Assembly (NCBI GenBank): GCA_022071955.1
Contig: JAJVIM010000004.1
Location: forward strand, 248,001 to 312,000
DNA length: 64,000 nucleotides
Reading direction: 5' to 3'
Source: Anaerolineae bacterium
Lineage (GTDB): Bacteria > Chloroflexota > Anaerolineae > 4572-78 > J111
The translations under genes were made by a program, and so were the position numbers. Of this stretch, positions 1-64,000 are shown in pieces. How positions within the stretch are numbered: position 1 is the first letter of the stretch; each line of letters starts with the position of its first letter. A model generated the notes under the pieces. The model was not told the origin of the DNA, made no database searches, and saw nothing but the letters and a program-made list of their open reading frames with translations.

Positions 1-859
1 TGATCACCGCCGGGCTGCTGTGATTGTTGGCTACCCAATCGATGCCGGCAATCACCGCCGAATAGCTGCCAGAACCGGCGCAGTCCAGCACCCGAACAGC
101 GTGCAGCGTTACTTCTCTGGCCACACCGTAAACACTGCCGCCCACTGTGCCGGCCACGTGGGTGCCGTGGCCGTGACAATCGTTTGGCGTGGTATCGTTA
201 TCCACAAAATCGTAACCGGCGGCAACCCGGTTGCCAAACTCTTCGTGGGTGGCCCGGATGCCGGTATCGATGATGTAGGCGTGCACCCCGGCCCCGGTCA
301 GCGCCGGGCTATAATTGCCATCGAGCGGCAGATCAATCTGATTAATGCGGTCAAGCCCCCAAATTGTTTCCAGCACATCCACCTCCACCGGCGGCGGCGC
401 CGGGATGGGCGGCGTTTGCTGGTCTGGCTCGATGTAGGCCACGGCCGGTTCGGTTTGCAGTTGCTGTACCGCCTCATCAGACAGGGTGGCAGTAAAACCT
501 TTGAGACCTTTGGCGTAAATAAAATGTTTGGTGCCGTGATACTGGTTAATGAGCCGCTCGGCCAATTGCCGGGGCGTTTCGCCGCTGAATGTGACGCCCA
601 CCTGAAAAGCATCGTCCCTGAAAATAACAATATACCGCTGGGGAATGGTTGCGGCTGCGGCATCAAGCGAGAGCAGCCGGTGATATTTGTCTGGTTTGAC
701 AGGGGTTTCGCCGGGTGGTTTGCCGGGCGGCGATGGGCTATCGGCCAACGCGACAACGCCGGACAGGCCGGTTAATAGAATCAGGCAGATGGCCGTAATC
801 AAAAATCGATAGCGAGCCGGGGCGGGAGCAGGTTGATGAAAAACGTTTCGAGTCTTCAT
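1..859 (-). CDS. Secreted subtilisin-like serine protease (S8), N-terminal part
   Basis: The reading frame opens at an ATG at 859 and runs without a stop off the left edge, so only about 286 residues are seen. It begins with a signal peptide (a hydrophobic stretch after TRNVFHQPAPAPARYR), then an inhibitor I9-like propeptide containing PQRYIVIFRDDAF and KGFTATLSDEAV. The catalytic domain follows, with Asp in AYIIDTGIR and His in CHGHGTHVAGTVGG. It ends in a proteinase K-like stretch (VLDCAGSGSYSAVIAGIDWV). The catalytic Ser lies outside the window. The family is secreted and self-activating. The upstream spacer (860-1115) carries two palindromes. The family is secure; the substrate is unknown. 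Confidence 0.9.
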   Translation of the reverse strand, partial: MKTRNVFHQPAPAPARYRFLITAICLILLTGLSGVVALADSPSPPGKPPGETPVKPDKYHRLLSLDAAAATIPQRYIVIFRDDAFQVGVTFSGETPRQLAERLINQYHGTKHFIYAKGLKGFTATLSDEAVQQLQTEPAVAYIEPDQQTPPIPAPPPVEVDVLETIWGLDRINQIDLPLDGNYSPALTGAGVHAYIIDTGIRATHEEFGNRVAAGYDFVDNDTTPNDCHGHGTHVAGTVGGSVYGVAREVTLHAVRVLDCAGSGSYSAVIAGIDWVANNHSSPAVI

Positions 860-960
860 AGGCGATGTAACTTGTATTCTACCGAACAACGTGCGGCAGA
901 TATATACAAATAGCGTTGGATTGTATTTGAGTTGTGTTGAAAAAATCAATTACTTTAAAG

Positions 961-999
961 TGGTCAGTTTGGGGCGGCAAAGCCGCCCCAAACTGACCA
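961..999. repeat. Perfect palindrome, GGCGGC-core family
   Basis: Two 18-nt arms flank a 3-nt AAA centre. The inner arm is GGGGCGGC/GCCGCCCC and the outer arm is specific to this copy. Related palindromes lie at 21481-21519, 33034-33070 and 36705-36747. As RNA it would form a very stable hairpin, so it could end transcription between the dehydrogenase and protease genes, or be a REP-like element. Confidence 0.85.
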
Positions 1000-1010
1000 C
1001 AAAAAACAAA

Positions 1011-1035
1011 CCCCCCTTCCCATTGGGAAGGGGGG
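1011..1035. repeat. Perfect C/G-tract palindrome
   Basis: An 11-nt arm CCCCCCTTCCC and its complement are separated by ATT. Similar palindromes occur at 3159-3186, 21443-21468, 21532-21561 and 33081-33105. At three loci they sit within 15-50 bp of a GGCGGC-core palindrome, so the two types seem to travel together. Confidence 0.8.
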
Positions 1036-1115
1036 TCAGGGGGGATGGGGTAACCCAATAGCGGCTACGCCAATTGCCGGCAGACCGGCTCATTAACCGC
1101 CGGGCATTGCCGGAT

Positions 1116-2867
1116 TTACTCCCAAAATTTCTCGATCAGCGCTGCTTCGGCGGCGGACGTCCACACCTGTCCGGGGCCTAATTTGGCGGCCACTTCCGGC
1201 AACGTCTCGGTCAGTTCGGCCACGCCGGTGAGCGGCAGGCCGCTGATCTGCGGGAAGATGACCACTTTGCCGGGGTAGCGCCCGTCCATCATCGCTTCCA
1301 CGCCATCGCGTGCGGCCTCAATGCCGCCAATCGCCGCCACCGAGCGGTTGGGCGAGAGCTTGCCATCGAGTGTTTTTTGGATAACCGTGGCCTGGTCGGC
1401 CAGCGCCGAGCCGGACGTGCCGGTGTACTGGGCGTTATGCAGGTAAACCTGGCTCAAATCCAGCGGGGCCAGCGTGCCGTTGGGCACACCGGCAAAAAAC
1501 ACCAGCATCCCATCTTCTTTCAGCGTTGTGCCGGCTTCGGCCATTACCGCGGCCACCGGCACCGACACAATCACGTCGTCCGCGCCCCGCCCGTCGGTGA
1601 GCCGCAGCACGTAATTGCGCAGCGACTCGCCGCCTTCGGCGGGGTTAAAGGTGACCAGCCGGGTTTGGTTGGCTTCGGCCAGCCCGGCAAAACGGCTGTC
1701 AAGCGCGCCCAGCCGCATCGAGTTGACATCGGTGGCGATGATGAGGCGCGGCCCGTTGGGCAGTTCGATGGCTCGCTGTACGTGCATTTGGCCCATTGGC
1801 CCGCCCGCGCCGACAAACACGGCCACGCCGCCGGGCCGCAGATCGCAGCGGTTGCGCGCTTCGCCATACGAGGCGGCGATGTCCGGGCCGGGGTTGCCCA
1901 CGTAGGCGGTGTAATCGTAGTGGATGCGGCCCACGTCAACCTGCGCCAGGTTATCCAGTGGGGTTTGGCCCACCAAATTGAAGGTGCCGCGGCGGGCAAT
2001 CAATTTGGCCGCTTCACTCACTGCTTCCGCGGAACGGGGATCGAGCACAACGATGTCATCAAAGCCCTGCCCGCCGGTCACTTCTTCGCGCAGCGTTGGG
2101 TAATCGGCGGGGGCCAACCCGTTGCGCTCAATCACGGTGACGTTTCGGGCGGCGGCTTCCTGCGCTACCCGGGCCTGCACCGCCGGCGGCACATCAGTCA
2201 GCACCACGGTGGCCGGCTGTTCCAGCCCCGCCGAAAACTGGTAGGCGGCGGCGTCACCGGGCCGGCCGACAATCCACATCAGCCCGCCCGTTTTGGGCGA
2301 CAGGCGGCGGCGCTGGGTGTAGGCGGCTTCCACACATGCCCACGGCTCGGTCAGGGCGGTTTCGGCGTAACCCAGTTGCCCGCCGTTGCTGAGCGGCAAC
2401 ACGTAGCACAGGCCATCGGCGTTGAGTACTTCCGGGCCAATGAGGTGGTACTGGGTTAGCCCGCCGGGGATGGTGTAACCGTAGGCGGTGCTTTTGCCAC
2501 TCACGTAAATATCCGGCTGGAGGGCCAGCCGCTGCCCGGGCTGGTATCGTTCCTGCAAATCTTCGCCCACTTTGATGATGGTCAGGGCGACTTCGTGGCC
2601 CAGCCGGGTTGGTTCGGTGGCCAGATTGCGGTTGTAGAGTTTGGGGTGCTGGCCGCCCTGTTTGATCAGTTTGACATCAGAAAAACACATGCCGACGGCG
2701 TCAACCCGAACCAGCAGTTGGTCCGGCCCCGGCTCCGGCACAGTGAATTGTTCGGGCTGGCCGTCGCGGCCAATACTTTCTACGCCGGCGCCGTACATGT
2801 TCCAGGACACTGTTTCAGGGGGAACCGGCGCGTCCGGCGAGCGATACAGTTCAAATTTGGTTGACAT
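1116..2867 (-). CDS. MDR-family zinc dehydrogenase, long form, in mannitol-type PTS operon
   Basis: The protein has 583 residues, against about 350 for most medium-chain dehydrogenases. The N-terminal GroES-like domain has the catalytic-zinc signature (GMCFSDVKL, LGHEVALTI, TEPWACVEA), but I see no four-cysteine structural zinc site. Two Rossmann-like stretches follow: one near residues 195-300 (GGLMWIVGRPGD, FDDIVVLDP) and one near 350-480 (GGVAVFVGAGGPMGQMHVQR, then IIATDV). It is the last gene of the PTS operon, so oxidation of a polyol phosphate or reduction of a ketose phosphate is the likely role; the MDR enzyme SorE, an L-sorbose-1-phosphate reductase, is a precedent. No MtlD homologue is visible, so this may replace it. 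The substrate is inferred only. Confidence 0.8.
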   Translation of the reverse strand: MSTKFELYRSPDAPVPPETVSWNMYGAGVESIGRDGQPEQFTVPEPGPDQLLVRVDAVGMCFSDVKLIKQGGQHPKLYNRNLATEPTRLGHEVALTIIKVGEDLQERYQPGQRLALQPDIYVSGKSTAYGYTIPGGLTQYHLIGPEVLNADGLCYVLPLSNGGQLGYAETALTEPWACVEAAYTQRRRLSPKTGGLMWIVGRPGDAAAYQFSAGLEQPATVVLTDVPPAVQARVAQEAAARNVTVIERNGLAPADYPTLREEVTGGQGFDDIVVLDPRSAEAVSEAAKLIARRGTFNLVGQTPLDNLAQVDVGRIHYDYTAYVGNPGPDIAASYGEARNRCDLRPGGVAVFVGAGGPMGQMHVQRAIELPNGPRLIIATDVNSMRLGALDSRFAGLAEANQTRLVTFNPAEGGESLRNYVLRLTDGRGADDVIVSVPVAAVMAEAGTTLKEDGMLVFFAGVPNGTLAPLDLSQVYLHNAQYTGTSGSALADQATVIQKTLDGKLSPNRSVAAIGGIEAARDGVEAMMDGRYPGKVVIFPQISGLPLTGVAELTETLPEVAAKLGPGQVWTSAAEAALIEKFWE

Positions 2868-2998
2868 TGGGTTTCTCCTTAAAAATAGGGATCAGGAGTC
2901 AGGAATCAGGGAATAGGGTGGGTAGCCAATCGCGCTTAAAACGAGACCTGTTTGTTGGTGCGCGTTGAGGCCGACTCCTGTGGAAATAACTTTGGTAA

Positions 2999-3083
2999 TG
3001 TCACCCTGAGGGCGTTAGCCCGAAGGGTCTCCGCTGTCGCCGGATTAGAGATTCTTCGCTCCCGGCGGTCGCTCAGAATGACG
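2999..3083. repeat. MITE-like dispersed element
   Basis: The element starts GTCACCCTGAG and ends CTCAGAATGAC, so its ends are imperfect inverted repeats of 11 nt. Elements of this kind are widespread in bacterial intergenic DNA. It has no coding capacity. Confidence 0.55.
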
Positions 3084-3158
3084 TTTTCCTTCCTCTTTTT
3101 TGGCCAGCAAAAAGCATGCTGCGGCGAACGCCGAGCGCCAGATAAAGCATCGTTTTTT

Positions 3159-3186
3159 GCCCCTCCCCCAAATTTGGGGGAGGGGC
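3159..3186. repeat. Perfect C/G-tract palindrome
   Basis: The arm GCCCCTCCCCC and its complement flank AAATTT. It lies just downstream of the HPr-EI stop codon and could act as a transcription barrier or mRNA 3' stabiliser between the PTS genes and the dehydrogenase. Confidence 0.7.
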
Positions 3187-3223
3187 AAGAGAGAGGGAAA
3201 TGAAATAGGCTGGAAGGTGGGGG

Positions 3224-5248
<2,025 letters not shown>

Positions 5249-5285
5249 TTTACGTTGCCTCCGTAACGGTGACCCCTGTCCCCGT

Positions 5286-5735
5286 TCAGGCCAGTTCGGT
5301 TTCTTCTTGCGGGCGGCTCAGCCGGTTGATGATCTCCATTGGGTCGGTGGCACGGATCAGTTTTTCGGCGTCTTCCGGTTCTTCGATGACCTCGGCCAGG
5401 TTGGTCAGCACCCCCACATGCTCGTCGGCGGTGGCGGCAATGCCGATGACCAGATAGGCCGTCTCGTCCTCTTCCCAGTCAACGCCATCCAAAAACTGCA
5501 CCACCGAGATGCCGGTGCTGTGGATGCTGGCTTTGTCGTCAAACTGGCCGTGCGGGATGGCCACGCCGTTACCAATGTAGGTAGACATGGTTTGCTCGCG
5601 GGCCAGCATGCCATCAACGTAGGTGGAAGCCACATGGCCGGCTTTTACCAGCAGATCGCCGGCCATGCGGATGGCTTCTTCTTTGGTGGCGGCTGTTGCG
5701 TTCAGTTGGATGGTTTGCGGGCTGATGATGCTCAT
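5286..5735 (-). CDS. mtlF: Mannitol-type PTS EIIA component
   Basis: This 149-residue EIIA has the phospho-acceptor His62 in GNGVAIPHGQFDDK, the signature of the fructose/mannitol IIA superfamily; the length matches MtlF. It accepts phosphate from HPr and passes it to IIB. Its ATG overlaps the IIB stop by one base (TAATG), which indicates translational coupling and fixed stoichiometry with IIB. The last residues (PQEETELA) are an acidic tail of no known role. Assignment to the mannitol branch rests mainly on the IIC gene of the same operon. Confidence 0.92.
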   Translation of the reverse strand: MSIISPQTIQLNATAATKEEAIRMAGDLLVKAGHVASTYVDGMLAREQTMSTYIGNGVAIPHGQFDDKASIHSTGISVVQFLDGVDWEEDETAYLVIGIAATADEHVGVLTNLAEVIEEPEDAEKLIRATDPMEIINRLSRPQEETELA

Positions 5736-6058
5736 TAACCAATCCCCCTGATCTCGCCATTGTTCTGGATGGCGTCGATGACCTTATCAAAGGCCGGGAT
5801 GTTCATAAAGTTATCAAACGGAATGACCACCGCCCACGGCGCTTTTTCCAGGGCCAGTTTGGCCAGCCCTTTGTGCACAAACACCACCTGCGCATCTTGC
5901 GGGATGGAACGGGCCGGAGTGTGGGCTACCTGGATATCGAGCTTGGCCTGTTTTACTTTTTTCTTAAGCTGGTTGGTAACCATCAGGCTGGAACCCATTC
6001 CGGCCTCACAAGCGACAACCATTTTCTTTACGTCTGTTGCAGCAACTGATTTTGTCAT
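5735..6058 (-). CDS. Mannitol-type PTS EIIB component
   Basis: This 107-residue EIIB carries the phospho-cysteine Cys17 in the P-loop-like VVACEAGMGSS, matching the mannitol IIB domain that is fused to IIC in most MtlA proteins. Here it is a separate gene. The ATG at 6058 is chosen because AGGAG lies 8 bases ahead of it and homology begins there; the frame stays open further upstream only through a low-complexity array. It is coupled by a one-base overlap to the IIA gene. Confidence 0.92.
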   Translation of the reverse strand: MTKSVAATDVKKMVVACEAGMGSSLMVTNQLKKKVKQAKLDIQVAHTPARSIPQDAQVVFVHKGLAKLALEKAPWAVVIPFDNFMNIPAFDKVIDAIQNNGEIRGIG

Positions 6059-6079
6059 AATTTTCTCCTGTGAAAATAA

Positions 6080-6232
6080 GTTTGGTGGGTGGGGTGAGTT
6101 GGATGAGTTTGGTGAGTGATGAGTTTTAAGTTTTGAGTTTTGAGTTTTGAATTCGTCATTCGTCACTCGCTACTCGCTGCCCGCCACCCGCCATTCGCTC
6201 ACTCCTCACTTGCCACCCGCCACCCGGTTTGC
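6080..6232. repeat. Degenerate period-7 repeat array
   Basis: The spacer between the IIC and IIB genes consists of heptamers in register, first TTTTGAG-like, then TTCGTCA and CTCGCTA, then GCCACCC units. The unit drifts along the array while the period of 7 holds. Similar arrays occur elsewhere in the window. The array interrupts an otherwise tight operon. Confidence 0.75.
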
Positions 6233-6238
6233 CGTCAA

Positions 6239-7336
6239 TTAGTTGGCCGGAGCCGCCACACCGCCAGCCGGCGCGGATTCTTCGGTGTCCCAGTCCCATT
6301 CTTCGGCTTGTTCTTCTGAGTCAAATTCTTTGACCGGGTAGAGTTTCAGTATAAACGAGCCAACCGCGAACGACGCCACCGCGGCGATGAGCACACCGCC
6401 CAAAACACCCACGTGTTGGCCGTAGGGAGTCACCGCCAGATAGGCAAAGATGGAGCCGGGGGCCGGAGTCGCTACCAGGCCGGCGTTCATAATCACAAAC
6501 CACAGGTCGGCCAAAATACCGCCGGCCCACAGAGCCACAATCATAATCGGGTGAGCCAGCACAAACGGGAAGTAAATTTCGTGGATGCCGCCAAAGAAGT
6601 GGATGATAATTGCACCAGGAGCTGTTTGTTTGGCCAGTCCTTTGCCCATAAACCAGTAGGCCAGCAGCAACCCGAGACCGGGGCCGGGGTTGGTTTCCAG
6701 CAGGAAGAGGATGGAGCGACCTTGCTCCTGCACCTGGGCTACACCGAGCGGGGCGAAAATACCGTGGTTGATGGCGTTGTTCAGGAACAGTACTTTGGCC
6801 GGCTCAACAAACAGGTCGGCCAGAGGCAGCAGGCGGGTATCGACAAGGAATTGCACGCCGGCGCCCAATACGTTGGTGATACCCTGGACTACCGGGCCAA
6901 CGAGGATCTGGGCCACCAGAGTCAGAATTGTCGCCAGGATACCCGCCGAAAAGACGTTAACCAGCATTTCAAAGCCGGTGGGAATCTGGTCTTCCAGGGC
7001 CTGGTCAATCTTTTTAATCAGGAAACCACCCAGCGGGCCCATAATCATCCCACCGATGAACATGGGGACGTCGGCGCCAACCACGGCGCCCATCGTAGCG
7101 GCCGCACCAACCACGCCGCCGCGGGTATCATAGACCAGCCGGCCGCCGGCAAAACCAATCAGCAGCGGCAGCAGGTAGGTAATCATAGGGCCAACCAATT
7201 TGGCGAAATTTTCGTTTGGAATCCAGCCGGCGGGAATGAACAGGGCGGTAATCAAACCCCAGGCGATGAACGCGCCCAGGTTGGGGATAATCATTGCCGC
7301 CAGAAAACTACCAAAGCGTTGTAACCGTTCTTGCAT
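6239..7336 (-). CDS. mtlA: Mannitol-type PTS EIIC membrane permease
   Basis: The 365-residue integral membrane protein matches the IIC domain of MtlA throughout: [20 protein letters not shown] near the start, [48 protein letters not shown], and the substrate-site motif GGIHEIYFP. It ends with a short acidic cytoplasmic tail and has no fused IIB or IIA domains. It transports the polyol while IIB phosphorylates it, probably giving mannitol 1-phosphate. AGAGGAG lies 9 bases before the ATG. It is the first structural gene of the operon. Mannitol specificity is well supported by sequence, but a related polyol cannot be excluded. Confidence 0.93.
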
Positions 7337-7433
7337 TTCAAAGTTCTCCTCTGTTGTGGGCTGTTGTTTATTGCAGCAAACAGTCCTGCAAATGATTTGT
7401 TTGTGAAAAATTGGACTTTATGTCTGCTTTTAC

Positions 7434-7462
7434 TTGTACCTGCCCGCAGAGCAAGGTATAAT
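7434..7462 (+). promoter_or_regulatory. Sigma70-like promoter facing away from the PTS operon
   Basis: TTGTAC at 7434-7439 and TATAAT at 7457-7462 are separated by 17 bp. No plus-strand gene follows; the next 100 bases hold hairpins and a T-tract, so the promoter may drive a small RNA. Confidence 0.5.
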
Positions 7463-7468
7463 GAGGAA

Positions 7469-7567
7469 CGCAGACATCTGTTTCCGGTACCGGAAACTGC
7501 TACCGTCTGTATTGAAGAGGCACCTTCGGACCGCCAAGTCAACTGAGGTGTCTCTTTTATTTTTCTT
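7469..7567 (+). ncRNA. Candidate small structured RNA
   Basis: Downstream of a good promoter the DNA can fold into CAGAC/GTCTG (7471-7475 with 7505-7509) enclosing the perfect 18-bp palindrome at 7480-7497. A 10-bp hairpin follows (7516-7525 with 7546-7555), with a T-rich run to 7567, as in an intrinsic terminator. The hairpin loop carries ACCGCCAAGTCAAC, which recurs in a second hairpin at 25169-25205. The same DNA is also the untranslated region ahead of the IIC gene on the other strand, so an operator role is an alternative. No known RNA family is recognised. Confidence 0.35.
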
Positions 7568-7608
7568 TAGACAATTGCGGCATGCACACCTCCTTTCAAT
7601 GGGTTATA

Positions 7609-9147
7609 TCAGGCCAGCCAGCGGGTGATTTTATCGACGTCTTCCGGCAGCAGCAGGGGATGAACCTGGATGACAGACAGTCCTCGTCGGGGTGACTGAA
7701 CCGGCACGGTAGCGATGAGTAATTGGGCCTGAGCAACTCGCTCCGGAGTTAATTCGCGTAGCGAGAGTACACCAGCAATGTCAAGGCTGGGGAACCGGGC
7801 TTTGAGCCGGGCAACCAGCAATTGAGCCGTGGCCATGCCGCTGGGGCAAATAATGTATACCCGTTTGGGCCGCGAGGCGCTTTCTCTGATAAATGCGGCG
7901 CGCAGCAGCAGGGCCAGTGTGCCAATTTCGGCATCGGGGAGCGTTACGCCGGTCCGTTCAGCAACGGTAACGGTCAGTTCACGGGCAATGGTGTATTCTT
8001 GCTGGTAACGGTCTGGCAGTTGTTCATCAATTAAAGGCAGTGGCGCCCACAGGCCAAAGCGCTGGCGCATCAGCGCCGGGATGATATGAGCCACCAAACC
8101 ATCGCGCAGCGCTGTATCTTGCCGCAACCCCGGTGTGGCAAAAGCCATTGCTACTTCGGCCATCAGCACATCAATCAAATCAGTCAGGGTTGGGTCGATT
8201 TCCAGATCGCCGGGCCACATATGGTCGCGCACGGTGGCCAGCAACTGCATGGCAATGACCGCTGTTTCAGTTGGAGGGATAGACGCTGGCGAAGCTGCCC
8301 AGATGGTTTGGGTTACGTCTCGGGCCACAGTCCATACTTTTTGTTGTTGCAACCAGGCCAGGGTATCGGCCGGGCAGGCAACAGTGTGGCCGGTGCGGGC
8401 GCGCTGGGCCTGAATGGCCAAAGTCAGAGCCAGATGGAGTACGGCGTTATCGGTAAAGCGGCCGCCCAGTTGCGCTTCGGCAAAGGCCACCCATTCAAAA
8501 GCGTATTGGATGTCCCAGTTGTTGAGCAGGCGAGTGGTGCGCGGCACAATTGGCGGTGCTGTGTTACCGGCCAGAGCAAAGGTTAGGCCGCTGGCGTGAG
8601 ACATCGAGGTAAGCTGATCTTCAAAGGGCGTATCGCCCCACATTAGCGCGGCCAGCGTTTGGCGGCGGGCTAATTCCGGGCCGTTAACCTCGATGCCGTA
8701 GTTGGGCTTGCGCACCAGCGTTAACCCAAAAGCAGCAGCCCATTCTTCCACTAAATCCAGGTCTTTGAGAACTGTGGTGCGAGATACGCCGGTATTATGT
8801 TGCAACCAGTTGAGAATGAGCGGCTCCGCGGCAGAAATAAGGTGCAGCGCAATCAATTGCTGGCGCTGGCCGGCGGTTAAAACCAGGTGAAAATCGGATT
8901 TGGCGTCGAGTTCGTGCAGCAGGTGTTGGCGTTGGCGCGGAGAGCATTCGAGCGTTACGCCCAGGCCGGGGGTAGCTTTCAGCGCAATGTCACGCTGTGC
9001 CAGCCAGGCTCGCACCGGTTTGAGCCGGTAATTAACCTGTCGAGACGAGAGGTTCGTCTGCTCGGCCAATTGAGCCATTGCCAGGGGCGTATCTGCGGTT
9101 AACAGCAGATGCAGCAAATTTCTTTGTTGAAGGGTGAGCGCAACCAT
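7609..9147 (-). CDS. MtlR/BglG-type PTS-controlled transcription regulator
   Basis: The protein (512 residues from this ATG) starts with a winged-helix HTH (LAEQTNLSSRQVNYRLKPV) and a second HTH/Mga-like stretch (NTGVSRTTVLKDLDLVEEW). Two PRD-like regions follow, then a IIB-like domain near residues 425-512 with a P-loop cysteine (YIICPSGMATAQLL). MtlR proteins usually end in an additional EIIA domain, which is absent here. The histidines expected in the PRD cores are not obvious (the second reads EIGTLALLL). The ATG at 9147 is preferred over an upstream TTG at 9180, because that TTG overlaps a probable -10 box. It most likely activates the adjacent mannitol-type operon in response to PTS phosphorylation state. 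Confidence 0.85.
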   Translation of the reverse strand: MVALTLQQRNLLHLLLTADTPLAMAQLAEQTNLSSRQVNYRLKPVRAWLAQRDIALKATPGLGVTLECSPRQRQHLLHELDAKSDFHLVLTAGQRQQLIALHLISAAEPLILNWLQHNTGVSRTTVLKDLDLVEEWAAAFGLTLVRKPNYGIEVNGPELARRQTLAALMWGDTPFEDQLTSMSHASGLTFALAGNTAPPIVPRTTRLLNNWDIQYAFEWVAFAEAQLGGRFTDNAVLHLALTLAIQAQRARTGHTVACPADTLAWLQQQKVWTVARDVTQTIWAASPASIPPTETAVIAMQLLATVRDHMWPGDLEIDPTLTDLIDVLMAEVAMAFATPGLRQDTALRDGLVAHIIPALMRQRFGLWAPLPLIDEQLPDRYQQEYTIARELTVTVAERTGVTLPDAEIGTLALLLRAAFIRESASRPKRVYIICPSGMATAQLLVARLKARFPSLDIAGVLSLRELTPERVAQAQLLIATVPVQSPRRGLSVIQVHPLLLPEDVDKITRWLA

Positions 9148-9179
9148 TGGACCTGTAGCACCTTTGCCGGGATGGTACA

Positions 9180-9188
9180 ATTATAACA
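9180..9188 (-). promoter_or_regulatory. Probable -10 region of the mtlR-like gene
   Basis: On the minus strand the sequence reads TGTTATAATTG. This gives a consensus TATAAT about 35 bases ahead of the ATG at 9147. No convincing -35 element is seen, which fits an activated or operator-controlled promoter. Confidence 0.4.
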
Positions 9189-9230
9189 CTTTATTTTGTA
9201 TTGACTGCGGTTAATTAAATTATCTTATGA

Positions 9231-9252
9231 AACTTTTGTTATAACAAAAGTT
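9231..9252. promoter_or_regulatory. Perfect 22-bp palindrome, operator candidate
   Basis: AACTTTTGTT and AACAAAAGTT flank a central AT. It is AT-rich, so it is a poor terminator. It lies about 45 bp upstream of the -10 box of the regulator gene, where an operator would be expected. Confidence 0.45.
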
Positions 9253-9268
9253 GACTATTGAGTAGATT

Positions 9269-9622
9269 TCAGTTGCCCAACCGCCCGGCAAGTTCTTCGG
9301 TGAAGGTGTTGATGACGACTTGAGCGGCATTGCCAATAACGCCAAAACCCAATTTGTTGCCCAGCGGGTCAACCGGGAAGGCTTTGGCCATCAGTTGGCA
9401 GCTTTCCGGCGACTGCGCTACTATCTTTATCCGCAGCACACAGCGATTGGGCAGCATCTGGTTTTTTATCTGTTTGTTGAAGGTGGCTTCTAGCTGGCCG
9501 GCAGCGGGGTTGTTGCTGGTTGAGTTTTTTCCGCCTAACTGAACGAGCAACTCGGCGGCGGATTGGCCGACTTTGGCTGCAGGTTGGTTATAACTTTGCT
9601 TAAAATTGACATCATACGACAT
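9269..9622 (-). CDS. Hypothetical protein, 117 residues
   Basis: A GGAGG ribosome site stands 6 bases before the ATG and the codon usage resembles neighbours, so this is a real gene. The product is soluble, with no signal peptide or membrane segment. It holds KVGQSAAELLVQLGG near residues 17-31 and a C-terminal half suggestive of an alpha/beta fold. I do not recognise the family. It lies upstream of the regulator on the same strand and is separated from it by a palindrome, so co-transcription is possible but not evident. Confidence 0.7.
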   Translation of the reverse strand: MSYDVNFKQSYNQPAAKVGQSAAELLVQLGGKNSTSNNPAAGQLEATFNKQIKNQMLPNRCVLRIKIVAQSPESCQLMAKAFPVDPLGNKLGFGVIGNAAQVVINTFTEELAGRLGN

Positions 9623-9763
9623 TGTGGCCTCCTATCAGCTTCGGCAGGATTTTAATTACTGGCAGTATAACATTACTTGGCCAGATTGTGGGGGGTAAAC
9701 TGGGGTATATTATCACAGTTGTGTTGTGACAATTGTAGACTATCTGTAGCAGGAGTGGAGCTG

Positions 9764-10312
9764 ATGACAATGGCACAGTATTTTCTGGCCAGCGAGCGGC
9801 TGGGGTTTCGCTGCTGGGCCAAGAGCGATTTTGATCTGGCCTGGAGGTTGTGGGGCGATGAACGGGTTACCGGGTTAATTGATGCCCGCGGCAAATTGTC
9901 AGAAGCGCAGGTGCGTGACCGGCTGTTGCGCGAAATTGCGGCTGCGGCCGCAAGTGGGGTTCAGTATTGGCCCATTTTTCTGCTGGCAAGCGGCGACCAC
10001 GTGGGCTGCTGCGGACTCAGGCCCTATGGCCAATCGACGGAAATGTTTGAACTGGGCTTTCATCTTCGGTTTGATTACTGGGGGCGGGGCTACGCCACAG
10101 AAGCGGCTCGCGCGGTGATTGGCTATGCTTTTGAGGTGCGCCGGGTTGCGGGCCTGTTTGCCGGGCACAATCCCAAAAACAACGCCTCCCGCCGGGTGTT
10201 GCAGAAGCTCGGTTTTCAATACAGCCACGATGAATGGTACGAACCAACCGGGCTGCATCACCCTTCGTATTTCCTCACCGAGAGTCAATACCGGCAATGG
10301 CCAGGGCAATAG
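9764..10312 (+). CDS. GNAT-family N-acetyltransferase
   Basis: The 182-residue protein has the GNAT acetyl-CoA-binding region (DYWGRGYATEAARAVIGYAF), preceded by ELGFHLR and followed by NNASRRVLQKLGF, typical of the RimJ/RimL-like branch. The ATG at 9764 is chosen because AGGAG lies 8 bases upstream; the frame remains open for 29 codons before it, but those codons cover a promoter-like TATTAT region. The 3' end overlaps the convergent ROK kinase gene by 38 bp. The substrate (a protein N-terminus or a small amine) cannot be told. Confidence 0.88.
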   Translation: MTMAQYFLASERLGFRCWAKSDFDLAWRLWGDERVTGLIDARGKLSEAQVRDRLLREIAAAAASGVQYWPIFLLASGDHVGCCGLRPYGQSTEMFELGFHLRFDYWGRGYATEAARAVIGYAFEVRRVAGLFAGHNPKNNASRRVLQKLGFQYSHDEWYEPTGLHHPSYFLTESQYRQWPGQ

Positions 10313-11174
10313 CCCCAAGTACGCCAGACTGGTTGCCCAAAACCGGCGGGACGATGTACTGGTCAATATCTGAGAAAAGTTGGGGCATCCGAATGTACTT
10401 GTTGAGGAACTGCTGCGTTTTTGCTCGAACCAGCGGGAAAAGGGCTTGACGCTGCATTACGCCTCCGCCCAACACAATCCGGCGCGGTGAGTAGATCAAA
10501 ATCAGGTTGACCAGCGCCATCGCCAGATAATTCGCCTCAACGCCCCACGCCGGGTGATCGTCCGGGAGCATTTCTGCGGTGCGGCCCCAACGCTCAGACA
10601 TGGCCGGGCCGGAGGCTAACCCTTCCAGGCAGTCGCCGTGAAAGGGACAGACCCCCGGAAACGGATCCCGGAGGCGATCGTGGGGCACAAGAATATGTCC
10701 CATTTCCGGATGGGTTAGCCCATGTTGGGGCTTTCCGCCGCACACTGCGCCGCCGCCAATTCCGGTGCCAACGGTCAGGTAAAGCAGGGGATCGATGGCC
10801 CGGTTAACGCCCCAGGCGTATTCGCCAAAGGCAGCCGCGTTCACATCGGTGTCGATCACGACCGGGATGCCCAGTTCTGCGTGCAGTAGCCCCACAATAT
10901 TTGTGTTGGGCCAGCCCGGTTTGGCCGTGTTGGTAACGTAGCCAAAAGTTGCCGAGCTTGGTTCCAGGTCCACCGGCCCAAATGAGCCAACACCCAGCAC
11001 AACAAGGTTCACCGTTTGTGCCTGTTGCTTAAAAAAAGCCACGGCCCGGGCCAGCGTTTCGGTGGGGTTGGCTGTGGTGGGAAAGCGCAATTCGGCCCTG
11101 ATATCTTGCGGCCCGCGAGCCACCATGCACACAAATTTGGTGCCGCCGGCTTCAATGCCACCGTAATAGTCCAT
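10275..11174 (-). CDS. ROK-family sugar kinase, fructokinase-like
   Basis: The 299-residue protein begins GGIEAGGTKFVC (ATP phosphate loop) and has the sugar-binding DTDVNAAAFGEYAWG, then LTVGTGIGGGAVCGG. The zinc-binding signature HPEMGHI... CPFHGDCLEGLASGPA is typical of the fructokinase/mannokinase branch (ScrK, GmuE-like). It is the last gene of the ABC importer operon, behind a LacD-type aldolase, so it probably phosphorylates the imported hexose at C6. Fructose or a related ketose is the most reasonable substrate, but this is inference. Confidence 0.9.
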   Translation of the reverse strand: MDYYGGIEAGGTKFVCMVARGPQDIRAELRFPTTANPTETLARAVAFFKQQAQTVNLVVLGVGSFGPVDLEPSSATFGYVTNTAKPGWPNTNIVGLLHAELGIPVVIDTDVNAAAFGEYAWGVNRAIDPLLYLTVGTGIGGGAVCGGKPQHGLTHPEMGHILVPHDRLRDPFPGVCPFHGDCLEGLASGPAMSERWGRTAEMLPDDHPAWGVEANYLAMALVNLILIYSPRRIVLGGGVMQRQALFPLVRAKTQQFLNKYIRMPQLFSDIDQYIVPPVLGNQSGVLGAIALAIAGIDSR

Positions 11175-11422
11175 TGCGGTTACTCCAATAAAGCACTCTC
11201 TTTAAAATAGGCTTCGCTGTGCAGGGGGCAGGAATCTCTGCTCTACCCCTAACTCCTGACTCCTGTGCGGTATACCCGGCAGGGCGTAGCCTCCCCGTGG
11301 GACCGGTGAAAATTGAGTAGGGGCGGTTCGCGAACCGCCCCTACATTCGCTGATTCGTTGATTCGCTGAATCGCTTATTTTCAAGGGACTACTTTTAATT
11401 GACTTGCTTTTTTATTATTTGG
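11175..11422. other. Spacer with repeats between aldolase and kinase genes
   Basis: This 248-bp spacer holds a short period-7 stretch (CTGACTC-like, about 11245-11265), the 28-bp palindrome at 11317-11344 and period-8 units (ATTCGCTG-like, 11345-11376). An AT-rich run follows. No gene is seen. Confidence 0.6.
11317..11344. repeat. Perfect 28-bp palindrome
   Basis: The arm is GTAGGGGCGGTTCG and the centre is CGCG. It resembles the GGCGGC-core palindromes in composition but has no loop. It may be a REP-like element or an intercistronic RNA stabiliser inside the importer operon. Confidence 0.75.
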
Positions 11423-12406
11423 TTAGTACCGTTTGTACCAACCTTCGGTGACGGTAGATTGGTACCAATCGGTCCAGGGGCGGCCGTACTGCTCGGCGAT
11501 GGCGGTCAGTTCGTTGAGCCGCCGGGCAGCCTCGCCGGCTAAAAATTTCTGTCGTTCCGCAGGGGGCAGGCCCGGCACTTCTTTCCAGATGGAGCGACCG
11601 GCCAAAAATCCGGACGCGCCGCCCTGGCACGAAATTTTCACCTGGCGGCAAAAGGTGGGGTGATCTACGGCGGCGCTGAGCACTACCCAGGGAATACCGG
11701 CGGCTTCGGTCAACTCCTCACACCAGCTCAGCATTTTGGCCTCGTCGGTTTCGTACTTCATGTTGGCCGGAAATTCGGCTTTAAATACATCTGCGCCCAA
11801 TTTACACAGCCGCCGCGCCGACTCAATAACCACCCAGGGCCGGGTGGCGGCAAATTCCGGGGAGTCTGTGGCCTGGCCCGGTTGCACGGAATGGGTCAGT
11901 ACTTCCAGCACCAGCGGGATGTCGTGGTCGTTGCAATCGGCGGCGATTTGGCTGACCAGCGCTTCCTGAAAGCCGGCTGTTTGCGAATTCGGGTGGTAAA
12001 AGACCAGCAGCTTAACGGCCGCTGCGCCCATTTTGCGGACTTTGGCCACATTCCAGCCGGGCACAACAGTGGTTTTGCGGGCTACGGTTTCGCCGGGGCC
12101 AAAACCGGGCGATAGCTCCAGCGTTACCATTAAACCGGTGCGCCCCGGCAGCGCATTGGCCGAAACCCCTTGCGCCGCGCCGTAAACCACGTCAACCAGC
12201 AGCGCGCTGCTCAGGGGCGCCAGCGCAGCGATGATGTCATTTTTAACGCTTACAACTTGTTCGTAGGGAACGTTATCGGGATCGGCGGGGTTGATGCTTT
12301 CACGAAGCGCCTCCTGATGGTCCAAAGCCGTCATGGTCAGCAGACCTCGTTCGGTAGAAATCTGCTGCATGCCCCGAAATTTTCCAATAGTTAGTTCTTT
12401 TTTCAT
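11423..12406 (-). CDS. LacD-type class I ketose-bisphosphate aldolase
   Basis: The 327-residue protein matches the tagatose-1,6-bisphosphate aldolase LacD family, with ALDHQEALRE near the start, then AVKLLVFYHPN, ADVFKAEFP, WVVLSAAVDHPTF and GASGFLAGRSIWKE. Lysines in AVKLL and FKAEF are candidates for the Schiff base. These enzymes split hexose bisphosphates (or related phosphates, as YihT does for a sulfosugar) into dihydroxyacetone phosphate and an aldehyde. It lies between the ABC ATPase gene and the ROK kinase gene. A second kinase forming a bisphosphate is not visible nearby, so the exact substrate stays open. Confidence 0.85.
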   Translation of the reverse strand: MKKELTIGKFRGMQQISTERGLLTMTALDHQEALRESINPADPDNVPYEQVVSVKNDIIAALAPLSSALLVDVVYGAAQGVSANALPGRTGLMVTLELSPGFGPGETVARKTTVVPGWNVAKVRKMGAAAVKLLVFYHPNSQTAGFQEALVSQIAADCNDHDIPLVLEVLTHSVQPGQATDSPEFAATRPWVVIESARRLCKLGADVFKAEFPANMKYETDEAKMLSWCEELTEAAGIPWVVLSAAVDHPTFCRQVKISCQGGASGFLAGRSIWKEVPGLPPAERQKFLAGEAARRLNELTAIAEQYGRPWTDWYQSTVTEGWYKRY

Positions 12407-12427
12407 CCAGTTTAATATCCTTTTTGA

Positions 12428-13195
12428 CTAATGGCCGTTGACGGCGCTGCCCACCATCAGGCTGACCACTTCGTCGGTTGAGGTGGCTTTGGCTATCAGT
12501 TCGCCAACTTTTTTGCCGCGCCGCATCACAATAATGCGGTCGGCCACGGCAAAGACATCTTGCATGTTGTGGCTAATAATGATGACCGGTACACCCCGGT
12601 CGCGCAGGGTTCGGCACAGGTCAAGCACTTTGCGTTGTTCGGCCACCGCCAGCGCGGCGGTGGGTTCGTCCATAATCATCAGGCGAGCATTCCAGTACAC
12701 GGCGCGGGCAATAGCCACCGCCTGCCGCTGGCCGCCCGACATCTGGCGCATGGGGCGCAGCAGATTTGGGATGTGAATATCGAGCTGGTTGAGGACAGTT
12801 TGCGACTCGTTCAACATATGTTTGCGGTCTACTATGTTAAACAGGCCCAGTTGACGACGCATAGGTTCGCGGCCCAAAAAAATGTTAATTGTCGCGTCCA
12901 GATTTTCGCAGAGCGCCAAATCCTGGTAGATGGTTTCAATGCCCCGCCGGCGAGCTTCCATTGGGGTGGCAAAGCTGACTTCCTCACCTTCCAAAAACAT
13001 TTTGCCTTCGTCCGGGTGGTAAACGCCGGAAACCATCTTTATCAGCGTAGATTTGCCGGCGCCGTTGTCGCCAACCAGGCCAACAACTTCGCCGGGGTAT
13101 ATTTCCAGGCTTAATTTGTCTACGGCAACGAGGCCGCCAAAATGCTTACTCAAATCGATCAATTTCAAGAGCGGTTGCTGGTCAGTCATGAGCAT
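12428..13195 (-). CDS. Sugar ABC transporter ATP-binding protein (CUT2, single-domain)
   Basis: About 255 residues form one complete nucleotide-binding domain: Walker A GDNGAGKST, signature MSGGQRQAVAIARA, Walker B LMIMDEPTAAL and switch His in IIISHN. Ribose-type RbsA proteins usually carry two such domains; the single-domain form resembles FrcA of fructose importers. It energises the adjacent permease. AGGAG stands 4 bases before this ATG and 10 before an alternative at 13189. Only 7 bases separate it from the permease stop. Confidence 0.93.
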   Translation of the reverse strand: MLMTDQQPLLKLIDLSKHFGGLVAVDKLSLEIYPGEVVGLVGDNGAGKSTLIKMVSGVYHPDEGKMFLEGEEVSFATPMEARRRGIETIYQDLALCENLDATINIFLGREPMRRQLGLFNIVDRKHMLNESQTVLNQLDIHIPNLLRPMRQMSGGQRQAVAIARAVYWNARLMIMDEPTAALAVAEQRKVLDLCRTLRDRGVPVIIISHNMQDVFAVADRIIVMRRGKKVGELIAKATSTDEVVSLMVGSAVNGH

Positions 13196-13202
13196 CAATC
13201 TC

Positions 13203-14291
13203 CTAATCTAACAGCCTTGATTTGGCCTGGTCAACCAATACAGCCAGAATGATCACAATACCAATGGCAATGAACTGCCAGAAGGCATTGATACCCAAAA
13301 TGACAAAGCCGTTGGTGATAACCGCAATAATCAGGGCGCCAATGAGGGTGCCAATGATGGTCCCTTCACCGCCAAAGAGTGAGGCGCCGCCAATAACCAC
13401 GGCCGCAATTGAGGTAATTAACAAGGCTTCGCCGGCGTTGGCGGCGCCATTGGTAAATCTCGTGTTGTAGACGATCCCGGCAATCGCGGCCATCCCGCCC
13501 GACAGCATGTAAATGTTGATGGTGTGGCGCTGAACGGGAATCCCGGCCCGCAGCGATGCTTCTGCGTTGCCGCCAATCGCGTAGGTGTACAGGCCAAATT
13601 TTGTGCGGGACAAAACCCAGTAACAGGCAAAAACCAAAATAATGCTAAGTGTTACCGGGTGGGGCAAAATACCGATGACTTCTCGGAGCTGCGCGGCTTC
13701 CAGCCCAGCGGGTTGATTCAAAAAGGTGATCCCGGCGGTTGGATGATAATACAGCAAATAGCCGTTACCGAGCTGGCCCAGATTTTGCACAAAAATAGGC
13801 TGGGGCATCCCCCCGGACAGGACAAAGCCAACACCGCGGGCAATGCTAAACATGCCCAGCGTGGCAATAAAGGGCGGCACATTTAGCCGGGCGATAATCA
13901 ATCCGTTGACCAGGCCGGCAATTAAACCGGAAGCCAACGCAGCGGCCATACCAATCAGCACGGCCAGCGGAATAGGCATAGTTGTGGCCAGGCTCGACAT
14001 AACAATGGCCCCGACCACCGAGGCCATACCCATCACAAAACCGGTTGACAGGTCGATACCGGCGGCCAGAATGACGAAAGTCTGACCCAAAGCCATAATC
14101 AACACAATGGCCATGTTGGCCAGAATACTTTGTAAGTTAAAGGCAGAAAGGAACCCTTCTCCGGTTAAGGAGAAGAATATGAGCAGGCTGGCCAGGAATA
14201 ACCAGGCCCAGGCTTGCCCAATAGTTTGCACTGCACGACGTCCGGCGGACTGCGGCGGCGCAGGCGATGTAGAGATCTCCGTGGCGTCCAT
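13203..14291 (-). CDS. Sugar ABC transporter permease (RbsC/FrcC type)
   Basis: The 362-residue membrane protein has about ten hydrophobic segments and the BPD_transp_2 signatures IVLIMALGQTFVILAAGIDLS, in its middle GLVNGLIIARLNVPPFIATLG, and the coupling loop near GGNAEASLRAGI. These mark the ribose/fructose/inositol importer class. It works as a homodimer with the ATPase encoded next and the solute-binding protein encoded upstream. The 5' spacer contains a large hairpin (14330-14361) that may lower its expression relative to the binding protein. Confidence 0.94.
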   Translation of the reverse strand: MDATEISTSPAPPQSAGRRAVQTIGQAWAWLFLASLLIFFSLTGEGFLSAFNLQSILANMAIVLIMALGQTFVILAAGIDLSTGFVMGMASVVGAIVMSSLATTMPIPLAVLIGMAAALASGLIAGLVNGLIIARLNVPPFIATLGMFSIARGVGFVLSGGMPQPIFVQNLGQLGNGYLLYYHPTAGITFLNQPAGLEAAQLREVIGILPHPVTLSIILVFACYWVLSRTKFGLYTYAIGGNAEASLRAGIPVQRHTINIYMLSGGMAAIAGIVYNTRFTNGAANAGEALLITSIAAVVIGGASLFGGEGTIIGTLIGALIIAVITNGFVILGINAFWQFIAIGIVIILAVLVDQAKSRLLD

Positions 14292-14329
14292 ATTACTCCC
14301 TTGTAAAAAGCGAATTGCGAATGGGCGGA

Positions 14330-14361
14330 GGGCAGGAGCGCAGTTAACTGCGCTCCTGCCC
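14330..14361. promoter_or_regulatory. Perfect 32-bp intercistronic palindrome
   Basis: The arm is GGGCAGGAGCGCAGTT. It sits between the binding-protein gene and the permease gene of one operon. By analogy with malE-malF, such a hairpin is expected to protect the upstream mRNA and raise binding-protein output; that role is inferred. Confidence 0.6.
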
Positions 14362-14414
14362 GTTTTGATCTTGGCCTTATCCCCAGTGGGGATTGGCGCA
14401 CTTAATTTGGGCGA

Positions 14415-16598
14415 TTATTTGCTCTTGTAAATGGCGCCCTGAGCCTCGGGGGTATCAACGTTGTCACGGGTGATGACCACATAGCCGGTCGGCACACGCG
14501 GGGCGATGGCGGTTTCGCGGCCAGTCAACGCTTTGTAAGCGTAGTCAACCGCAACAGTGCCAATGTCGCCGGGTTTCTGAGCGATGACCATATCAACAAT
14601 GCCGTTGCGCAGGTCTTCGATGGCGGCTTCGGGAGCGTCAAAGTTGGCCACTTTGACCACACCGGCCAGACCGGCATTGTCCACAGCCTGAGCCGCACCG
14701 CGGGCGCTGAACAGGTTGGTACCAAAAACGGCGCTGAGGTCGGGTTCACGCTGCAGCACAGCGGCGGTTTGTTCGGCAGCCACGGCCGAGCTGTCGCCGT
14801 TGAAGTCAACCCCAACCAGGGTGACCGCGCCGCCGGTGGCGGCAATGGCTTCTTCACAGCCTTGCTGGCGCTGGTCGGTGGTGCTGATGCCGGGTTTGAC
14901 GTTTTGGATGTAGATTTTACCGGTGCCGCCGATAGACTCGATCAGGGCGTCACAGGCGATTTTGCCGCCCAAAACGTTGTCGGAACCGATGTAGGACAGG
15001 GGGAAGGTGACCGGCCCTTTGACATAATCGCCATCACCCACAAAGGTATCAACGGAGATGACTTTGATGCCGGCGTCGGCGGCGCGTTTCATCGGTTCAA
15101 CCATCGCCTGTTTGTCGGTGGCGGCGATGAGCAGGGCATCGATGCCTTTGGCAATCATCGCGTCAACAATGGGGGTTTGCAGGGTGGCGTCAAACTGTTC
15201 GGGGCCGTCGGCCATAAAGTTCATGCCCAGTTTATCGGCCATGGCTTTGGCGCCTTTTTCCATCGTAATGTAGAACCCGTCGTTCTTCACGCCGTAAGCC
15301 AGCGCAACCGTGTACTGTTTCTCCGGCATCGCCGCGGCCTCGGGGGCAGTGCTGCTCTTGTAAATGGCGCCCTGAGCTTCGGGGGTATCAACGTTGTCAC
15401 GGGTGATGACCACATAGCCGGTCGGCACACGCGGGGCGATGGCGGTTTCACGGCCGGTCAGCGCCATGTAGGCGTAGTTGACGGCAATAGCGCCAATGTC
15501 GCCGGGTTTCTGAGCGATGACCATATCAACAATGCCGTTGCGCAGGTCTTCGATGGCGGCTTCGGGAGCGTCAAAGTTGGCCACTTTGACTACGCCGGCC
15601 AGACCGGCATTGTCCACAGCCTGAGCCGCACCGCGGGCGCTGAACAGGTTGGTGCCAAAAACGGCGCTGAGGTCGGGTTCACGCTGCAGCACAGCGGCGG
15701 TTTGTTCGGCAGCCACGGCCGAGCTGTCGCCGTTGAAGTCAACCCCAACCAGGGTGACCGCGCCGCCGGTGGCGGCAATGGCTTCTTCACAGCCTTGCTG
15801 GCGCTGGTCGGTGGTGCTGATGCCGGGTTTGACGTTTTGGATGTAGATTTTACCGGTGCCGCCGATAGACTCGATCAGGGCGTCACAGGCGATTTTGCCG
15901 CCCAAAACGTTGTCGGAACCGATGTAGGACAGGGGGAAGGTGACCGGCCCTTTGACATAATCGCCATCACCCACAAAGGTATCAACGGAGATGACTTTGA
16001 TGCCGGCGTCGGCGGCGCGTTTCATCGGTTCAACCATCGCCTGTTTGTCGGTGGCGGCGATGAGCAGGGCATCGATGCCTTTGGCAATCATCGCGTCAAC
16101 AATGGGGGTTTGCAGGGTGGCGTCAAACTGTTCGGGGCCGTCGGCCATAAAGTTCATGCCCAGTTTATCGGCCATGGCTTTGGCGCCTTTTTCCATCGTA
16201 ATGTAGAACCCGTCGTTCTTCACGCCGTAAGCCAGCGCAACCGTGTACTGTTTCTCCGGCATCGCCGCGGCAGCAGGCGCGCCGGCAGACATCAGCGCTC
16301 CGGCCTGTTCTGCCGACGGGACGCACAACTTCCAGCCCGGTTCAATCAGGTTAACATCATCAATTTTGCTGTAGCTGCTGTCGGCGGCCGTTTTCATATT
16401 GGTCGCGTCGGCAATGGCCTGGTAGGCCAGTACGTCGCCTAAAAATTTATCGGCGATCTTTGATAGTGTGTCGTCGCCCTGCACTACATAATCCTGCTCA
16501 CAGGTAACTTCGCCCTGGGCCAAAATCGCGGCTGGATTTAATGTCAGGATGAACGCCAGAATCGTCAAAATACTGAGCAGATTGATCAATTTTTTCAT
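14415..16598 (-). CDS. LysM-anchored sugar-binding protein with duplicated binding domain
   Basis: The 727-residue protein has a signal peptide (about 1-28, no lipobox cysteine), a LysM domain (about 30-95, QDYVVQGDDTLSKIADKFLG) and two ribose-type periplasmic-binding domains of about 311 residues each. The two are nearly identical: each begins near MPEKQYTVALAYGVKNDG and ends near DTPEAQGAIYKS. The second ends with the chain, which resembles RbsB/FrcB. LysM would tether it to peptidoglycan instead of a lipid anchor. The ATG at 16598 follows AGAGGAG; a further upstream extension is unlikely. It is the first gene of the importer operon. Confidence 0.93.
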   Translation of the reverse strand: MKKLINLLSILTILAFILTLNPAAILAQGEVTCEQDYVVQGDDTLSKIADKFLGDVLAYQAIADATNMKTAADSSYSKIDDVNLIEPGWKLCVPSAEQAGALMSAGAPAAAAMPEKQYTVALAYGVKNDGFYITMEKGAKAMADKLGMNFMADGPEQFDATLQTPIVDAMIAKGIDALLIAATDKQAMVEPMKRAADAGIKVISVDTFVGDGDYVKGPVTFPLSYIGSDNVLGGKIACDALIESIGGTGKIYIQNVKPGISTTDQRQQGCEEAIAATGGAVTLVGVDFNGDSSAVAAEQTAAVLQREPDLSAVFGTNLFSARGAAQAVDNAGLAGVVKVANFDAPEAAIEDLRNGIVDMVIAQKPGDIGAIAVNYAYMALTGRETAIAPRVPTGYVVITRDNVDTPEAQGAIYKSSTAPEAAAMPEKQYTVALAYGVKNDGFYITMEKGAKAMADKLGMNFMADGPEQFDATLQTPIVDAMIAKGIDALLIAATDKQAMVEPMKRAADAGIKVISVDTFVGDGDYVKGPVTFPLSYIGSDNVLGGKIACDALIESIGGTGKIYIQNVKPGISTTDQRQQGCEEAIAATGGAVTLVGVDFNGDSSAVAAEQTAAVLQREPDLSAVFGTNLFSARGAAQAVDNAGLAGVVKVANFDAPEAAIEDLRNGIVDMVIAQKPGDIGTVAVDYAYKALTGRETAIAPRVPTGYVVITRDNVDTPEAQGAIYKSK
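14421..15338. repeat. Tandem direct repeat, copy 1 (period 933 bp)
   Basis: This segment is a near-perfect copy of 15354-16271, offset by exactly 933 bp (311 codons), so the frame is kept. Differences concentrate in a stretch of about 60 bp near 14510-14570, where the copy encodes the end of the binding domain. Confidence 0.95.
15354..16271. repeat. Tandem direct repeat, copy 2 (period 933 bp)
   Basis: This is the upstream coding copy of the binding domain (minus strand). Outside a cluster of changes near 15445-15500 only scattered synonymous-looking substitutions separate it from copy 1, which suggests a recent duplication or ongoing gene conversion. Confidence 0.95.
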
Positions 16599-17100
16599 AA
16601 TTAAGTCTCCTCTGACTTCCTTTGCGTTAGATAAAACAACCAATGTTTTTGACCTCTGCCAGCGTTGGCAGCACCATCTCAGTTTTTTGGGCAGCCATTC
16701 ACCACCTTTCGATGAAAATTTTTACCGCTTCCCCGTAATTGGACCCCGGGGATCACAACGCGGCAAATTACAATCAACAAGTTAGGGTTAAAATAATTTG
16801 ATGCCTGGTAACAGAAGATGCCGGAATTTTGGTAATAACCAGCCTGGTTGAGCTTGTACAACCTTTAAAGCAGTAACGCATTCGGGGACAGAGGGGGCAT
16901 GAAAGGTTACAATTTGAGGAGCAGTACGGACGTTGGTCTCGATTTTCTCCGATTCTTTTGTGTGTATGCCCTTTTGCGGTGAGTTAATGAAGCTGTGGCA
17001 GAATGACAATACAGGAACGCTCTAAAATAGTAGAGACGACACTGTCTGATTTTTTCTGCAAGGAATTTGAAAACCCCTCGTCCCTGTTTGACTAGAGGCT

Positions 17101-17129
17101 ATTTTAGCAATGAACAAAGATTTTGTCAA
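17101..17129 (-). promoter_or_regulatory. Sigma70 promoter of the sugar importer operon
   Basis: On the minus strand TTGACA (17124-17129) and TAAAAT (17101-17106) are spaced by 17 bp. It points toward the LysM binding-protein gene. Confidence 0.65.
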
Positions 17130-17155
17130 AGAAACGCACTAAAAAAAACATTATT

Positions 17156-17185
17156 TTGACTTTTATCGTGAATTTGTTCTATAAT
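17156..17185 (+). promoter_or_regulatory. Sigma70 promoter of the DeoR-like regulator
   Basis: TTGACT (17156-17161) and TATAAT (17180-17185) are spaced by 18 bp, with transcription expected to start near 17192, inside the palindrome. Confidence 0.7.
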
Positions 17186-17191
17186 TATCAT

Positions 17192-17217
17192 CGATATGTT
17201 CAAAGTTGAACATATCG
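17192..17217. promoter_or_regulatory. Perfect inverted repeat, probable operator of the DeoR-like regulator
   Basis: CGATATGTTCAA and TTGAACATATCG flank AG. It overlaps the expected start site of the regulator gene, so binding there would block its transcription. Autoregulation is inferred from position. Confidence 0.65.
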
Positions 17218-17325
17218 CCTTTAAAACAGGCTGTTGGAGTGATGGGTATCCAACTCCGGTAACCGGCGGGGCAGGGATTTACAAAATATTGGTGCAGTGT
17301 TTCCGTGGCGGGAAAGCAGGTTAAC

Positions 17326-19041
17326 ATGCATTTCAAGCAGCGGTTAGAGCAGATCGTCAAACTTGTTGAACAAAATGGCTTTGTCTCTGTTGCGGATTTA
17401 AGTCAGTCTTTAAACGTGCACGCGGTCACAATCCGGCGCGATTTAAAGCAACTGGATCAACAGAAACGGTTGCGTCGGACCCACGGCGGTGCTTTTGCCC
17501 TGCAAACCATTTCTGCCGAAGCTGAACCGGCTCAGCCGGTAACCGACCGGACCGGTTTTTTGGCGGAACGGATTGATGTGCTCATCACCACTTCAACGGA
17601 CCCCTACCTGGACCGTTCGCTGCTGTCGCAGGCAACCCAGGGCAATATCCCCATTGTCGCCGAGTCGGTGTGGATGAATGGGGCCAAAACGTTGGTCGCT
17701 ATTGATAGTTACCAGGCGGCCTTTGCTTTGGGCCAGTGGGCCGGCAACTATACGCTGGCTCATTTTGCGGGGCGAGCCTGCATTTTAGACCTGACCTTTG
17801 AACTATCTAACACGCGCGCCCGGGGGCAGGGTTTTCTGGACGGCGTGAGGTCTGTTCTCCCCGCTGCTAAACTGGCCCTGTCGATCAACGCCCAATCCCG
17901 GGGGCAGGCTGCCTACCAGATCACTGCCGATGCCTTTGTGGCGCATCCCGATATCAACATTATTTTTGCGGCCAACGACACAATGGCTGCCGGCGCGCTG
18001 GAAGCCTGCCGGGAGCGGGGTGTGTCACCGGACGATTTGATTGTAATGACATTTGGCTTAACCGGCGATACGCTCAAAAATGCCCTGGTTGACGATAGTT
18101 ATTGCAAAGCCGGGGTGGCCATGTTTCCGGAAATTGTGGGCCGAGTTTGCATCGAGGCGGCCATTGCTGCGTTCAACGGCAACGCCCTGCCCCTCCATCT
18201 GGTAACCCCTTATGCGGTGCTAACCGCCCAAACGCTCAACCAATTCTTCGAACGCGCCGATAATGGCTGGCAAATAAAATGGGAAACGGCCCTAAACCAG
18301 TTGACAATCCCCGTATTAATTGATAAATACGCGCCCAGAACCACCGGCAAACTCCCTAAAAGGGTCGGTTTTGTGGTGCCGTTTATGGAACACGAATGGT
18401 ATCAGAATTTGATTGTCTGTTTGTGCAAATATGCCGGCACCCGGGGAATCGAAGTAGAGGTCATTGATGCCGATCAAATTTTAAGGGACGATATTAAGGC
18501 CCGGCAGCAGCAGATTGCGCGCACGGCGGCTGAAACCGTTAAACCGGGCGATGTGTTGTTTATTGATAACGGCCAGGTAACCGGCTATCTGGCCGAAGAA
18601 TTGGCCAGAAAGAAGAATCTGGCCAATACGATTATCACTAACTCTATGGATGTTTTTGACGCGTTGCGCGATATTCCCGGTAACACCTTGATTTTAACCG
18701 GCGGCATATTTCGGCAATCCAGCAAAACCCTTATTGGCCCCACCTCCGAAGCCGCTTTGCGCGAGCTTAGGGCCGACAAACTTTTTTTGGCAGTTACCGG
18801 AATCACCCTGGATTTTGGGCTGTCGCACATCAACATTGCCGAAGTGGCCATCAAACAGGCCATGATCCGCGCCGCCCACGAGGTTATTTTGCTGGCCGAT
18901 CATACCGTATTTGGCTGCGAATCGGTGATGCAGATTGGGCCGGTCACCCAGGTTCACAAAGTGATCACCGATAACGCCCTGCCCGCTGAACTCCGGCTGG
19001 AATTGGGCAAACTCGGCATTGAAACCGTTATTGCCGAGTAA
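17326..19041 (+). CDS. DeoR-family regulator with inserted sugar-binding domain
   Basis: The 571-residue protein has three parts. Residues 1-60 form a DeoR winged helix (VSVADLSQSLNVHAVTIRRD, then RTHGG). Residues about 75-330 form a type 1 periplasmic-binding fold (IIFAANDTMAAGALEACRER, TRARGQGFLDGVRS), like a ribose-binding protein without a signal peptide. Residues about 340-571 form the DeoR C-terminal effector domain (GDVLFIDNGQVTGYLAEEL, TLILTGGIF, LFLAVTGITLDFGLSH). It thus has two ligand-sensing domains. It is transcribed divergently from the LysM-importer operon, which it most likely controls, with the kinase or aldolase product and the free sugar as possible signals. The ATG at 17326 is chosen over a GTG at 17305 from the AGG spacing and the homology start. 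Confidence 0.88.
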   Translation: MHFKQRLEQIVKLVEQNGFVSVADLSQSLNVHAVTIRRDLKQLDQQKRLRRTHGGAFALQTISAEAEPAQPVTDRTGFLAERIDVLITTSTDPYLDRSLLSQATQGNIPIVAESVWMNGAKTLVAIDSYQAAFALGQWAGNYTLAHFAGRACILDLTFELSNTRARGQGFLDGVRSVLPAAKLALSINAQSRGQAAYQITADAFVAHPDINIIFAANDTMAAGALEACRERGVSPDDLIVMTFGLTGDTLKNALVDDSYCKAGVAMFPEIVGRVCIEAAIAAFNGNALPLHLVTPYAVLTAQTLNQFFERADNGWQIKWETALNQLTIPVLIDKYAPRTTGKLPKRVGFVVPFMEHEWYQNLIVCLCKYAGTRGIEVEVIDADQILRDDIKARQQQIARTAAETVKPGDVLFIDNGQVTGYLAEELARKKNLANTIITNSMDVFDALRDIPGNTLILTGGIFRQSSKTLIGPTSEAALRELRADKLFLAVTGITLDFGLSHINIAEVAIKQAMIRAAHEVILLADHTVFGCESVMQIGPVTQVHKVITDNALPAELRLELGKLGIETVIAE

Positions 19042-19047
19042 GAATCT

Positions 19048-21366
19048 TTACAGCCGGATTTTGACCCCCACCGGGTAACTGCCGGGCGTTACCAGCAACC
19101 CCTGCTCTGTGGCGCGCCCCGCGCCCCCCTCAATAGAGGCCGCAGCTTCAATGCCAACCAACAGCAACTGCCACGGTTTGGAAGCGCCCTGTGGGGTAAC
19201 AGTGATTGTATCATTCTCACGAATGGCGGTAAATGTGGCGCTGATTGAGCCATCGGCAGCGGGAATGGCGGCCACGGCAGGCTGGCCGTCGATGGGCTGG
19301 ACCAGGCGCAGGGTCAGGCCATCGGCGTAATCGTAATCCGGGCGCTGGCTGTTGCTGCCCACCGCCAGCAGCGAATTGGGCCGCACCAGCAGCGGCAGGC
19401 TCATAAAATTGTGCTGCTCGCGCACCCAGCCCGGCCCGTCGATGACCTGGCTGGTGAAAAAGTTGGTCCAGCGGCCGGCTGGCACGTACATGCTCACCTC
19501 GCCGCCGGCGGAAAAAACCGGCGCTACCAGCAACGACTCGCCGAGCATGTACTGGCGGTCCAGATAATCGCAGGCGGGGTCGGCGGGGAACTCCAGCAGC
19601 ATGGGCCGCATCACCGGTGTGCCGGTTTCGGCGGCGATGACCGCCTGCCCAAACAGGTAGGGCATCAACTGGCACTTGAGCCGGGTAAAGTGGCGCAGCA
19701 CGTCTACCGCTTCGTCATCAAACTGCCACGGCACCCGGTAACTTTTGCTGCCGTGCAGCCGGCTGTGCGACGAAAGCAGGCCAAAGGCGATCCAGCGTTT
19801 GTAAACGGCGGCGGGCGGCGTGCCCTCAAAACCGCCGATGTCGTGGCTCCAAAACCCAAAGCCAGACAGCCCCAGCGACAGACCGCCGCGCAGGCTTTCG
19901 GCCATTGACTCAAACGTCGAGTCGCAATCACCGCCCCAGTGAACGGGGAACTGCTGGCCGCCCACCGTGGCCGAGCGGGCAAACAATACCGCTTCGCCTT
20001 CGCCGCGCACCTCGCGCAGCAGATCAAATACCAGTTTGTTGTACAGGTAGGTGTAATAGTTGTGCATTTTCTGCGGGTCAGAACCGTCGTAATACACCAC
20101 GTCGGTGGGCACGCGCTCGCCGAAATCGGTTTTGAAGCAGTCAACCCCCATCTCCAGCAACTCGCGCAGTTTGCCGGCGTACCAGCGGCAGGCGGCGGGA
20201 TTGGTAAAATCGACCAGCCCCATGCCGGCCTGCCACAAATCCCACTGCCACACATCGCCGTTGGGCCGGGTGAGCAGGTAGCCGCGGGCCATACCTTCGG
20301 CAAACAGCGCCGAGCGTTGGGCGATGTAGGGGTTAATCCAGACGCAAATCCGCAGCCCGCGCGCCTTGAGCCGCTGCAACATGGCTGCCGGATCGGGGAA
20401 GACGCGCTCGTCCCACTGAAAATCGGTCCAGTGGTATTCCTTCATCCAGAAGCAATCAAAATGAAACACGTGCAGCGGCAGGTCGCGGTCGGCCATACCC
20501 TGAATAAAGCTGGTCACCGTCGCCTCGTCGTAGGAGGTGGTGAACGAGGTGGTCAGCCACAACCCAAACGACCACGGCGGCGGCAGCGCCGGCCGGCCGG
20601 TGAGGGCGGTGTATTTTTGCAGCACCTCTTTGGGGGTGGGGCCGTAAATCACCAAATATTCCAGCGAGTGGCCGGCCACGCTGAACTGCACCCGCGACAC
20701 TTTTTCCGAGGCGACCTCAAACGAGACTTTTTCCGGGTGGTTAACCAGCACGCCGTAACCGCGGTTGGTCAGATAAAAGGGGATGTTTTTGTAAGCCAGC
20801 TCGCTGCTGGTGCCGCCGTCTTCGTTCCAAATATCGACCACCTGGCCGTTTTTAACAAACGGGGTGAAGCGCTCGCCCAGGCCGTACACGTTTTCGCCCA
20901 CGCCCAGCGAAAGCTGCTCGTGCATAAAATGGCCATCGCTGTTTTGGATGATGCCCATGCCTTTTGGGCCGCTGCCGGTGATCACCTGGCCATCGCCCAC
21001 AAAATCCACCTGCCAGCGCTCGCCGCGCTGCACCCGCACGGCCAGCCGGCCGCTGGCGAGCGTGGCCGCCTGCTCGTTGCTGGTTACCGAAACCGGCGCG
21101 CCGGGCTGCTCAAACAGCTCAAATTGTGGCGTTTTGGGATGCTGGCCGACAAAGTGAGTCAGTTTAACCCGGATCACATCGGCCATTGGCGTTGAAAATT
21201 GCACGGTCAGCAGCGGCCCATCGAGTGTGTCGCCGCGATAGTGAATGGGTTTGGTGGGCGCGTAAACTGTCAGCGAGTCGGGCGTCGCGTCGATGTCGTA
21301 AGCCTGAGCCGGAAAGGCCGCCCGCACGCCTTCTCTCATCAGCCAGTAACCGTTGGTAAATTTCAT
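19048..21366 (-). CDS. yicI: GH31 alpha-xylosidase, YicI-like
   Basis: The 772-residue length equals that of Escherichia coli YicI. The catalytic nucleophile Asp lies near residue 413 in KTDFGERVPTDV, followed by the YicI hallmark YDGSDPQKMHNYYTYLYN. The acid/base Asp lies near 480 in HWGGDCDSTFE. N-terminal beta-sandwich and C-terminal beta domains are present. No signal peptide is seen, so it acts in the cytoplasm on imported xylosides such as isoprimeverose. It is convergent with the DeoR-like gene, with only 6 bp between stop codons. On this strand it lies downstream of the CUT1 importer, the probable supplier of its substrate. Confidence 0.93.
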   Translation of the reverse strand: MKFTNGYWLMREGVRAAFPAQAYDIDATPDSLTVYAPTKPIHYRGDTLDGPLLTVQFSTPMADVIRVKLTHFVGQHPKTPQFELFEQPGAPVSVTSNEQAATLASGRLAVRVQRGERWQVDFVGDGQVITGSGPKGMGIIQNSDGHFMHEQLSLGVGENVYGLGERFTPFVKNGQVVDIWNEDGGTSSELAYKNIPFYLTNRGYGVLVNHPEKVSFEVASEKVSRVQFSVAGHSLEYLVIYGPTPKEVLQKYTALTGRPALPPPWSFGLWLTTSFTTSYDEATVTSFIQGMADRDLPLHVFHFDCFWMKEYHWTDFQWDERVFPDPAAMLQRLKARGLRICVWINPYIAQRSALFAEGMARGYLLTRPNGDVWQWDLWQAGMGLVDFTNPAACRWYAGKLRELLEMGVDCFKTDFGERVPTDVVYYDGSDPQKMHNYYTYLYNKLVFDLLREVRGEGEAVLFARSATVGGQQFPVHWGGDCDSTFESMAESLRGGLSLGLSGFGFWSHDIGGFEGTPPAAVYKRWIAFGLLSSHSRLHGSKSYRVPWQFDDEAVDVLRHFTRLKCQLMPYLFGQAVIAAETGTPVMRPMLLEFPADPACDYLDRQYMLGESLLVAPVFSAGGEVSMYVPAGRWTNFFTSQVIDGPGWVREQHNFMSLPLLVRPNSLLAVGSNSQRPDYDYADGLTLRLVQPIDGQPAVAAIPAADGSISATFTAIRENDTITVTPQGASKPWQLLLVGIEAAASIEGGAGRATEQGLLVTPGSYPVGVKIRL

Positions 21367-21442
21367 AAGTCACATCCTTTTAGGTGGTTAAGAGTTGTTT
21401 TTCAAAACAATGTATCGTTGTCCGTTTTGCCCCACCCCCTCA

Positions 21443-21468
21443 CCCCCTCCCCGTGAGCGGGGAGGGGG
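21443..21468. repeat. Perfect C/G-tract palindrome
   Basis: The arm CCCCCTCCCCG and its complement flank a short centre. It is one of three palindromes packed between the alpha-xylosidase gene and the permease gene. Confidence 0.7.
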
Positions 21469-21480
21469 AACGACATTAAC

Positions 21481-21519
21481 GGCATGTTTTGGGGCGGCTT
21501 TGCCGCCCCAAAACATGCC
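21481..21519. repeat. Perfect palindrome, GGCGGC-core family
   Basis: Two 18-nt arms flank TTT. The inner arm GGGGCGGC matches the copies at 961, 33034 and 36705, while the outer arm (GGCATGTTTT) is private to this copy yet perfectly complementary. Confidence 0.85.
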
Positions 21520-21531
21520 TCAAAAATTTTA

Positions 21532-21561
21532 TACCCCCTCTCCCGCTTGCGGGAGAGGGGG
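21532..21561. repeat. Perfect C/G-tract palindrome
   Basis: The arm ACCCCCTCTCCCGC and its complement flank a 2-bp centre. It lies about 20 bp before the stop codon of the MalG-like permease gene, where it could terminate the operon. Confidence 0.7.
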
Positions 21562-21583
21562 TAGGGGGTGAGGGGTACAATAA

Positions 21584-22450
21584 TTATTTAACGCTACCGG
21601 CGGTGATCCCCTGGGTGAGAGTGCGCTGGAAAAGAATAAAGAAGATAATACACGGCAGCAGCCCCAGCAGCGCCGAAGCGCTGGAGGTGGTAGCGTCCAT
21701 GTTGTGCTGGCCCTGCAAAATGGCAATGGCCAGCGGCACCGTCCAGCGGGTGTTGGAAACCAGCAGGATCATCGGCAGGAAAAATTCGTTCCAGGTCCAG
21801 ATAAAAAAGAAGACCAGCAGCACGGCCAATGTTGGCATGCTGATGGGCGTTACAATTTTGGTGAGCAACTGCCATTTGTTGCAGCCATCGATCATGGCCG
21901 CGTCGATGATTTCACGGGGGAAGGCGCTGAACACCGACGACAGCAAATAGGTGCCAAACGCGCTCTGAATCACGGTAAACACAATAATCACCGAAATCTG
22001 GCTGTTGTAAATCCCCAGAAATTTTGAAAAATAGTAGAGCGGATAGGCCAGCGCCTCTTGTGGCAGGGTGTTGGCCATCATAAACAGCACCAAAAACCAG
22101 ATGCGGCCGCGCACCCGGCCAATGCCCAGCGCAAACGCATTGAGCAGCGACAGCCCCACTCCCAAAATCGCTACCGTTACGCTGATAATGGCGCTGTTAA
22201 CCAGTTTGCCGGTAAAGTCAACCCGGTTCCAAAAATCGATGATGCCCTGCAAATAGATGCCCGTGGGCAGGCTCATGGGGCCGTGGCCGGAGTAATCGGC
22301 GGGGGATTTGAAGGCGTTGATGGTGACAATCCCAAACGGAAAGAGCATCAGCAGCAGGGTTACGCCCAGCGCAATGAGCGCCACATATTTGCCCCAGCCT
22401 TTGAAATTGCGCGTCGGGGCGGGATAGATCGCTTCAGTCTGGCTGGTCAT
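21584..22450 (-). CDS. CUT1 sugar ABC transporter permease, MalG-like
   Basis: The 288-residue protein has six hydrophobic segments and the EAA coupling loop EIIDAAMIDGCNKWQLLTKI near residues 190-210, followed by TPISMPTLAVLLVF. It pairs with the MalF-like permease encoded just upstream; the two genes are separated by one base. The ATP-binding subunit is not encoded here, which is common for CUT1 systems that share an MsmX/UgpC-type ATPase. The sugar carried is likely a xyloside or oligosaccharide, given the adjacent YicI-type enzyme. Confidence 0.94.
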   Translation of the reverse strand: MTSQTEAIYPAPTRNFKGWGKYVALIALGVTLLLMLFPFGIVTINAFKSPADYSGHGPMSLPTGIYLQGIIDFWNRVDFTGKLVNSAIISVTVAILGVGLSLLNAFALGIGRVRGRIWFLVLFMMANTLPQEALAYPLYYFSKFLGIYNSQISVIIVFTVIQSAFGTYLLSSVFSAFPREIIDAAMIDGCNKWQLLTKIVTPISMPTLAVLLVFFFIWTWNEFFLPMILLVSNTRWTVPLAIAILQGQHNMDATTSSASALLGLLPCIIFFILFQRTLTQGITAGSVK

Positions 22451-22451
22451 G

Positions 22452-23411
22452 CTACACTCCTTCTGCCGCTTCCTGCTTTAGCTGGACGTTGATAAAAATG
22501 ATGGTCAGCCCGATGATGATCAGCGTCATCACCGTGGCGATGGTAGCCCCGTAGCCCACGTTGGCCCGCTCAAAAAAGTTTTGGTAGGCAAAGTACGACG
22601 GCACAATGGTGGCCCGGCCGGGGCCGCCGCGGGTGAGCACAAAAATCTGGGCAAAAATTTTGAGCGAGTGGATGAGCGTGGTCAGCACCACCACAAAAAT
22701 TTCGGGGCGAATCTGATGAATGGTGATGTAGAAAAAACGCTGAAACCAGTTGGCCCCATCGACGGCGGCGGCTTCGAGCAGTTGCGGATCGACGCGCTGG
22801 AGGCCGGCCATAAAAATCACCAGCGGGTAGCCCAATTGAAACCAAACCATAATGCCCATCACCGACAGCAGCGCGGTGTCGGCATCACCGAGCCAGTTGT
22901 GGGCCAAAAAACCCAGCCCCACCGCCTGCAACGACCAGTTGAGCACGCCCCAGTTGGGCTGCAAAATCCAGCGCCAGACCACCCCGGCAATAACCACCGG
23001 CAAAATCTGCGGCAAATAAAAGCCGGCCCGGAAAAAGTTTGACGGCCCCTGCCCAAAATGTTTGGCGATGAAATCAAACAGAAAGGTAGCCAGCAGCAGC
23101 CCCAAAATAGTGGGTAAAATGGTCATGGCCACAATCATGGCCAGGTTGTTTTTAAACGAAGCCCAAAATACGGCATCGCCCAGCGCTTTTTGATAGTTGG
23201 CCAGGCCAATCCAGGTGGGCGCGCCAATGCCCTGCCACTGGGTAAAACTGGCCCCCACATTCACCAAAAACGGGAGGATGATGACCAGCGTGGTGGCCAG
23301 CAGCCCCGGCAGCAAAAAGCCGGAGTAGCCCGATTTTAAGTACGAGGCCCGGCGCGGGGCCGCAGCGAGCGGCCGTTGGCCAAGGTTGGGTGAAGAATCT
23401 GTCAAGCTCAT
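22452..23411 (-). CDS. CUT1 sugar ABC transporter permease, MalF-like
   Basis: The 319-residue protein has six membrane segments and the EAA loop LLEAAAVDGANWFQRFFYI. The N-terminal cytoplasmic stretch (about 1-40) precedes FLLPGLLATTLVIILPF. The ATG at 23411 is preferred over an upstream extension because GGAAA precedes it and homology starts at SYLKSGYSGFLLPG. It forms the permease pair with the downstream MalG-like gene and receives substrate from the lipoprotein encoded upstream. Confidence 0.93.
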   Translation of the reverse strand: MSLTDSSPNLGQRPLAAAPRRASYLKSGYSGFLLPGLLATTLVIILPFLVNVGASFTQWQGIGAPTWIGLANYQKALGDAVFWASFKNNLAMIVAMTILPTILGLLLATFLFDFIAKHFGQGPSNFFRAGFYLPQILPVVIAGVVWRWILQPNWGVLNWSLQAVGLGFLAHNWLGDADTALLSVMGIMVWFQLGYPLVIFMAGLQRVDPQLLEAAAVDGANWFQRFFYITIHQIRPEIFVVVLTTLIHSLKIFAQIFVLTRGGPGRATIVPSYFAYQNFFERANVGYGATIATVMTLIIIGLTIIFINVQLKQEAAEGV

Positions 23412-23553
23412 CTTGTTTCCTTTTTTTGAGGCGGCGCTTCGGGTTAGCCGGAGCGCCGCCTCATGGGAGAATACAATGACTATCAAACCGAAAAAGGAGT
23501 CAAAAAGCGCAGCTTTTTGCCCGAAAGCGTAGCTTTCGGACTCCGGTTAAACA

Positions 23554-24963
23554 TTACTGCATCGATGCTTTTTGTTCCGCGTAGGGGGCAGCCAGGCTAT
23601 CCAGCACGTCGCCGGGGGTTTTGCTGCCGGCCATCAGTTCCTGCACTTCGGCCACCAGAATATCGTAGTAGCCGGGCACCGGCCAGTCGGGATAAAAGGC
23701 CAGCCCGTCGTTTTCGTTGAGCGTGGCAAAGTTGGCGATCAGTTCTTTGCTCTTTTCATCGGTGATGGCGGCGGGATCGGCGTTAACCGGGATGCCGCCG
23801 TTGTTGCCCAAAATGTTTTGAATGTCTTTTTGCAGGGTCAGGTCGATGAATTCATAGGCCAAATCTTTGTTTTTGGCGTTGGTTGGCACTACCCAGATGT
23901 TGCCGCCGGAACCGGCGTTGAGGGTGTTGCCGGGGAACAGGAACGAACCCCATTCAAAATCCTTGATTTCGTTGATGAGCCGGCCGTACCACCAGCTCCC
24001 GGAAATCATAATCGGCTGCTGCCCGCCGATGAAGGCCAGGCCCATATCCTCCGCGGGGATGGAGGAGGCGTTTTTGTCGATGTAGCCTTTGTCCATCCAT
24101 TCAACCAGCTTCTCTGCGCCAAAGGTAAATTCCGGCCCCTTGAAATCAACATCGCCCTGGTACAGTTCAAAGGCGTTCACCCAGTCGCGGTTGGCCTGGC
24201 TGAGCACCAGTTCGTAGAAAATGTGCTGGGCCGGGTATTCGCTGCCGCCAACGGCCAGCGGGGTAATGCCGGCTTCTACAAATTTGTCCATTGCGGCTTC
24301 AAACTCGGCCAGGGTGGTGGGCACTTCAACGCCGTGTTCGGCAAACATATCTTTGTTGTAGTAAACCATCACAAATTCGCCGTAGTTGGTTACGCCATAC
24401 CACGAGCCGGAACCCATCACCCCGTTTTCATAGCGGCTGGTGGTTTGCAGGCCGGGGCTTAAAATTTTATCCCAGCCGCGGCTGGTGGCTTCTTCGGTCA
24501 GATCGGTGAGCAGCCCCTGGCTGGAGAGCAGACCGGCGGTGGCGTTGCCTTTGTTGTATTCCATCACGTCCGGCACTTCGTCGGAATTGAGAATCATGCC
24601 GGCGGTCTGGCGGATTTCTTCAAACCCGCGCTGTTCAAATTCAATTTTCACGCCGGGGTGCGAGGCTTCAAATTGTTTCATAGCTTCGGCCCAGGCAATG
24701 CCCATCGCGCCGGTGTCAGATTCGTAGTGCCACACTTTGAGAACGCGTTCTTCGGCGGCGGGTTCAGCGGGCGCTTCGGTGGGGGCGGGAGCAGGCGTGG
24801 CGGTGGGTTCCGCGGCGGGTTTCTCTTCGGCCGGCGCGGCCGGTTTTTCTTCGACGGGCGCGGCGGGGGCCGGCGTGGGCTGCGCCGATTGGCAGGCTGC
24901 CAGCGCCAGCAGGGCGGCGGTAGTTAGCAGCAGGGCAAAAAATTGCAATATTTTTTTCGACAT
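23554..24963 (-). CDS. CUT1 sugar-binding lipoprotein
   Basis: The 469-residue protein begins with a lipoprotein signal peptide ending in ALAACQS, so Cys near residue 22 is the lipidated residue. A Pro/Ala/Glu-rich tether (about 25-75) leads into an SBP_bac_1 domain (LKVWHYESDTGAMGIAWAEA at its start, FIGGQQPIMISGSWWYGRL in the middle). AAAGGAG precedes the ATG at 24963. It captures a sugar outside the membrane for the two permeases downstream. Ligand identity is not visible; neighbouring alpha-xylosidase suggests a xylose-containing oligosaccharide. Confidence 0.94.
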   Translation of the reverse strand: MSKKILQFFALLLTTAALLALAACQSAQPTPAPAAPVEEKPAAPAEEKPAAEPTATPAPAPTEAPAEPAAEERVLKVWHYESDTGAMGIAWAEAMKQFEASHPGVKIEFEQRGFEEIRQTAGMILNSDEVPDVMEYNKGNATAGLLSSQGLLTDLTEEATSRGWDKILSPGLQTTSRYENGVMGSGSWYGVTNYGEFVMVYYNKDMFAEHGVEVPTTLAEFEAAMDKFVEAGITPLAVGGSEYPAQHIFYELVLSQANRDWVNAFELYQGDVDFKGPEFTFGAEKLVEWMDKGYIDKNASSIPAEDMGLAFIGGQQPIMISGSWWYGRLINEIKDFEWGSFLFPGNTLNAGSGGNIWVVPTNAKNKDLAYEFIDLTLQKDIQNILGNNGGIPVNADPAAITDEKSKELIANFATLNENDGLAFYPDWPVPGYYDILVAEVQELMAGSKTPGDVLDSLAAPYAEQKASMQ

Positions 24964-25282
24964 CTCAGTTCTCCTTTGAATAGACTTGGTAGAAATTGTC
25001 AAACAACCCATTGATTATTGAGGCCGTAGTGGGCCGGGGGAGCGCAAAGCCGGGCGGTTGGGCTGGGGGGTTCGCAAACTGGGCGGTAATGTGTATAATT
25101 CAAAATGGCACAGCCACAGGAACACCCTCCAAACAGGCGGGCGGTTTTATGTTGCTTTGCTGCTCTTGGGAGATACCGGTTGGCTTGGCGGTTAGCGGTA
25201 TCTCCTGCTTTTTTATGGCGACAAGTAATGTAAGACGATGCACTTCTCCTTTCTGCTTTAGAGTTTCCTCCTGCCTGATTAT
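24964..25282. other. Spacer with hairpin upstream of the CUT1 operon
   Basis: This 319-bp spacer lies between the lacI-like gene and the binding-protein gene. It holds the hairpin at 25169-25205 and, on the plus strand, TATAAT at 25094-25099 with TTCGCA 17 bp ahead. No gene is seen. A minus-strand TTGACA at 24998-25003 lacks a matching -10. Confidence 0.5.
25169..25214. promoter_or_regulatory. Conserved hairpin with ACCGCCAAG loop, second copy
   Basis: Ten-bp arms at 25169-25178 and 25196-25205 enclose a loop that on the minus strand reads ACCGCCAAGCCAAC, 13 of 14 bases identical to the loop of the hairpin at 7516-7555. The arms differ by compensatory changes. On the plus strand six T follow, so it may also terminate plus-strand transcription. 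It lies about 205 bases ahead of the CUT1 binding-protein gene. Confidence 0.5.
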
Positions 25283-26320
25283 TTATCGGCTGGCCGCGGC
25301 CAAATTCCGGGTGCAGACGCCGGTACTGCCGCGCTGCACCAGCCGGCACGGCAACAAAACATGGCTGTCGCTTTGTTCCTGGGTTTCCAATTGCCGGATT
25401 AACAGTTCGGTGGCCATACGGCCCAGTTCGGCGGTGGGAGCATCGGAAGTGGTGAGCGGCGGCACCATCATTTCGGCCATGCGGGTTGAAGAGACAATGC
25501 CCACAATTGAGAAATCATCGGGCACGCGCCAGCCTTTGTCGGCAATGGCCTGCATAATCCCCGGCACGGCCCGTTCGTTCATGGCGATGATGGCGGTTAA
25601 ATCGGGCTGCTCGGCCAGCATCGAGGTAAATGCTTCGTGGCCGGCGCGGGGCGTGGTGTGGCAAAAGCGGATGACCCCGTGGAGTCCGGTGCGGCTCATG
25701 ATTTGCTCAAACCGGGTTTGAGCGCGGACGGCCGGCCCGTACCCCGACTCAAACACGCTTTGCGACTGATTCAAAAAGGCAATGTGAGTATGGCCCAGCC
25801 CCAGCAAATGGTTGACCGCATCCTGAACCGTCTGTTCAAAATTGATGTCCACGTAACTAATGCCGGTGGTTTCGGCGCAGCGGCCAATCATGCTGAACGG
25901 AAAATTAAGCTCGCGGAGCAGGCTGATGCGCTCGTCATTAAACCGAACTTCCATCACAATCAGCCCATCGATCAACCCCTGCTGGGTGAACTGGCGCAAT
26001 TCTTCGGGGTCGTGCAATTCGGCGGGCCACAACACCAGATTGTAGCCGTTTTCGCGGGCGGCGTCGGCGGCGCTGGTTACAAATTCCAGTTCGGTGATGC
26101 CCAGCCCGCGTTCGGGAACGGGGAAAAGGAGGGCGATGATGCGGCTGCGTTTGCTGGCCAATCCGCGGGCCAGGGCGTGCGGCCGGTAGCCCAACTCATC
26201 CATCGCGGCAAAAATGCGCTGGCGGGTTTCATCGGATATAGGCCGGGTGCCGTTGATGGCGTAAGAAACCGTGCTCAAGGCAACTCCGGCTCGTTTGGCC
26301 ACATCTGACATAGTGGGCAT
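25283..26320 (-). CDS. LacI-family transcriptional repressor
   Basis: The 345-residue protein starts with a LacI helix-turn-helix (MSDVAKRAGVALSTVSYAIN) and hinge helix (ARGLASKRS), followed by a periplasmic-binding-like effector domain (about 62-345). The ATG at 26320 lies 6 bases after GAGG; a GTG and a second ATG nearby are alternatives. It lies upstream of the CUT1 importer genes on the same strand and probably controls them and itself. The palindrome GTCGAAGCGCTTCGAC at 26614-26629, typical of LacI operators, sits at its probable promoter. Confidence 0.93.
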   Translation of the reverse strand: MPTMSDVAKRAGVALSTVSYAINGTRPISDETRQRIFAAMDELGYRPHALARGLASKRSRIIALLFPVPERGLGITELEFVTSAADAARENGYNLVLWPAELHDPEELRQFTQQGLIDGLIVMEVRFNDERISLLRELNFPFSMIGRCAETTGISYVDINFEQTVQDAVNHLLGLGHTHIAFLNQSQSVFESGYGPAVRAQTRFEQIMSRTGLHGVIRFCHTTPRAGHEAFTSMLAEQPDLTAIIAMNERAVPGIMQAIADKGWRVPDDFSIVGIVSSTRMAEMMVPPLTTSDAPTAELGRMATELLIRQLETQEQSDSHVLLPCRLVQRGSTGVCTRNLAAASR

Positions 26321-26364
26321 AAACACCTCGTCGTAACAGGTTGAATCCGGGGTGGGTTTCCGGG

Positions 26365-26559
26365 TTAGTGCTGTTCATCCAGTATAATGTGCCATCCTTG
26401 GCAAGCGGAACACCGCCACCAACTTGCTACGCCTCCCTGAAACCGGAAGTATGGCTGGTTGTCTGTTGGTACCAATTTTTTGGTTACGGGGCAATAGAAG
26501 GTTGAACGGTCAATAGGGGAGAGATTATTGGGTTGCGGTGGCAAGGTTTCTTTTGGCAA
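26365..26559 (-). CDS. Small zinc-ribbon-like hypothetical protein (TTG start)
   Basis: The frame encodes about 64 residues with two cysteine positions, FYCPVTKK near residue 23 and WWRCSACQGWH near 50, which might bind a metal. It lies between a strong promoter (26633-26661) and the lacI-like gene, so it would be on the same transcript. The only available start is TTG and no clear ribosome site precedes it, so it could instead be untranslated leader. I do not recognise the family. Confidence 0.4.
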   Translation of the reverse strand: MPKETLPPQPNNLSPIDRSTFYCPVTKKLVPTDNQPYFRFQGGVASWWRCSACQGWHIILDEQH

Positions 26560-26613
26560 GGTTTAACTCAACGTTGTGTTTTATTTTTTTTGTCCAAATC
26601 ATCGAAGCGTGTA

Positions 26614-26629
26614 GTCGAAGCGCTTCGAC
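26614..26629. promoter_or_regulatory. LacI-type operator palindrome
   Basis: GTCGAAGCGCTTCGAC is a perfect 16-bp palindrome with the central CG of LacI-family operators. It lies immediately after the -10 box of the promoter at 26633-26661, where repressor would block initiation. A partial half site (ATCGAAGCG) lies at 26600-26608. Confidence 0.75.
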
Positions 26630-26632
26630 AAA

Positions 26633-26661
26633 AGAATAGCATAAATTGATGATGGTGTCAA
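26633..26661 (-). promoter_or_regulatory. Sigma70 promoter of the lacI-like transcript
   Basis: On the minus strand TTGACA (26656-26661) and TATTCT (26633-26638) are spaced by exactly 17 bp. Confidence 0.75.
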
Positions 26662-26808
26662 GAGGGGAATTGCGAGTGAACGAGTCAGCGAGTCAGCGAA
26701 TGTGCAAATTGCGGGTAGCGAGTGGCGAGTGACGAACTCAAAACTCAAAACTGATCACTCACCCAACTGTCACTACATCGTTAAATAAATAAGTTACACT
26801 TTGGTGGC

Positions 26809-26899
26809 CGTCATGCCCGAATGTTTCCCCGCCTGCGCGGGGACAAGTTTATCGGGCATCTACAACAGGGATTCCCGCTAAAAGCGTGCGGGAATGACG
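26809..26899. repeat. MITE-like dispersed element
   Basis: It starts CGTCATGCCCG and ends CGGGAATGACG, imperfect inverted ends, with internal GC hairpins (CCCCGCCTGCGCGGGG). Elements of this sort are common in bacterial intergenic DNA. Confidence 0.5.
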
Positions 26900-26934
26900 C
26901 TCAAAAACCCCAGAAAATTTATTTAACGGTGTAG

Positions 26935-28167
26935 TCACATATTTGAGGCGCTGAAATCATCCTTCACTCTGGCCCAAAATTCATCGCCTTCAACTTTGAT
27001 TTTGCGCCCGGCTTTTTTGTCTTCGATGGCCTGCCCGTAAACCTCAAGCATGCGGCGAGCCTGGGTCATCATATCAAAGGATTTGGATTTTTGTTCGGCC
27101 CCGGATTTGAGCCGGGCGGCCAGCGTCTCATCGCTCAGCACCCGCGCAATGGCCTGCGCCAGCGCGGCGGGGGTGTTGTCGGTGAGCAGCCCTTCCTGCT
27201 CGTGGGAAACCGTGTCGTTGGTGCCGCCGGCGTTCACCGCCACCACCGGCAGCCCGGCCGCGAGGGCCTCCATCGAGACCAGCCCCTGCGTTTCGGTGAC
27301 GGAGGCAAAGCAGAAAATATCGGCGGCCTTGAGGTACAGCGGCACCTGTTCAAACGGAATGCGGCCGGTAAATGTGACCCGCCCGGCGACGCCCAACTCT
27401 TGGACCAGGGCGTGCAGGTCGCTGCTCTGCGGCCCGTCGCCAATTAAAACCAGGTGCGCGCTCTGATGCTGGTGAAACACTTTGGCCGCGGCTTTCAGCA
27501 GGGTTTCAACATTTTTCTCAGCCGCCAGCCGGCCAACCGACACCAATATTTTTTTGTCGCGCCAGCCGTGTTTTTGCCGCATGGCCGCACCGTCGGCCCG
27601 GCGGTACGGCTCCAGATCGATGCCGGTGGGAATGGTGGTCACCCGTTCGGTGAGGCCGGCATATTTGGCCAGGCTGGCTTTGATGCTGTCGCTGGGCGTT
27701 ACCACGTGATGGCAACGGTTGAGATATTTGGCCAGCTCCTCCACCACAATGTTGCCGACAAAAGCCTTGGTAAAGGGCACGGCATCGGTGTATTCATCGG
27801 CGTATTTTACATACCGGGTGTGAAAGGTGAACACCAGCGGCAAATCCAGTTTCTCGGCGTAACTGGCGGCGGTGCTGCCCAGCGCCACCGGGTGATTGCT
27901 GTGGATCACATGCAGTTTGAGCGATGGCAGCAGTTTGCTGACAAACCGGGAGTGCGGCACGGGCAATGTGTAATCAAATTGGGGAATCTGCACGCCGGGG
28001 TAGCGAAAAATATACGGCTCTGTTTCTTCGTGGTCGGCGGGTGAGTCCGGGGCAAACACAAAAACCTGGTGCCCCAAGCGGCTGAGCGCTTCTCTGAATG
28101 TGCTCACCGAGCGAGCCACGCCGTTGATGTGGGGCAAATAGGTGTTTGAAAAATGGGCAATCCGCAT
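26935..28167 (-). CDS. GT4 glycosyltransferase, diacylglycerol glucosyltransferase-like
   Basis: The 410-residue protein has the GT-B fold of family GT4. The N-terminal acceptor domain begins MRIAHFSNTYLPHINGVARS and contains FTFHTRYVKYADEY. The C-terminal donor domain has ILVSVGRLAAEKN, LIGDGPQ, and the EX7E-like FASVTETQGLVSMEALAAGLP. The pattern matches enzymes that add glucose to diacylglycerol or phosphatidylinositol (the MGS/PimB-like group), so a membrane glycolipid role is likely. It stands alone on the minus strand, opposite the WG-repeat gene. Confidence 0.9.
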   Translation of the reverse strand: MRIAHFSNTYLPHINGVARSVSTFREALSRLGHQVFVFAPDSPADHEETEPYIFRYPGVQIPQFDYTLPVPHSRFVSKLLPSLKLHVIHSNHPVALGSTAASYAEKLDLPLVFTFHTRYVKYADEYTDAVPFTKAFVGNIVVEELAKYLNRCHHVVTPSDSIKASLAKYAGLTERVTTIPTGIDLEPYRRADGAAMRQKHGWRDKKILVSVGRLAAEKNVETLLKAAAKVFHQHQSAHLVLIGDGPQSSDLHALVQELGVAGRVTFTGRIPFEQVPLYLKAADIFCFASVTETQGLVSMEALAAGLPVVAVNAGGTNDTVSHEQEGLLTDNTPAALAQAIARVLSDETLAARLKSGAEQKSKSFDMMTQARRMLEVYGQAIEDKKAGRKIKVEGDEFWARVKDDFSASNM

Positions 28168-28398
28168 AGTTTTACCTCCATCACTGCTGCTTTGTTGGGG
28201 GGAAAGGCGGCTGGCGGGGAAGCGGCTGCTGCCCCCAAATTATACGTGATTTGCCCAAAACAAAAAAGCCGATTGTAACGTCCGGCCGCTTTTTTGCCGC
28301 CGTTGAAAGCGTTGGACAAGCGACGGTTGGCCAACCGGCAGTTTTGTTTGTTTCAGGGTATTATCCCTGAGACAATAATAGTGAATTAAGTGGTAAAC

Positions 28399-28446
28399 AA
28401 TCGGCCTGAGCCGTGGAAGAAGGTTCGCCAGGGCCGATTTCTTTTT
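28399..28446 (+). terminator. Terminator-like leader hairpin before the WG-repeat gene
   Basis: AATCGGCC (28399-28406) and GGCCGATT (28432-28439) form an 8-bp stem followed by TTTCTTTTT, only 9 bases before the ribosome site. Upstream lie the palindrome CGGTTGGCCAACCG (28324-28337) and a TCAGGG/CCCTGA stem (28353-28370). It could attenuate the gene, or just end stray transcription. Confidence 0.4.
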
Positions 28447-28469
28447 GAAGAAAAGTGGAGGATTTAGCA

Positions 28470-30626
28470 ATGAAAAAGTTTAGAGGTTTGTTATTAACAA
28501 TGATGGCTATTTTGGCCGGTGTGGTCGGCCTGTGGAATCTGCTCACGCCACCGGCCGCGGCATTTCAGGCCGAAAAACCGGCCCGGCTGCTGCAAATCAG
28601 CGACGCCATCAACAAAATCGGTTTTATTGATCTGTCCGGCAACGTGGTTGTAGAACCCCGGTACGATGTCGCGCTCGCCTTTCAGGAAGGGCTGGCCGGC
28701 GTGGCCAGAAACAACAAATGGGGCTACATCGACGCTACCGGGCGGGAAGTGATCGGCCTGCAGTTTGATGAGCCGGGTTATTTTCAAAATGGACTGGCCC
28801 AGGTTGGCGTCCGCGATGAAAATGGGCTGCAATACGGCTACATCGATACCCGCGGCCGCTGGGTTGTCAAGCCGCAGTACGGCTCGGCCCAGCCATTCAG
28901 CGAAGGCCTGGCTCGAGTGGCCGCGCCGATTGTGATGGGCTATGTTGATACCGCCGGCCGCTGGGCGATTGCGCCGCGGTATGCGCAGGCGTTCAATTTT
29001 GTTGACGGCCTGGCCACAGCCAGCAATGGCCCCGGTTGGGGATTTGTCAATATGGCCGGCCAGTGGGTGGTGTCGCCGACGTACACCTACGTAATGGATT
29101 TTTCCGAGGGGCTGGCTGTGGTGCAGACCGATGCGGAGTCCGGGCTAAAATACGGCTACGTTGACACCAGCGGCGCGGAAGTTATCCCCCCGCAGTTTGA
29201 CGACGCCCGCCCGTTTCGGGATGGCGTGGCCATTGTGGGCACGCTGGCTTCGCCCACCAGCCCCATGCGCTACCGGCTGATCAATCCGCAGGGGCAGGTC
29301 ATCGCTGAACTGCCGTACCCGTCGGTGAGCAGTTTCAGTGATGGGTTGGCAGCCGTCACCAACGAAAGCGGGTTGACCGGCTACATCGATACCACCGGCA
29401 ACGTGGTCATCGAGCAAAAATTTGCCGGTGGGCAGGATTTCAGCGACGGGCTGGCCGTGGTTTATCAGGATAAAGCCGGGGCCATCGACAAAACCGGCAA
29501 AATGGTCATCGAGCAGAAATTTGATGCTCTGTTCCCGTTTTCCGAGGGACTGGCCGGGTTTCAGTCGGGCGCAAAAGCAGGGTTTGTGGATAAAACCGGC
29601 AAAATTGTGGTGGACGCCAAATACGATTACACCGGCTCATTTTCCGAAGGGTTGGCTCTGGTTGGCCTGAATGGCCGGGTGGGGTACGTCGATTCGACCG
29701 GCCGCGAAGTTATCAGCCCCCAATTTCAGGACGGCAAAGAATTTGAGCAGGGGCTGGCGGCGGTTACGCTCAACGACCGGGCCGGTTTCATCGACAAAAC
29801 GGGTGAATTTGTCATCGAACCGCAGTTTACTTTTGCCTATTCGTTTGCCGACAGCGGCCTGGCCCCGGTGGCGATTGGCGGCCAGGAAAGCTACGTGACC
29901 ATCAGCGGCACGTTGGCGTTTACCTCGCCGGGGATTTACGGCGGCGAATTCAGCGACGGGCTGGCTTCGGTGCAGCATAATGGCCGCTGGGGATACATCG
30001 ATGGTACCGGCCGCTGGGTCATCGACCCCCAGTTTGAAAGCGCCGGCAATTTTAGCCAGGGGCTGGCCTCGGTGCAGCAGGATGGCCGCTGGGGGTACAT
30101 CGACCGGCAGGGTAAGTTTGTGGTTAAGCCGGCGTACGAAATCACCCAGCCTTTTGTTGAAGGCTACGGCGTGGTGATGACTAACGGGCTGGTGGGCTAT
30201 GTGGACACCGCCGGCCAGGTCGCCATCGAACCGCAATACCAGTCGGCCACCTTCTTTTCCGAGGGGCTGGCGGCAGTGATGAAAAACAATCGCTTTGGCA
30301 TTATCGATACCACCGGCCGCGAGGTGGTGACGCCGCAGTTCACCAATATTGTCGAAGGCTGGAACGGCGAGCGCTCGCTGCTGTTTAGCGAGGGTCTGGC
30401 CGCCGTGGCCGATGAATCCGGCAGCTACGGCTACATCGACCGGCAGGGCAGTTTTGTGATTGCGCCGCAGTTTACCTACACCCAGCCGTTTGTTGATGGC
30501 GTGGCCGCGGTTGATCTGCTCGATGAACAGGGCCGGCCGGCCAGCGGGTACATCAATACCAGCGGCCAGTTTATCTACGGGCCGGTCAGTTTTGGCGAAG
30601 GCGGGTTGGGCATTCGCGGCCAGTAG
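28470..30626 (+). CDS. Secreted WG-repeat protein
   Basis: The 718-residue protein has a signal peptide (about 1-35, ending PPAAAFQA) and then roughly fifteen WG/KWG beta-repeats up to the C terminus. The unit reads like WGYID-TGR-VI-PQFD-A--FSEGLA-V, with clear examples near residues 80, 130, 490 and 540. The ATG at 28470 follows GTGGAGGA by 8 bases. WG repeats form beta-sheet scaffolds for protein interaction; a surface role is inferred from the signal peptide. No enzymatic domain is seen. Confidence 0.9.
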   Translation: MKKFRGLLLTMMAILAGVVGLWNLLTPPAAAFQAEKPARLLQISDAINKIGFIDLSGNVVVEPRYDVALAFQEGLAGVARNNKWGYIDATGREVIGLQFDEPGYFQNGLAQVGVRDENGLQYGYIDTRGRWVVKPQYGSAQPFSEGLARVAAPIVMGYVDTAGRWAIAPRYAQAFNFVDGLATASNGPGWGFVNMAGQWVVSPTYTYVMDFSEGLAVVQTDAESGLKYGYVDTSGAEVIPPQFDDARPFRDGVAIVGTLASPTSPMRYRLINPQGQVIAELPYPSVSSFSDGLAAVTNESGLTGYIDTTGNVVIEQKFAGGQDFSDGLAVVYQDKAGAIDKTGKMVIEQKFDALFPFSEGLAGFQSGAKAGFVDKTGKIVVDAKYDYTGSFSEGLALVGLNGRVGYVDSTGREVISPQFQDGKEFEQGLAAVTLNDRAGFIDKTGEFVIEPQFTFAYSFADSGLAPVAIGGQESYVTISGTLAFTSPGIYGGEFSDGLASVQHNGRWGYIDGTGRWVIDPQFESAGNFSQGLASVQQDGRWGYIDRQGKFVVKPAYEITQPFVEGYGVVMTNGLVGYVDTAGQVAIEPQYQSATFFSEGLAAVMKNNRFGIIDTTGREVVTPQFTNIVEGWNGERSLLFSEGLAAVADESGSYGYIDRQGSFVIAPQFTYTQPFVDGVAAVDLLDEQGRPASGYINTSGQFIYGPVSFGEGGLGIRGQ

Positions 30627-30675
30627 GCCAAAACCGGCGCTTGCCAAAAACCAAAAACGCGCATAATCTCTGGCT

Positions 30676-31440
30676 ATGGTCTTGCGCGTGCTTACCTACA
30701 ACATTTACCTGGGCGGGGCCGGCCGGCTGGAACAGATTTCAGCCGTGCTGGCCGCCGCCCGGGCCGACATCATCGGCCTGACCGAAGCCGATGACCCCGC
30801 CGTGGTGGCCGCCCTGGCCGAGCGGCTGGATATGGCCTACGTCTGGGCCGCCGGCAGCGGCCAGCGCCACATTGCCACACTCTCGCGCTGGCCCATCAGC
30901 GAGTGGCAAATTTTCAACCGCCCGCCGCTCACCCAGGCCGCCCTCGAAACAAAAATCGATTTGCCCTCAGCCCCCCTGACTATTTATAATATACACCTGT
31001 TACCCTATTTGCTGTTGCCATTTGAAATTCGGCGCTGGCAGGCCGCGGGTGCATTGCTGCGGCTGATTGGCCGGCGCCGGCCCGGCCCGCACCTGCTGCT
31101 GGGCGATTTTAACGCCATCGCCCCCGGTGACCGGGTGTTGCAGCGTCGCAACCCGCCCAAAATGCGCCGGGTGATGGCCCTGCAACTGGGATTGATTTTT
31201 CGGCTGGCCCTGCCGCGCCTGCTCAACGCCGGCTACACGGACTGCTTCCGCACCCTCAACCCCCAACTCGACGGTTTTACCTGGTATCCCGGCAACCCCA
31301 CCACCCGCTACGATTACATTTTGGCCGATGCTGACATGACTCGCCGGCTGACCGCCTGCCGCGTTATCGACGACCTGCCGCTGCTGGCCCAGGCCTCCGA
31401 TCACCTGCCGCTGCTGGCCGAGTTCAGTTTTGAATTTTAA
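30676..31440 (+). CDS. Endonuclease/exonuclease/phosphatase-family protein
   Basis: The 254-residue protein has the EEP fold motifs in order: LRVLTYNIYLGG, a Glu in IIGLTEAD, LLLGDFNAIAPGD and ASDHLPLLAEF. These supply the divalent-metal site and catalytic His. EEP enzymes hydrolyse phosphodiesters in nucleic acids, lipids or inositol phosphates; which one applies here is unclear. No signal peptide is visible. Its last codons run into a period-7 array, so the C-terminal FSFEF may be partly array-derived. It starts 49 bp after the WG-repeat gene on the same strand. Confidence 0.85.
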   Translation: MVLRVLTYNIYLGGAGRLEQISAVLAAARADIIGLTEADDPAVVAALAERLDMAYVWAAGSGQRHIATLSRWPISEWQIFNRPPLTQAALETKIDLPSAPLTIYNIHLLPYLLLPFEIRRWQAAGALLRLIGRRRPGPHLLLGDFNAIAPGDRVLQRRNPPKMRRVMALQLGLIFRLALPRLLNAGYTDCFRTLNPQLDGFTWYPGNPTTRYDYILADADMTRRLTACRVIDDLPLLAQASDHLPLLAEFSFEF

Positions 31441-31478
31441 GTTTTAAGTTTTGAATTTTGAGTTTTGAGTTTTGATTG
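31431..31478. repeat. Degenerate period-7 array, left of four-helix gene
   Basis: Units are GTTTTGA and close variants in one register. It starts inside the stop codon region of the EEP gene. A complementary-strand array (TCAAAAC units) lies on the far side of the four-helix gene at 31985-32038. Confidence 0.75.
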
Positions 31479-31487
31479 GGGTGGCTG

Positions 31488-31835
31488 ATGACCGAGAGTA
31501 TTATCCAACGCAAGAGTTTTGCCTTCGCCCTCCAAATTATTGATTTGTACCGGCGTTTGCAGGAGCAGCGCGAGTTTGTGGTTTCAAAACAACTGTTACG
31601 CTGTGGAACCAGCATCGGAGCCAATGTGGAAGAGGCTACCGCCGGGCAAAGCCGCCGCGACTTTCTCTCGAAAATGACCATTGCATCCAAAGAGGCTCGT
31701 GAAACCCGCTACTGGCTGCGGCTGCTGCAAGAGTCAAATTTGGCGCAAATCGACGCAAATTCTGAACTTGCTGCGATAGATGAACTTATCCGCATCCTGA
31801 CCTCGATTGTTAAAACCACCAGCCAAACAAAATGA
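31488..31835 (+). CDS. Four-helix bundle protein (23S rRNA-IVP family)
   Basis: The 115-residue protein matches the family first seen as an ORF in 23S rRNA intervening sequences: FALQIIDLYRRL near the start, QLLRCGTSIGANVEEATAGQ in the middle and SKEARETRYWLRLL later. It would form a helical pentamer of unknown function. The ATG at 31488 follows GGGGTGG. It is bounded by period-7 arrays in opposite orientation (31431-31478 and 31985-32038) and by a MITE-like element, which suggests arrival as a cassette between the EEP and kinase genes. Confidence 0.85.
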   Translation: MTESIIQRKSFAFALQIIDLYRRLQEQREFVVSKQLLRCGTSIGANVEEATAGQSRRDFLSKMTIASKEARETRYWLRLLQESNLAQIDANSELAAIDELIRILTSIVKTTSQTK

Positions 31836-31879
31836 GTGGTATAGGACTTACGCAGTTGAACAATGATCGAGCAAGGATC

Positions 31880-31947
31880 AACCACGGAGGCACGGAGAAC
31901 ACTGAGAATTTTATAAAAAACTCAGTGGACTCTGTGTCTCCGTGGTT
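31880..31947. repeat. MITE-like element with long inverted ends
   Basis: The ends AACCACGGAGGCACGGAG and (as its near complement) CTCTGTGTCTCCGTGGTT pair almost completely, with a central ACTGAG/CTCAGT stem. It is non-coding. Confidence 0.65.
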
Positions 31948-31970
31948 AAAAACATTGATGATGGCCTCAA

Positions 31971-33023
31971 GTGCGTAACTCCTATGGTATTCAAAACTCA
32001 AAATTAATAACTGAGAACTCAAAACTCAAAACTGAGAACTTTCCCGACTTTTGGTCTCGCCGGGCCAACGCCCAAACCGAACGCTTTGATTTTGCGCCGC
32101 TGGGGATTCCGGCCACAATAACCGCCAACCGGCCCGAAGTGCTGGTCGCCGCCCGCCTTTCGGCCGGCCGGTTCTGCCAGTCGTCGGCGCGGGAGACGCC
32201 GCCCATCCGGCTGAGCCTTGTTGTTGGCAGCGAGCCGGCCGGCCGGCTGCCGCCCGACCTGCCCGAGCAGCTCAACTACACCGGCGTGGCCGACTGGATC
32301 ACCGTTTCGGCCGGGGCGTGGGGCCACGGTTTTGCCAGCCTGCCCAGCCGTGAAGCCGTCATCATTTTATCGCCGGAACTGGCCGCCGACAGCCGGTTGG
32401 TCAGCCGCTACTTCATCGACCACTACCTGCTCAATTTCATCGTCACCGAGTGGGCCATGCTGCACGCCAGCGCCGTGCTCTCGCCAAACAGGGAGCGGCT
32501 CATCGTGTTGATTGCGCCGCACAACACGGGCAAAAGCACCACCGCGCTGCATCTGTTGCGGGCCGGGTTTCACTTTCTGGCCGATGGGATGCTCCTGTTT
32601 CGCCCGCAGGCCGATGGGGTTGAGGTGGCCGGCTACCCCGTGGGCGAAGTGAAGCTGCGCGACGACGTGCTGGCCCACTTTGCCGATTATGCCGGCCAGC
32701 CGGTGCGGGTCCGCGAGCAGCGCAAAACGGTGGTCGATCTGCGCCAGCTTCACCCGGGGCGCGTACTGGACGCGACCTTTGCGCCGGAGCGCATCTCACT
32801 TTGTTTTGTCGAGCGCCGCGAGTTGGCGGTCACTTTGGTTGAGCCGCTCACCGCCGCCGGTGTGCCGCCGCTGCTGGCTGGCAATTCGCTGTACTGGGAC
32901 GAACCGGCCCGGCTGGCCCACAACACCGCCGCCCTCGAACAACTTATTCGCGGAGCGAGTTTGTATCGCCTCCGGCTGGGAACAGAACTAGAAAGTATTG
33001 TCAACGCCGTTGCCGCTCTGTAA
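31971..33023 (+). CDS. HprK-like serine kinase-related protein, copy 1
   Basis: The frame gives 350 residues, but the first 25 or so are read from a period-7 array (NSKLITENSKLK) and the true start is uncertain; GTG at 31971 is the only start in that stretch. The core shows a P-loop in LIAPHNTGKSTTALHLLRAG and downstream FLADGMLLFR, as in the HPr kinase C-terminal domain. Stand-alone members of this group accompany lasso-peptide clusters, where they phosphorylate the peptide (PadeK of paeninodin). A second member lies at 40323-41291. No bona fide HprK N-terminal domain is present. Confidence 0.75.
   Translation: MRNSYGIQNSKLITENSKLKTENFPDFWSRRANAQTERFDFAPLGIPATITANRPEVLVAARLSAGRFCQSSARETPPIRLSLVVGSEPAGRLPPDLPEQLNYTGVADWITVSAGAWGHGFASLPSREAVIILSPELAADSRLVSRYFIDHYLLNFIVTEWAMLHASAVLSPNRERLIVLIAPHNTGKSTTALHLLRAGFHFLADGMLLFRPQADGVEVAGYPVGEVKLRDDVLAHFADYAGQPVRVREQRKTVVDLRQLHPGRVLDATFAPERISLCFVERRELAVTLVEPLTAAGVPPLLAGNSLYWDEPARLAHNTAALEQLIRGASLYRLRLGTELESIVNAVAAL
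31985..32038. repeat. Degenerate period-7 array, right of four-helix gene
   Basis: Units are TCAAAAC and variants, the reverse complement of the array at 31431-31478. It lies within the 5' end of the kinase reading frame. Confidence 0.7.
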
Positions 33024-33033
33024 AAAAAAACGG

Positions 33034-33070
33034 GGTGGGGTTTGCGCGGCAAAGCCGCGCAAACCCCACC
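33034..33070. repeat. Perfect palindrome, GCGGC-core family
   Basis: Two 17-nt arms flank AAA. The inner arm is GCGCGGC rather than GGGGCGGC, but architecture and loop match the copies at 961, 21481 and 36705. It follows the kinase stop codon by 11 bp. Confidence 0.8.
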
Positions 33071-33080
33071 AAAAATGTTA

Positions 33081-33105
33081 CCCCCTCTCCCTCAGGGAGA
33101 GGGGG
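33081..33105. repeat. Perfect C/G-tract palindrome
   Basis: The arm CCCCCTCTCCC and its complement flank TCA. It lies 10 bp beyond the preceding palindrome and 21 bp before the next start codon. Confidence 0.8.
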
Positions 33106-33126
33106 TAGGGGGTGAGGGGAAGTCCA

Positions 33127-33702
33127 TTGATCATCATCGAGCACCGTATCAACACCATTGACCAACTGCGCCGCGTGCCGCCGGAACGCGGCATCGAGGT
33201 GGATATCCGCGATTACGACGGCGAATTGCGGTTGGTCCACGACCCATTTTTGGGCGGCGAACGGCTGGCCGATTTGTTGGCCGAATACCGCCACGCCTTC
33301 ATTATTTTCAACACCAAGTGCGATGGGCTGGTGGAGCCGGTGCAGGCGTTGGCCCGCCGCTACGGCATCGACGCCTACTTTTTTCTGGATTTGGCCAGCC
33401 CCACGCTCATCAATTTGGCCCGCCGCGGCGAGCGCCGCATCGCCGTGCGCTACTCCGAGTTTGAGCCGCTCGAAGCGGCGCTGGCGCTGGCCGGGCTGGT
33501 GGAGTGGGTCTGGGTCGATTGCTTCACCCACCTGCCGCTGACCGTCGCCAGTCACCGCCGGCTGGCCGGGCATTTCAAAGTTTGTCTCGTTTCGCCGGAG
33601 ATGCAGGGCCATCCCCGCGCCGAAATTGCCGCCTATCGCCGCCAGTTGGCCGGCCTGCCGCTCGATGCCGTTTGCACTGATTTGCCGGAGGAATGGCGCT
33701 GA
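33127..33702 (+). CDS. GDPD-like phosphodiesterase-fold protein
   Basis: About 191 residues show a short version of the glycerophosphodiester phosphodiesterase pattern: EHR near the start, GIEVDIRDYDG, and LVHDPFLGG, which supply the metal-binding Glu, Asp and His residues. Typical GDPD enzymes exceed 230 residues. The TTG at 33127 is preferred because GAGGGG lies ahead of it; a GTG at 33112 is possible. The 3' end overlaps the methyltransferase gene. In this cluster it may act on a phosphodiester-linked sugar or lipid, which is speculative. Confidence 0.65.
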   Translation: MIIIEHRINTIDQLRRVPPERGIEVDIRDYDGELRLVHDPFLGGERLADLLAEYRHAFIIFNTKCDGLVEPVQALARRYGIDAYFFLDLASPTLINLARRGERRIAVRYSEFEPLEAALALAGLVEWVWVDCFTHLPLTVASHRRLAGHFKVCLVSPEMQGHPRAEIAAYRRQLAGLPLDAVCTDLPEEWR

Positions 33703-34418
33703 TGTTTGAGCTGGCCAAACGCGCCCACTGGCTGCAAACGCTGGTTGTTCGCTTCATTGCCGCCCTGCCGCCGGCCATCGAGCACAACGTGGGTAAAACG
33801 CAGGCCATCAAAAAAGCGCTGTATCTGGCCTGTCTGGAAAATGTGCCCGGCGATTATCTGGAATTTGGCGTGTTCGAGGGCACCTCGCTGCTGGCCGCGT
33901 TTGAGTGCGACCGCCGCTTTCGCGGCCCGGAAACGCCGCGCCGCAAATTCTGGGGGTTCGATTCGTTTGAGGGTTTCAAATATTTTGATGGCCGCGACCG
34001 CCATCCCTTTTTTAAGGAAGGCGAGTTCCGCAGCAGCCTGCCGCAAACGCAGCGCCGGCTGGCCCGCGCCATTCGCGGCCGGGCCGAGTTTGAACTGGTG
34101 CCCGGCTATTTTGAGCAGACCCTCGCCGGCAAATGCGCGCCGGATTTGGGCATCGGGCGGGTCAGCGTGGCGCTGATCGATTGCGATTTGGGCACGCCGG
34201 CCCGGCTGGCCCTCGATTTTATCCGCCCGGCGCTGCCCAACGGCGCGGTCATCATTTTGGATGATTATTTTGCCTATCGTGGCAGCCGCGAACTTGGGGT
34301 GGCCGGCGCGTTTGCTCAATTTCAGGCCGATCACTCCGGGCTCGAATTTCGGCGGCTGTTTGATTACGGCCACGGCGGGCAGGGCTTTGTGCTGGCCGCC
34401 GGCGGCGAGGAGGCGTAA
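33693..34418 (+). CDS. TylF/macrocin O-methyltransferase-like protein
   Basis: The 241-residue protein contains the SAM-binding VPGDYLEFGVFEGTSLLAAF near residues 50-69, then FWGFDSFEGF, ALIDCDLGTPARLALDF and GAVIILDDYF. This order is typical of TylF-family sugar O-methyltransferases that need Mg2+. It overlaps the end of the GDPD-like gene by 10 bp, and 3 bp separate it from the next gene, so the four genes 33127-36700 form a coupled unit. The likely target is a sugar or glycan. Confidence 0.85.
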   Translation: MALMFELAKRAHWLQTLVVRFIAALPPAIEHNVGKTQAIKKALYLACLENVPGDYLEFGVFEGTSLLAAFECDRRFRGPETPRRKFWGFDSFEGFKYFDGRDRHPFFKEGEFRSSLPQTQRRLARAIRGRAEFELVPGYFEQTLAGKCAPDLGIGRVSVALIDCDLGTPARLALDFIRPALPNGAVIILDDYFAYRGSRELGVAGAFAQFQADHSGLEFRRLFDYGHGGQGFVLAAGGEEA

Positions 34419-34421
34419 CCG

Positions 34422-35993
34422 ATGCAAATCATCATTCCGATGGCCGGCGAGGGCGCGCGTTTTGTGCGGGCCGGCTACACCCGCCTCAAACCGCTGATCG
34501 AGGTGGACGGCGCGCCGCTGGTACAGCACGTGGTCCGCATGTTCCCCGGCGAAACCGATTTTCTGTTTATTTGCGCCCGGCCGCATTTGGAGCAAACCTC
34601 GCTCCGGGCCGAGCTGGAACGCATCGCGCCGGGCGCGGCTATCGTCGGCATCGAGCCGCACAAATTGGGGCCGGTTCACACGGCGCTGGCCGCCGTCGAG
34701 TACATTCGGGATGATGCGCCGGTCATTTTTAATTATTGCGATGCCGCCGCGCAGTGGGCTTACGCCGATTTCAAACGGGCGGTGGCCGACTGCGACGCCG
34801 CGCTGGCCGCGTTTCGCGGCTTTCACCCCCACAGTTTGGGCCAAACGCTGTACGCTTACATTCACGAGCAGAATGGCCGGCTGCTGGAAATCCGCGAGAA
34901 ACGCGCCTTTACCGCCAACCGCATGGCCGAATACGCTTCCACCGGGACGCATTATTTCCGCAGCGGGGCGCTGCTCAAGCATTATTTTCGGCGGGCGGTG
35001 GCGCGCAATTTGCAGGTGAACGGCGAATTTTACGCCAGTCTGCCCTTTAATTTGCTGGTGGAAGACGGGCTGGATGTGCGCGTCAGCGGTGTTGAGCAAT
35101 TTATGCACTGGGGCGTGCCCGCCGATTTGGAAGAGTACCGCAGTTGGTCAACCTATTTTGCCCGCCACGCCGACTGGCAGCCGTCCGGCGCGCCGCTGCC
35201 GGGGGCCAATCTCATCCCGATGGCCGGCGCGGGCGCGCGCTTTAGCCGCGAGGGCTACCGCCAGCCCAAACCGCTGGTGCCGGTGGCCGGCACGCCGATG
35301 ATTCGCCGCGCGCTGGCTACCTTCCCACCGGCGCAAACCTGGATTGCCGCCTGCCGCAGCGAGCATTTGCAGCAGTTTGCGCTGGAACCGGCGCTGCGCT
35401 CTAACGGCCATCGGGTGCAGGTGCTGCCCGTGGCCAACCCCACCGAGGGCCAGGCCGCCACCTGCCTGCTGGCCCGCCCCCAACTCGATCCCGCCCAGCC
35501 GCTGCTCATCGCCCCCTGCGACGCGGCGCTGGTGTACGATCAGGCCCGTTACGCCGCGCTCACCGCCGACCCCGGCGTCGATGCCGTGGTTTGGACGTTT
35601 CGCAATCACCCGCATGCCAACCGCCACCCGCAGCAGTACGGCTGGGTGCAGGCCGCGCCCAACGGCACTATCGAGCGCGTCACCTGCAAAGTGCCGCTCA
35701 GCGATACCCCCCAGCGCGACCCCGGCCTTATCGGCGCGTTCTGGTTTCGGCAGGCCGGTTTCTTTTTTGAAGCGGCCGAGGCGCTGCTGGCTCAAAACCG
35801 GCGGGTCAACGGTGAATTTTACGTCGATTCCACTATCGAGGTGCTGCTGGAGCAGGGCCGGCGGGCCAAACATTTTGACGTTGAGCATTACATCTGCTTT
35901 GGCACGCCGGACGACGTGCGCACGTTTGAGTTTTGGGCGCGCTATTTTCACCACGCGCCGCACCATCCCTACCAAAACGGGCGCCACCCGTGA
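34422..35993 (+). CDS. Duplicated sugar-phosphate nucleotidyltransferase-like protein
   Basis: The 523-residue protein contains two nucleotidyltransferase domains in tandem. The first (about 1-255) starts MQIIIPMAGEGARF with KPLIEVDG; the second (about 262-510) starts ANLIPMAGAGARF with KPLVPVAG. Both also share NGEFY and a closing WGVPADLEEY/FGTPDDVRTF motif. Single-domain relatives activate hexose 1-phosphates for capsule or glycan synthesis. Whether both halves are active is unknown. The stop overlaps the next gene in GTGA. Confidence 0.85.
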   Translation: MQIIIPMAGEGARFVRAGYTRLKPLIEVDGAPLVQHVVRMFPGETDFLFICARPHLEQTSLRAELERIAPGAAIVGIEPHKLGPVHTALAAVEYIRDDAPVIFNYCDAAAQWAYADFKRAVADCDAALAAFRGFHPHSLGQTLYAYIHEQNGRLLEIREKRAFTANRMAEYASTGTHYFRSGALLKHYFRRAVARNLQVNGEFYASLPFNLLVEDGLDVRVSGVEQFMHWGVPADLEEYRSWSTYFARHADWQPSGAPLPGANLIPMAGAGARFSREGYRQPKPLVPVAGTPMIRRALATFPPAQTWIAACRSEHLQQFALEPALRSNGHRVQVLPVANPTEGQAATCLLARPQLDPAQPLLIAPCDAALVYDQARYAALTADPGVDAVVWTFRNHPHANRHPQQYGWVQAAPNGTIERVTCKVPLSDTPQRDPGLIGAFWFRQAGFFFEAAEALLAQNRRVNGEFYVDSTIEVLLEQGRRAKHFDVEHYICFGTPDDVRTFEFWARYFHHAPHHPYQNGRHP

Positions 35994-36700
35994 GCGATCT
36001 GCAACTGTCGGTGGTGCTGCCCTGCTATAACGAGGCCGACAACCTGCCGCTGCTGCTCGAGGGCTACCGGCAGGTGTGGCCGGATTGGCCGGCGGAACTG
36101 GTGCTGGTGAACAACGGCTCCACCGATAACTCGGCGGCGGTGCTGGCCCGCGAATTGGCCCGGCCCGATTACGCTTTTGCCCGCGTGGTCACGGTGGAGC
36201 GCAACCGGGGTTACGGCCACGGTATTTTCACCGGGCTGCAAGCCGCCCGCGGCCGGTTTTTGGCCTTTTCCCACGCCGATATGCAGTGCGCGCCCGCCGA
36301 CGTGTTTCGCGCCTGTGAATTGTTAGTTGGCCAACCAAACCCGGAACGGGTGCTGGTCAAAGGCCGGCGCGCGCCGCGCGGGTTGGGGGCGGCGGTCATC
36401 ACCAACGGCATGGCCGTCATCGCCAGCGGAGTGCTGAGCACCCGCCTCACCGACATCAACGCCCAGCCCAAAGTTTTCCATCGCAGCCTGCTGCCCGAGT
36501 TGACCTGCCCGCCGTCGGGTTTTCAGTTTGACCTGTACCTGCTCTACCGGGCCAAACAAAGCGGCCGGTCGATTCAAACCATTCCGGTGGTTTTTGGCGA
36601 ACGGGCGCACGGCCAGTCGAAATGGGCCTTCAGCCTGTTTTCTCGCTGGCGCACCATTTGGGCTACCATTCGCTATATTTTTCAGTTGCGGTTGGGTTAA
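35990..36700 (+). CDS. GT2 glycosyltransferase, DPM1-like
   Basis: The 236-residue protein has the GT-A motifs LQLSVVLPCYNEADNLPLLL, VLVNNGSTDNS and a DxD-like FSHADMQCAP. The C-terminal FQFDLYLLYRAKQSG and ERAHGQSKW are as in polyprenyl-phosphate mannosyl/glucosyl transferases. The GTG at 35990 overlaps the previous stop (GTGA) and begins the homology. It likely charges a polyprenyl phosphate that serves the GT-C enzyme encoded next. Confidence 0.88.
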   Translation: MSDLQLSVVLPCYNEADNLPLLLEGYRQVWPDWPAELVLVNNGSTDNSAAVLARELARPDYAFARVVTVERNRGYGHGIFTGLQAARGRFLAFSHADMQCAPADVFRACELLVGQPNPERVLVKGRRAPRGLGAAVITNGMAVIASGVLSTRLTDINAQPKVFHRSLLPELTCPPSGFQFDLYLLYRAKQSGRSIQTIPVVFGERAHGQSKWAFSLFSRWRTIWATIRYIFQLRLG

Positions 36701-36704
36701 TAAT

Positions 36705-36747
36705 GGGGTCAGTTTTGGGGCGGCTCTGCCGCCCCAAAACTGACCCC
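36705..36747. repeat. Perfect palindrome, GGCGGC-core family
   Basis: Two 20-nt arms flank TCT. It is the longest copy of the family and follows the GT2 stop codon by 4 bp. Confidence 0.85.
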
Positions 36748-36771
36748 AAAGTCAAAGATGAGATTTCAGAA

Positions 36772-38391
36772 ATGCACAGCAGCTTGCGCCGAACCTCAAC
36801 AACAGTAAGCGATTCTAACAACAAGCCCGGCCAAGCGGCGGTTGTGCTTGGCCGCTTCACGCTGTCTACCGGCCAGCAACTCGCCCTGATTGTGGCGCTG
36901 GCCTTTTTACTGCGGCTGCTACCGGCGACCGTCCGGTTTGTCATTGGCAGCGACGACGCGCTTTTTCTCACGCTCGGCCAAAATCTGGCCGCCGGGCGCG
37001 GCTACACCGGCGACGGCCTGACCACCCAGATTGACTTTCCGCCCGGCTACCCTCTTTTTGCCGCCGCGATTTTTGCCCTCGGAGGCGGGCTGGAGTGGCC
37101 AACCTGGATTAACATGCTGGTGGTTGGCTCGTTGCTGCCGGTGGCGATTTACTGGCTGGCCCGCCAGCTCACCGATGCCCGCACCGGGCTGCTGGCCGGG
37201 CTGCTGGCGGCGCTGCACCCGGCGCTGGTGCTGGGCCAGGGCAACTTTGAGTCGGTGGCCGAACCGCTTTACAGCCTGCTGCTGTACACCGGCTGGGGGC
37301 TGGTGTGGTGGGGCGTCGCCCGGCGGCGAGTCTGGCCGCTGGGGCTGGCCGGGCTGCTGATCGGGCTGGCCCATTGGGTGCGCTGGGAAGGCATCATTTT
37401 GGGGCTAATTGGCGCGGTGATGTTCGCCGGATTGCTGCGCCGCGAGCGCCGGCTGCTACCGGCGCTGGGGTTGTATCTGGCCGGGCTGCTGCTGTGCGCC
37501 ATTCCCTTTGGCCTGTTTTTGTACCGGCACACCGGCTCGGTGCTCAGCCCCAAAACCATGCTCACCCAACTCCACGCTGCCGCCATCGACGCCACCGCCA
37601 GCGATCCGTGGGCTTTTGAACGCTCCTTTTACGAGCAGTACGAGCGCTGGCTGGCCCATCCCGCCGAGCCGCCGCCGGCGCTGCAACAATCGCGTTGGGC
37701 CGCGGTTCGCCGGTACGTCGGCAATGTTTGGGTTGAAATCCGGCTCTGGTTCACCGCGCTCAGTTTTTTAACGGCGTTGTGGATTGGCCCGTTTTTGATC
37801 GGTCTGTGGCGATTGCCGTGGCGGCGAATGTTGTTTTTGCTGCCGCTGTTTATCCCGCTCGGCTTCATTCCGGCTTCGGTTGTCGATCCGCGCTATTTTT
37901 TGATCCCGCTGCCTGTCATCCTGATTTTTGTGGCGGTGGGGCTGGTTTGGTTGACGGTTAGACTGCCATCGCGATATGTTTTTGGCCGTAATCTATTGTT
38001 AGGTGGCATTTTAACTGGTGGACTGCTGGCGGCCTTTGTTGCGGCCAGTCTGGCCGGGTCGTGGCTTTATCCGCGACCGACCGGCTATCGAACCGCCGGG
38101 CTGGCGCTGCGCGGCGACATCCCACCCGGCGCGCATTTTTTGGCCCGTAAACGGCAGGTGGCCTACTACGCCGGCGGCGTGTGGGACTGGCTGCCGCTGG
38201 CTAATCTCGACGCGGTGCTGGCCCACGCCCGCGCCCGGCACATCGATTATCTGGTGGTCGATAGCTACACCACACCGGAACTGCGGCCGCAGTTGGCGTT
38301 TCTGCTCAATCCCGCCGCCGCGCCGGCGGATTTGCAGCCGGTCTACGTTTCGCCGGAGGTGGTGGTTTACCGGGTTACGAGTGACGAATGA
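36772..38391 (+). CDS. GT-C (GT39/ArnT-like) membrane glycosyltransferase
   Basis: The 539-residue protein has about ten hydrophobic segments and a soluble C-terminal domain. It starts with a cytoplasmic stretch, then LALIVALAFLLRLLPATVRF, a catalytic-type GSDDALFLTLGQNLAAG loop and FPPGYPLFAA, as in ArnT/PMT enzymes that use lipid-linked sugars. The ATG at 36772 is chosen because upstream codons are encoded by the palindrome. The last residues (RVTSDE) and the stop codon lie in a period-7 array. It probably uses the product of the preceding GT2. Confidence 0.85.
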   Translation: MHSSLRRTSTTVSDSNNKPGQAAVVLGRFTLSTGQQLALIVALAFLLRLLPATVRFVIGSDDALFLTLGQNLAAGRGYTGDGLTTQIDFPPGYPLFAAAIFALGGGLEWPTWINMLVVGSLLPVAIYWLARQLTDARTGLLAGLLAALHPALVLGQGNFESVAEPLYSLLLYTGWGLVWWGVARRRVWPLGLAGLLIGLAHWVRWEGIILGLIGAVMFAGLLRRERRLLPALGLYLAGLLLCAIPFGLFLYRHTGSVLSPKTMLTQLHAAAIDATASDPWAFERSFYEQYERWLAHPAEPPPALQQSRWAAVRRYVGNVWVEIRLWFTALSFLTALWIGPFLIGLWRLPWRRMLFLLPLFIPLGFIPASVVDPRYFLIPLPVILIFVAVGLVWLTVRLPSRYVFGRNLLLGGILTGGLLAAFVAASLAGSWLYPRPTGYRTAGLALRGDIPPGAHFLARKRQVAYYAGGVWDWLPLANLDAVLAHARARHIDYLVVDSYTTPELRPQLAFLLNPAAAPADLQPVYVSPEVVVYRVTSDE

Positions 38392-38484
38392 CGAATTATG
38401 AATGACGAATTATGAATGATGAACGACGAATGACGGTTTACGCAACACGCAACACGAATTACGCATTACGTATTACGAATTAAA
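38376..38484. repeat. Degenerate period-7 array
   Basis: Units drift from GACGAAT and TATGAAT to ACGCAAC and ACGAATT while keeping the 7-bp register. It supplies the stop codon of the GT-C gene and ends 10 bp before the next start codon. Confidence 0.8.
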
Positions 38485-38494
38485 ATGGGGCCTC

Positions 38495-39700
38495 ATGTCA
38501 TCACTCCTGCAAACCGCTCAATTTATGGCCGAGACGCTCCGGCTCGATGCCGCCGCGCCGCCCCCGCCGCCGTCCGGCCTCGATTGGCCGCTGCTGGCTC
38601 ACCACGCCGATGGCCACAGCCTGACCCCGCTGCTGTTTGACACCTGGCAGCCGAATGGCCGGCTCGATGCCGTACCGCCGGAAGTCCGTGCCCGGCTGGC
38701 CCGGGCTCACGCCGACAACACCCGTCGCAACCAGAATATTCGGGCCGAACTGCTGGACATCCACCGGATTTTGAGCGCGGCCGGCGTGCCGCATTTGGTA
38801 CTCAAAGGCTGGCCGCTGGCGGAGCAGCTTTACGCCAGTCCGGCCCAGCGGGTGCTGTACGACCACGATTTTTTGGTGCCGCCCCAGCAGGCCGAAGTCG
38901 GCCACCGGGCGCTGCTCGCCGCCGGGTTTGTCCCGCTGCCGGCCAAAGATGAGTGGGTAACCAAGCATCTGCCGCCGCTGTGGCGCAACAACGGCTATCA
39001 GTGGGACGGCTACCTGTTTGACCCCGACTATCCGCGGCCGGTTGAACTGCACGTTGAGCTGTGGGAAACAGGCTGGCGCGGGCTGGACGTGCGCCCGCTG
39101 GTCCGGCCGTGGGCTAACGCCCGCGCCGCGTTGGTGGCCGGCGCGCCGATGCAACTGCTCTCGCGGGAGAACACGCTGGTCCATTTGACCATGCATTTTG
39201 CCGGCCACCTGATTGAGCGCGACGCCCGGCTCAACCAACTGCTCGATCTGGCCCGTTTTGTCTGGCGCGAATGGGCCGCGCTTGATTGGGCGCAGGTGCT
39301 GGCCCAGGCTGGCGAAGCCGGGGTGGCCCGTTTTGTCTTCGCTTCGCTGGCGCTGGCCCACCGGATTTTTGCCGCGCCGCAGCCGCCCCCCCGAATCTGG
39401 CAGCAGTTGGCGGCGCAAACGCCAGCGGCCTTTAAAGAGTGGCTGGCCCGGCAAGGCCCGGCCGATGTGCTGACCGGCGACTATCGGCGGGCCGGCCCCG
39501 GCCAGGATTACCGGCTCACGTTTCTGGCGGCCAATTCGCTGCGGGAGCGGGCCGGAATTGCCCGTTTTGCACTGCTGCCGCCGCGCACGCAGTTAGCCCA
39601 AATGTACGGGTTGCGCCGGCCGGCGCTGGCGCCCCTCTATTACCCCCGCTTTGTGCTCAACCGGCTGAATCGCTACCGCCGGGGCTTTCGGCGCGGTTGA
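38495..39700 (+). CDS. NTP_transf_5-like nucleotidyltransferase-fold protein
   Basis: The 401-residue protein matches the uncharacterised nucleotidyltransferase family often found in lasso-peptide and glycan clusters: GVPHLVLKGWPLAEQLY followed by RVLYDHDFLVPPQQ and an alpha-helical rest with LSRENTLVHLTMHFAGH. The Asp pair in DHDFLV is the metal-site candidate. Its counterpart PadeN accompanies the kinase PadeK in the paeninodin locus. It lies between two HprK-like genes here. The reaction is not established for most members. Confidence 0.8.
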   Translation: MSSLLQTAQFMAETLRLDAAAPPPPPSGLDWPLLAHHADGHSLTPLLFDTWQPNGRLDAVPPEVRARLARAHADNTRRNQNIRAELLDIHRILSAAGVPHLVLKGWPLAEQLYASPAQRVLYDHDFLVPPQQAEVGHRALLAAGFVPLPAKDEWVTKHLPPLWRNNGYQWDGYLFDPDYPRPVELHVELWETGWRGLDVRPLVRPWANARAALVAGAPMQLLSRENTLVHLTMHFAGHLIERDARLNQLLDLARFVWREWAALDWAQVLAQAGEAGVARFVFASLALAHRIFAAPQPPPRIWQQLAAQTPAAFKEWLARQGPADVLTGDYRRAGPGQDYRLTFLAANSLRERAGIARFALLPPRTQLAQMYGLRRPALAPLYYPRFVLNRLNRYRRGFRRG

Positions 39701-39733
39701 TTTCGCGGCGCAGCCCGCATATAATGGAGGTTA

Positions 39734-39840
39734 CGAATTACGAATTATGAATGATGAATTACGAATGGCGAATGGCGGTTTACGCAACCCGCAACCCGAA
39801 TTACGTTTTACGCAACAGACGATGATGACCCATTACGCAA
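39734..39840. repeat. Degenerate period-7 array
   Basis: Units such as GAATTAC, GAATGGC and ACGCAAC keep the same register as the array at 38376-38484. It fills the spacer before the AP2-like gene. Confidence 0.75.
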
Positions 39841-39881
39841 ATTGTCTGATTGTCATTCCTTAAATTACCCGGAGTCTGCCA

Positions 39882-40331
39882 ATGGCAAAACAGGATATGA
39901 AAGGCATTAGCCGCATCGACTCGCACAATACGCACGGCTGGTTTGTGCGCAAATATCACCAGGGGCGGACAATCTCTAAATTTTTCAGCGACACCCGCTA
40001 CCAGAGCAAAGCGCGGGCGCTGGCTGCGGCCAGGGCGTACCGGGCCAAACTCGACGAAAAATTCCCCGCGCCGGCCAGCAACGCCTTTCGGACTGCGCCA
40101 CAAAAAAACAGCTCCACCGGCGTGGCCGGCGTATCTGAAACGTTTATGCGTTCGCGCAACGGGCGCAAAATCCCCTGTTTCACCGTCACATGGCGGCCGG
40201 AAAAAGGGGTGTCGCGCACCAAAAAATTCTCAATCAACGCCTACGGCCGGGAAGAGGCGTTTCGGCGGGCGGTTGAATTTCGGCGGGAAATGGAAGCGGA
40301 AATGCTGGCCAACCGCAGCCAGTCAGGTTGA
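39882..40331 (+). CDS. AP2/ERF-like DNA-binding protein, two repeats
   Basis: The 149-residue basic protein seems to contain two AP2-like units. The first spans about 8-60 (GISRIDSHNTHGWFVRKY, then KARALAAARAYRAKL) and the second about 82-140 (GVAGVSETF, FTVTWRPEKG, EEAFRRAVEFRREME). Bacterial AP2 domains occur in homing endonucleases and some regulators. No HNH nuclease is seen, so it may bind DNA only. CGGAG precedes the ATG. It overlaps the convergent kinase gene by 9 bp. Confidence 0.7.
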   Translation: MAKQDMKGISRIDSHNTHGWFVRKYHQGRTISKFFSDTRYQSKARALAAARAYRAKLDEKFPAPASNAFRTAPQKNSSTGVAGVSETFMRSRNGRKIPCFTVTWRPEKGVSRTKKFSINAYGREEAFRRAVEFRREMEAEMLANRSQSG

Positions 40332-41291
40332 CCGGGCCAGCCCGGCAGCGATGAGCGCCGGCAGTTCGGCCACGTTGGGAGCCAGCCGCAACCGGTAGCA
40401 GGCTGCCTGAGCCGCCAGCCGGCTGAGCAGATGCAGATGCCGGGCTATCGCGGTTTTGTCCCAGCCTTCGATGGCCTGCGGCAGAAGTTGCAGCACCGAC
40501 TCGGTGGGGCCAATAGGCGCCAGCTCGCTTTTGGCCAGCCCCGGCACAATCTCCGGGAAGAAAACGCCGCCGGCCGGCGCGGTATCGGCCCACACCTCCG
40601 GGCCGAAGGCGTCCGCGGCGTCAAAAACCCGTTTCTCGCGGCCGGCGCTGTGGGGGGGGATAAAGCCGGCCAGTCGCTCGAACCGGGCCAGCGAATCGTC
40701 AAAGGCGCTCAGCCGGCCGGGGTAGGCCAGCACCTCCACCGAGTCATCGCGCAGCCGCAACAGCGGCGAATCGTTGCTGAGCAGTTTCCAGCCGGCCGCC
40801 AGCAAAGCCAGGCCGGTGGTAGTTTTGCCCGCGCCCATCGCGCCGGTGATCAGCGCAGCCTGGCCGGCGGGCGACACGGCGGCAAAGGCGTGCAGCGGAA
40901 ACCAGCCTCGCCGCCGGTACAGCGGCGCCAGCGAAATCATCATCACATCTTCAAACGCGCCGTAAACCGACAGGCAGTTGGCCGTGACCCGGCCCTCCAC
41001 CCGGTTTTGGTCCAGATCGACGGTGAGCAGGCCGTATTTGGGCATGCGGATGGCAATTTGCACCGTATTGCCGTAGTAGCTCACCAGCTCGCCGGGCGCA
41101 AGTTCCGGCATATCGGCCGGCGGCAGCGGCGCAACATCGGCCGGGTGCAGTTGCCAGTCAATGTGAATGCCGGGGGCGGCGGCAGGCAGCAGGTGGCCGT
41201 ACACAGCCCGAAAACGCTCGCGGAGGGCGGCATCTTCGGCCCGGAAGGTGAGCGGCAGGCCGTGCAGCAAAACGGTGATGGGCGGCGTCAT
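40323..41291 (-). CDS. HprK-like serine kinase-related protein, copy 2
   Basis: The 322-residue protein has a P-loop in ALITGAMGAGKTTTGLALLA near residue 150, then LLSNDSPLLRLRDD and LAYPGRLSAFDDSLARF, like the HPr kinase C-terminal domain. It is the only minus-strand gene between 28.4 and 52 kb, divergent from the DUF4326-PqqD-B2 unit. Its relatives modify lasso peptides or act in unknown carbohydrate pathways. It shares general architecture with the copy at 31971-33023 but is not a close duplicate. Confidence 0.78.
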   Translation of the reverse strand: MTPPITVLLHGLPLTFRAEDAALRERFRAVYGHLLPAAAPGIHIDWQLHPADVAPLPPADMPELAPGELVSYYGNTVQIAIRMPKYGLLTVDLDQNRVEGRVTANCLSVYGAFEDVMMISLAPLYRRRGWFPLHAFAAVSPAGQAALITGAMGAGKTTTGLALLAAGWKLLSNDSPLLRLRDDSVEVLAYPGRLSAFDDSLARFERLAGFIPPHSAGREKRVFDAADAFGPEVWADTAPAGGVFFPEIVPGLAKSELAPIGPTESVLQLLPQAIEGWDKTAIARHLHLLSRLAAQAACYRLRLAPNVAELPALIAAGLARST

Positions 41292-41364
41292 AAGTTGTTC
41301 CTTTGTGCAAACTTTGAGGAGTCAGTATAATTGCCGCCAAATTTGCGTCAAATTCGGGGGAAAA

Positions 41365-41715
41365 ATGTCCGCGACTTTTGAAGAATTTCAGGCGATGTTG
41401 CAGACCGATCCGGCGGCCATTGTGGTGGCCAACATCAATGTTGACCGCGACCTCATTTCCAAAGCCCGCGCGGCCGGACTGTACGTGTTTATTGGCAAAA
41501 GTTCAAAATGGGGTAATCCTTATCAGGTGGCATGGGACGGGTCGCAGGCCGAAATTATTGGCAAATACCGGCAGTGGTTACAGGGCCAGCCCAAATTACT
41601 GGCCGAACTGCCCGCGCTGCGGGGCAAAGTGTTGGGCTGTTACTGCAAGCCCCGCGCCTGCCACGGCGATATTCTGGCCGAGCTGGCCGCTGGCCGCGGG
41701 GAGCGCGCGCAATGA
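41365..41715 (+). CDS. DUF4326-domain protein
   Basis: The 116-residue protein carries the DUF4326 pattern: VFIGKSSKWGNPYQV in the middle and GKVLGCYCKPRACHGDILAEL at the end, a Cys/His group that could bind metal. The family is found in phages and bacteria without assigned function. The ATG at 41365 follows GGGGGAAAA. Its stop overlaps the PqqD start (ATGA), so it is translated together with the RiPP-like genes, which is unusual for the family. Confidence 0.8.
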   Translation: MSATFEEFQAMLQTDPAAIVVANINVDRDLISKARAAGLYVFIGKSSKWGNPYQVAWDGSQAEIIGKYRQWLQGQPKLLAELPALRGKVLGCYCKPRACHGDILAELAAGRGERAQ

Positions 41716-41981
41716 AATTAACCGATGTCCTCAAACGCAACCCCGCTGCCGCCCACCAAAGCGTGGGTGAAGAAGCCATCATCATCAATTTAAATACCAG
41801 TACCTACTATTCGCTCAACAATACCGGCACCGTGTTTTGGGAACTCATCGACGGGCAGCGCACCATTGCCGACTGCGCCGCTGCCATTGCCCGGGAGTAC
41901 GAGGTTGCGGCCGCTGAAGTTGAAGCCGATTTGCTGGAGCTGGCCGAGGAGTTTCAGCAGGAGGGGCTGGTTTTTGTTTAG
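41712..41981 (+). CDS. PqqD-family protein (RiPP recognition element)
   Basis: The 89-residue protein has the winged-helix RRE signature of PqqD and lasso B1 proteins: EEAIIINLNTSTYYSLNNTG, VFWELIDGQRTI and a C-terminal acidic helix. In RiPP systems such proteins bind the leader peptide and present it to the modifying enzyme. It overlaps DUF4326 upstream and the B2-like gene downstream by 8 bp. This order (B1, B2, C) is that of lasso loci. Confidence 0.88.
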   Translation: MKLTDVLKRNPAAAHQSVGEEAIIINLNTSTYYSLNNTGTVFWELIDGQRTIADCAAAIAREYEVAAAEVEADLLELAEEFQQEGLVFV

Positions 41982-42438
41982 GCGACTGGGCCGGGGTATT
42001 GCGCACACGCTGACCATCGGGCTGGCCCTTTTTTCTGCTCCCCGGCGACGGCTGCTGGCGCAAATGATCCGGCTGGGGCGCTCGCTGCCGGGCCGGTTCA
42101 ACCAGCCACTGCCGGCGCTTATGGCCCAACTGACGCCCCCCGCCGCCGCGCCGGCCGCGCCGCCGGACGAGATTCGCCGTTTGGCCGATGCCGTGGCCGC
42201 GTGGCAGGTGCGCTCGCCGCTGGGCCTTTGCCTGCGGCGGTCGCTGCTGCGCTATTATTTTTTGCGGCAGGCCGGCCTGCCGGTGGTTATCATTTTTGGG
42301 GCGCGGCTCAAAAGCGATGCCGCCGGCATTGGCGGGCACGCCTGGCTTACCCTCCACGGCCAGCCCTACCACGAATCTCCGGCCGATTACCGGGGCTTCA
42401 CCGAGATGTACAGTTATCCCCCCGGCCAAAAATTGTAA
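41974..42438 (+). CDS. Lasso-peptide B2-type transglutaminase-like protease
   Basis: The 154-residue protein matches the Transglut_core3/lasso B2 family. A candidate triad is Cys86 in SPLGLCLRRS, His122 in GGHAWL and Glu134 in PYHES; spacing resembles McjB (Cys, His, Asp), with Glu in place of Asp. The TTG at 41974 is chosen because GGAGGGG lies 7 bases upstream and it lies within the PqqD gene end; an internal ATG would remove the N-terminal helix. In lasso systems this enzyme removes the leader peptide. Confidence 0.85.
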   Translation: MFRRLGRGIAHTLTIGLALFSAPRRRLLAQMIRLGRSLPGRFNQPLPALMAQLTPPAAAPAAPPDEIRRLADAVAAWQVRSPLGLCLRRSLLRYYFLRQAGLPVVIIFGARLKSDAAGIGGHAWLTLHGQPYHESPADYRGFTEMYSYPPGQKL

Positions 42439-42486
42439 ATCAGTTAGTGTCACGGAATGTTCGCCACCGCGCATTTGGCTGTGGTC

Positions 42487-42606
42487 GGTGGCAAGTGGCG
42501 TGTTTTTACCCGCCACCCGTTACTTGCCACCCGCAACCTTTTCAAGTGGCGAAAAACTAAAGACACTAATTAAATCGTAAATCCAAAATCTAAAATCCAA
42601 AATCAT
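42487..42606. repeat. Degenerate period-7 repeats before asparagine synthetase gene
   Basis: Two stretches (GCCACCC-like near 42487-42540 and AAATCCA-like near 42575-42606) fill the spacer. The second abuts the start codon of the next gene, which has no recognisable ribosome site, so the array may have replaced it. Confidence 0.65.
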
Positions 42607-42607
42607 T

Positions 42608-44479
42608 ATGTGCGGAATTTCCGGCATTGTCGCCCTGGGCGGCAACCCCATTGAGCCAACCGAAATTGAGGCGCAGGCCAACACCCTGATTCACCGCGGG
42701 CCAAACCAGGGCGGTGTTTTTGTTTCGCCCCGGCGCGACTGCGGGCTGGGCATTCGCCGGCTCAGCATCATCGACGTTGCCGGCGGGCGGCAGCCGCTCA
42801 CCAGCGAGGATGGATCGGTGGTGCTGGTTTACAACGGCGAAACCTACAACCACCGGTCGCTGCGCGCCCAACTGGAGGCGCTGGGCCACCGGCCGCGCAC
42901 GCACAGCGATGGCGAAGTGGTGCTGCACGGTTACGAAGCCTGGGGCGCGGCCGGGATTTTGCAGCAGATGCGCGGTATGTTCGCCTTTGCGCTGTGGGAC
43001 GAAACGCGGCGGCGGCTGGTGCTGGCCCGCGACCGCTTTGGCATTAAACCGCTTTACACCGCCCGGCACAATGGCCGCCTCTATTTTGCCTCGGAGATAA
43101 AGGCGATTTTGGCCCGGCCCGAGCTGCCGCGGCGGGTCAATCTGGCGGCGCTCCAGGCGTTGTTTACGGTGGGGTTTGTGCCCGGCCCGGCCACGTTGTT
43201 CGAAGGCATTTTTAAGCTGCCGCCGGCCCATTTTTTGGTGGCCGAAGCTGGCAGCGTGCGGCAGGAGCGCTACTGGGCGCTCACGTTTGCCGAGCAATCC
43301 GGCCTGTCTGAAGCCGTGGCCGTTGAGCAGTTTTTGGCGCTGCTCCGCGACAGCGTGCGGCTGCGGCTGATGAGCGAGGTGCCGCTCGGTACGCTGCTGT
43401 CCGGCGGGCTGGATTCCGGCGCGCTGACGGCACTGGTGCAGACGCAGTTGCCCCGCCGGCTCAAAACTGTGTCGATTGGCTTTGACCAGCCCGGCTACGA
43501 CGAATCGCCGCGGGCGCTGGAACTGGCCCGGTTTATCGGCACCGAGCACCAGCCTGTCACGTTTACCGCCCGCGATTTTGACGATTACCCCACGGTGATG
43601 CGGGCGCTGGAAGAACCGCAATGTTCGGCCACGGCCGTGCCCATTTACCGGCTGTACCAGGCTTGCCGGCAGGTCGGATTAACGGTGGTGCTCACCGGTG
43701 AGGGTGCGGATGAACTGTTGGGCGGCTACCACTGGCATCAGGGCGATGCCCTGGCCCGGCGCTTGCTGTTGCTGCCCGGCTGGCTGCGCCGATTGGCCGC
43801 GGCTTCGCTGCCGATGTCGGCGGCGGCGCGGCGGGTGCTGGCTCGCGGCGAGCGGGAGCCGGCCCGCCGTTTCCAACATTGGCTGGAAATTCCCGGCGGC
43901 GAATTCGGTTCGGCGCTCTTTACCGCCGGCGTGACCGCCGAGCTGGCCGCCGCCGGCCCCAACCCGCTGCTGGCAAGCTGGCCGGCGCGGCTGGCCGAAC
44001 TGCAAACGACGTCGCCGCTGCACCAGATGCTGGGGCTTGAAGCGCAAACGCGCATGGTCGATTTTATCAATTTTGAAGTCGATAAGCTCAGTATGGCCCA
44101 CTCCATTGAGGCGCGGGTACCTTATTTGGATCACAAACTGTGGGAATTTTGCGCCACGCTGCCACCGCAGTTCAAATTGAAAGGGCGGGTTGAAAAATAT
44201 CTGCTGCGGCAGGCCAGCCGCGGCCTGCTGCCCGAGGCCACCCGTCGCCGCAAAAAACTGGGGCTGGCCGCACCGTACGCCGCCTGGCTGGCCACCGAGC
44301 GCCTGCCCGATTGGGCCGAAGCGGCCCTGTCGCCGGGGGCGCTGCGGCAGGCCGGGTTGTTCAACCCGGAAACGGTGCTGCGGCTGCGGCGCGCTCATCG
44401 CGCCGGGCAGCCAAACCTTGGCCCGCTGCTGATGGGCGTACTCAGTACCCAGGTTTGGCACGAGTTGTTTGGACAATAA
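42608..44479 (+). CDS. Asparagine synthetase (glutamine-hydrolysing), lasso-cyclase-like context
   Basis: The 623-residue protein has an intact class II glutamine amidotransferase domain (MCGISG, with Cys2; RLSIIDVAGG; YNGETYN) and a synthetase domain with the PP-loop LLSGGLDSGALTAL, plus LTGEGADELLGGYHW. It makes asparagine from aspartate, glutamine and ATP. Lasso cyclases (C proteins) derive from this family. Because Cys2 is kept, a normal AsnB is equally possible; the adjacent PqqD and B2 genes favour a biosynthetic role. Confidence 0.9.
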   Translation: MCGISGIVALGGNPIEPTEIEAQANTLIHRGPNQGGVFVSPRRDCGLGIRRLSIIDVAGGRQPLTSEDGSVVLVYNGETYNHRSLRAQLEALGHRPRTHSDGEVVLHGYEAWGAAGILQQMRGMFAFALWDETRRRLVLARDRFGIKPLYTARHNGRLYFASEIKAILARPELPRRVNLAALQALFTVGFVPGPATLFEGIFKLPPAHFLVAEAGSVRQERYWALTFAEQSGLSEAVAVEQFLALLRDSVRLRLMSEVPLGTLLSGGLDSGALTALVQTQLPRRLKTVSIGFDQPGYDESPRALELARFIGTEHQPVTFTARDFDDYPTVMRALEEPQCSATAVPIYRLYQACRQVGLTVVLTGEGADELLGGYHWHQGDALARRLLLLPGWLRRLAAASLPMSAAARRVLARGEREPARRFQHWLEIPGGEFGSALFTAGVTAELAAAGPNPLLASWPARLAELQTTSPLHQMLGLEAQTRMVDFINFEVDKLSMAHSIEARVPYLDHKLWEFCATLPPQFKLKGRVEKYLLRQASRGLLPEATRRRKKLGLAAPYAAWLATERLPDWAEAALSPGALRQAGLFNPETVLRLRRAHRAGQPNLGPLLMGVLSTQVWHELFGQ

Positions 44480-44485
44480 TCTGCC

Positions 44486-44519
44486 TCTGCACAAAATCTG
44501 CACAATTTTGTATTACACT
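44486..44519 (+). promoter_or_regulatory. Response-regulator-type promoter P1
   Basis: Two direct repeats TCTGCACAAAA and TCTGCACAATT (period 11) precede TACACT at 44514-44519. The 11-bp spacing suits an OmpR-family dimer. Promoter P2 at 44832 matches it base for base in the repeats and spacing. Confidence 0.6.
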
Positions 44520-44553
44520 GATACAGAAACCAAAATCCCGGAGTCAATAATTT

Positions 44554-44805
44554 ATGACAGACCCAACAGACAACCGGCCAAAACCGTTGCCGCCCACTAA
44601 TTATCGCGCCAACCGCCGCCGCCAGGAAAGAACATTACTTTTCCTGGTGGTTTTTGTGCTGGTGGTAATTGGCAGTGGGCTGATTGGTTTGATTTGGGGC
44701 GTTCAGTCGGCTATTTTGGGCGGACTCTGCCTGGCTGGCGGCGCGGCGCTCATTACCGGTCTGTGGTTATTGCTGAGTCTGCTTCAAAAATTTGTTGACG
44801 AGTAA
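44554..44805 (+). CDS. Small two-helix membrane protein
   Basis: The 83-residue protein has a basic N-terminal cytoplasmic stretch and two hydrophobic helices (about 28-50 and 53-75). GGAG stands about 10 bases before the ATG. I do not recognise a family. It lies under promoter P1 and just before the ABC exporter genes, so it may be an accessory subunit or stress-response membrane protein of that system. Confidence 0.65.
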   Translation: MTDPTDNRPKPLPPTNYRANRRRQERTLLFLVVFVLVVIGSGLIGLIWGVQSAILGGLCLAGGAALITGLWLLLSLLQKFVDE

Positions 44806-44831
44806 GGCATCTTCTTAACATCCACATAAAT

Positions 44832-44865
44832 TCTGCACAGAATCTGCATAATTAGTGGGTAAACT
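44832..44865 (+). promoter_or_regulatory. Response-regulator-type promoter P2
   Basis: TCTGCACAGAA and TCTGCATAATT (period 11) precede TAAACT at 44860-44865, exactly 28 bp after the first repeat as in P1. It sits 35 bp ahead of the ABC ATPase start. Confidence 0.6.
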
Positions 44866-44899
44866 GAGCTTTGAGATAACTTGTGGCACAGGAAAAATT

Positions 44900-45610
44900 A
44901 TGTCAGAACAACCCTTTATTCAAATAGAAGAAATGACCAAAATTTACCAGATGGGCGATATGCAGGTACACGCTCTGCGCGGCGTGTCGCTGGAGGTGCG
45001 CCAGGGCGAATATGTGGCCATTATGGGCGCCAGCGGCTCCGGAAAGAGCACGCTGATGAACATGATCGGCCTGCTCGACCGGCCCACAAGCGGCACCTAC
45101 AAAGTTCGCGGCACCGAGGCCAGCCAGTTGAGCAAAAATGAACTGGCCGACCTGCGCAACCGCGAAATCGGCTTTGTGTTTCAGCGGTTCAATCTGCTGC
45201 CGCGCATCACCGCTCGCCGGCAGGTAGAGTTGCCGCTGTTTTATGCCGGCGTCCCATCGCGCAAAGGCCGGCAGTTGGCCGCGGAAGCGCTGCAGCGGGT
45301 GGGATTGGGCGACCGCATCTTCCACAAACCCGATGAACTCTCCGGCGGGCAGCAGCAGCGCGTGGCCATTGCCCGGGCGCTGGTCAATAACCCCGGTTTG
45401 CTGCTGGCCGATGAGCCAACCGGCGCGCTCGACAGCAAAACCAGCGACGAAGTGCTGGACCTGTTTGGCGAACTGCACCAGCAGGGGTTAACGCTGGTGG
45501 TGGTTACACACGATCCGCTCGTCGGCGTGCGTGCGGAACGGCTGGTCACGCTGATGGATGGCAAAGTCATCAGTGATGAAGCACGCAACGGAAAGGTCAA
45601 CGGCAAATGA
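44900..45610 (+). CDS. MacB/LolD-type ABC exporter ATPase
   Basis: The 236-residue protein has Walker A GASGSGKSTLMN, the signature LSGGQQQRVAIARALVN, Walker B LLLADEPTGALDSKT and the switch His in VVVTHDP. The ATG at 44900 lies after CAGGAAAA; an upstream in-frame start lacks a ribosome site. It couples to the next gene by an ATGA overlap. Such ATPases drive MacB-like permeases that export peptides, lipoproteins or antibiotics. Placed directly after the RiPP-like cluster, it could serve that product, but its own regulators follow it and favour a separate envelope role. Confidence 0.94.
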   Translation: MSEQPFIQIEEMTKIYQMGDMQVHALRGVSLEVRQGEYVAIMGASGSGKSTLMNMIGLLDRPTSGTYKVRGTEASQLSKNELADLRNREIGFVFQRFNLLPRITARRQVELPLFYAGVPSRKGRQLAAEALQRVGLGDRIFHKPDELSGGQQQRVAIARALVNNPGLLLADEPTGALDSKTSDEVLDLFGELHQQGLTLVVVTHDPLVGVRAERLVTLMDGKVISDEARNGKVNGK

Positions 45611-46827
45611 AAATCTTTAAATATTTGCAGGTGGCGCTGGAAAGCGTAACGGCCCACAAAATGCGGGCCATTTTGACCATGCTCGGGATTATCATTGGCG
45701 TGGCTGCGGTACTGACCACAATGGGTATTGGCCGGGGCGCTGCCGCCAGCATTACCCAGCGGATTGAGAGCACCGGCACCAACTTGCTGACCATTTATCC
45801 CAGCTCCGGCAGCAGCTCGGCCAGTACCTTGACTGTGGGCGACGCCCACGAACTTCAAGACAAAATGCTTCACCCCGATATTGATCTGGTTGCGCCGGAA
45901 TACAGTGGTAATGAGGAGTTGGTATATGGCAGCAACAACAGCCAGAGCAGCGTGGTTGGCGTAACCGTGGATTATTACACCGTCCGCAATATGTCAATCG
46001 CCTCCGGCCGGTTTCTGACTCAAGGCGAGGTAGAAAATCAGAGCCAGTCGGTGGTTTTGGGTTCGCAACTGGCTTACGATCTGTTTGAGGGCGAAAATCC
46101 GGTAGGCTTGACCGTGCGTATTGGCGCTCAGCCTTTTCAGGTGGTGGGCGTGCTGGAAGAGAGCGGCGGCTTTGGCCGCAACAGCCCGGACGAGTCGGCG
46201 TATGTGCCGCTGGGTTTGGCCCAGGGCCGGTTGTTCAATGCCTCGCGGTATCGGGGCGAGTACACGGTTTCTACGATTTATGTGCAAGGCGCCAAAGCCG
46301 ACCGGCTGGACGCCGCCGAAAAAGAAATTGAGCAGACGCTCCGGCTGCGCCACAGCCTTCAGGCTGAAACGGATAACGATTTCCGCATTATGAACCAGGC
46401 CAGCCTGCTGGAAACGGCCAACGACATTGCCAATACTCTGACTCTCTTTTTGGGCGCTATCGGCGGGATCAGTTTGGTAGTGGGCGGCATCGGCATTATG
46501 AACATTATGCTGGTTTCCGTTACCGAGCGCACCCGCGAGATTGGGCTGCGCAAAGCCATTGGCGCCCGCGATACCGATATTTTGATGCAGTTTTTGGTTG
46601 AGGCGCTGGTGCTCTGCTTTTTGGGCGGGTTAATGGGCGTGGGGCTGGCCTATGGGTTGGCCATGCTGCTGGCAAAAATTCCGGCAGTCACCTTTACTGT
46701 GGCCATCGAACCCGACTCTTTGGCGCTGGCGCTGGGCTTTAGCCTGCTGGCCGGGCTGATTTTTGGCATCTATCCGGCTATGCGCGCCACCCAACTTGAT
46801 CCCATTGAAGCCCTGCGGACAGAATAA
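45607..46827 (+). CDS. MacB-type ABC exporter permease
   Basis: The 406-residue protein has one N-terminal membrane helix (KMRAILTMLGIIIGVAAVLT), a large extracellular MacB_PCD domain (about 45-250) and the FtsX domain with three more helices, including GGIGIMNIMLVSVTERTREIG and the closing PAMRATQLDPIEALRTE. These are hallmarks of MacB-like mechanotransmission exporters. It acts with the ATPase upstream and the HlyD-like adaptor downstream. An array at 46839-46892 separates it from that gene. Confidence 0.95.
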   Translation: MKIFKYLQVALESVTAHKMRAILTMLGIIIGVAAVLTTMGIGRGAAASITQRIESTGTNLLTIYPSSGSSSASTLTVGDAHELQDKMLHPDIDLVAPEYSGNEELVYGSNNSQSSVVGVTVDYYTVRNMSIASGRFLTQGEVENQSQSVVLGSQLAYDLFEGENPVGLTVRIGAQPFQVVGVLEESGGFGRNSPDESAYVPLGLAQGRLFNASRYRGEYTVSTIYVQGAKADRLDAAEKEIEQTLRLRHSLQAETDNDFRIMNQASLLETANDIANTLTLFLGAIGGISLVVGGIGIMNIMLVSVTERTREIGLRKAIGARDTDILMQFLVEALVLCFLGGLMGVGLAYGLAMLLAKIPAVTFTVAIEPDSLALALGFSLLAGLIFGIYPAMRATQLDPIEALRTE

Positions 46828-46838
46828 AACGCGCTGTG

Positions 46839-46892
46839 TAATGCGTAATTCGTCACTCGTCATTCGCTATTCGCTATTCGCTAATCACTATT
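46839..46892. repeat. Degenerate period-7 array
   Basis: Units TTCGTCA, CTCGTCA and TTCGCTA run in one register between the permease and adaptor genes, like the array at 6080-6232. Confidence 0.75.
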
Positions 46893-46911
46893 GATTGTGG
46901 AGGACACTTGT

Positions 46912-48501
46912 ATGAAAAGTAAAAAAACGTGGATTATTATCGTTATTGCTGTGGTGTTACTGGGGGCGGGTTACATTTACCGTAGCACTCTGCTGGGGCT
47001 GATCAATCCCACGGCCACCCGGCAATCTACCGCCCAGGCCGCTGCCAATACGGTAAGTATCCGGCCGGCCACCGACCTGACCGTGGTCAGCGCCGCTGGC
47101 AATATTGCCCTGGCTACAGATGACGCCGCAACGTTTGAGGTTCAAGGCGTAGTTGACGAAGTATTGGTGGAATCCGGGGACGAGGTTAAAAATGGCGACT
47201 TGCTGGCCACACTCAAAACCACCGATCTGGAGCGGGCTTTGGAGCGGACCGAACTGGCGCTCGATGTCAAAAAGAACGCGCTCGATAAGTTGATGGAACC
47301 GGCTGACCCGGCTGAAATTGCCGCTGCCCGTGCCCAGGTTGAATCGGCCAAGCAAAAGCTGACTGATTTGAAGGCCGGCCCGACCAGCGCCGAAACAGCC
47401 GCCGCAAAGGCCGCTCTGGCTGCCGCGCAGGCCAGCTACGAAGACTTGCTGGCCGGCTCCAGCCAGGCTGAATTAACCCAGCAATCTGCCGAACTGCACA
47501 AAGCTTATCTTACGTTGCAGGATGCTCAGCAAGCCTACGACAAAGTAGCCTATCGCGGCGATGTGGGCAGCAGCCAGCAGGCGATGGATTTGCAATCGGC
47601 TACGATAGATTACGATGTGGCCAAAGCCGGCTACGATATTGCTACCGAACCGGCGTCACAGGCGGATATTCAAAACGCTATTAAAAGCATCAAACAGGCC
47701 CAGGTTGATCTTGATAATCTGGCTGTTACCCCCGCCGATCTGGCCTCGGCTGAAGCGGACGTGGCCAACGCCGAATCAAACCTGACCAGCCTGCTTAACG
47801 GCCCCTCCGCGGCGGAAATCACCGACGCCAAACTGGCCATCGACCAGGCCCAGATTGACCTGCAAGAAGCTCAAACCAACCTGGCTAACGCCCGGCTGCG
47901 CGCGCCAATTGATGGCACCGTGACTACAGTTGATGCTGAAGTGGGGCAAAAAGTGACCACCGACCTGAGCGCCGCCATTCACATTTCTGATTTGACCAAA
48001 CTTGAACTGACCGTCAATGTGTCTGAGGTGGATGTGCCCAAAGTGTATGTGGGCGAGCCGGCGCAAATCAAGCTGGATGCCTTCCCGGACCGGGCTTTTA
48101 GCGGCCAGGTAACGCGGATTGCGCCCACCAGCACGTCCGATAGCGGCGTGGTTAACTACGAAGTGGCCGTTTTGTTAGACAACCTCAACCTGGATGGCGT
48201 TAAAGCCGGTATGACCGCCGTGGCTACTATTGCTGATAACGCCAACGAGCAAGCCTGGCTGGTGCCCACTACCGCTATTGCGGAGTTTGAAGGTAAAACC
48301 ACTGTTACTGTTATTGGCGCTGACGGCTCGCCCAACCGCGTGGAGGTACAACGCGGTACCTCGCAGGGCGAGTGGACAACCGTTACCTCGCCGGATTTGA
48401 AAGAAGGCGACAAAGTGGTGGGTGAGGTAGCCACGTTTGTAGACCAGAATCGGGCCAACCAGCGTGGCTTTGGGCCAATGGGCGGCGGCCCGCCGCGCTG
48501 A
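46912..48501 (+). CDS. HlyD/MacA-type efflux adaptor protein
   Basis: The 529-residue protein has an N-terminal membrane helix (TWIIIVIAVVLLGAGYIY), a barrel-sandwich lipoyl half (VQGVVDEVLVESGDEVKNGDLLATL), a long Ala/Gln-rich coiled-coil region (about 110-320), the second lipoyl half (LRAPIDGTVTTVDAEVGQKV) and beta-barrel domains. It ends in a Gly/Pro-rich tail (GPMGGGPPR). GGAGG lies 8 bases before the ATG. It would link the MacB-type permease to the cell surface. Confidence 0.94.
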   Translation: MKSKKTWIIIVIAVVLLGAGYIYRSTLLGLINPTATRQSTAQAAANTVSIRPATDLTVVSAAGNIALATDDAATFEVQGVVDEVLVESGDEVKNGDLLATLKTTDLERALERTELALDVKKNALDKLMEPADPAEIAAARAQVESAKQKLTDLKAGPTSAETAAAKAALAAAQASYEDLLAGSSQAELTQQSAELHKAYLTLQDAQQAYDKVAYRGDVGSSQQAMDLQSATIDYDVAKAGYDIATEPASQADIQNAIKSIKQAQVDLDNLAVTPADLASAEADVANAESNLTSLLNGPSAAEITDAKLAIDQAQIDLQEAQTNLANARLRAPIDGTVTTVDAEVGQKVTTDLSAAIHISDLTKLELTVNVSEVDVPKVYVGEPAQIKLDAFPDRAFSGQVTRIAPTSTSDSGVVNYEVAVLLDNLNLDGVKAGMTAVATIADNANEQAWLVPTTAIAEFEGKTTVTVIGADGSPNRVEVQRGTSQGEWTTVTSPDLKEGDKVVGEVATFVDQNRANQRGFGPMGGGPPR

Positions 48502-48529
48502 TCGGCCAAAACCAAAGGATTGTTGACTC

Positions 48530-49894
48530 ATGGAAAGAATACTTGCAATGTTTACTGCTAAATCTATAAAATTATGGCTGCCTTTGTTGCTGCTGCTGTT
48601 GGTAGCCGGCTTTGTGACGGTACCCGGCGCGGCGGCTCAAACCGAAACCCAACCCACGCTCACGGTGATAGTGCCGGCGCTCAATGTACGAGCCGGCCCC
48701 GGCAGCCAGTACGCCCCGGTTGATTTTATGCAACGCGGCGAAACGGCGGCCATCATTACTCAAGATGCGGCCAGCGGCTGGTATCTGGTGCGCTTTAGCG
48801 ATGGCGCTACCGGCTGGGTAACCAACGACGAAAGTTACGTGCAAGTCACGGGCAGCATCAGCCCGGCCCAACCCGTGGCCATTGACAATTCGCAATTAGT
48901 AACTGGTAATTCACAAGCCGGTACTATTGTGTTTCAAACCGGCGATGGCGGCGCAATTTACGCCGTCAACCCGGATGGCGCCAACCTGCGCTACCTGACC
49001 AGCGGGATGGACCCGGCCGTCTCGCCCGATGGGCAGACGGTGGCTTTTACTCGCTGGGAAACCAGCCAGGATGGCGCGCTCGGTAACGTGTGGCTTATCA
49101 ACATTGATGGCACCAACGAACGGGTTATCAACGAGTACGTTTACAACCCGCGCACGCCGGTCTGGTCAACAGACGGCAGCCAGCTCATCATCAGCATGCA
49201 GCAGGGCGGGCGGGTTGGTGAAGAACGCAAATGCAGCCACCAACGGCCGCCGCGCGGTGCCTACAATATTTCAATTAAGCACGATGACAAAGGCAATTTG
49301 GTGATGTGCTACACCCTTCCGCCCGATCCCTACTGGAAGCTGCGGTTGATAAATGTGGCTACCGGCGCATATCAGGATTTGGCCGGCGATACCTACAGCA
49401 AGTCTCCGGCCTGGGATCCGCTTTACCAGGGGCACGTCATCTATCGCGGCGATTTTGGGCTGGTTAACCTTGATTTGTACCAAAACCACACCAACCTGGC
49501 CTTTACCGAAGATTACAACGACCATTCGCCCATTTACTCACCGGACGGTACCAAAATTGCTGTCAGCTACCGGCAAGATGATCACTGGGAAGTGCATGTA
49601 ATGAACTCCGATGGCAGCAACCGCCAGCGATTAACCGGAACATCGTACATGGATTTGGTGCAACAGGAATTGCGCGGCCAAACGGCACAATCGTTTAGCA
49701 ACGCCGCGCCAACGTGGTCACCCGATGGTTCGCAAATTGCGTTTGTTTCCAACCGTTCCGGCGCGTGGGAAATCTGGCTGATGAATGCCGACGGCAGCAG
49801 CCAGCACCCGCTGCTCACCGCCGCAACGCTGGCTCAAAACGGAATCACCTTAACCTACGGCGGCGCCGATGAGCAAATGCTAAGCTGGCGCTAA
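48530..49894 (+). CDS. Secreted SH3b and TolB-like beta-propeller protein
   Basis: The 454-residue protein has a signal peptide (ending near VPGAAAQT), an SH3b domain (about 45-105, PALNVRAGPGSQYAPVDFM) and a C-terminal propeller with TolB/PD40 repeats such as SPDGTKIAVSYRQDD and SPDGSQIAFVSNRSGAWEIW. SH3b domains often bind cell wall and TolB propellers bind partners. It lies in the operon between the exporter adaptor and the two-component genes and may sense or scaffold at the envelope. Confidence 0.88.
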   Translation: MERILAMFTAKSIKLWLPLLLLLLVAGFVTVPGAAAQTETQPTLTVIVPALNVRAGPGSQYAPVDFMQRGETAAIITQDAASGWYLVRFSDGATGWVTNDESYVQVTGSISPAQPVAIDNSQLVTGNSQAGTIVFQTGDGGAIYAVNPDGANLRYLTSGMDPAVSPDGQTVAFTRWETSQDGALGNVWLINIDGTNERVINEYVYNPRTPVWSTDGSQLIISMQQGGRVGEERKCSHQRPPRGAYNISIKHDDKGNLVMCYTLPPDPYWKLRLINVATGAYQDLAGDTYSKSPAWDPLYQGHVIYRGDFGLVNLDLYQNHTNLAFTEDYNDHSPIYSPDGTKIAVSYRQDDHWEVHVMNSDGSNRQRLTGTSYMDLVQQELRGQTAQSFSNAAPTWSPDGSQIAFVSNRSGAWEIWLMNADGSSQHPLLTAATLAQNGITLTYGGADEQMLSWR

Positions 49895-49912
49895 ACCGGA
49901 GAGAATGTTGAA

Positions 49913-50620
49913 ATGCCTATGACCGGCCAAAAAATTCTGGTGGTTGATGACGACCACGATATTGTGCGCCTGGTGCGAGCCTATCTTGAAAAATCCGGTT
50001 ACGAGGTGCTGGTGGCCTACGATGGCGCATCGGCCCTGCAGGTACTGCGCCGCGACCGCCCGGCGCTGGTGGTACTGGATTTGATGCTGCCCGACCGCGA
50101 CGGCTGGGATATTACCCGCAGCCTGCGCACCGACTCGCAACTGGCCGAAACGCCAATTATCATGCTCACCGCCAGAATTGACGACGCCGACAAGATTGTT
50201 GGCCTGGAATTGGGCGCCGATGATTACATTACCAAGCCCTTTAATCCGCGCGAGGTTGTAGCCCGGGTACGCACCGTGCTGCGGCGGGCGCAGGGCAGTC
50301 TGGCCATCAAACAACCGCGTGTGTTGCAGCACGCCAATCTGTTAATGGACCTTGACCGCCGCGAAGTGATGATCGATGGCCGGCCGGTTGAGTTGACCGG
50401 CACCGAGTTCAACCTGCTTAAAACCCTGCTGGAAAACCCCGGCTACGCCTTTACCCGCAGTGAACTCATTGAGCAGGCGCTGGGATACGATTACGAAGGC
50501 TCGGAGCGAACGCTGGATAGCCACATGCGCAACCTGCGCCACAAAATAGAGCCGGATTCCAGAGAAAAAAATTACATTCAAACGGTGTATGGCATAGGAT
50601 ACCGGCTGGTTGGACCGTAA
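49913..50620 (+). CDS. OmpR/PhoB-family response regulator
   Basis: The 235-residue protein has a receiver domain with acidic pocket VDDDHD, phospho-acceptor Asp56 in VLDLMLPDRDG and Lys108 in TKPFNP. A C-terminal winged helix follows (GTEFNLLKTLLENPGYAFTR, SERTLDSHMRNLRHKIE). It is followed 15 bp later by its sensor kinase gene. It is expected to bind tandem direct repeats with a 11-bp period, as seen at 44486-44507 and 44832-44853. Confidence 0.95.
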   Translation: MPMTGQKILVVDDDHDIVRLVRAYLEKSGYEVLVAYDGASALQVLRRDRPALVVLDLMLPDRDGWDITRSLRTDSQLAETPIIMLTARIDDADKIVGLELGADDYITKPFNPREVVARVRTVLRRAQGSLAIKQPRVLQHANLLMDLDRREVMIDGRPVELTGTEFNLLKTLLENPGYAFTRSELIEQALGYDYEGSERTLDSHMRNLRHKIEPDSREKNYIQTVYGIGYRLVGP

Positions 50621-50635
50621 CAGGAGTAGTTGTTT

Positions 50636-51985
50636 ATGAACAAACTGTGGGTCAGGTTGAGCCTGGCTTTTACCACAATGGTTCTGGTAGCGGTGGTCAT
50701 TGTGGTTTTAACCGGCTACATTGTCAGCCGTTTTGAGTCCGATGACGCCCGTTTTGCATCGTGGGTGCTGGAACGTTCCGGCGGGCTGATCAGCCTGCTT
50801 GAAGATTACTACCAGCAGCACCAGAATTGGGCCGGCGTTGCGCCGATTATGAGCGGGGCGCAAACCACCCTGTTTAAATCCGATACCAGTTACGTGCTGG
50901 TTGATCGCGGCAACGTTATTGTTTTTCACGCCCGGCCGGATTTGATTGGCCGGCCGGCCAGCCAAACCAACCTGCGCTACGAAATCCCGCTGAAAGTTAA
51001 TAACCAGCCGGTGGGCTACCTGGGCTTTGCCTCGGTGCCGGCGCCCGCCCAGGACGGCAACCGCCGGCCGCCTTTTTTGCGAGATTTGGTGCAGACGCTG
51101 CTGGTGCTGGCTGCGGTTGGCGGTGTAGCCGGCGCAATTTTTGGCGTGGTGATGAGTCGCTCGGTGACGGCTCCGCTCAACGATCTGGCCCACGCTGCCA
51201 GAGCCATTGGGGCCCGAAAACTGAACCAGCGGGTTACCGAAAAAGGCACGGATGAGATCATCGCCGTAACCCGCGCTTTTAACGACATGGCCTCTGATTT
51301 GGAGGAGGCCGAAACCCTGCGCCGCAATTTGCTGGCCGATGTGGCCCACGAACTGCGGACGCCGTTGTCGGTGTTGCAGGGCAATTTGCGGGCCATTTTG
51401 GATGAAGTGTATCCGCTCGATTTGGACGAGATGGGCCGGCTGTACGAGCAAACTCGCCTGTTGAGCCGGCTGGTGAACGACCTGCACGAACTGGCCCAGG
51501 CCGAAGCCCACCAGCTACCGCTCAATTTGCAGGAAACGGACTTGAGCCAGCTTGCCCGCTCCACGGTTGCGGTGTTTCGGCCTGATGCCGAAGAAAAACA
51601 GGTGGATCTGGCCGTCAACCTGGCCGAGAATTTGCCCTCAACCCGGGTTGATACCGCCCGGATTTCGCAGGTGTTGCACAATTTGCTGGCCAACGCGCTG
51701 CGCCACACCCCGGCCGGTGGCCGGATTACCCTCAATGTTGAACCGGCCGAACAGTCGGTCAGCGTATCGGTTTCGGATACCGGCGAGGGCATTGCCCCGG
51801 AACATCTGCCCCATATTTTTGACCGTTTCTACCGCACCGACCCGGCGCGCAGCCGCGATGTGGGCGGGGCGGGGTTGGGGTTGGCCATTGCCCGGGCCAT
51901 TGTCGAAGCCCACCACGGCCATCTCACCGCTTTTAGCGGCGGGGTGGGGCAGGGAACCACCTTTACCATGCAGTTGCCCGCCTGA
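50636..51985 (+). CDS. Sensor histidine kinase (HAMP, class I)
   Basis: The 449-residue protein has two membrane helices (about 9-28 and 160-182) around a roughly 130-residue extracellular sensor. A HAMP domain (VTAPLNDLAHAARAIG) follows, then the H-box with His238 in DVAHELRTPLSVL, N-box HNLLANALRHTP, G1 VSDTGEGI, F-box DRFYRTD and G2 GAGLGLAIA. GGAG lies 8 bases before the ATG; a TTG six bases earlier is an alternative. It pairs with the upstream regulator. Confidence 0.95.
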   Translation: MNKLWVRLSLAFTTMVLVAVVIVVLTGYIVSRFESDDARFASWVLERSGGLISLLEDYYQQHQNWAGVAPIMSGAQTTLFKSDTSYVLVDRGNVIVFHARPDLIGRPASQTNLRYEIPLKVNNQPVGYLGFASVPAPAQDGNRRPPFLRDLVQTLLVLAAVGGVAGAIFGVVMSRSVTAPLNDLAHAARAIGARKLNQRVTEKGTDEIIAVTRAFNDMASDLEEAETLRRNLLADVAHELRTPLSVLQGNLRAILDEVYPLDLDEMGRLYEQTRLLSRLVNDLHELAQAEAHQLPLNLQETDLSQLARSTVAVFRPDAEEKQVDLAVNLAENLPSTRVDTARISQVLHNLLANALRHTPAGGRITLNVEPAEQSVSVSVSDTGEGIAPEHLPHIFDRFYRTDPARSRDVGGAGLGLAIARAIVEAHHGHLTAFSGGVGQGTTFTMQLPA

Positions 51986-51987
51986 TT

Positions 51988-52063
51988 ATGACCGGGTCAA
52001 AATTTTGTTTGACCCAGTCAAAAATAAATATGACCCGGTCAAAAAATTTTTTGACCGGGTCAT
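51988..52063. terminator. Tandem TGACC-type inverted repeats between convergent genes
   Basis: The first hairpin (51988-52020) has TGACCGGGTCAAA against TTTGACCCAGTCA with one mismatch. The second (52030-52063) is a perfect 34-bp palindrome with arms ATGACCCGGTCAAAAAA. A T-rich run follows. Both would terminate transcription from the kinase gene and from the convergent hydrolase gene. Confidence 0.6.
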
Positions 52064-52094
52064 GTTTTTGCCCGCTGTGCTGCTCTTTTTCCCC

Positions 52095-52859
52095 TCACCC
52101 CGTGGTGCCGGGCAAGCCGTTGATAAAGTCCTGCATCGCCTCAAAATATTCCGCCAGATTGTGAAACAGAATATCGTTGTGGCCGCCGCGCTCAAAAATG
52201 ATCAGTTTTTTGGGTTCGTTGGCCCACTGGTACAACTGCTGGCCGTGCCAAACTCCCACCAATTCATCGTGGCGGGTGTGCAAAAACAGTGAAGCGCCCC
52301 GGTAACGGGCCAGTTTGGCCTGATGGTCCATAAGGCTGGCGACTGCCGCGGCCAATTGCGCCCGCGTTACGCCCAGCTCTTCCGGAGTTACCCGGAACAG
52401 CAGCCGTTCCAGCACATCGGCGATACCGCTTTCAACAATCAGGCCGGCGATACCGGGCACGGTGGCCGCGCCGTGCAGCGCGTAAATTGAACCCAGCGAA
52501 CGGCCAAAAAGCACCAGTTTTTCCGGCGGTTGGCCGGTGGCTTTGAGCATCGGTCCAACATCGGCCAGCATGGTTGCCAATTCCGGCGTGCCGGTCGATT
52601 GACCGTAGCCGCGGTATTCGGCCAAAAACAGGTTGTAGCCCATTTCTTCAACCGCGGGCAGAAAATGATACATGCTGTCGGTGACAACTTCGCCATTGCC
52701 GTGGAAATAAACCAGGGTTGGTGCGTTGGGGTGGGGCTGGTGATTGTAACAGGCCAGTTGGGCCTCGCCGCAATCTACCCAGCAGGGTTCAAAAGGTTTG
52801 GCCGGTTGCGGAAAGAAGTAACGCTCGGAGATCAAAGGGTGATTCAGGATTGTATTCAT
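52095..52859 (-). CDS. Alpha/beta-hydrolase
   Basis: The 254-residue protein has the fold pattern LVYFHGNGE (oxyanion turn), the nucleophile elbow with Ser in LFGRSLGSIYA, an acid in HTRHDELVG and the catalytic His in GGHND. YRGYGQSTGTP is typical of the serine aminopeptidase/BEM46-like branch. No signal peptide is seen. The gap to the upstream DUF362 gene on the same strand is 3 bp, so the two are co-transcribed. Substrate unknown. Confidence 0.9.
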   Translation of the reverse strand: MNTILNHPLISERYFFPQPAKPFEPCWVDCGEAQLACYNHQPHPNAPTLVYFHGNGEVVTDSMYHFLPAVEEMGYNLFLAEYRGYGQSTGTPELATMLADVGPMLKATGQPPEKLVLFGRSLGSIYALHGAATVPGIAGLIVESGIADVLERLLFRVTPEELGVTRAQLAAAVASLMDHQAKLARYRGASLFLHTRHDELVGVWHGQQLYQWANEPKKLIIFERGGHNDILFHNLAEYFEAMQDFINGLPGTTG

Positions 52860-52862
52860 TTA

Positions 52863-53885
52863 TTACAGGGTCAGGACTCCTTCGATTTGTTTGGCGTAAG
52901 CAGCGCTGTCGGGGTCGGCGGTAATCAGCTCGATGCTGCGCGGATTGTTGACGCCCAGCTCCAGTTCCACGGCGCGGGCAATCTGTTCCTGCTCAAAAAT
53001 TTTACCCTGGCTAACGGCCGGGGTGGTGCCAAAGTAGCGCAAAATCGCCACCCCTACCGCATCGATGGCCACCCGGTCAAACCCGGCCAAAATCACATTG
53101 GCTTGCACCAGTTTGCCCCGGTCCGGGCCGCCGTCAACAAAGGCTTCCACCCCATCCAGCACAATCAGATCCGGCGAGTAAGCGGCGTTGATTTCGGCGA
53201 TCATCCGGCGCTGGTTGGGGGACGAGTGCAGTTCGTTCATAAAATTGTAGTCGGTTCCGGGCACGTATTTGGCGGCCAGCCCCACTGAATTTTTGAGCGA
53301 CAGGGTAAAATGGCCGCCGTAACGGTGCGTTTTAAGGCAGCAGGTTTGCACAATTCCGTCCGCGGCAAGTACCGGCCGGGGCAGGGCAAAGCCGCGCTGC
53401 CAGTGGCCGCCCGCCGGCGAATGCTGCTCCCAATCGGCCTCGGCCAACTCGTCAAACACCAGCGCGTCAAAGCCCAGCTCGCTGGCCATGCGGAAAATCT
53501 CTTTTTGTTCCATCACCTGCCGGGTGTTGCCCATACCGCTGCGGTCGCCCACGGAAAGGCGCGCCGCACCGAGCGCGTTCAATTCTTTTATTAGCGTGCT
53601 GAGGGTATCGGTGTGGGTTGAGCCGGGCGCGACGTCGGCGCTGTTAAAATTGGGTTTGAGGAACAGGTTTTTGCCCTTTAAGCCCGATAATTCCAGCAGG
53701 GCCAGCGCCTGTTTCACGCCCTGCGACCGGTTGGTGGTTTTTACAAAGGCCACCGGCACCGTAGCCGATGGCGGCAGCGTGGGTGGCGGGGCGGGCATCG
53801 CCGCAGGAGTAGCGCCCAAACAGGCCGAAACCAGCGTGCTGCCGCCCAAAATTGCCGAACTCTTTAAAAATGTGCGCCGGTCCAT
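52863..53885 (-). CDS. DUF362-domain Tat lipoprotein
   Basis: The 340-residue protein begins with a twin-arginine signal (MDRRTFLKSSAILGG) that ends in a lipobox (LVSACLG), so it is likely exported folded and lipidated. The DUF362 region follows: VKTTNRSQGVKQALALL, LFLKPNFNSAD, CCLKTHRYGGHFTLSLKN and GFDRVAIDAVGVAIL. Some DUF362 proteins carry a ferredoxin domain; none is seen here. The function of the domain is unknown. Confidence 0.85.
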   Translation of the reverse strand: MDRRTFLKSSAILGGSTLVSACLGATPAAMPAPPPTLPPSATVPVAFVKTTNRSQGVKQALALLELSGLKGKNLFLKPNFNSADVAPGSTHTDTLSTLIKELNALGAARLSVGDRSGMGNTRQVMEQKEIFRMASELGFDALVFDELAEADWEQHSPAGGHWQRGFALPRPVLAADGIVQTCCLKTHRYGGHFTLSLKNSVGLAAKYVPGTDYNFMNELHSSPNQRRMIAEINAAYSPDLIVLDGVEAFVDGGPDRGKLVQANVILAGFDRVAIDAVGVAILRYFGTTPAVSQGKIFEQEQIARAVELELGVNNPRSIELITADPDSAAYAKQIEGVLTL

Positions 53886-53967
53886 AAACCGCTCCGTCAG
53901 CCTTTTTTAACCTCAAAATGTGACGGAAGAAAGTATAGCACGCCGGCTGAGCAGAGTGAAATAGGCT

Positions 53968-56043
53968 TTAAACCATCTCGGCAACGACAGCCCGGTCGCG
54001 CAAACAGCCATGCAGCAGTTCGGAGTCCCGGCTGCGTACAAAGGCGGTAATGTGATCGCCCGGTTCAAATACAGTGTCGCCGTGGGGAATGAACACCCGC
54101 CCGTTGCGCCGCACAGAAATAAGAATGCACTCCGAGGGCAGGTGCGAGGCCAGATTGAGCACGGTTTTGCCAACGGCCCGGTCTCCCGGCTGCAAAACTA
54201 TGTCGATAAACTCGGTGCCATCAAGGTTGCGCAACTGGATGCGGTGGGCGTGGTGTTGCACTTTGGCCCGGCGCGACAGCGCCAGATTGTAGGCCCGAAT
54301 AATATCGGTGCGGCGTAGCAGGCCCAACAAATGGCGGGGATTTTCCCGCGAGACCACCGGCAGGCGCCCCAATCCACGCGGGGCCATCCGCGATAGCGCC
54401 GTGTCGATGGTTTCATCGGGGTAGGCCAGCAGCAGTTTGTCCGCGGGCGTGGCGATTTCGGCCACAGTGGTGCGGCGGGGCAGGTTGTCGGCTACGGCCT
54501 TGTCCACATCGGTTACGGTCACAATGCCCCACAATTCGCCATTTCGATCCAATACAATCAGGCCGTGATGGTGGGTGCGGCTCATTACATCCAGCAGTTG
54601 GGCCAGGGTTAAATCCGGGCTAACGGTGTCAACATCCGTGCGCATCACCTCGCTCACGGTAACGCCCTGCATCACGTCGATGTCGCGGCCGGAGCGGAGT
54701 TGAATCCCGCGACGGATCAGTTTGAGGGTGTAAATATTTTCTTTGCGGAGTCGCTCGGAGACAAAAGTGCTGATCACAGTAGCCAGCATCAGCGGCAAAA
54801 TCAGGCGGTAGTCGCCAGACATTTCAAAGACAATAATAATGGCGGTGATGGGCGCTTGCGTGGCCGCAGCAAACAACGCCGCCATGCCCACCAGCGCGTA
54901 AGCGCCGTAGGGCGCGGTAATATCCGGCAGGGCCAGATGAGCCAGCGAACCAAACGCGCCGCCCAGCATCGCGCCCATAAACAGCGAGGGGGCAAACACC
55001 CCGCCGGAGTTGCCCGACCCGAGGGTGAACCCGGTGGCCAGCATTTTGCCAAACACCAGCAGCAGCATGGCTGGCCACAGCAGATCGCCCCACAGGGCAT
55101 CTTCCATAAATTCCAGCCCGGAGCCGAGTACATCCGGGGCAAACAGGGCCAGCGCGCCCAGTAGCAGCCCCCCGATGGCCGGTTTGGCCCATTCGGGAAA
55201 GCGCCATTCGTCAAACCGGTCTTCAAACCAGTACAGGCTGGTAACAAACAGCCAGGCGACCAGCGCGCACAACAGGCCCAAAGCGGCGTACAGCAGCAGC
55301 TCCCAGGGGCTGATCATGGTAAAGCTGGGCACGGCAAAGGCCGGGTTTTCGCCCAAAAAACGGCGGCTGACAATGCTGGCGGTGACGGCGCAAATCACCA
55401 CATTGCCAAAATAAACGGTGGTGAACTCGCCCAAAATCACTTCCATCGCAAAAATTGTACCGGCGATGGGCGCGTTGAACACAGCCGCAATCCCCGCCGC
55501 CGCGCCGCAGGCCACCAGGTTGCGGATGCGGTCGGTACTGAGATTGAACATTTGCCCCGTGACCGAACCAATGGCCGAGCCGATCTGCACAATGGGGCCT
55601 TCTCGGCCGGCCGAGCCGCCGCTGCCAATGCACGCCGCCGAAGCCAGCGCCTTGATGATGACCACCTGCGGGCGAATTCGCCCACCGCGCAGAGCGATGG
55701 CCTGCATCACCTCCGGCACGCCGTGCCCTTTGGCTTCGCGGGCAAATTTATAAATGAGCGGGCCGGCAATTAAGCCGCCCAGCGCCGGAATAATAATGAT
55801 GATCCAGCTTCCCAGCCCGCCTGTGGCCCAGGCGTAAATACCATCAAAAAATAATTTGTGGAACTGCTGAATGAGCCAGATAAAGGCGATAGCGCCAAAA
55901 CCGGTTCCGGCGCCAATTAAAACTGAGGTAATTAATACGATGACTGTTTCTGAGGGCTGGTTTTTGTACAACCAGCGCTGAATGAGGATGGGCAGAATGT
56001 TGACCAGCGACTTTGCCGGGGCGGTCGGTTTCTCCGTTACCAA
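53968..56043 (-). CDS. ClC-type chloride channel with CBS and TrkA-C domains
   Basis: The 691-residue protein has a ClC membrane domain (about 35-430), a CBS pair (about 450-570) and a TrkA_C domain (about 600-685). The gating Glu148 is kept in GSAGREGPIVQ, and selectivity motifs GHGVPEV and GSGNSGGVFAP are present. The position of the intracellular proton glutamate is Val202 (FAMEVIL), as in channel-type ClC proteins rather than in exchangers. It is followed by a TrkA-like gene 19 bp upstream on the same strand, suggesting nucleotide or c-di-AMP control. Confidence 0.92.
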   Translation of the reverse strand: MVTEKPTAPAKSLVNILPILIQRWLYKNQPSETVIVLITSVLIGAGTGFGAIAFIWLIQQFHKLFFDGIYAWATGGLGSWIIIIIPALGGLIAGPLIYKFAREAKGHGVPEVMQAIALRGGRIRPQVVIIKALASAACIGSGGSAGREGPIVQIGSAIGSVTGQMFNLSTDRIRNLVACGAAAGIAAVFNAPIAGTIFAMEVILGEFTTVYFGNVVICAVTASIVSRRFLGENPAFAVPSFTMISPWELLLYAALGLLCALVAWLFVTSLYWFEDRFDEWRFPEWAKPAIGGLLLGALALFAPDVLGSGLEFMEDALWGDLLWPAMLLLVFGKMLATGFTLGSGNSGGVFAPSLFMGAMLGGAFGSLAHLALPDITAPYGAYALVGMAALFAAATQAPITAIIIVFEMSGDYRLILPLMLATVISTFVSERLRKENIYTLKLIRRGIQLRSGRDIDVMQGVTVSEVMRTDVDTVSPDLTLAQLLDVMSRTHHHGLIVLDRNGELWGIVTVTDVDKAVADNLPRRTTVAEIATPADKLLLAYPDETIDTALSRMAPRGLGRLPVVSRENPRHLLGLLRRTDIIRAYNLALSRRAKVQHHAHRIQLRNLDGTEFIDIVLQPGDRAVGKTVLNLASHLPSECILISVRRNGRVFIPHGDTVFEPGDHITAFVRSRDSELLHGCLRDRAVVAEMV

Positions 56044-56062
56044 TTCCTTCTCCTAAGTTAGT

Positions 56063-56800
56063 TTAGCATAATTTTTCGCAATTTTCTGTTTTGCCCAAAA
56101 CCACCAAAATATCTTCTTTGTGAATAATCTCGCTGGCTTTGGGTGATACCAACACCTGTTCGCCCCGTTTCAGGGCAACCACGGTTAGATCGTAGCGCTG
56201 CCGAATGGCCGCATCTTTGAGAGATTTCCCAACAAAGACGTCGGGCGTGACAATTTCTACCACACTGATGTTTGGCCCTAATTCCATAAAATCAACAAAA
56301 TCGATGGCCGACAGCCGGCGGCCCAGGTGAACGCCGGCCTCGTGTTCGGGCAAAATTACTTCGTCGGCGCCAACCCGGAGCAGAATTTCCTGCTGGGTCA
56401 TCGTTCTGGCTTTGGCGATAACCCGCCGGACGCCCAGCTTGCGCAGCGAGACCGTAGCCAGCAGGTTAGACTCAAAGTCGGTGCCAATGCAGACAATGCC
56501 GGTATCAAACGAATCCGCGCCGACTTCGTGCATAGCTTCGATGCTGGTGGCATCGAGCTGCAATACGTGGGGCAAAACCCGGGCTACTTCCTGAACCCGG
56601 TTAGTATCATTGTCAACAGCCAAAACATTGTGTTTGTAAGCATTGAGGGTCATGGCCAGGCTGGTACCAAAGCGGCCCAGGCCAATGATGATAAATTCGC
56701 GGCGGTAATTGTTCCCGTTGCTCGTGCGCTGATTTTTGGGGCGGCCAAATTCCCGGAGCTGGCTCCATAATTTTTGTGACGGTGACACTTGCTGTGGCAT
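56063..56800 (-). CDS. TrkA/KtrA-like nucleotide-binding regulatory protein
   Basis: The 245-residue protein has a Rossmann NAD-binding domain (FIIIGLGRFGTSLAMTL; acidic residue in AVDND) and a C-terminal TrkA_C domain (about 165-240, LTVVALKRGEQVLVSPKASE). KtrA proteins gate potassium channels, but no KtrB or TrkH gene is near. The gene precedes a ClC gene that itself ends in TrkA_C, so it may regulate anion conductance here. That role is inferred from position. Confidence 0.88.
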   Translation of the reverse strand: MPQQVSPSQKLWSQLREFGRPKNQRTSNGNNYRREFIIIGLGRFGTSLAMTLNAYKHNVLAVDNDTNRVQEVARVLPHVLQLDATSIEAMHEVGADSFDTGIVCIGTDFESNLLATVSLRKLGVRRVIAKARTMTQQEILLRVGADEVILPEHEAGVHLGRRLSAIDFVDFMELGPNISVVEIVTPDVFVGKSLKDAAIRQRYDLTVVALKRGEQVLVSPKASEIIHKEDILVVLGKTENCEKLC

Positions 56801-57028
56801 TACCCATCTTCTTTCCTTTTAAAGCTATATTTATTTTTTCGACAATTGGCTCTCCTCCTTGAGGCCCGGCTGGTATTTTGCCAAAAATGCGCTAAATAGT
56901 TTAGGCCGGTCAAGCCGTACACGCAAATATTAAATCCCCGGACAACAGAAAAGGTGGGGGTGAAGCAGCCAGGCCGCTCCAACCCCCACCTCAAAACCGG
57001 TCAATGGATCAATTATTGCGGTGATGCA
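56801..57028. other. Spacer upstream of trkA-like gene
   Basis: This 228-bp spacer lies between the TrkA-like start and the end of the Asp/Asn-rich gene. It contains short AT-rich promoter-like stretches and an inverted GGTGGGGG/CCCCCACC pair (about 56952-56990) that can act as terminator of the lipoprotein gene. No gene is seen. Confidence 0.45.
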
Positions 57029-57913
57029 CTAATCGTCGTGTTCGTCATCGTGGTGATCGTCGTCACCGCCGCCGCCGCGCCCGGAATTGCCGCCGCCGGA
57101 ATGGTCGCTGCCAGAGCCGCCACTGCCGGAATGGTCGCTGCCGGAGCTGCCGCTGCCGGAGTTATCGCCGCCGCGGCTAAAGTGTTCGCGATCGCTGTCA
57201 TCGTCGTTGCTGTTGCTGTTACTGTTACTGCCGGAGTGGTGGTCGCTGTCGTCGTCAAAGTTGTCGTTAAAATTATCGTCATCATCGTCAAAATCATCGT
57301 TACTGTTGACGTTGTCATTGCTGTTGAAATTGTCGTCATTGCTGTTCATATTGTCGTCGTTGCTGTTCATATTGTCGCCGGTGTTGTCGTTGGTGTTATC
57401 GTCGTTGCTGTTCATATTGTCACCGGTGTTGTCGTTGGTGTTGTCGTCATTGCTGTTGACGTTGTCACCGGTGTTGTCGTTGGCGTTGTCGTCATTGCTG
57501 TTGACGTTGTCACCGGTGTTGTCGTTGGCGTTGTCGTTGCTGTTGACGTTGTCGCCAGTGTTGTCGTTGGCGTTGTCGTTGCTGTTGACATTGTCGCCGG
57601 TGTTGTCGTTGGCGTTGTCATCGTTGCTGTTGATGGTGTCGCCAGTGTTGTTATTGACGTTGTCATCATTAGCGTTGGCATCGTCATCGTTGCTGTTGAC
57701 GTTGTCGCCGGTGTTGTCGTTGGCGTTGTCATCGTTGCTGTTCATGTTGTCATCGGTGTTGTCGTTGACGTTGCTGTTGGCATTATCGTCGCCGCTGACA
57801 TTGATGATGATTGTAGAATTGTCCGGCGGGGTGATTTTGCTGGCGTCGCAGCCGGTTAAAGCCACAACCATAACGATGATGATCGCTGTAATAAATTTCT
57901 TTGATACAAACAT
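57029..57913 (-). CDS. Asp/Asn-rich repeat lipoprotein
   Basis: The 294-residue protein has a lipoprotein signal peptide with lipobox LTGCD (Cys22) and a short linker (PPDNSTIIINVSGDD). About eleven 14-15-residue repeats follow (unit N-V-N-S-N-D-D-N-A-N-D-N-T-G-D), then an acidic run (DDFDDDDDNFNDNFDDDSD) and a Gly/Ser/His-rich tail ending DDDHHDDEHDD. It is extremely acidic and probably disordered or cation-binding at the surface. GAGGAG precedes the ATG. The tail composition recurs in the anti-sigma protein at 60632-61948. Confidence 0.85.
   Translation of the reverse strand: MFVSKKFITAIIIVMVVALTGCDASKITPPDNSTIIINVSGDDNANSNVNDNTDDNMNSNDDNANDNTGDNVNSNDDDANANDDNVNNNTGDTINSNDDNANDNTGDNVNSNDNANDNTGDNVNSNDNANDNTGDNVNSNDDNANDNTGDNVNSNDDNTNDNTGDNMNSNDDNTNDNTGDNMNSNDDNMNSNDDNFNSNDNVNSNDDFDDDDDNFNDNFDDDSDHHSGSNSNSNSNDDDSDREHFSRGGDNSGSGSSGSDHSGSGGSGSDHSGGGNSGRGGGGDDDHHDDEHDD
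57330..57780. repeat. Coding minisatellite of the Asp/Asn-rich gene
   Basis: Units of 42 or 45 bp encode the repeats of the lipoprotein. Codons vary within GAC/GAT and AAC/AAT, so the DNA is degenerate while the protein is conserved, except for some units that are almost identical (about 57480-57600). Confidence 0.85.
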
Positions 57914-58013
57914 GGCTTAACTCCTCTTTCCTAAAATATTTTGTTTGGGATTAATTGGATAAAAGTGAACTTGTTGGAATAACATCGCTCTATCTTTTCA
58001 TTGAGCCTCCTCA

Positions 58014-59576
58014 TTAATTTGCCGCGTTGGGGGCGCCGCCGCCGGGCGAGGTGATGGCGAAGATAACAGCTTCGTCATCGCGATACGTTTCAACCAGGCG
58101 GGGATCGTTTTTAGCTTTGCGCAGAAAATCTTTGTGATTCAGGTCGGTGAGCACGTAACGAGCGCCAAATTCTGTTTCAATGACGCCCGACGGATCGGCG
58201 ACTTTGCCTTTGGTAATGTCTACCCACAGGTCGTACAGCGCCGGGTTAGCGAGCTGCAAATAGGTGGGGTCCAGACCGACCAAATACGTATTGTGAGTGT
58301 TGTAAAAGAACAGGCGGGTAAAATCATCCCAATCGGTTTGAAAAACCCGGCTGCCGGCGGGCGTATTTTGGACCAACCAGGCCGATGCCCCACTGTACAA
58401 TCCGGCCGGTTTTGAGTCGCGCAGGCTGTTTTGCCCGCCCTGCACCGACCACCAGATACCCGGCAGCAGCAGCGCCGCCAGCGCCAGTGGCGCCGCCCAT
58501 TTGGCCCAGCGCCGCTGATCGAGCCACTGATTGAGCAGCGGTGTCCAGGCCAGGGCGCAGAACAGCAGGGCAAAGGCGGGGTAGTATTCCACAAACCGGC
58601 GGGATTTGAACAGCATCACCCCAAACAGCAGGCTCACGGTGAGCAGGGTGGCGGTGGCGCTGTTCATCCGGCGCTCGGTAAAGCCCAGGGCAAACACGCC
58701 GGCCACAAAAACCAGCAGCGCGCCGGCCGAGTTTTCAACCAGAGTCCAGGTGCGGTAGGGGTACCACTCGTTGCCTACTTTGGTGGCGGTGGCGTCGGCC
58801 AGTTTGGGCGCCAGGTGGTGATAAATAAAGACCAGATTATCTGGAAAATAAGGGTTAATCACCAGCCCCAGCGCCACGCCCAAACCGGTGTAGGCCAGCG
58901 GCGTCCATTCAAAGCGGCGGTCAATGAGCCAGCGCAGTGCGGTATAAACGCCAACCACCACCACAATCAGCGGGAAAGCATCGTATAGCCAAACGTATAA
59001 AAAACCCAGCAGCGCCAGCCAGCGATAGCGCCGGGTGAAAACCAGGTGCAGCGCCAGCAGCAGCACCAGCAGCGACAGCGCCTGCACGCGGGGCATGCTC
59101 ATGCGGTACAAAAATGCAGACGACACCGCCATAAACCCGAGCGCCCACAGCGGAGCAAAGGGCACGCGCTGGCCGCGCAGTAAAATCCAGCCACTCAAAA
59201 AGGTTAGCGCCGGAAAAATGACGCTGGCCCACTTGGCCCCCAGGCGCAGGTCAAACAGGGTAAAGGGCATCAACAGCACGTGGTATAAAAAATGATGGTC
59301 ATAAAATGATTCAACGTTGAGGATAGTCAGCGGCAGCCAGATGAATGATGGGCGCAGCCCCTGCTCGCGCATCACCTGGGCCAGTTTAATGTGGTAGTAG
59401 CCATCGTTGCCGGCCAGGTTGGGTGTAGCAAACTGAACCACCGCCATGAGCGCTACAAAAATTGTCAGCAGGCCAATGCCGGTTAATCCGGCCATTCCAA
59501 GTTTGGTGCCGATGAGTGACCACGCTTTTGGCCCGGCGGTTAGCCGGTGTTCGGGATGAATTGCTTTTATGCTCAT
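58014..59576 (-). CDS. GT-C-fold membrane glycosyltransferase-like protein
   Basis: The 520-residue protein has about eleven hydrophobic segments. Near residue 57 it has GNDGYYHIKLAQVMREQGL, which resembles the acidic catalytic loop with YYH of STT3/AglB-type oligosaccharyltransferases and other GT-C enzymes. The C-terminal part (about 400-510) is soluble, with FQTDWDDFTRLF. Such enzymes transfer sugars from polyprenyl carriers at the outer membrane face. It lies next to the acidic lipoprotein gene, but no functional link is proven. Confidence 0.72.
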   Translation of the reverse strand: MSIKAIHPEHRLTAGPKAWSLIGTKLGMAGLTGIGLLTIFVALMAVVQFATPNLAGNDGYYHIKLAQVMREQGLRPSFIWLPLTILNVESFYDHHFLYHVLLMPFTLFDLRLGAKWASVIFPALTFLSGWILLRGQRVPFAPLWALGFMAVSSAFLYRMSMPRVQALSLLVLLLALHLVFTRRYRWLALLGFLYVWLYDAFPLIVVVVGVYTALRWLIDRRFEWTPLAYTGLGVALGLVINPYFPDNLVFIYHHLAPKLADATATKVGNEWYPYRTWTLVENSAGALLVFVAGVFALGFTERRMNSATATLLTVSLLFGVMLFKSRRFVEYYPAFALLFCALAWTPLLNQWLDQRRWAKWAAPLALAALLLPGIWWSVQGGQNSLRDSKPAGLYSGASAWLVQNTPAGSRVFQTDWDDFTRLFFYNTHNTYLVGLDPTYLQLANPALYDLWVDITKGKVADPSGVIETEFGARYVLTDLNHKDFLRKAKNDPRLVETYRDDEAVIFAITSPGGGAPNAAN

Positions 59577-60068
59577 TGGGTTATCCTTGTTGACTAACCT
59601 GTACCGTTTGCCGGCTCGCTCATTGTCGGTTGCAACAGGTAGACAAAAGTTGCGAAAGAAGTTGTATTTTTGGCAAAAATTCAGTAGAGTTTGTTTGTCA
59701 GTGTCCCAATAGTCGCAAAGAAAACGGAAAAGTTACGCTGAAAACGAGTTTTGCCAAAAATCAATCCAAAATGGTTTGGCCTGCGTATCTATTATTCATT
59801 GATTTTTTTGCTCTTTGGGAAATTGCGGAGTCAAATTAAAAATATTGCGTGTTCCGTACTGATCAAAATACGCAACACCTTGTCCACCCCCTGAAATCCC
59901 GTTGAACTTTTTTGTGGCCTCATCTTCTAATTTTGGGATGGAATCATAGGATTGGCGGCATAATTAACCCAAAGTTTCGCGGTTTGGGTAATTTAATGAA
60001 AAAAATTTAAGGTAAGGTGCGTGACTTTTTTAAGATAAATTCGACATTAAAGTCACCAAACAGGAAGA
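59577..60068. other. Gene-free control region before the ECF sigma gene
   Basis: This 492-bp AT-rich region separates the GT-C gene from the sigma gene. The inverted pair ACCCAAA/TTTGGGT (59967-59990) with loop GTTTCGCGG lies about 80 bp before the sigma start and may be a control site. A 69-codon frame at 59630 lacks support. No promoter is clear. Confidence 0.5.
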
Positions 60069-60635
60069 ATGACGAACGACACAGAACTTCTGGCCAAAGC
60101 GAAACAACTGGACCCGGCAGCGTTGCACGCCCTGCACCAACAATACTACGAGCCAGTGGCTCGATACATTAAGTTTAAGGTTGGTGATCCGCATACTGTC
60201 GAGGATCTCAGTGGCGAAGTCTTCGTACGTATCCTGGAAGGGCTGAAGCGCGGCCAGTCCTGGCGCGATTCGCCACAGGGCTGGATTATGGGCATTGCCC
60301 GCAACGTCGTTGTAGATTATTACCGCAAACGCGAACGTATTAGCGAAGTTGAACTCAATGAGCAGGTCATGTCGGCAAGCCACACCGACCCTACACAGCG
60401 AATACTGATCAAAGAGCGGCTGGAACATTTACACAGCGCCCTCAAACAACTCACCGACGAACAACGGGATGTCGTTTTATTGCGGTTTATCGAAGGCATC
60501 GATATTAACAGTGTGGCGAAAGCTATTAACAAATCGCCCGGAGCGGTTAAAGGCCTGCAATATCGCGCGCTGCGCGCTTTGGCAGAAATTATGGGCGATA
60601 CCACCGCTGAGAGTGTAGCAGGAACACACCAATGA
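60069..60635 (+). CDS. ECF-type RNA polymerase sigma factor
   Basis: The 188-residue protein has sigma region 2 (VEDLSGEVFVRILEG, then PQGWIMGIARNVVVDYYRKR) and region 4 (LTDEQRDVVLLRFIEGIDI, then SPGAVKGLQYRALRAL) joined by a short linker. AGGAAG precedes the ATG. It overlaps the anti-sigma gene by ATGA (60632-60635), the standard coupling of such pairs. It would direct transcription in response to an envelope signal; its targets probably include its own promoter and, possibly, the acidic lipoprotein gene. Confidence 0.95.
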   Translation: MTNDTELLAKAKQLDPAALHALHQQYYEPVARYIKFKVGDPHTVEDLSGEVFVRILEGLKRGQSWRDSPQGWIMGIARNVVVDYYRKRERISEVELNEQVMSASHTDPTQRILIKERLEHLHSALKQLTDEQRDVVLLRFIEGIDINSVAKAINKSPGAVKGLQYRALRALAEIMGDTTAESVAGTHQ

Positions 60636-61948
60636 CAACCAACAATCAACACTTACCAGAAGATATACTGGATGACGCCCTGGCGATGGTTGCCGCCGGC
60701 ATCCCCGTTGATGTTGTGCTGGCCGAAGCCGGCTCAGACGCCGAATGGCTGGAGCCGCTGCTCACTGTGGCCAGCCAGGCTGCCAGCCTGAAAACAACAA
60801 TCACCGTGCCGCCGCCGGCTGCCAGCCTCAACAAAATGCTGGCCCACGCCGAAAAAATGGCGGCTGCGGCTGCGCCGGTTTCGCCGCCGGCCACTAACCG
60901 GGGATTATTGAGTTGGCTGCGGCCGGGGCCGCTGTTTGCAACGGGGCTGCGTACCGCAACACTAACCGTTAGCGTGCTGATTGCCTTTTTGGCCGGCACA
61001 ATAGCCGGCTCCGGTATGACCATGGCCGCCCAAAACAGTGTGCCCGGCCAGCCGTTTTACGGCCTTAAACGGATGGGTGAATCGGTGCGCTTGAGTCTGC
61101 TCGATAGCAACCAGCACCGCCAGCGGCTCGAAGATACATTTAACCTGGAACGCCGTTTTGAAACGGACCTGCTGCTGGATCGGGGCAAAGAAGTGGTGGT
61201 TATATTTGAGGATTCGGTGCAATCGTTGGGGCCGGACAGCTTTGTTATTGACGAAGGCGTGGTAAAACTTACGGCGGATAGTCAAATTTTTGGTGATCTG
61301 GCTCCGGGCGCGCGGGTGCGGATTCAGGCCATAACCCAGCCGCCGGATTCGCTGCGGGCGCTGTCGGTGTGGGTGGTGCGGGCCGCGCCGCCAACACCCA
61401 CACCCACGGTTACGCCATCGCCTACAGTTAAGCCCACTCAACCTGCTACGGCCACGCCATCGGCTACGCCAACAATGGCTACTACCAGCGATACACTGGC
61501 GCTGCCTCCCACACCAACGCCGGTGCCAACTGAGGAAAATCTGGCCGCAGATGACGCCATTACTCCGGCCAACGGTTCAACCGGCGGGACGCCGACCAAC
61601 AGCAACGATGGCTTGACAAATAGTAATGACGATGGCCTGGACAACAATGCCGATTTTAATGATAACGGGGACGATTTTAGTAATTCCGGGTCTGGTAGTT
61701 CCAATAACGATGATGATTTCGACGACAGCGATTTTAACGACAACGGTAGCGATGACGAATTTAATGATAACACCAGCGGTGGTCACTCCGACGACAATTC
61801 AAATGACAACATTGATGTTGGCCGGGGTGGCGGCGATGATAATCATTCTGGCAACAGTGGCAATTCTGGCCGGGGCAGCGATGATAACAACTCTGGCAGC
61901 GGCAGCCATAATGATAACAGCGACGATGACCATCCGGACGACCATTAA
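60632..61948 (+). CDS. Membrane anti-sigma factor with DUF5667 and Asp/Asn-rich tail
   Basis: The 438-residue protein has a cytoplasmic N-terminal part (about 1-95), one membrane helix (about 110-130, LTVSVLIAFLAGTIAGSG), a DUF5667-like stretch (VPGQPFYGLKRMGESVRLSL), a further beta-rich domain (about 185-245) and a Thr/Pro-rich linker (about 250-300). The last 120 residues are Asp/Asn/Ser/Gly-rich and end DDDHPDDH. The N-terminal part is expected to hold the sigma factor. The tail, which resembles the lipoprotein at 57029-57913, is outside the usual family plan. Confidence 0.88.
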   Translation: MTTNNQHLPEDILDDALAMVAAGIPVDVVLAEAGSDAEWLEPLLTVASQAASLKTTITVPPPAASLNKMLAHAEKMAAAAAPVSPPATNRGLLSWLRPGPLFATGLRTATLTVSVLIAFLAGTIAGSGMTMAAQNSVPGQPFYGLKRMGESVRLSLLDSNQHRQRLEDTFNLERRFETDLLLDRGKEVVVIFEDSVQSLGPDSFVIDEGVVKLTADSQIFGDLAPGARVRIQAITQPPDSLRALSVWVVRAAPPTPTPTVTPSPTVKPTQPATATPSATPTMATTSDTLALPPTPTPVPTEENLAADDAITPANGSTGGTPTNSNDGLTNSNDDGLDNNADFNDNGDDFSNSGSGSSNNDDDFDDSDFNDNGSDDEFNDNTSGGHSDDNSNDNIDVGRGGGDDNHSGNSGNSGRGSDDNNSGSGSHNDNSDDDHPDDH

Positions 61949-61972
61949 AGACGGTTGATTTCCGGAATCAAC

Positions 61973-62007
61973 AAAAAAGGGCGCCGCGAATTCGCAGCGC
62001 CCTTTTT
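61973..62007. terminator. Bidirectional intrinsic terminator
   Basis: AAAAAA, a stem GGGCGC...GCGCCC around GCGAATTCGC, then TTTTT. It lies between the convergent anti-sigma and CoA-transferase genes and has the A-tract/T-tract pair needed on both strands. Confidence 0.85.
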
Positions 62008-62024
62008 GATTCATCGCAACAAGG

Positions 62025-63554
62025 TTAACTCTGGCCGTTGGAGCGTGGCTTCATTGAGTTGGTAGCCAAAAAGCGGGTGTGCCAGCTAAAAGCTTCTTCA
62101 AGCAGATGCGGAGTCTGTTTACCCGGCGACATGTTGAGCGCGCGCTGGTAATATTCCTGCAGCGCCGGCCGAAAATCCGGGTGAGCGCATTTTTGGATGA
62201 TCACTTTGGCCCGCTGTTTGGGCGACAGACCGCGCAAGTCGGCCAGGCCGTACTCGGTAACCAGAATCTGGGTGTCGTGTTCGGTGTGGTCAACGTGAGA
62301 AACCATCGGCACAATCGCCGAAATCGCTCCGTTTTTGGCGGTTGAAGGCGTCATAAAAATCGACAGGAAAGCGTTGCGGGCAAAGTCGCCGGAGCCGCCA
62401 ACGCCGTTTTGAATGCGCGTGCCCATGAGGTGGGTGGAGTTAACGTTGCCGTAAATATCGGCCTCAACCAGACTGTTCATGGCAATCACGCCCAGCCGGC
62501 GGATAACTTCGGGGTGGTTGCTGATGCCCACGGAACGCAGAATAATCTTGTCGTGGAAGAAGTCGATGTTATTGTTGAATTTTTGCAAGGCTTCCGGGCT
62601 GAGCGAAAATGCCGTGGCCGAGGCTGCGCGCAGCGTGCCGGATTCAAGCATATCGAGCATGCCATCCTGAATTACCTCGGTGTACGAGGTCATATTTTCA
62701 AAGCGGCTCTTTTGTAGCCCCATCAGCACCGCGTTGGGAATGTTGCCCACGCCGGATTGAAGCGGCAGGAGGGTTTTATCGGGCAGGCGGCCCTTGCTTA
62801 CTTCGTGCTCCAAAAAGTCCAGAATGTGGTCGGCAATGCGGTAAGAAACATCGTTGGGCGGGGTAAAGGGGCTGTTGCGGTCGCCGTCGTTGGTTTCAAT
62901 AATGGCCACAATTTTGTCGGGGTCGCAGCGCAGATAGGGCTGGCCAATGCGGTCGTCGGCGCGGCAAATGGGGATGGGTTTGCGGTGGGGCGGGGTAACC
63001 GATTGGTAATACACATCGTGCATGCCTTCGAGTTTTTCGTTTTGCCACGCGTTAACTTCGATGATCACCTTTTCGGCATGATCGAGCCAGCTTTTGTTGT
63101 TGCCCAATGAACTGGCCGGAACCAACTGCCCGTCTTCCTTAATTGAGGTCACTTCGACAATGGCAAAATCGAGCTTACCCAAAAAGCCGTAGCTCACGTA
63201 TTGCGGCACGTGGCTCAGGTGCAGGTCAATGTATTCAATATCGCCGGCGTTGATCCGCTTGCGGGTTACCGGCTCTGATTGGTAGGGCAGGCGCAGGCGC
63301 ATGGCATCAACCATGGCCAGCGCGGCGTCCAATTCCGGGGCGGTAGATGCGCCGGTCCAAACGCCAATCTGGAATGGATTGCCTTCCATGTGGGCGTTGG
63401 CAATGCGCAGGGCCAGCGCTCGCGGCACGGCTTTGGGGTAGCCGCTGCCCGTAAAACCGCTCATCCCCACGTTAACATCGGTGGTGATGAGGGCGGCGGC
63501 GTCTTCGGCGCTCATAACCTTGCTGCGGAGGGATTTGTTCAAAATGCGTGTCAC
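62025..63554 (-). CDS. Acetyl-CoA hydrolase/succinyl-CoA:acetate CoA-transferase
   Basis: The 509-residue protein matches the Cat1/AarC group: GSGYPKAVPRAL near residue 40, the catalytic Glu in SYTEVIQDGMLD, PLQSGVGNIPNAVL, NGVGGSGDFARNAFLS and LVTEYGLADLRGLSPKQRA. It transfers CoA between acetate and succinate, or hydrolyses acetyl-CoA, linking acetate metabolism to the TCA cycle. It is convergent with the anti-sigma gene and followed upstream by the lexA control region. Exact substrate preference cannot be read from sequence. Confidence 0.92.
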   Translation of the reverse strand: MTRILNKSLRSKVMSAEDAAALITTDVNVGMSGFTGSGYPKAVPRALALRIANAHMEGNPFQIGVWTGASTAPELDAALAMVDAMRLRLPYQSEPVTRKRINAGDIEYIDLHLSHVPQYVSYGFLGKLDFAIVEVTSIKEDGQLVPASSLGNNKSWLDHAEKVIIEVNAWQNEKLEGMHDVYYQSVTPPHRKPIPICRADDRIGQPYLRCDPDKIVAIIETNDGDRNSPFTPPNDVSYRIADHILDFLEHEVSKGRLPDKTLLPLQSGVGNIPNAVLMGLQKSRFENMTSYTEVIQDGMLDMLESGTLRAASATAFSLSPEALQKFNNNIDFFHDKIILRSVGISNHPEVIRRLGVIAMNSLVEADIYGNVNSTHLMGTRIQNGVGGSGDFARNAFLSIFMTPSTAKNGAISAIVPMVSHVDHTEHDTQILVTEYGLADLRGLSPKQRAKVIIQKCAHPDFRPALQEYYQRALNMSPGKQTPHLLEEAFSWHTRFLATNSMKPRSNGQS

Positions 63555-63804
63555 AAACTTGTTCCTTTCTAATACTAAAAAAATGATAAAGATCGAACTT
63601 TAGGCTGGTGGATGATTGGGGGCCTCCGTTGGCACATATCTCCAAACGCCGTCTGGTTTGAGTTTACATAAAGTAATACTGCACAAATTATCAGCCTGGA
63701 GTATAAAGATGAGTGGCAAGTGAGTCAAACCAGATGGGGGTAAATTGTATAATTATTCACAAAGAGAAATCCGGTTCCTTTTTAATAAAAAACAAAAATC
63801 AAAC

Positions 63805-63834
63805 TTGACATAGAACGCCCGTTCGTGGTATAAT
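63805..63834 (+). promoter_or_regulatory. lexA promoter
   Basis: TTGACA (63805-63810) and TATAAT (63829-63834) with 18 bp spacing, 57 bp ahead of the start codon. Confidence 0.85.
63812..63825. promoter_or_regulatory. SOS box (LexA operator)
   Basis: AGAACGCCCGTTCG contains GAAC-N4-GTTC, the LexA site of Gram-positive type bacteria. It lies in the spacer between -35 and -10, as expected for autorepression. Confidence 0.85.
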
Positions 63835-63890
63835 CTCTCAAAACAGCACAAATGGTCGGAACAAATGGCCGTTTTCAGGGAGCAAACACA

Positions 63891-64000
63891 ATGAGTCTAT
63901 CAGAACGTCAACAAAAAATATTGGAATTTGTAAAATCATTTACTCTGGACAATGGATACCCGCCCACCATCCGGGAAATTGGTAAAGCGGTAAACATCAG
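63891..64000 (+). CDS. lexA: LexA repressor, N-terminal start
   Basis: Only the first 36 codons are in the window. They read MSLSERQQKILEFVKSF and then NGYPPTIREIGKAVNIS, the LexA DNA-binding winged helix. AGGGAG lies 8 bases ahead of the ATG. The protein is the SOS repressor whose autocleavage on RecA-ssDNA induces DNA repair genes. The SOS box at 63812-63825 supports autoregulation. The protease domain lies beyond the right edge. Confidence 0.93.
   Translation, partial: MSLSERQQKILEFVKSFTLDNGYPPTIREIGKAVNI

Follow-up and report, generated by a model that had tools for sequence, protein, structure and literature searches.

Genes of the window

The window, by which we mean the whole 64,000-nucleotide stretch of Anaerolineae DNA that was analyzed, contains genes for a PqqD-type protein (B1), a transglutaminase-like peptidase (B2), and an AsnB-type amidotransferase together with glycan genes (table 1). 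The original prediction read them as a lasso-peptide-like enzyme set with no visible precursor. Every gene that it named is present, and the order B1-B2-AsnB was borne out; its gene list overlooked a second HprK-like gene, here called HprKb, and an EEP (endonuclease/exonuclease/phosphatase-family) gene. EEP-like genes recur in the full clusters of relatives: the window protein is 62–65% identical to the product of the gene immediately 3' of AsnB in clusters of family f37 and 45–47% identical to its counterparts in clusters of family f44. The window NTP_transf_5 protein is 61% identical to the one encoded next to HprKb in genome G004.

Table 1. Positions of the features in the window and of the precursor locus
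Feature	Position	Strand	Match or basis
EEP, probable accessory	30676..31440	+	PF03372 2.7e-20
HprK-like gene (first)	31971-33023		weak HprK_rel_A match
TylF	33693-34418		
Double nucleotidyltransferase	34422-35993		
GT2	35933-36700		
GT-C	36622-38391		
NTP_transf_5 protein, second copy	38495..39700	+	PF14907 2.3e-46
HprKb, HprK-like P-loop protein, conserved kinase-like partner	40323..41291	-	homolog distribution, fold model
B1, PqqD-type RiPP recognition element (RRE)	41712..41981	+	PF05402 8.5e-18
B2, Transglut_core3, transglutaminase-like leader peptidase	41974..42438	+	NF033537 46.8 bits
AsnB-type amidotransferase	42608..44479	+	TIGR01536 470 bits
Precursor locus (outside window)	G000:C6:359710-372099		

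By sequence, B1 and B2 are truly related to lasso enzymes. The B1 profile matches the solved structures of TbiB1 (5v1u/5v1v, 3e-9) and TfuB1 (6jx3), and B2 exceeds the cut-off of 33 bits of NF033537, the model for B2 proteins of lasso clusters. Cys86 and His122 of B2 are invariant in an alignment of 21 homologs. The AlphaFold model of B2 (pLDDT 94) gave only weak transglutaminase/cysteine-protease-like matches in the PDB (Z below 5), with no lasso B2 among the matches listed, and a contig scan of the genomes with B2 recovered only members of the family. The kinase that the original prediction had paired with this set, the first HprK-like gene, is not the conserved one; rather, it is HprKb that is conserved with the B1-B2-AsnB trio, with strong homologs in 20 of the 298 genomes of the class, 19 of which are B2 positive. 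The model of HprKb (pLDDT 90) matches the HprK/PEPCK fold, and H134 and K156 are kept. Because the HKDD motif has Asn instead of its first Asp, as in all HprKb proteins aligned from systems of the SxH type, kinase activity is doubtful.

The AsnB-type amidotransferase

The role of lasso cyclase implied for AsnB fails, as the protein scores 237 bits with the lasso cyclase model NF033535 (cut-off 525) and its glutaminase residues are intact. It is above the cut-off of TIGR01536 (267) and below that of TIGR03108 (484 bits, cut-off 817), and the glutaminase and ATP sites (Cys2, YNGE, SD, and GEGAD) are kept; in both score and sites it conforms to the asparagine synthetase family. The same genome has a bona fide lasso-type cluster on contig C16, and the cyclase encoded there scores 810 bits with NF033535 and has lost the glutaminase residues that the window AsnB keeps.

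The score with TIGR01536, top scores to XrtA/EPS amidotransferases, and the fact that most f17 genomes encode B1, B2, and HprKb without a window-type AsnB could suggest that AsnB works as an ordinary or DAP/sugar amidotransferase, adjoins B1-B2 by chance, and acts outside the peptide pathway. However, we consider this unlikely. In the phylogenetic tree AsnB falls into a separate clade (support 96/91) common to B1-linked homologs, including the AsnB genes directly 3' of B1 in the f17 genomes G061 and G114; AsnB also co-occurs with the precursor described in the next section, and other AsnB paralogs are available for housekeeping. Because the genome contains at least three further AsnB-type genes of full length (contigs C7, C13, and C34) and a precursor exists, the window AsnB is neither the sole housekeeping enzyme nor devoid of RiPP neighbors.

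A short precursor outside the window

The original prediction had looked for a precursor of 40–60 codons and seen none, and motif scanning of the window in six frames likewise gave no credible candidate; YxxP-type leaders in these frames, down to very short ORFs, did not exceed the reversed-sequence control. Analysis of small-ORF conservation around B1, B2, HprKb, and AsnB returned shadow ORFs of known genes plus a precursor in family f22. A class-wide search with the f22 precursor gave no match in the genome of the window, and its weak matches pointed to a peptide in family f44; the f22 precursor thus led to the precursor of the window's own genome, which was located through comparison of the 298 class genomes. 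This precursor (MKKYSKPAIKKHAELKSVTFSSH) has 23 codons; its gene shares a contig with the window, lies approximately 70 kb further downstream, and is directly followed by a set of genes for NTP_transf_5, glycosyltransferase, flippase, FGE-like, and B12 radical-SAM proteins. The NTP_transf_5 gene at this site is a further copy besides that in the window. A profile built from f44 and f17 genomes only matches the peptide at E = 5.5e-11 and finds 11 of the 298 genomes at E ≤ 1e-8, the next match being at only 0.03; among 160 further genomes of a phylum sample the precursor was found in the window's own genome only. A search of the open-access literature found no report of this peptide.

The related precursors have 21–23 residues and the consensus YxKPx[LIM]xKHxxLK[QS]VTFSxH, with an invariant C-terminal TFSxH. 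The leader of 20 residues contains Y4, P7, [LIM]9, and T19, of which Y, P, and T are invariant, and its spacing, Y(-17)xxPx[LIM]...T(-2), is that of lasso leaders, for which YxxPxL has been reported at -17 to -12 (PMC10368454), with Thr at -2. The core comprises only three to four residues, none acidic, and offers no Asp or Glu at core positions 7–9 as a lasso core does. This core, the absence of a precursor motif from the window, and the properties of AsnB make it extremely improbable that the set is a true lasso cluster whose ordinary precursor escaped detection, an interpretation that is largely refuted despite the lasso-associated families of B1 and B2 and the genuine lasso-type cluster on C16. 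The window locus is no lasso cluster, though its genes are real.

The assignment of the peptide as a precursor is well supported. An ORF this short that lies just 5' of a biosynthetic gene resembles attenuator ORFs and could be a chance or regulatory (leader-peptide) ORF rather than a RiPP precursor, but this is very unlikely. The protein sequence is kept in four families whose codons drift synonymously (AGC/TCA switches among the changes), the gene that follows is NTP_transf_5 in f1 but radical SAM in f17, and the RRE-binding motif is matched at lasso spacing. Codon differences within families are mostly synonymous (49:21 in f1, 40:11 in f17, and 10:1 in f44, synonymous to nonsynonymous), and every start has a GGAG/AGGA-type ribosome-binding site upstream.

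The genes come together in f44, where a single cluster encodes the precursor, NTP_transf_5, EEP, radical SAM, FGE, HprKb, B1, B2, and AsnB. AsnB and the precursor occur together in nine genomes, compared with 0.4 expected (9 of 12 and 11 genomes, respectively, in counts that ignore phylogeny). Within the window's own family, five of the six genomes that have the trio also have the precursor and the six that lack the trio all lack it, and the radical SAM gene has the same pattern. Because the precursor does not adjoin B1/B2 in f1 and f17 and the genome encodes other PqqD proteins, the pairing of B1/B2 with the precursor rests on the f44 clusters and on co-occurrence. The three PqqD matches in the genome, the distance of approximately 70 kb, and the f37 trios, in which no precursor was detected, would fit a scheme in which other PqqD proteins serve the 23-residue peptide and the window trio acts on some other protein or glycan-linked substrate. 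We regard this as improbable, given that f44 has window-type B1, B2, HprKb, and AsnB clustered with the precursor and that presence and absence in the window's own family track the trio. No precursor was detected in G003 either, members of genus g76 have B1/B2/HprKb but neither AsnB nor the precursor, and in G058 (81% complete) the precursor is present and B1, B2, and a strong HprKb homolog were not found.

Proposed pathway and known systems

The most likely reading is that this is a new RiPP variant near the linear polyphosphorylated peptides (LPP) of Bacillota, in which a Ser-X-His core is released for phosphorylation, glycosylation, and amidation. The window would be one half of a two-locus pathway, and the other half would open with the precursor (MKKYSKPAIKKHAELKSVTF as leader, SSH as core). 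In the order of steps that we infer, B1 would bind the Y-x-x-P-x-[LIM] motif of the leader, an HprK-like protein would modify the invariant Ser, by analogy through phosphorylation, and NTP_transf_5 and GT2 enzymes may attach a sugar to the modified Ser; related kinases phosphorylate a core Ser, to which PsmN then adds a hexose (PMC9266682). B2 would cleave after Phe20, where Thr occupies -2 as it does in lasso leaders, releasing Ser-X-His. The AsnB-type enzyme may carry out glutamine-dependent amidation of a carboxylate on the product or its glycan, and the radical-SAM, FGE-like, and flippase proteins may provide further modification and export. These features suggest a tiny modified peptide, probably sugar-joined, rather than a lasso. 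The two alternatives left by the original prediction, a precursor elsewhere or machinery that modifies something else, such as a glycan-linked peptide, thus each hold in part: the precursor does lie elsewhere, and the product, linked to glycan genes, is apparently not a lasso. More tentatively, and with somewhat less than even confidence, the system may represent a new RiPP class of Anaerolineae in which a precursor of 21–23 residues yields Ser-X-His to prime a small molecule, cofactor-like or surface-exposed, that is amidated, glycosylated, and modified by radical SAM, and in which a lasso-cyclase relative kept or regained ammonia transfer.

On this reading, the riddle of lasso-type enzymes without substrate would be solved, at least in Anaerolineae. 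Standard mining for 40–60 codons near the enzymes misses the precursor because it is too short and too distant, and other "precursor-less" B1-B2 clusters may conceal similar ones. To our knowledge, precursors of 21–23 residues with a three-residue core would rank among the shortest. A genome that encodes both a lasso cyclase and an AsnB-fold enzyme with predicted ammonia chemistry in a peptide pathway would allow amidation and lactam formation to be compared.

PqqD, HprK-like, and radical SAM proteins also occur together in the SynChlorMet cassette; we know of no B2 or AsnB in it, and B1 and HprKb match ScmD (1.9e-4) and ScmC (1.7e-4) only weakly, far below the cut-offs. Mycofactocin resembles our system in its short precursor, tiny C-terminal core, RRE partner, radical SAM, peptidase, and glycosyltransferase, but the likeness is of logic only, as all families differ and no HprK, AsnB, or B2 is known in it. 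The phosphorylated lasso peptides paeninodin and pseudomycoidin share B1, B2, an AsnB-fold enzyme, HprK-like and NTP_transf_5 proteins, and leader spacing, whereas our system has no macrolactam acceptor, a core of three to four residues, and, instead of a lasso cyclase, an AsnB predicted to be glutaminase-intact. LPP precursors (PMC13381572, 2026) are longer (35–200 aa), and their consensus, YxxPxVLxHQxIxFETxxS, shares the skeleton with ours and differs in residues and length. HprKb lacks the complete His-Lys-Asp-Asp set of LPP kinases, and the LPP peptidase is the SipW-like SpI adjoining an MsbA pump; no SpI was recognized among those genes of full clusters that were examined, where B2 would take its place. 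Our system, split between loci and hosted by Anaerolineae rather than Bacillota, adds AsnB, B12 radical SAM, FGE-like, and Wzx-like genes. LPP pathways nonetheless share with it a discrete RRE, an HprK-like kinase, and an NTP transferase, joined in one cluster in f44, a location within polysaccharide loci without a lasso cyclase, and a leader of the form YxxP...H...T followed by Ser, the core residue on which the LPP kinase acts (PMC13381572).

The AsnB protein and its conserved partners

The window (G000:C6:248001-312000) belongs to a 7.9-Mb draft genome, G000; the closest named relatives of this genome are Anaerolineae/Chloroflexi MAGs. The analysis covered 12 genomes of the family, including G000, and 298 genomes class-wide; several are drafts, and their contamination reaches 8%. 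In the window, each gene listed in the original prediction was found at its stated position. Its lasso-cyclase reading of AsnB was not borne out, as AsnB scored 237 bits on the lasso cyclase model (cut-off 525) and keeps its glutaminase residues; its top scores were to amidotransferases of exopolysaccharide systems, and it passed the asparagine synthase model. Contig C16 of the same genome provides an internal control: it carries another PqqD-B2 pair, with a cyclase reaching 810 bits on the lasso model. In the alignment, the catalytic Cys (MSAI), the YNGE motif and GEGAD have all been lost from this cyclase, whereas the Cys, GEGAD/GEGSD and a YNGE-type motif are retained in 9/9 window-type AsnB proteins. 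By residue content, the window AsnB is therefore predicted to be a glutamine-using amidotransferase rather than a lasso cyclase. Window-type AsnB and the B1-linked AsnB genes of family f17 form one clade (96/91), separate from paralogues.

The C16 cluster has a paeninodin-like arrangement: the cyclase is followed by a 73-aa precursor (lasso_cyano, 5e-7), an HprK-like kinase, an ABC transporter and NTP_transf_5, with exopolysaccharide genes around. Placing Thr at -2 gives the core GCNKMYGSADGFTFMGDSIVCASGS, where the first Asp is at position 10, not 7–9, which would be an unusual ring.

The trio B1-B2-AsnB is present in 6/12 family genomes at 56–70% identity in differing surroundings, and window-type B2 in 26/298 genomes. 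Clusters of families f44 and f37 are larger, with HprKb divergent from the trio plus EEP (endonuclease/exonuclease/phosphatase family), NTP_transf_5, B12 radical SAM, FGE-like and DUF5693 genes in varying sets. The kinase conserved with the trio is not the gene at 31971 that had been proposed as its partner; it is HprKb, on the minus strand. Strong HprKb homologs occur in 20/298 genomes, 19 of them B2-positive versus 1.7 expected in counts uncorrected for relatedness (families f1, f17, f22, f37, and f44), and this co-occurrence persists even with the genes on separate contigs. In f17 and f22 (L086-L099, L101), window-type B2 is solitary, far from B1 and HprKb, yet the same genomes carry both. 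A four-base overlap (ATGA) between the end of a DUF4326 gene and the B1 start suggests translational coupling in G000; this arrangement was not seen in relatives.

Features of the trio region, the second locus and related clusters
Feature	Position	Description
WG-repeat protein	window:28455-30626	16 WG beta repeats, signal-like N-terminus; upstream of EEP
EEP	window:30676-31440 (+)	
bAvd-like protein	window:31476-31835	small, 23S rRNA-intervening-sequence type; inserted between EEP and HprK-like genes; homolog also adjoins AsnB in G007 (L014)
HprKb	window:40323-41291 (-)	
DUF4326 region	window:41365-41981	
B1	window:41712-41981 (+)	PqqD-type RRE
B2	window:41974-42438 (+)	transglutaminase-like leader peptidase
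AsnB	window:42608-44479 (+)	
Precursor	G000:C6:359710-359778	
Precursor locus	C6:359710-372099	peptide, NTP_transf_5, two GT2 genes, membrane protein, DUF5693, DinB-like, polysaccharide flippase, FGE-like, B12 radical SAM
DinB-like gene	L284:17775-18293	precursor locus
FGE-like gene	L284 19546 to L293 364	precursor locus
C16 lasso cluster	L009:9530-16636	
Lasso-like precursor, G003	L038:1852-2079	MKHLYESPELTVFGSVESIT...; adjoins AsnB-type gene; same genus

A probable short precursor at a second locus

An all-against-all comparison of small ORFs around B1/B2/HprKb/AsnB genes identified, in five f22 genomes, a 41–43 aa ORF, KKTYQTPTLTKHQRLQKVTLGTVSNGPNWLLPGN, that lies between the B1 and kinase genes and carries the RRE-binding motif YxxPxL. 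Its profile weakly matched a 23-aa ORF, MKTYTKPALKKHETLKQVTFSSH, between EEP and NTP_transf_5 in the f44 cluster, and a similar ORF in f17. A second profile, built from three such peptides with G000 left out, gave 11 matches with E<=1e-8 in the 298 genomes (next at 0.03), including the probable G000 precursor MKKYSKPAIKKHAELKSVTFSSH at 5.5e-11; relatives end VTFSSH, VTFSAH or VTFSMH. G001, outside the 298, carries MKKYSKPEMKKHAELKSVTFSSH. Every precursor ORF has a purine-rich ribosome-binding site 5–12 bases upstream. Over 21 codons, variable columns at codon positions 1/2/3 number 9, 9, and 20, and synonymous:non-synonymous differences are 49:21 (f1), 40:11 (f17), and 10:1 (f44).

Within the family, the precursor was found in 5/6 trio genomes versus 0/6 others, the exception being G003, a fragmented 87% draft. 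Its phylogenetic range was sampled across the class and only thinly outside it. Class-wide, AsnB and precursor (12 and 11 carriers) occur together in 9 genomes versus 0.4 expected. The radical SAM ortholog (~70% identity) is confined within the family to trio genomes (G000, G001, G002, G004, and G007), the remainder having only distant paralogs (27–34%). In f17 the peptide lies upstream of radical SAM; most of the genomes seen have NTP_transf_5 downstream of it as well. No recognized precursor was found in f37 clusters or genus g76; therefore, there are probably related pathways that use other precursors.

EgtB-type enzymes, which act on histidine, combine DinB-like and FGE-like domains in one fused protein. 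The two genes are close in the precursor locus and the core His is invariant, possibly a coincidence.

A sibling system in f22 (L147, L148, L149, L150, L151) and G041 (L178/L229) combines B1, a 39–43 aa precursor (f22: ...VTLGTVSNGPNWLLPGN) and an HprK-like kinase, which in f22 retains the DD pair; a B12 radical SAM gene is also close by in that family. As the core lacks a conserved Asp/Glu and AsnB is absent from the vicinity, it is probably another non-lasso RiPP.

Proposed pathway and known systems

Lasso leaders have Y at -17 (PMC10368454); counted accordingly, the precursor has Thr at -2 and cleavage by B2 would free Ser-X-His. In the linear polyphosphorylated peptides (LPPs) of Bacillota, the SpI peptidase cleaves one residue earlier, right after Thr (PMC13381572), and such a cut would give FSxH. 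We prefer Ser-X-His because B2 is a lasso-type peptidase. Paeninodin-type kinases phosphorylate a core Ser, to which the NTP transferase PsmN adds one or two hexoses (PMC9266682). Because the kinase/NTP transferase pair adjoins glycosyltransferases and a flippase, the gene content suggests a peptide-primed glycan as product. The predicted model of HprKb has the HprK/PEPCK fold with His and Lys retained; phosphorylation of the core Ser by HprKb is hypothetical and is the weak point of the mechanism, because every aligned window-type HprKb has Asn in place of the first catalytic Asp. The intact glutaminase site of AsnB implies amidation, for which the pathway product or its glycan would be a candidate acceptor.

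The closest systems are the LPP family, restricted to Bacillota according to its authors (PMC13381572), and phosphorylated lasso peptides; common to them and the present system are the leader grammar, the RRE, and the HprK-like and NTP transferase components. The present system differs in its very short precursor, its AsnB with predicted amidating activity and its additional radical SAM/FGE/flippase genes. Its loci are split, its host phylum is another, and it has B2 where LPP has SpI. Because of these differences, the system, known here from sequence, appears to be a new RiPP variant that is neither lasso nor LPP.
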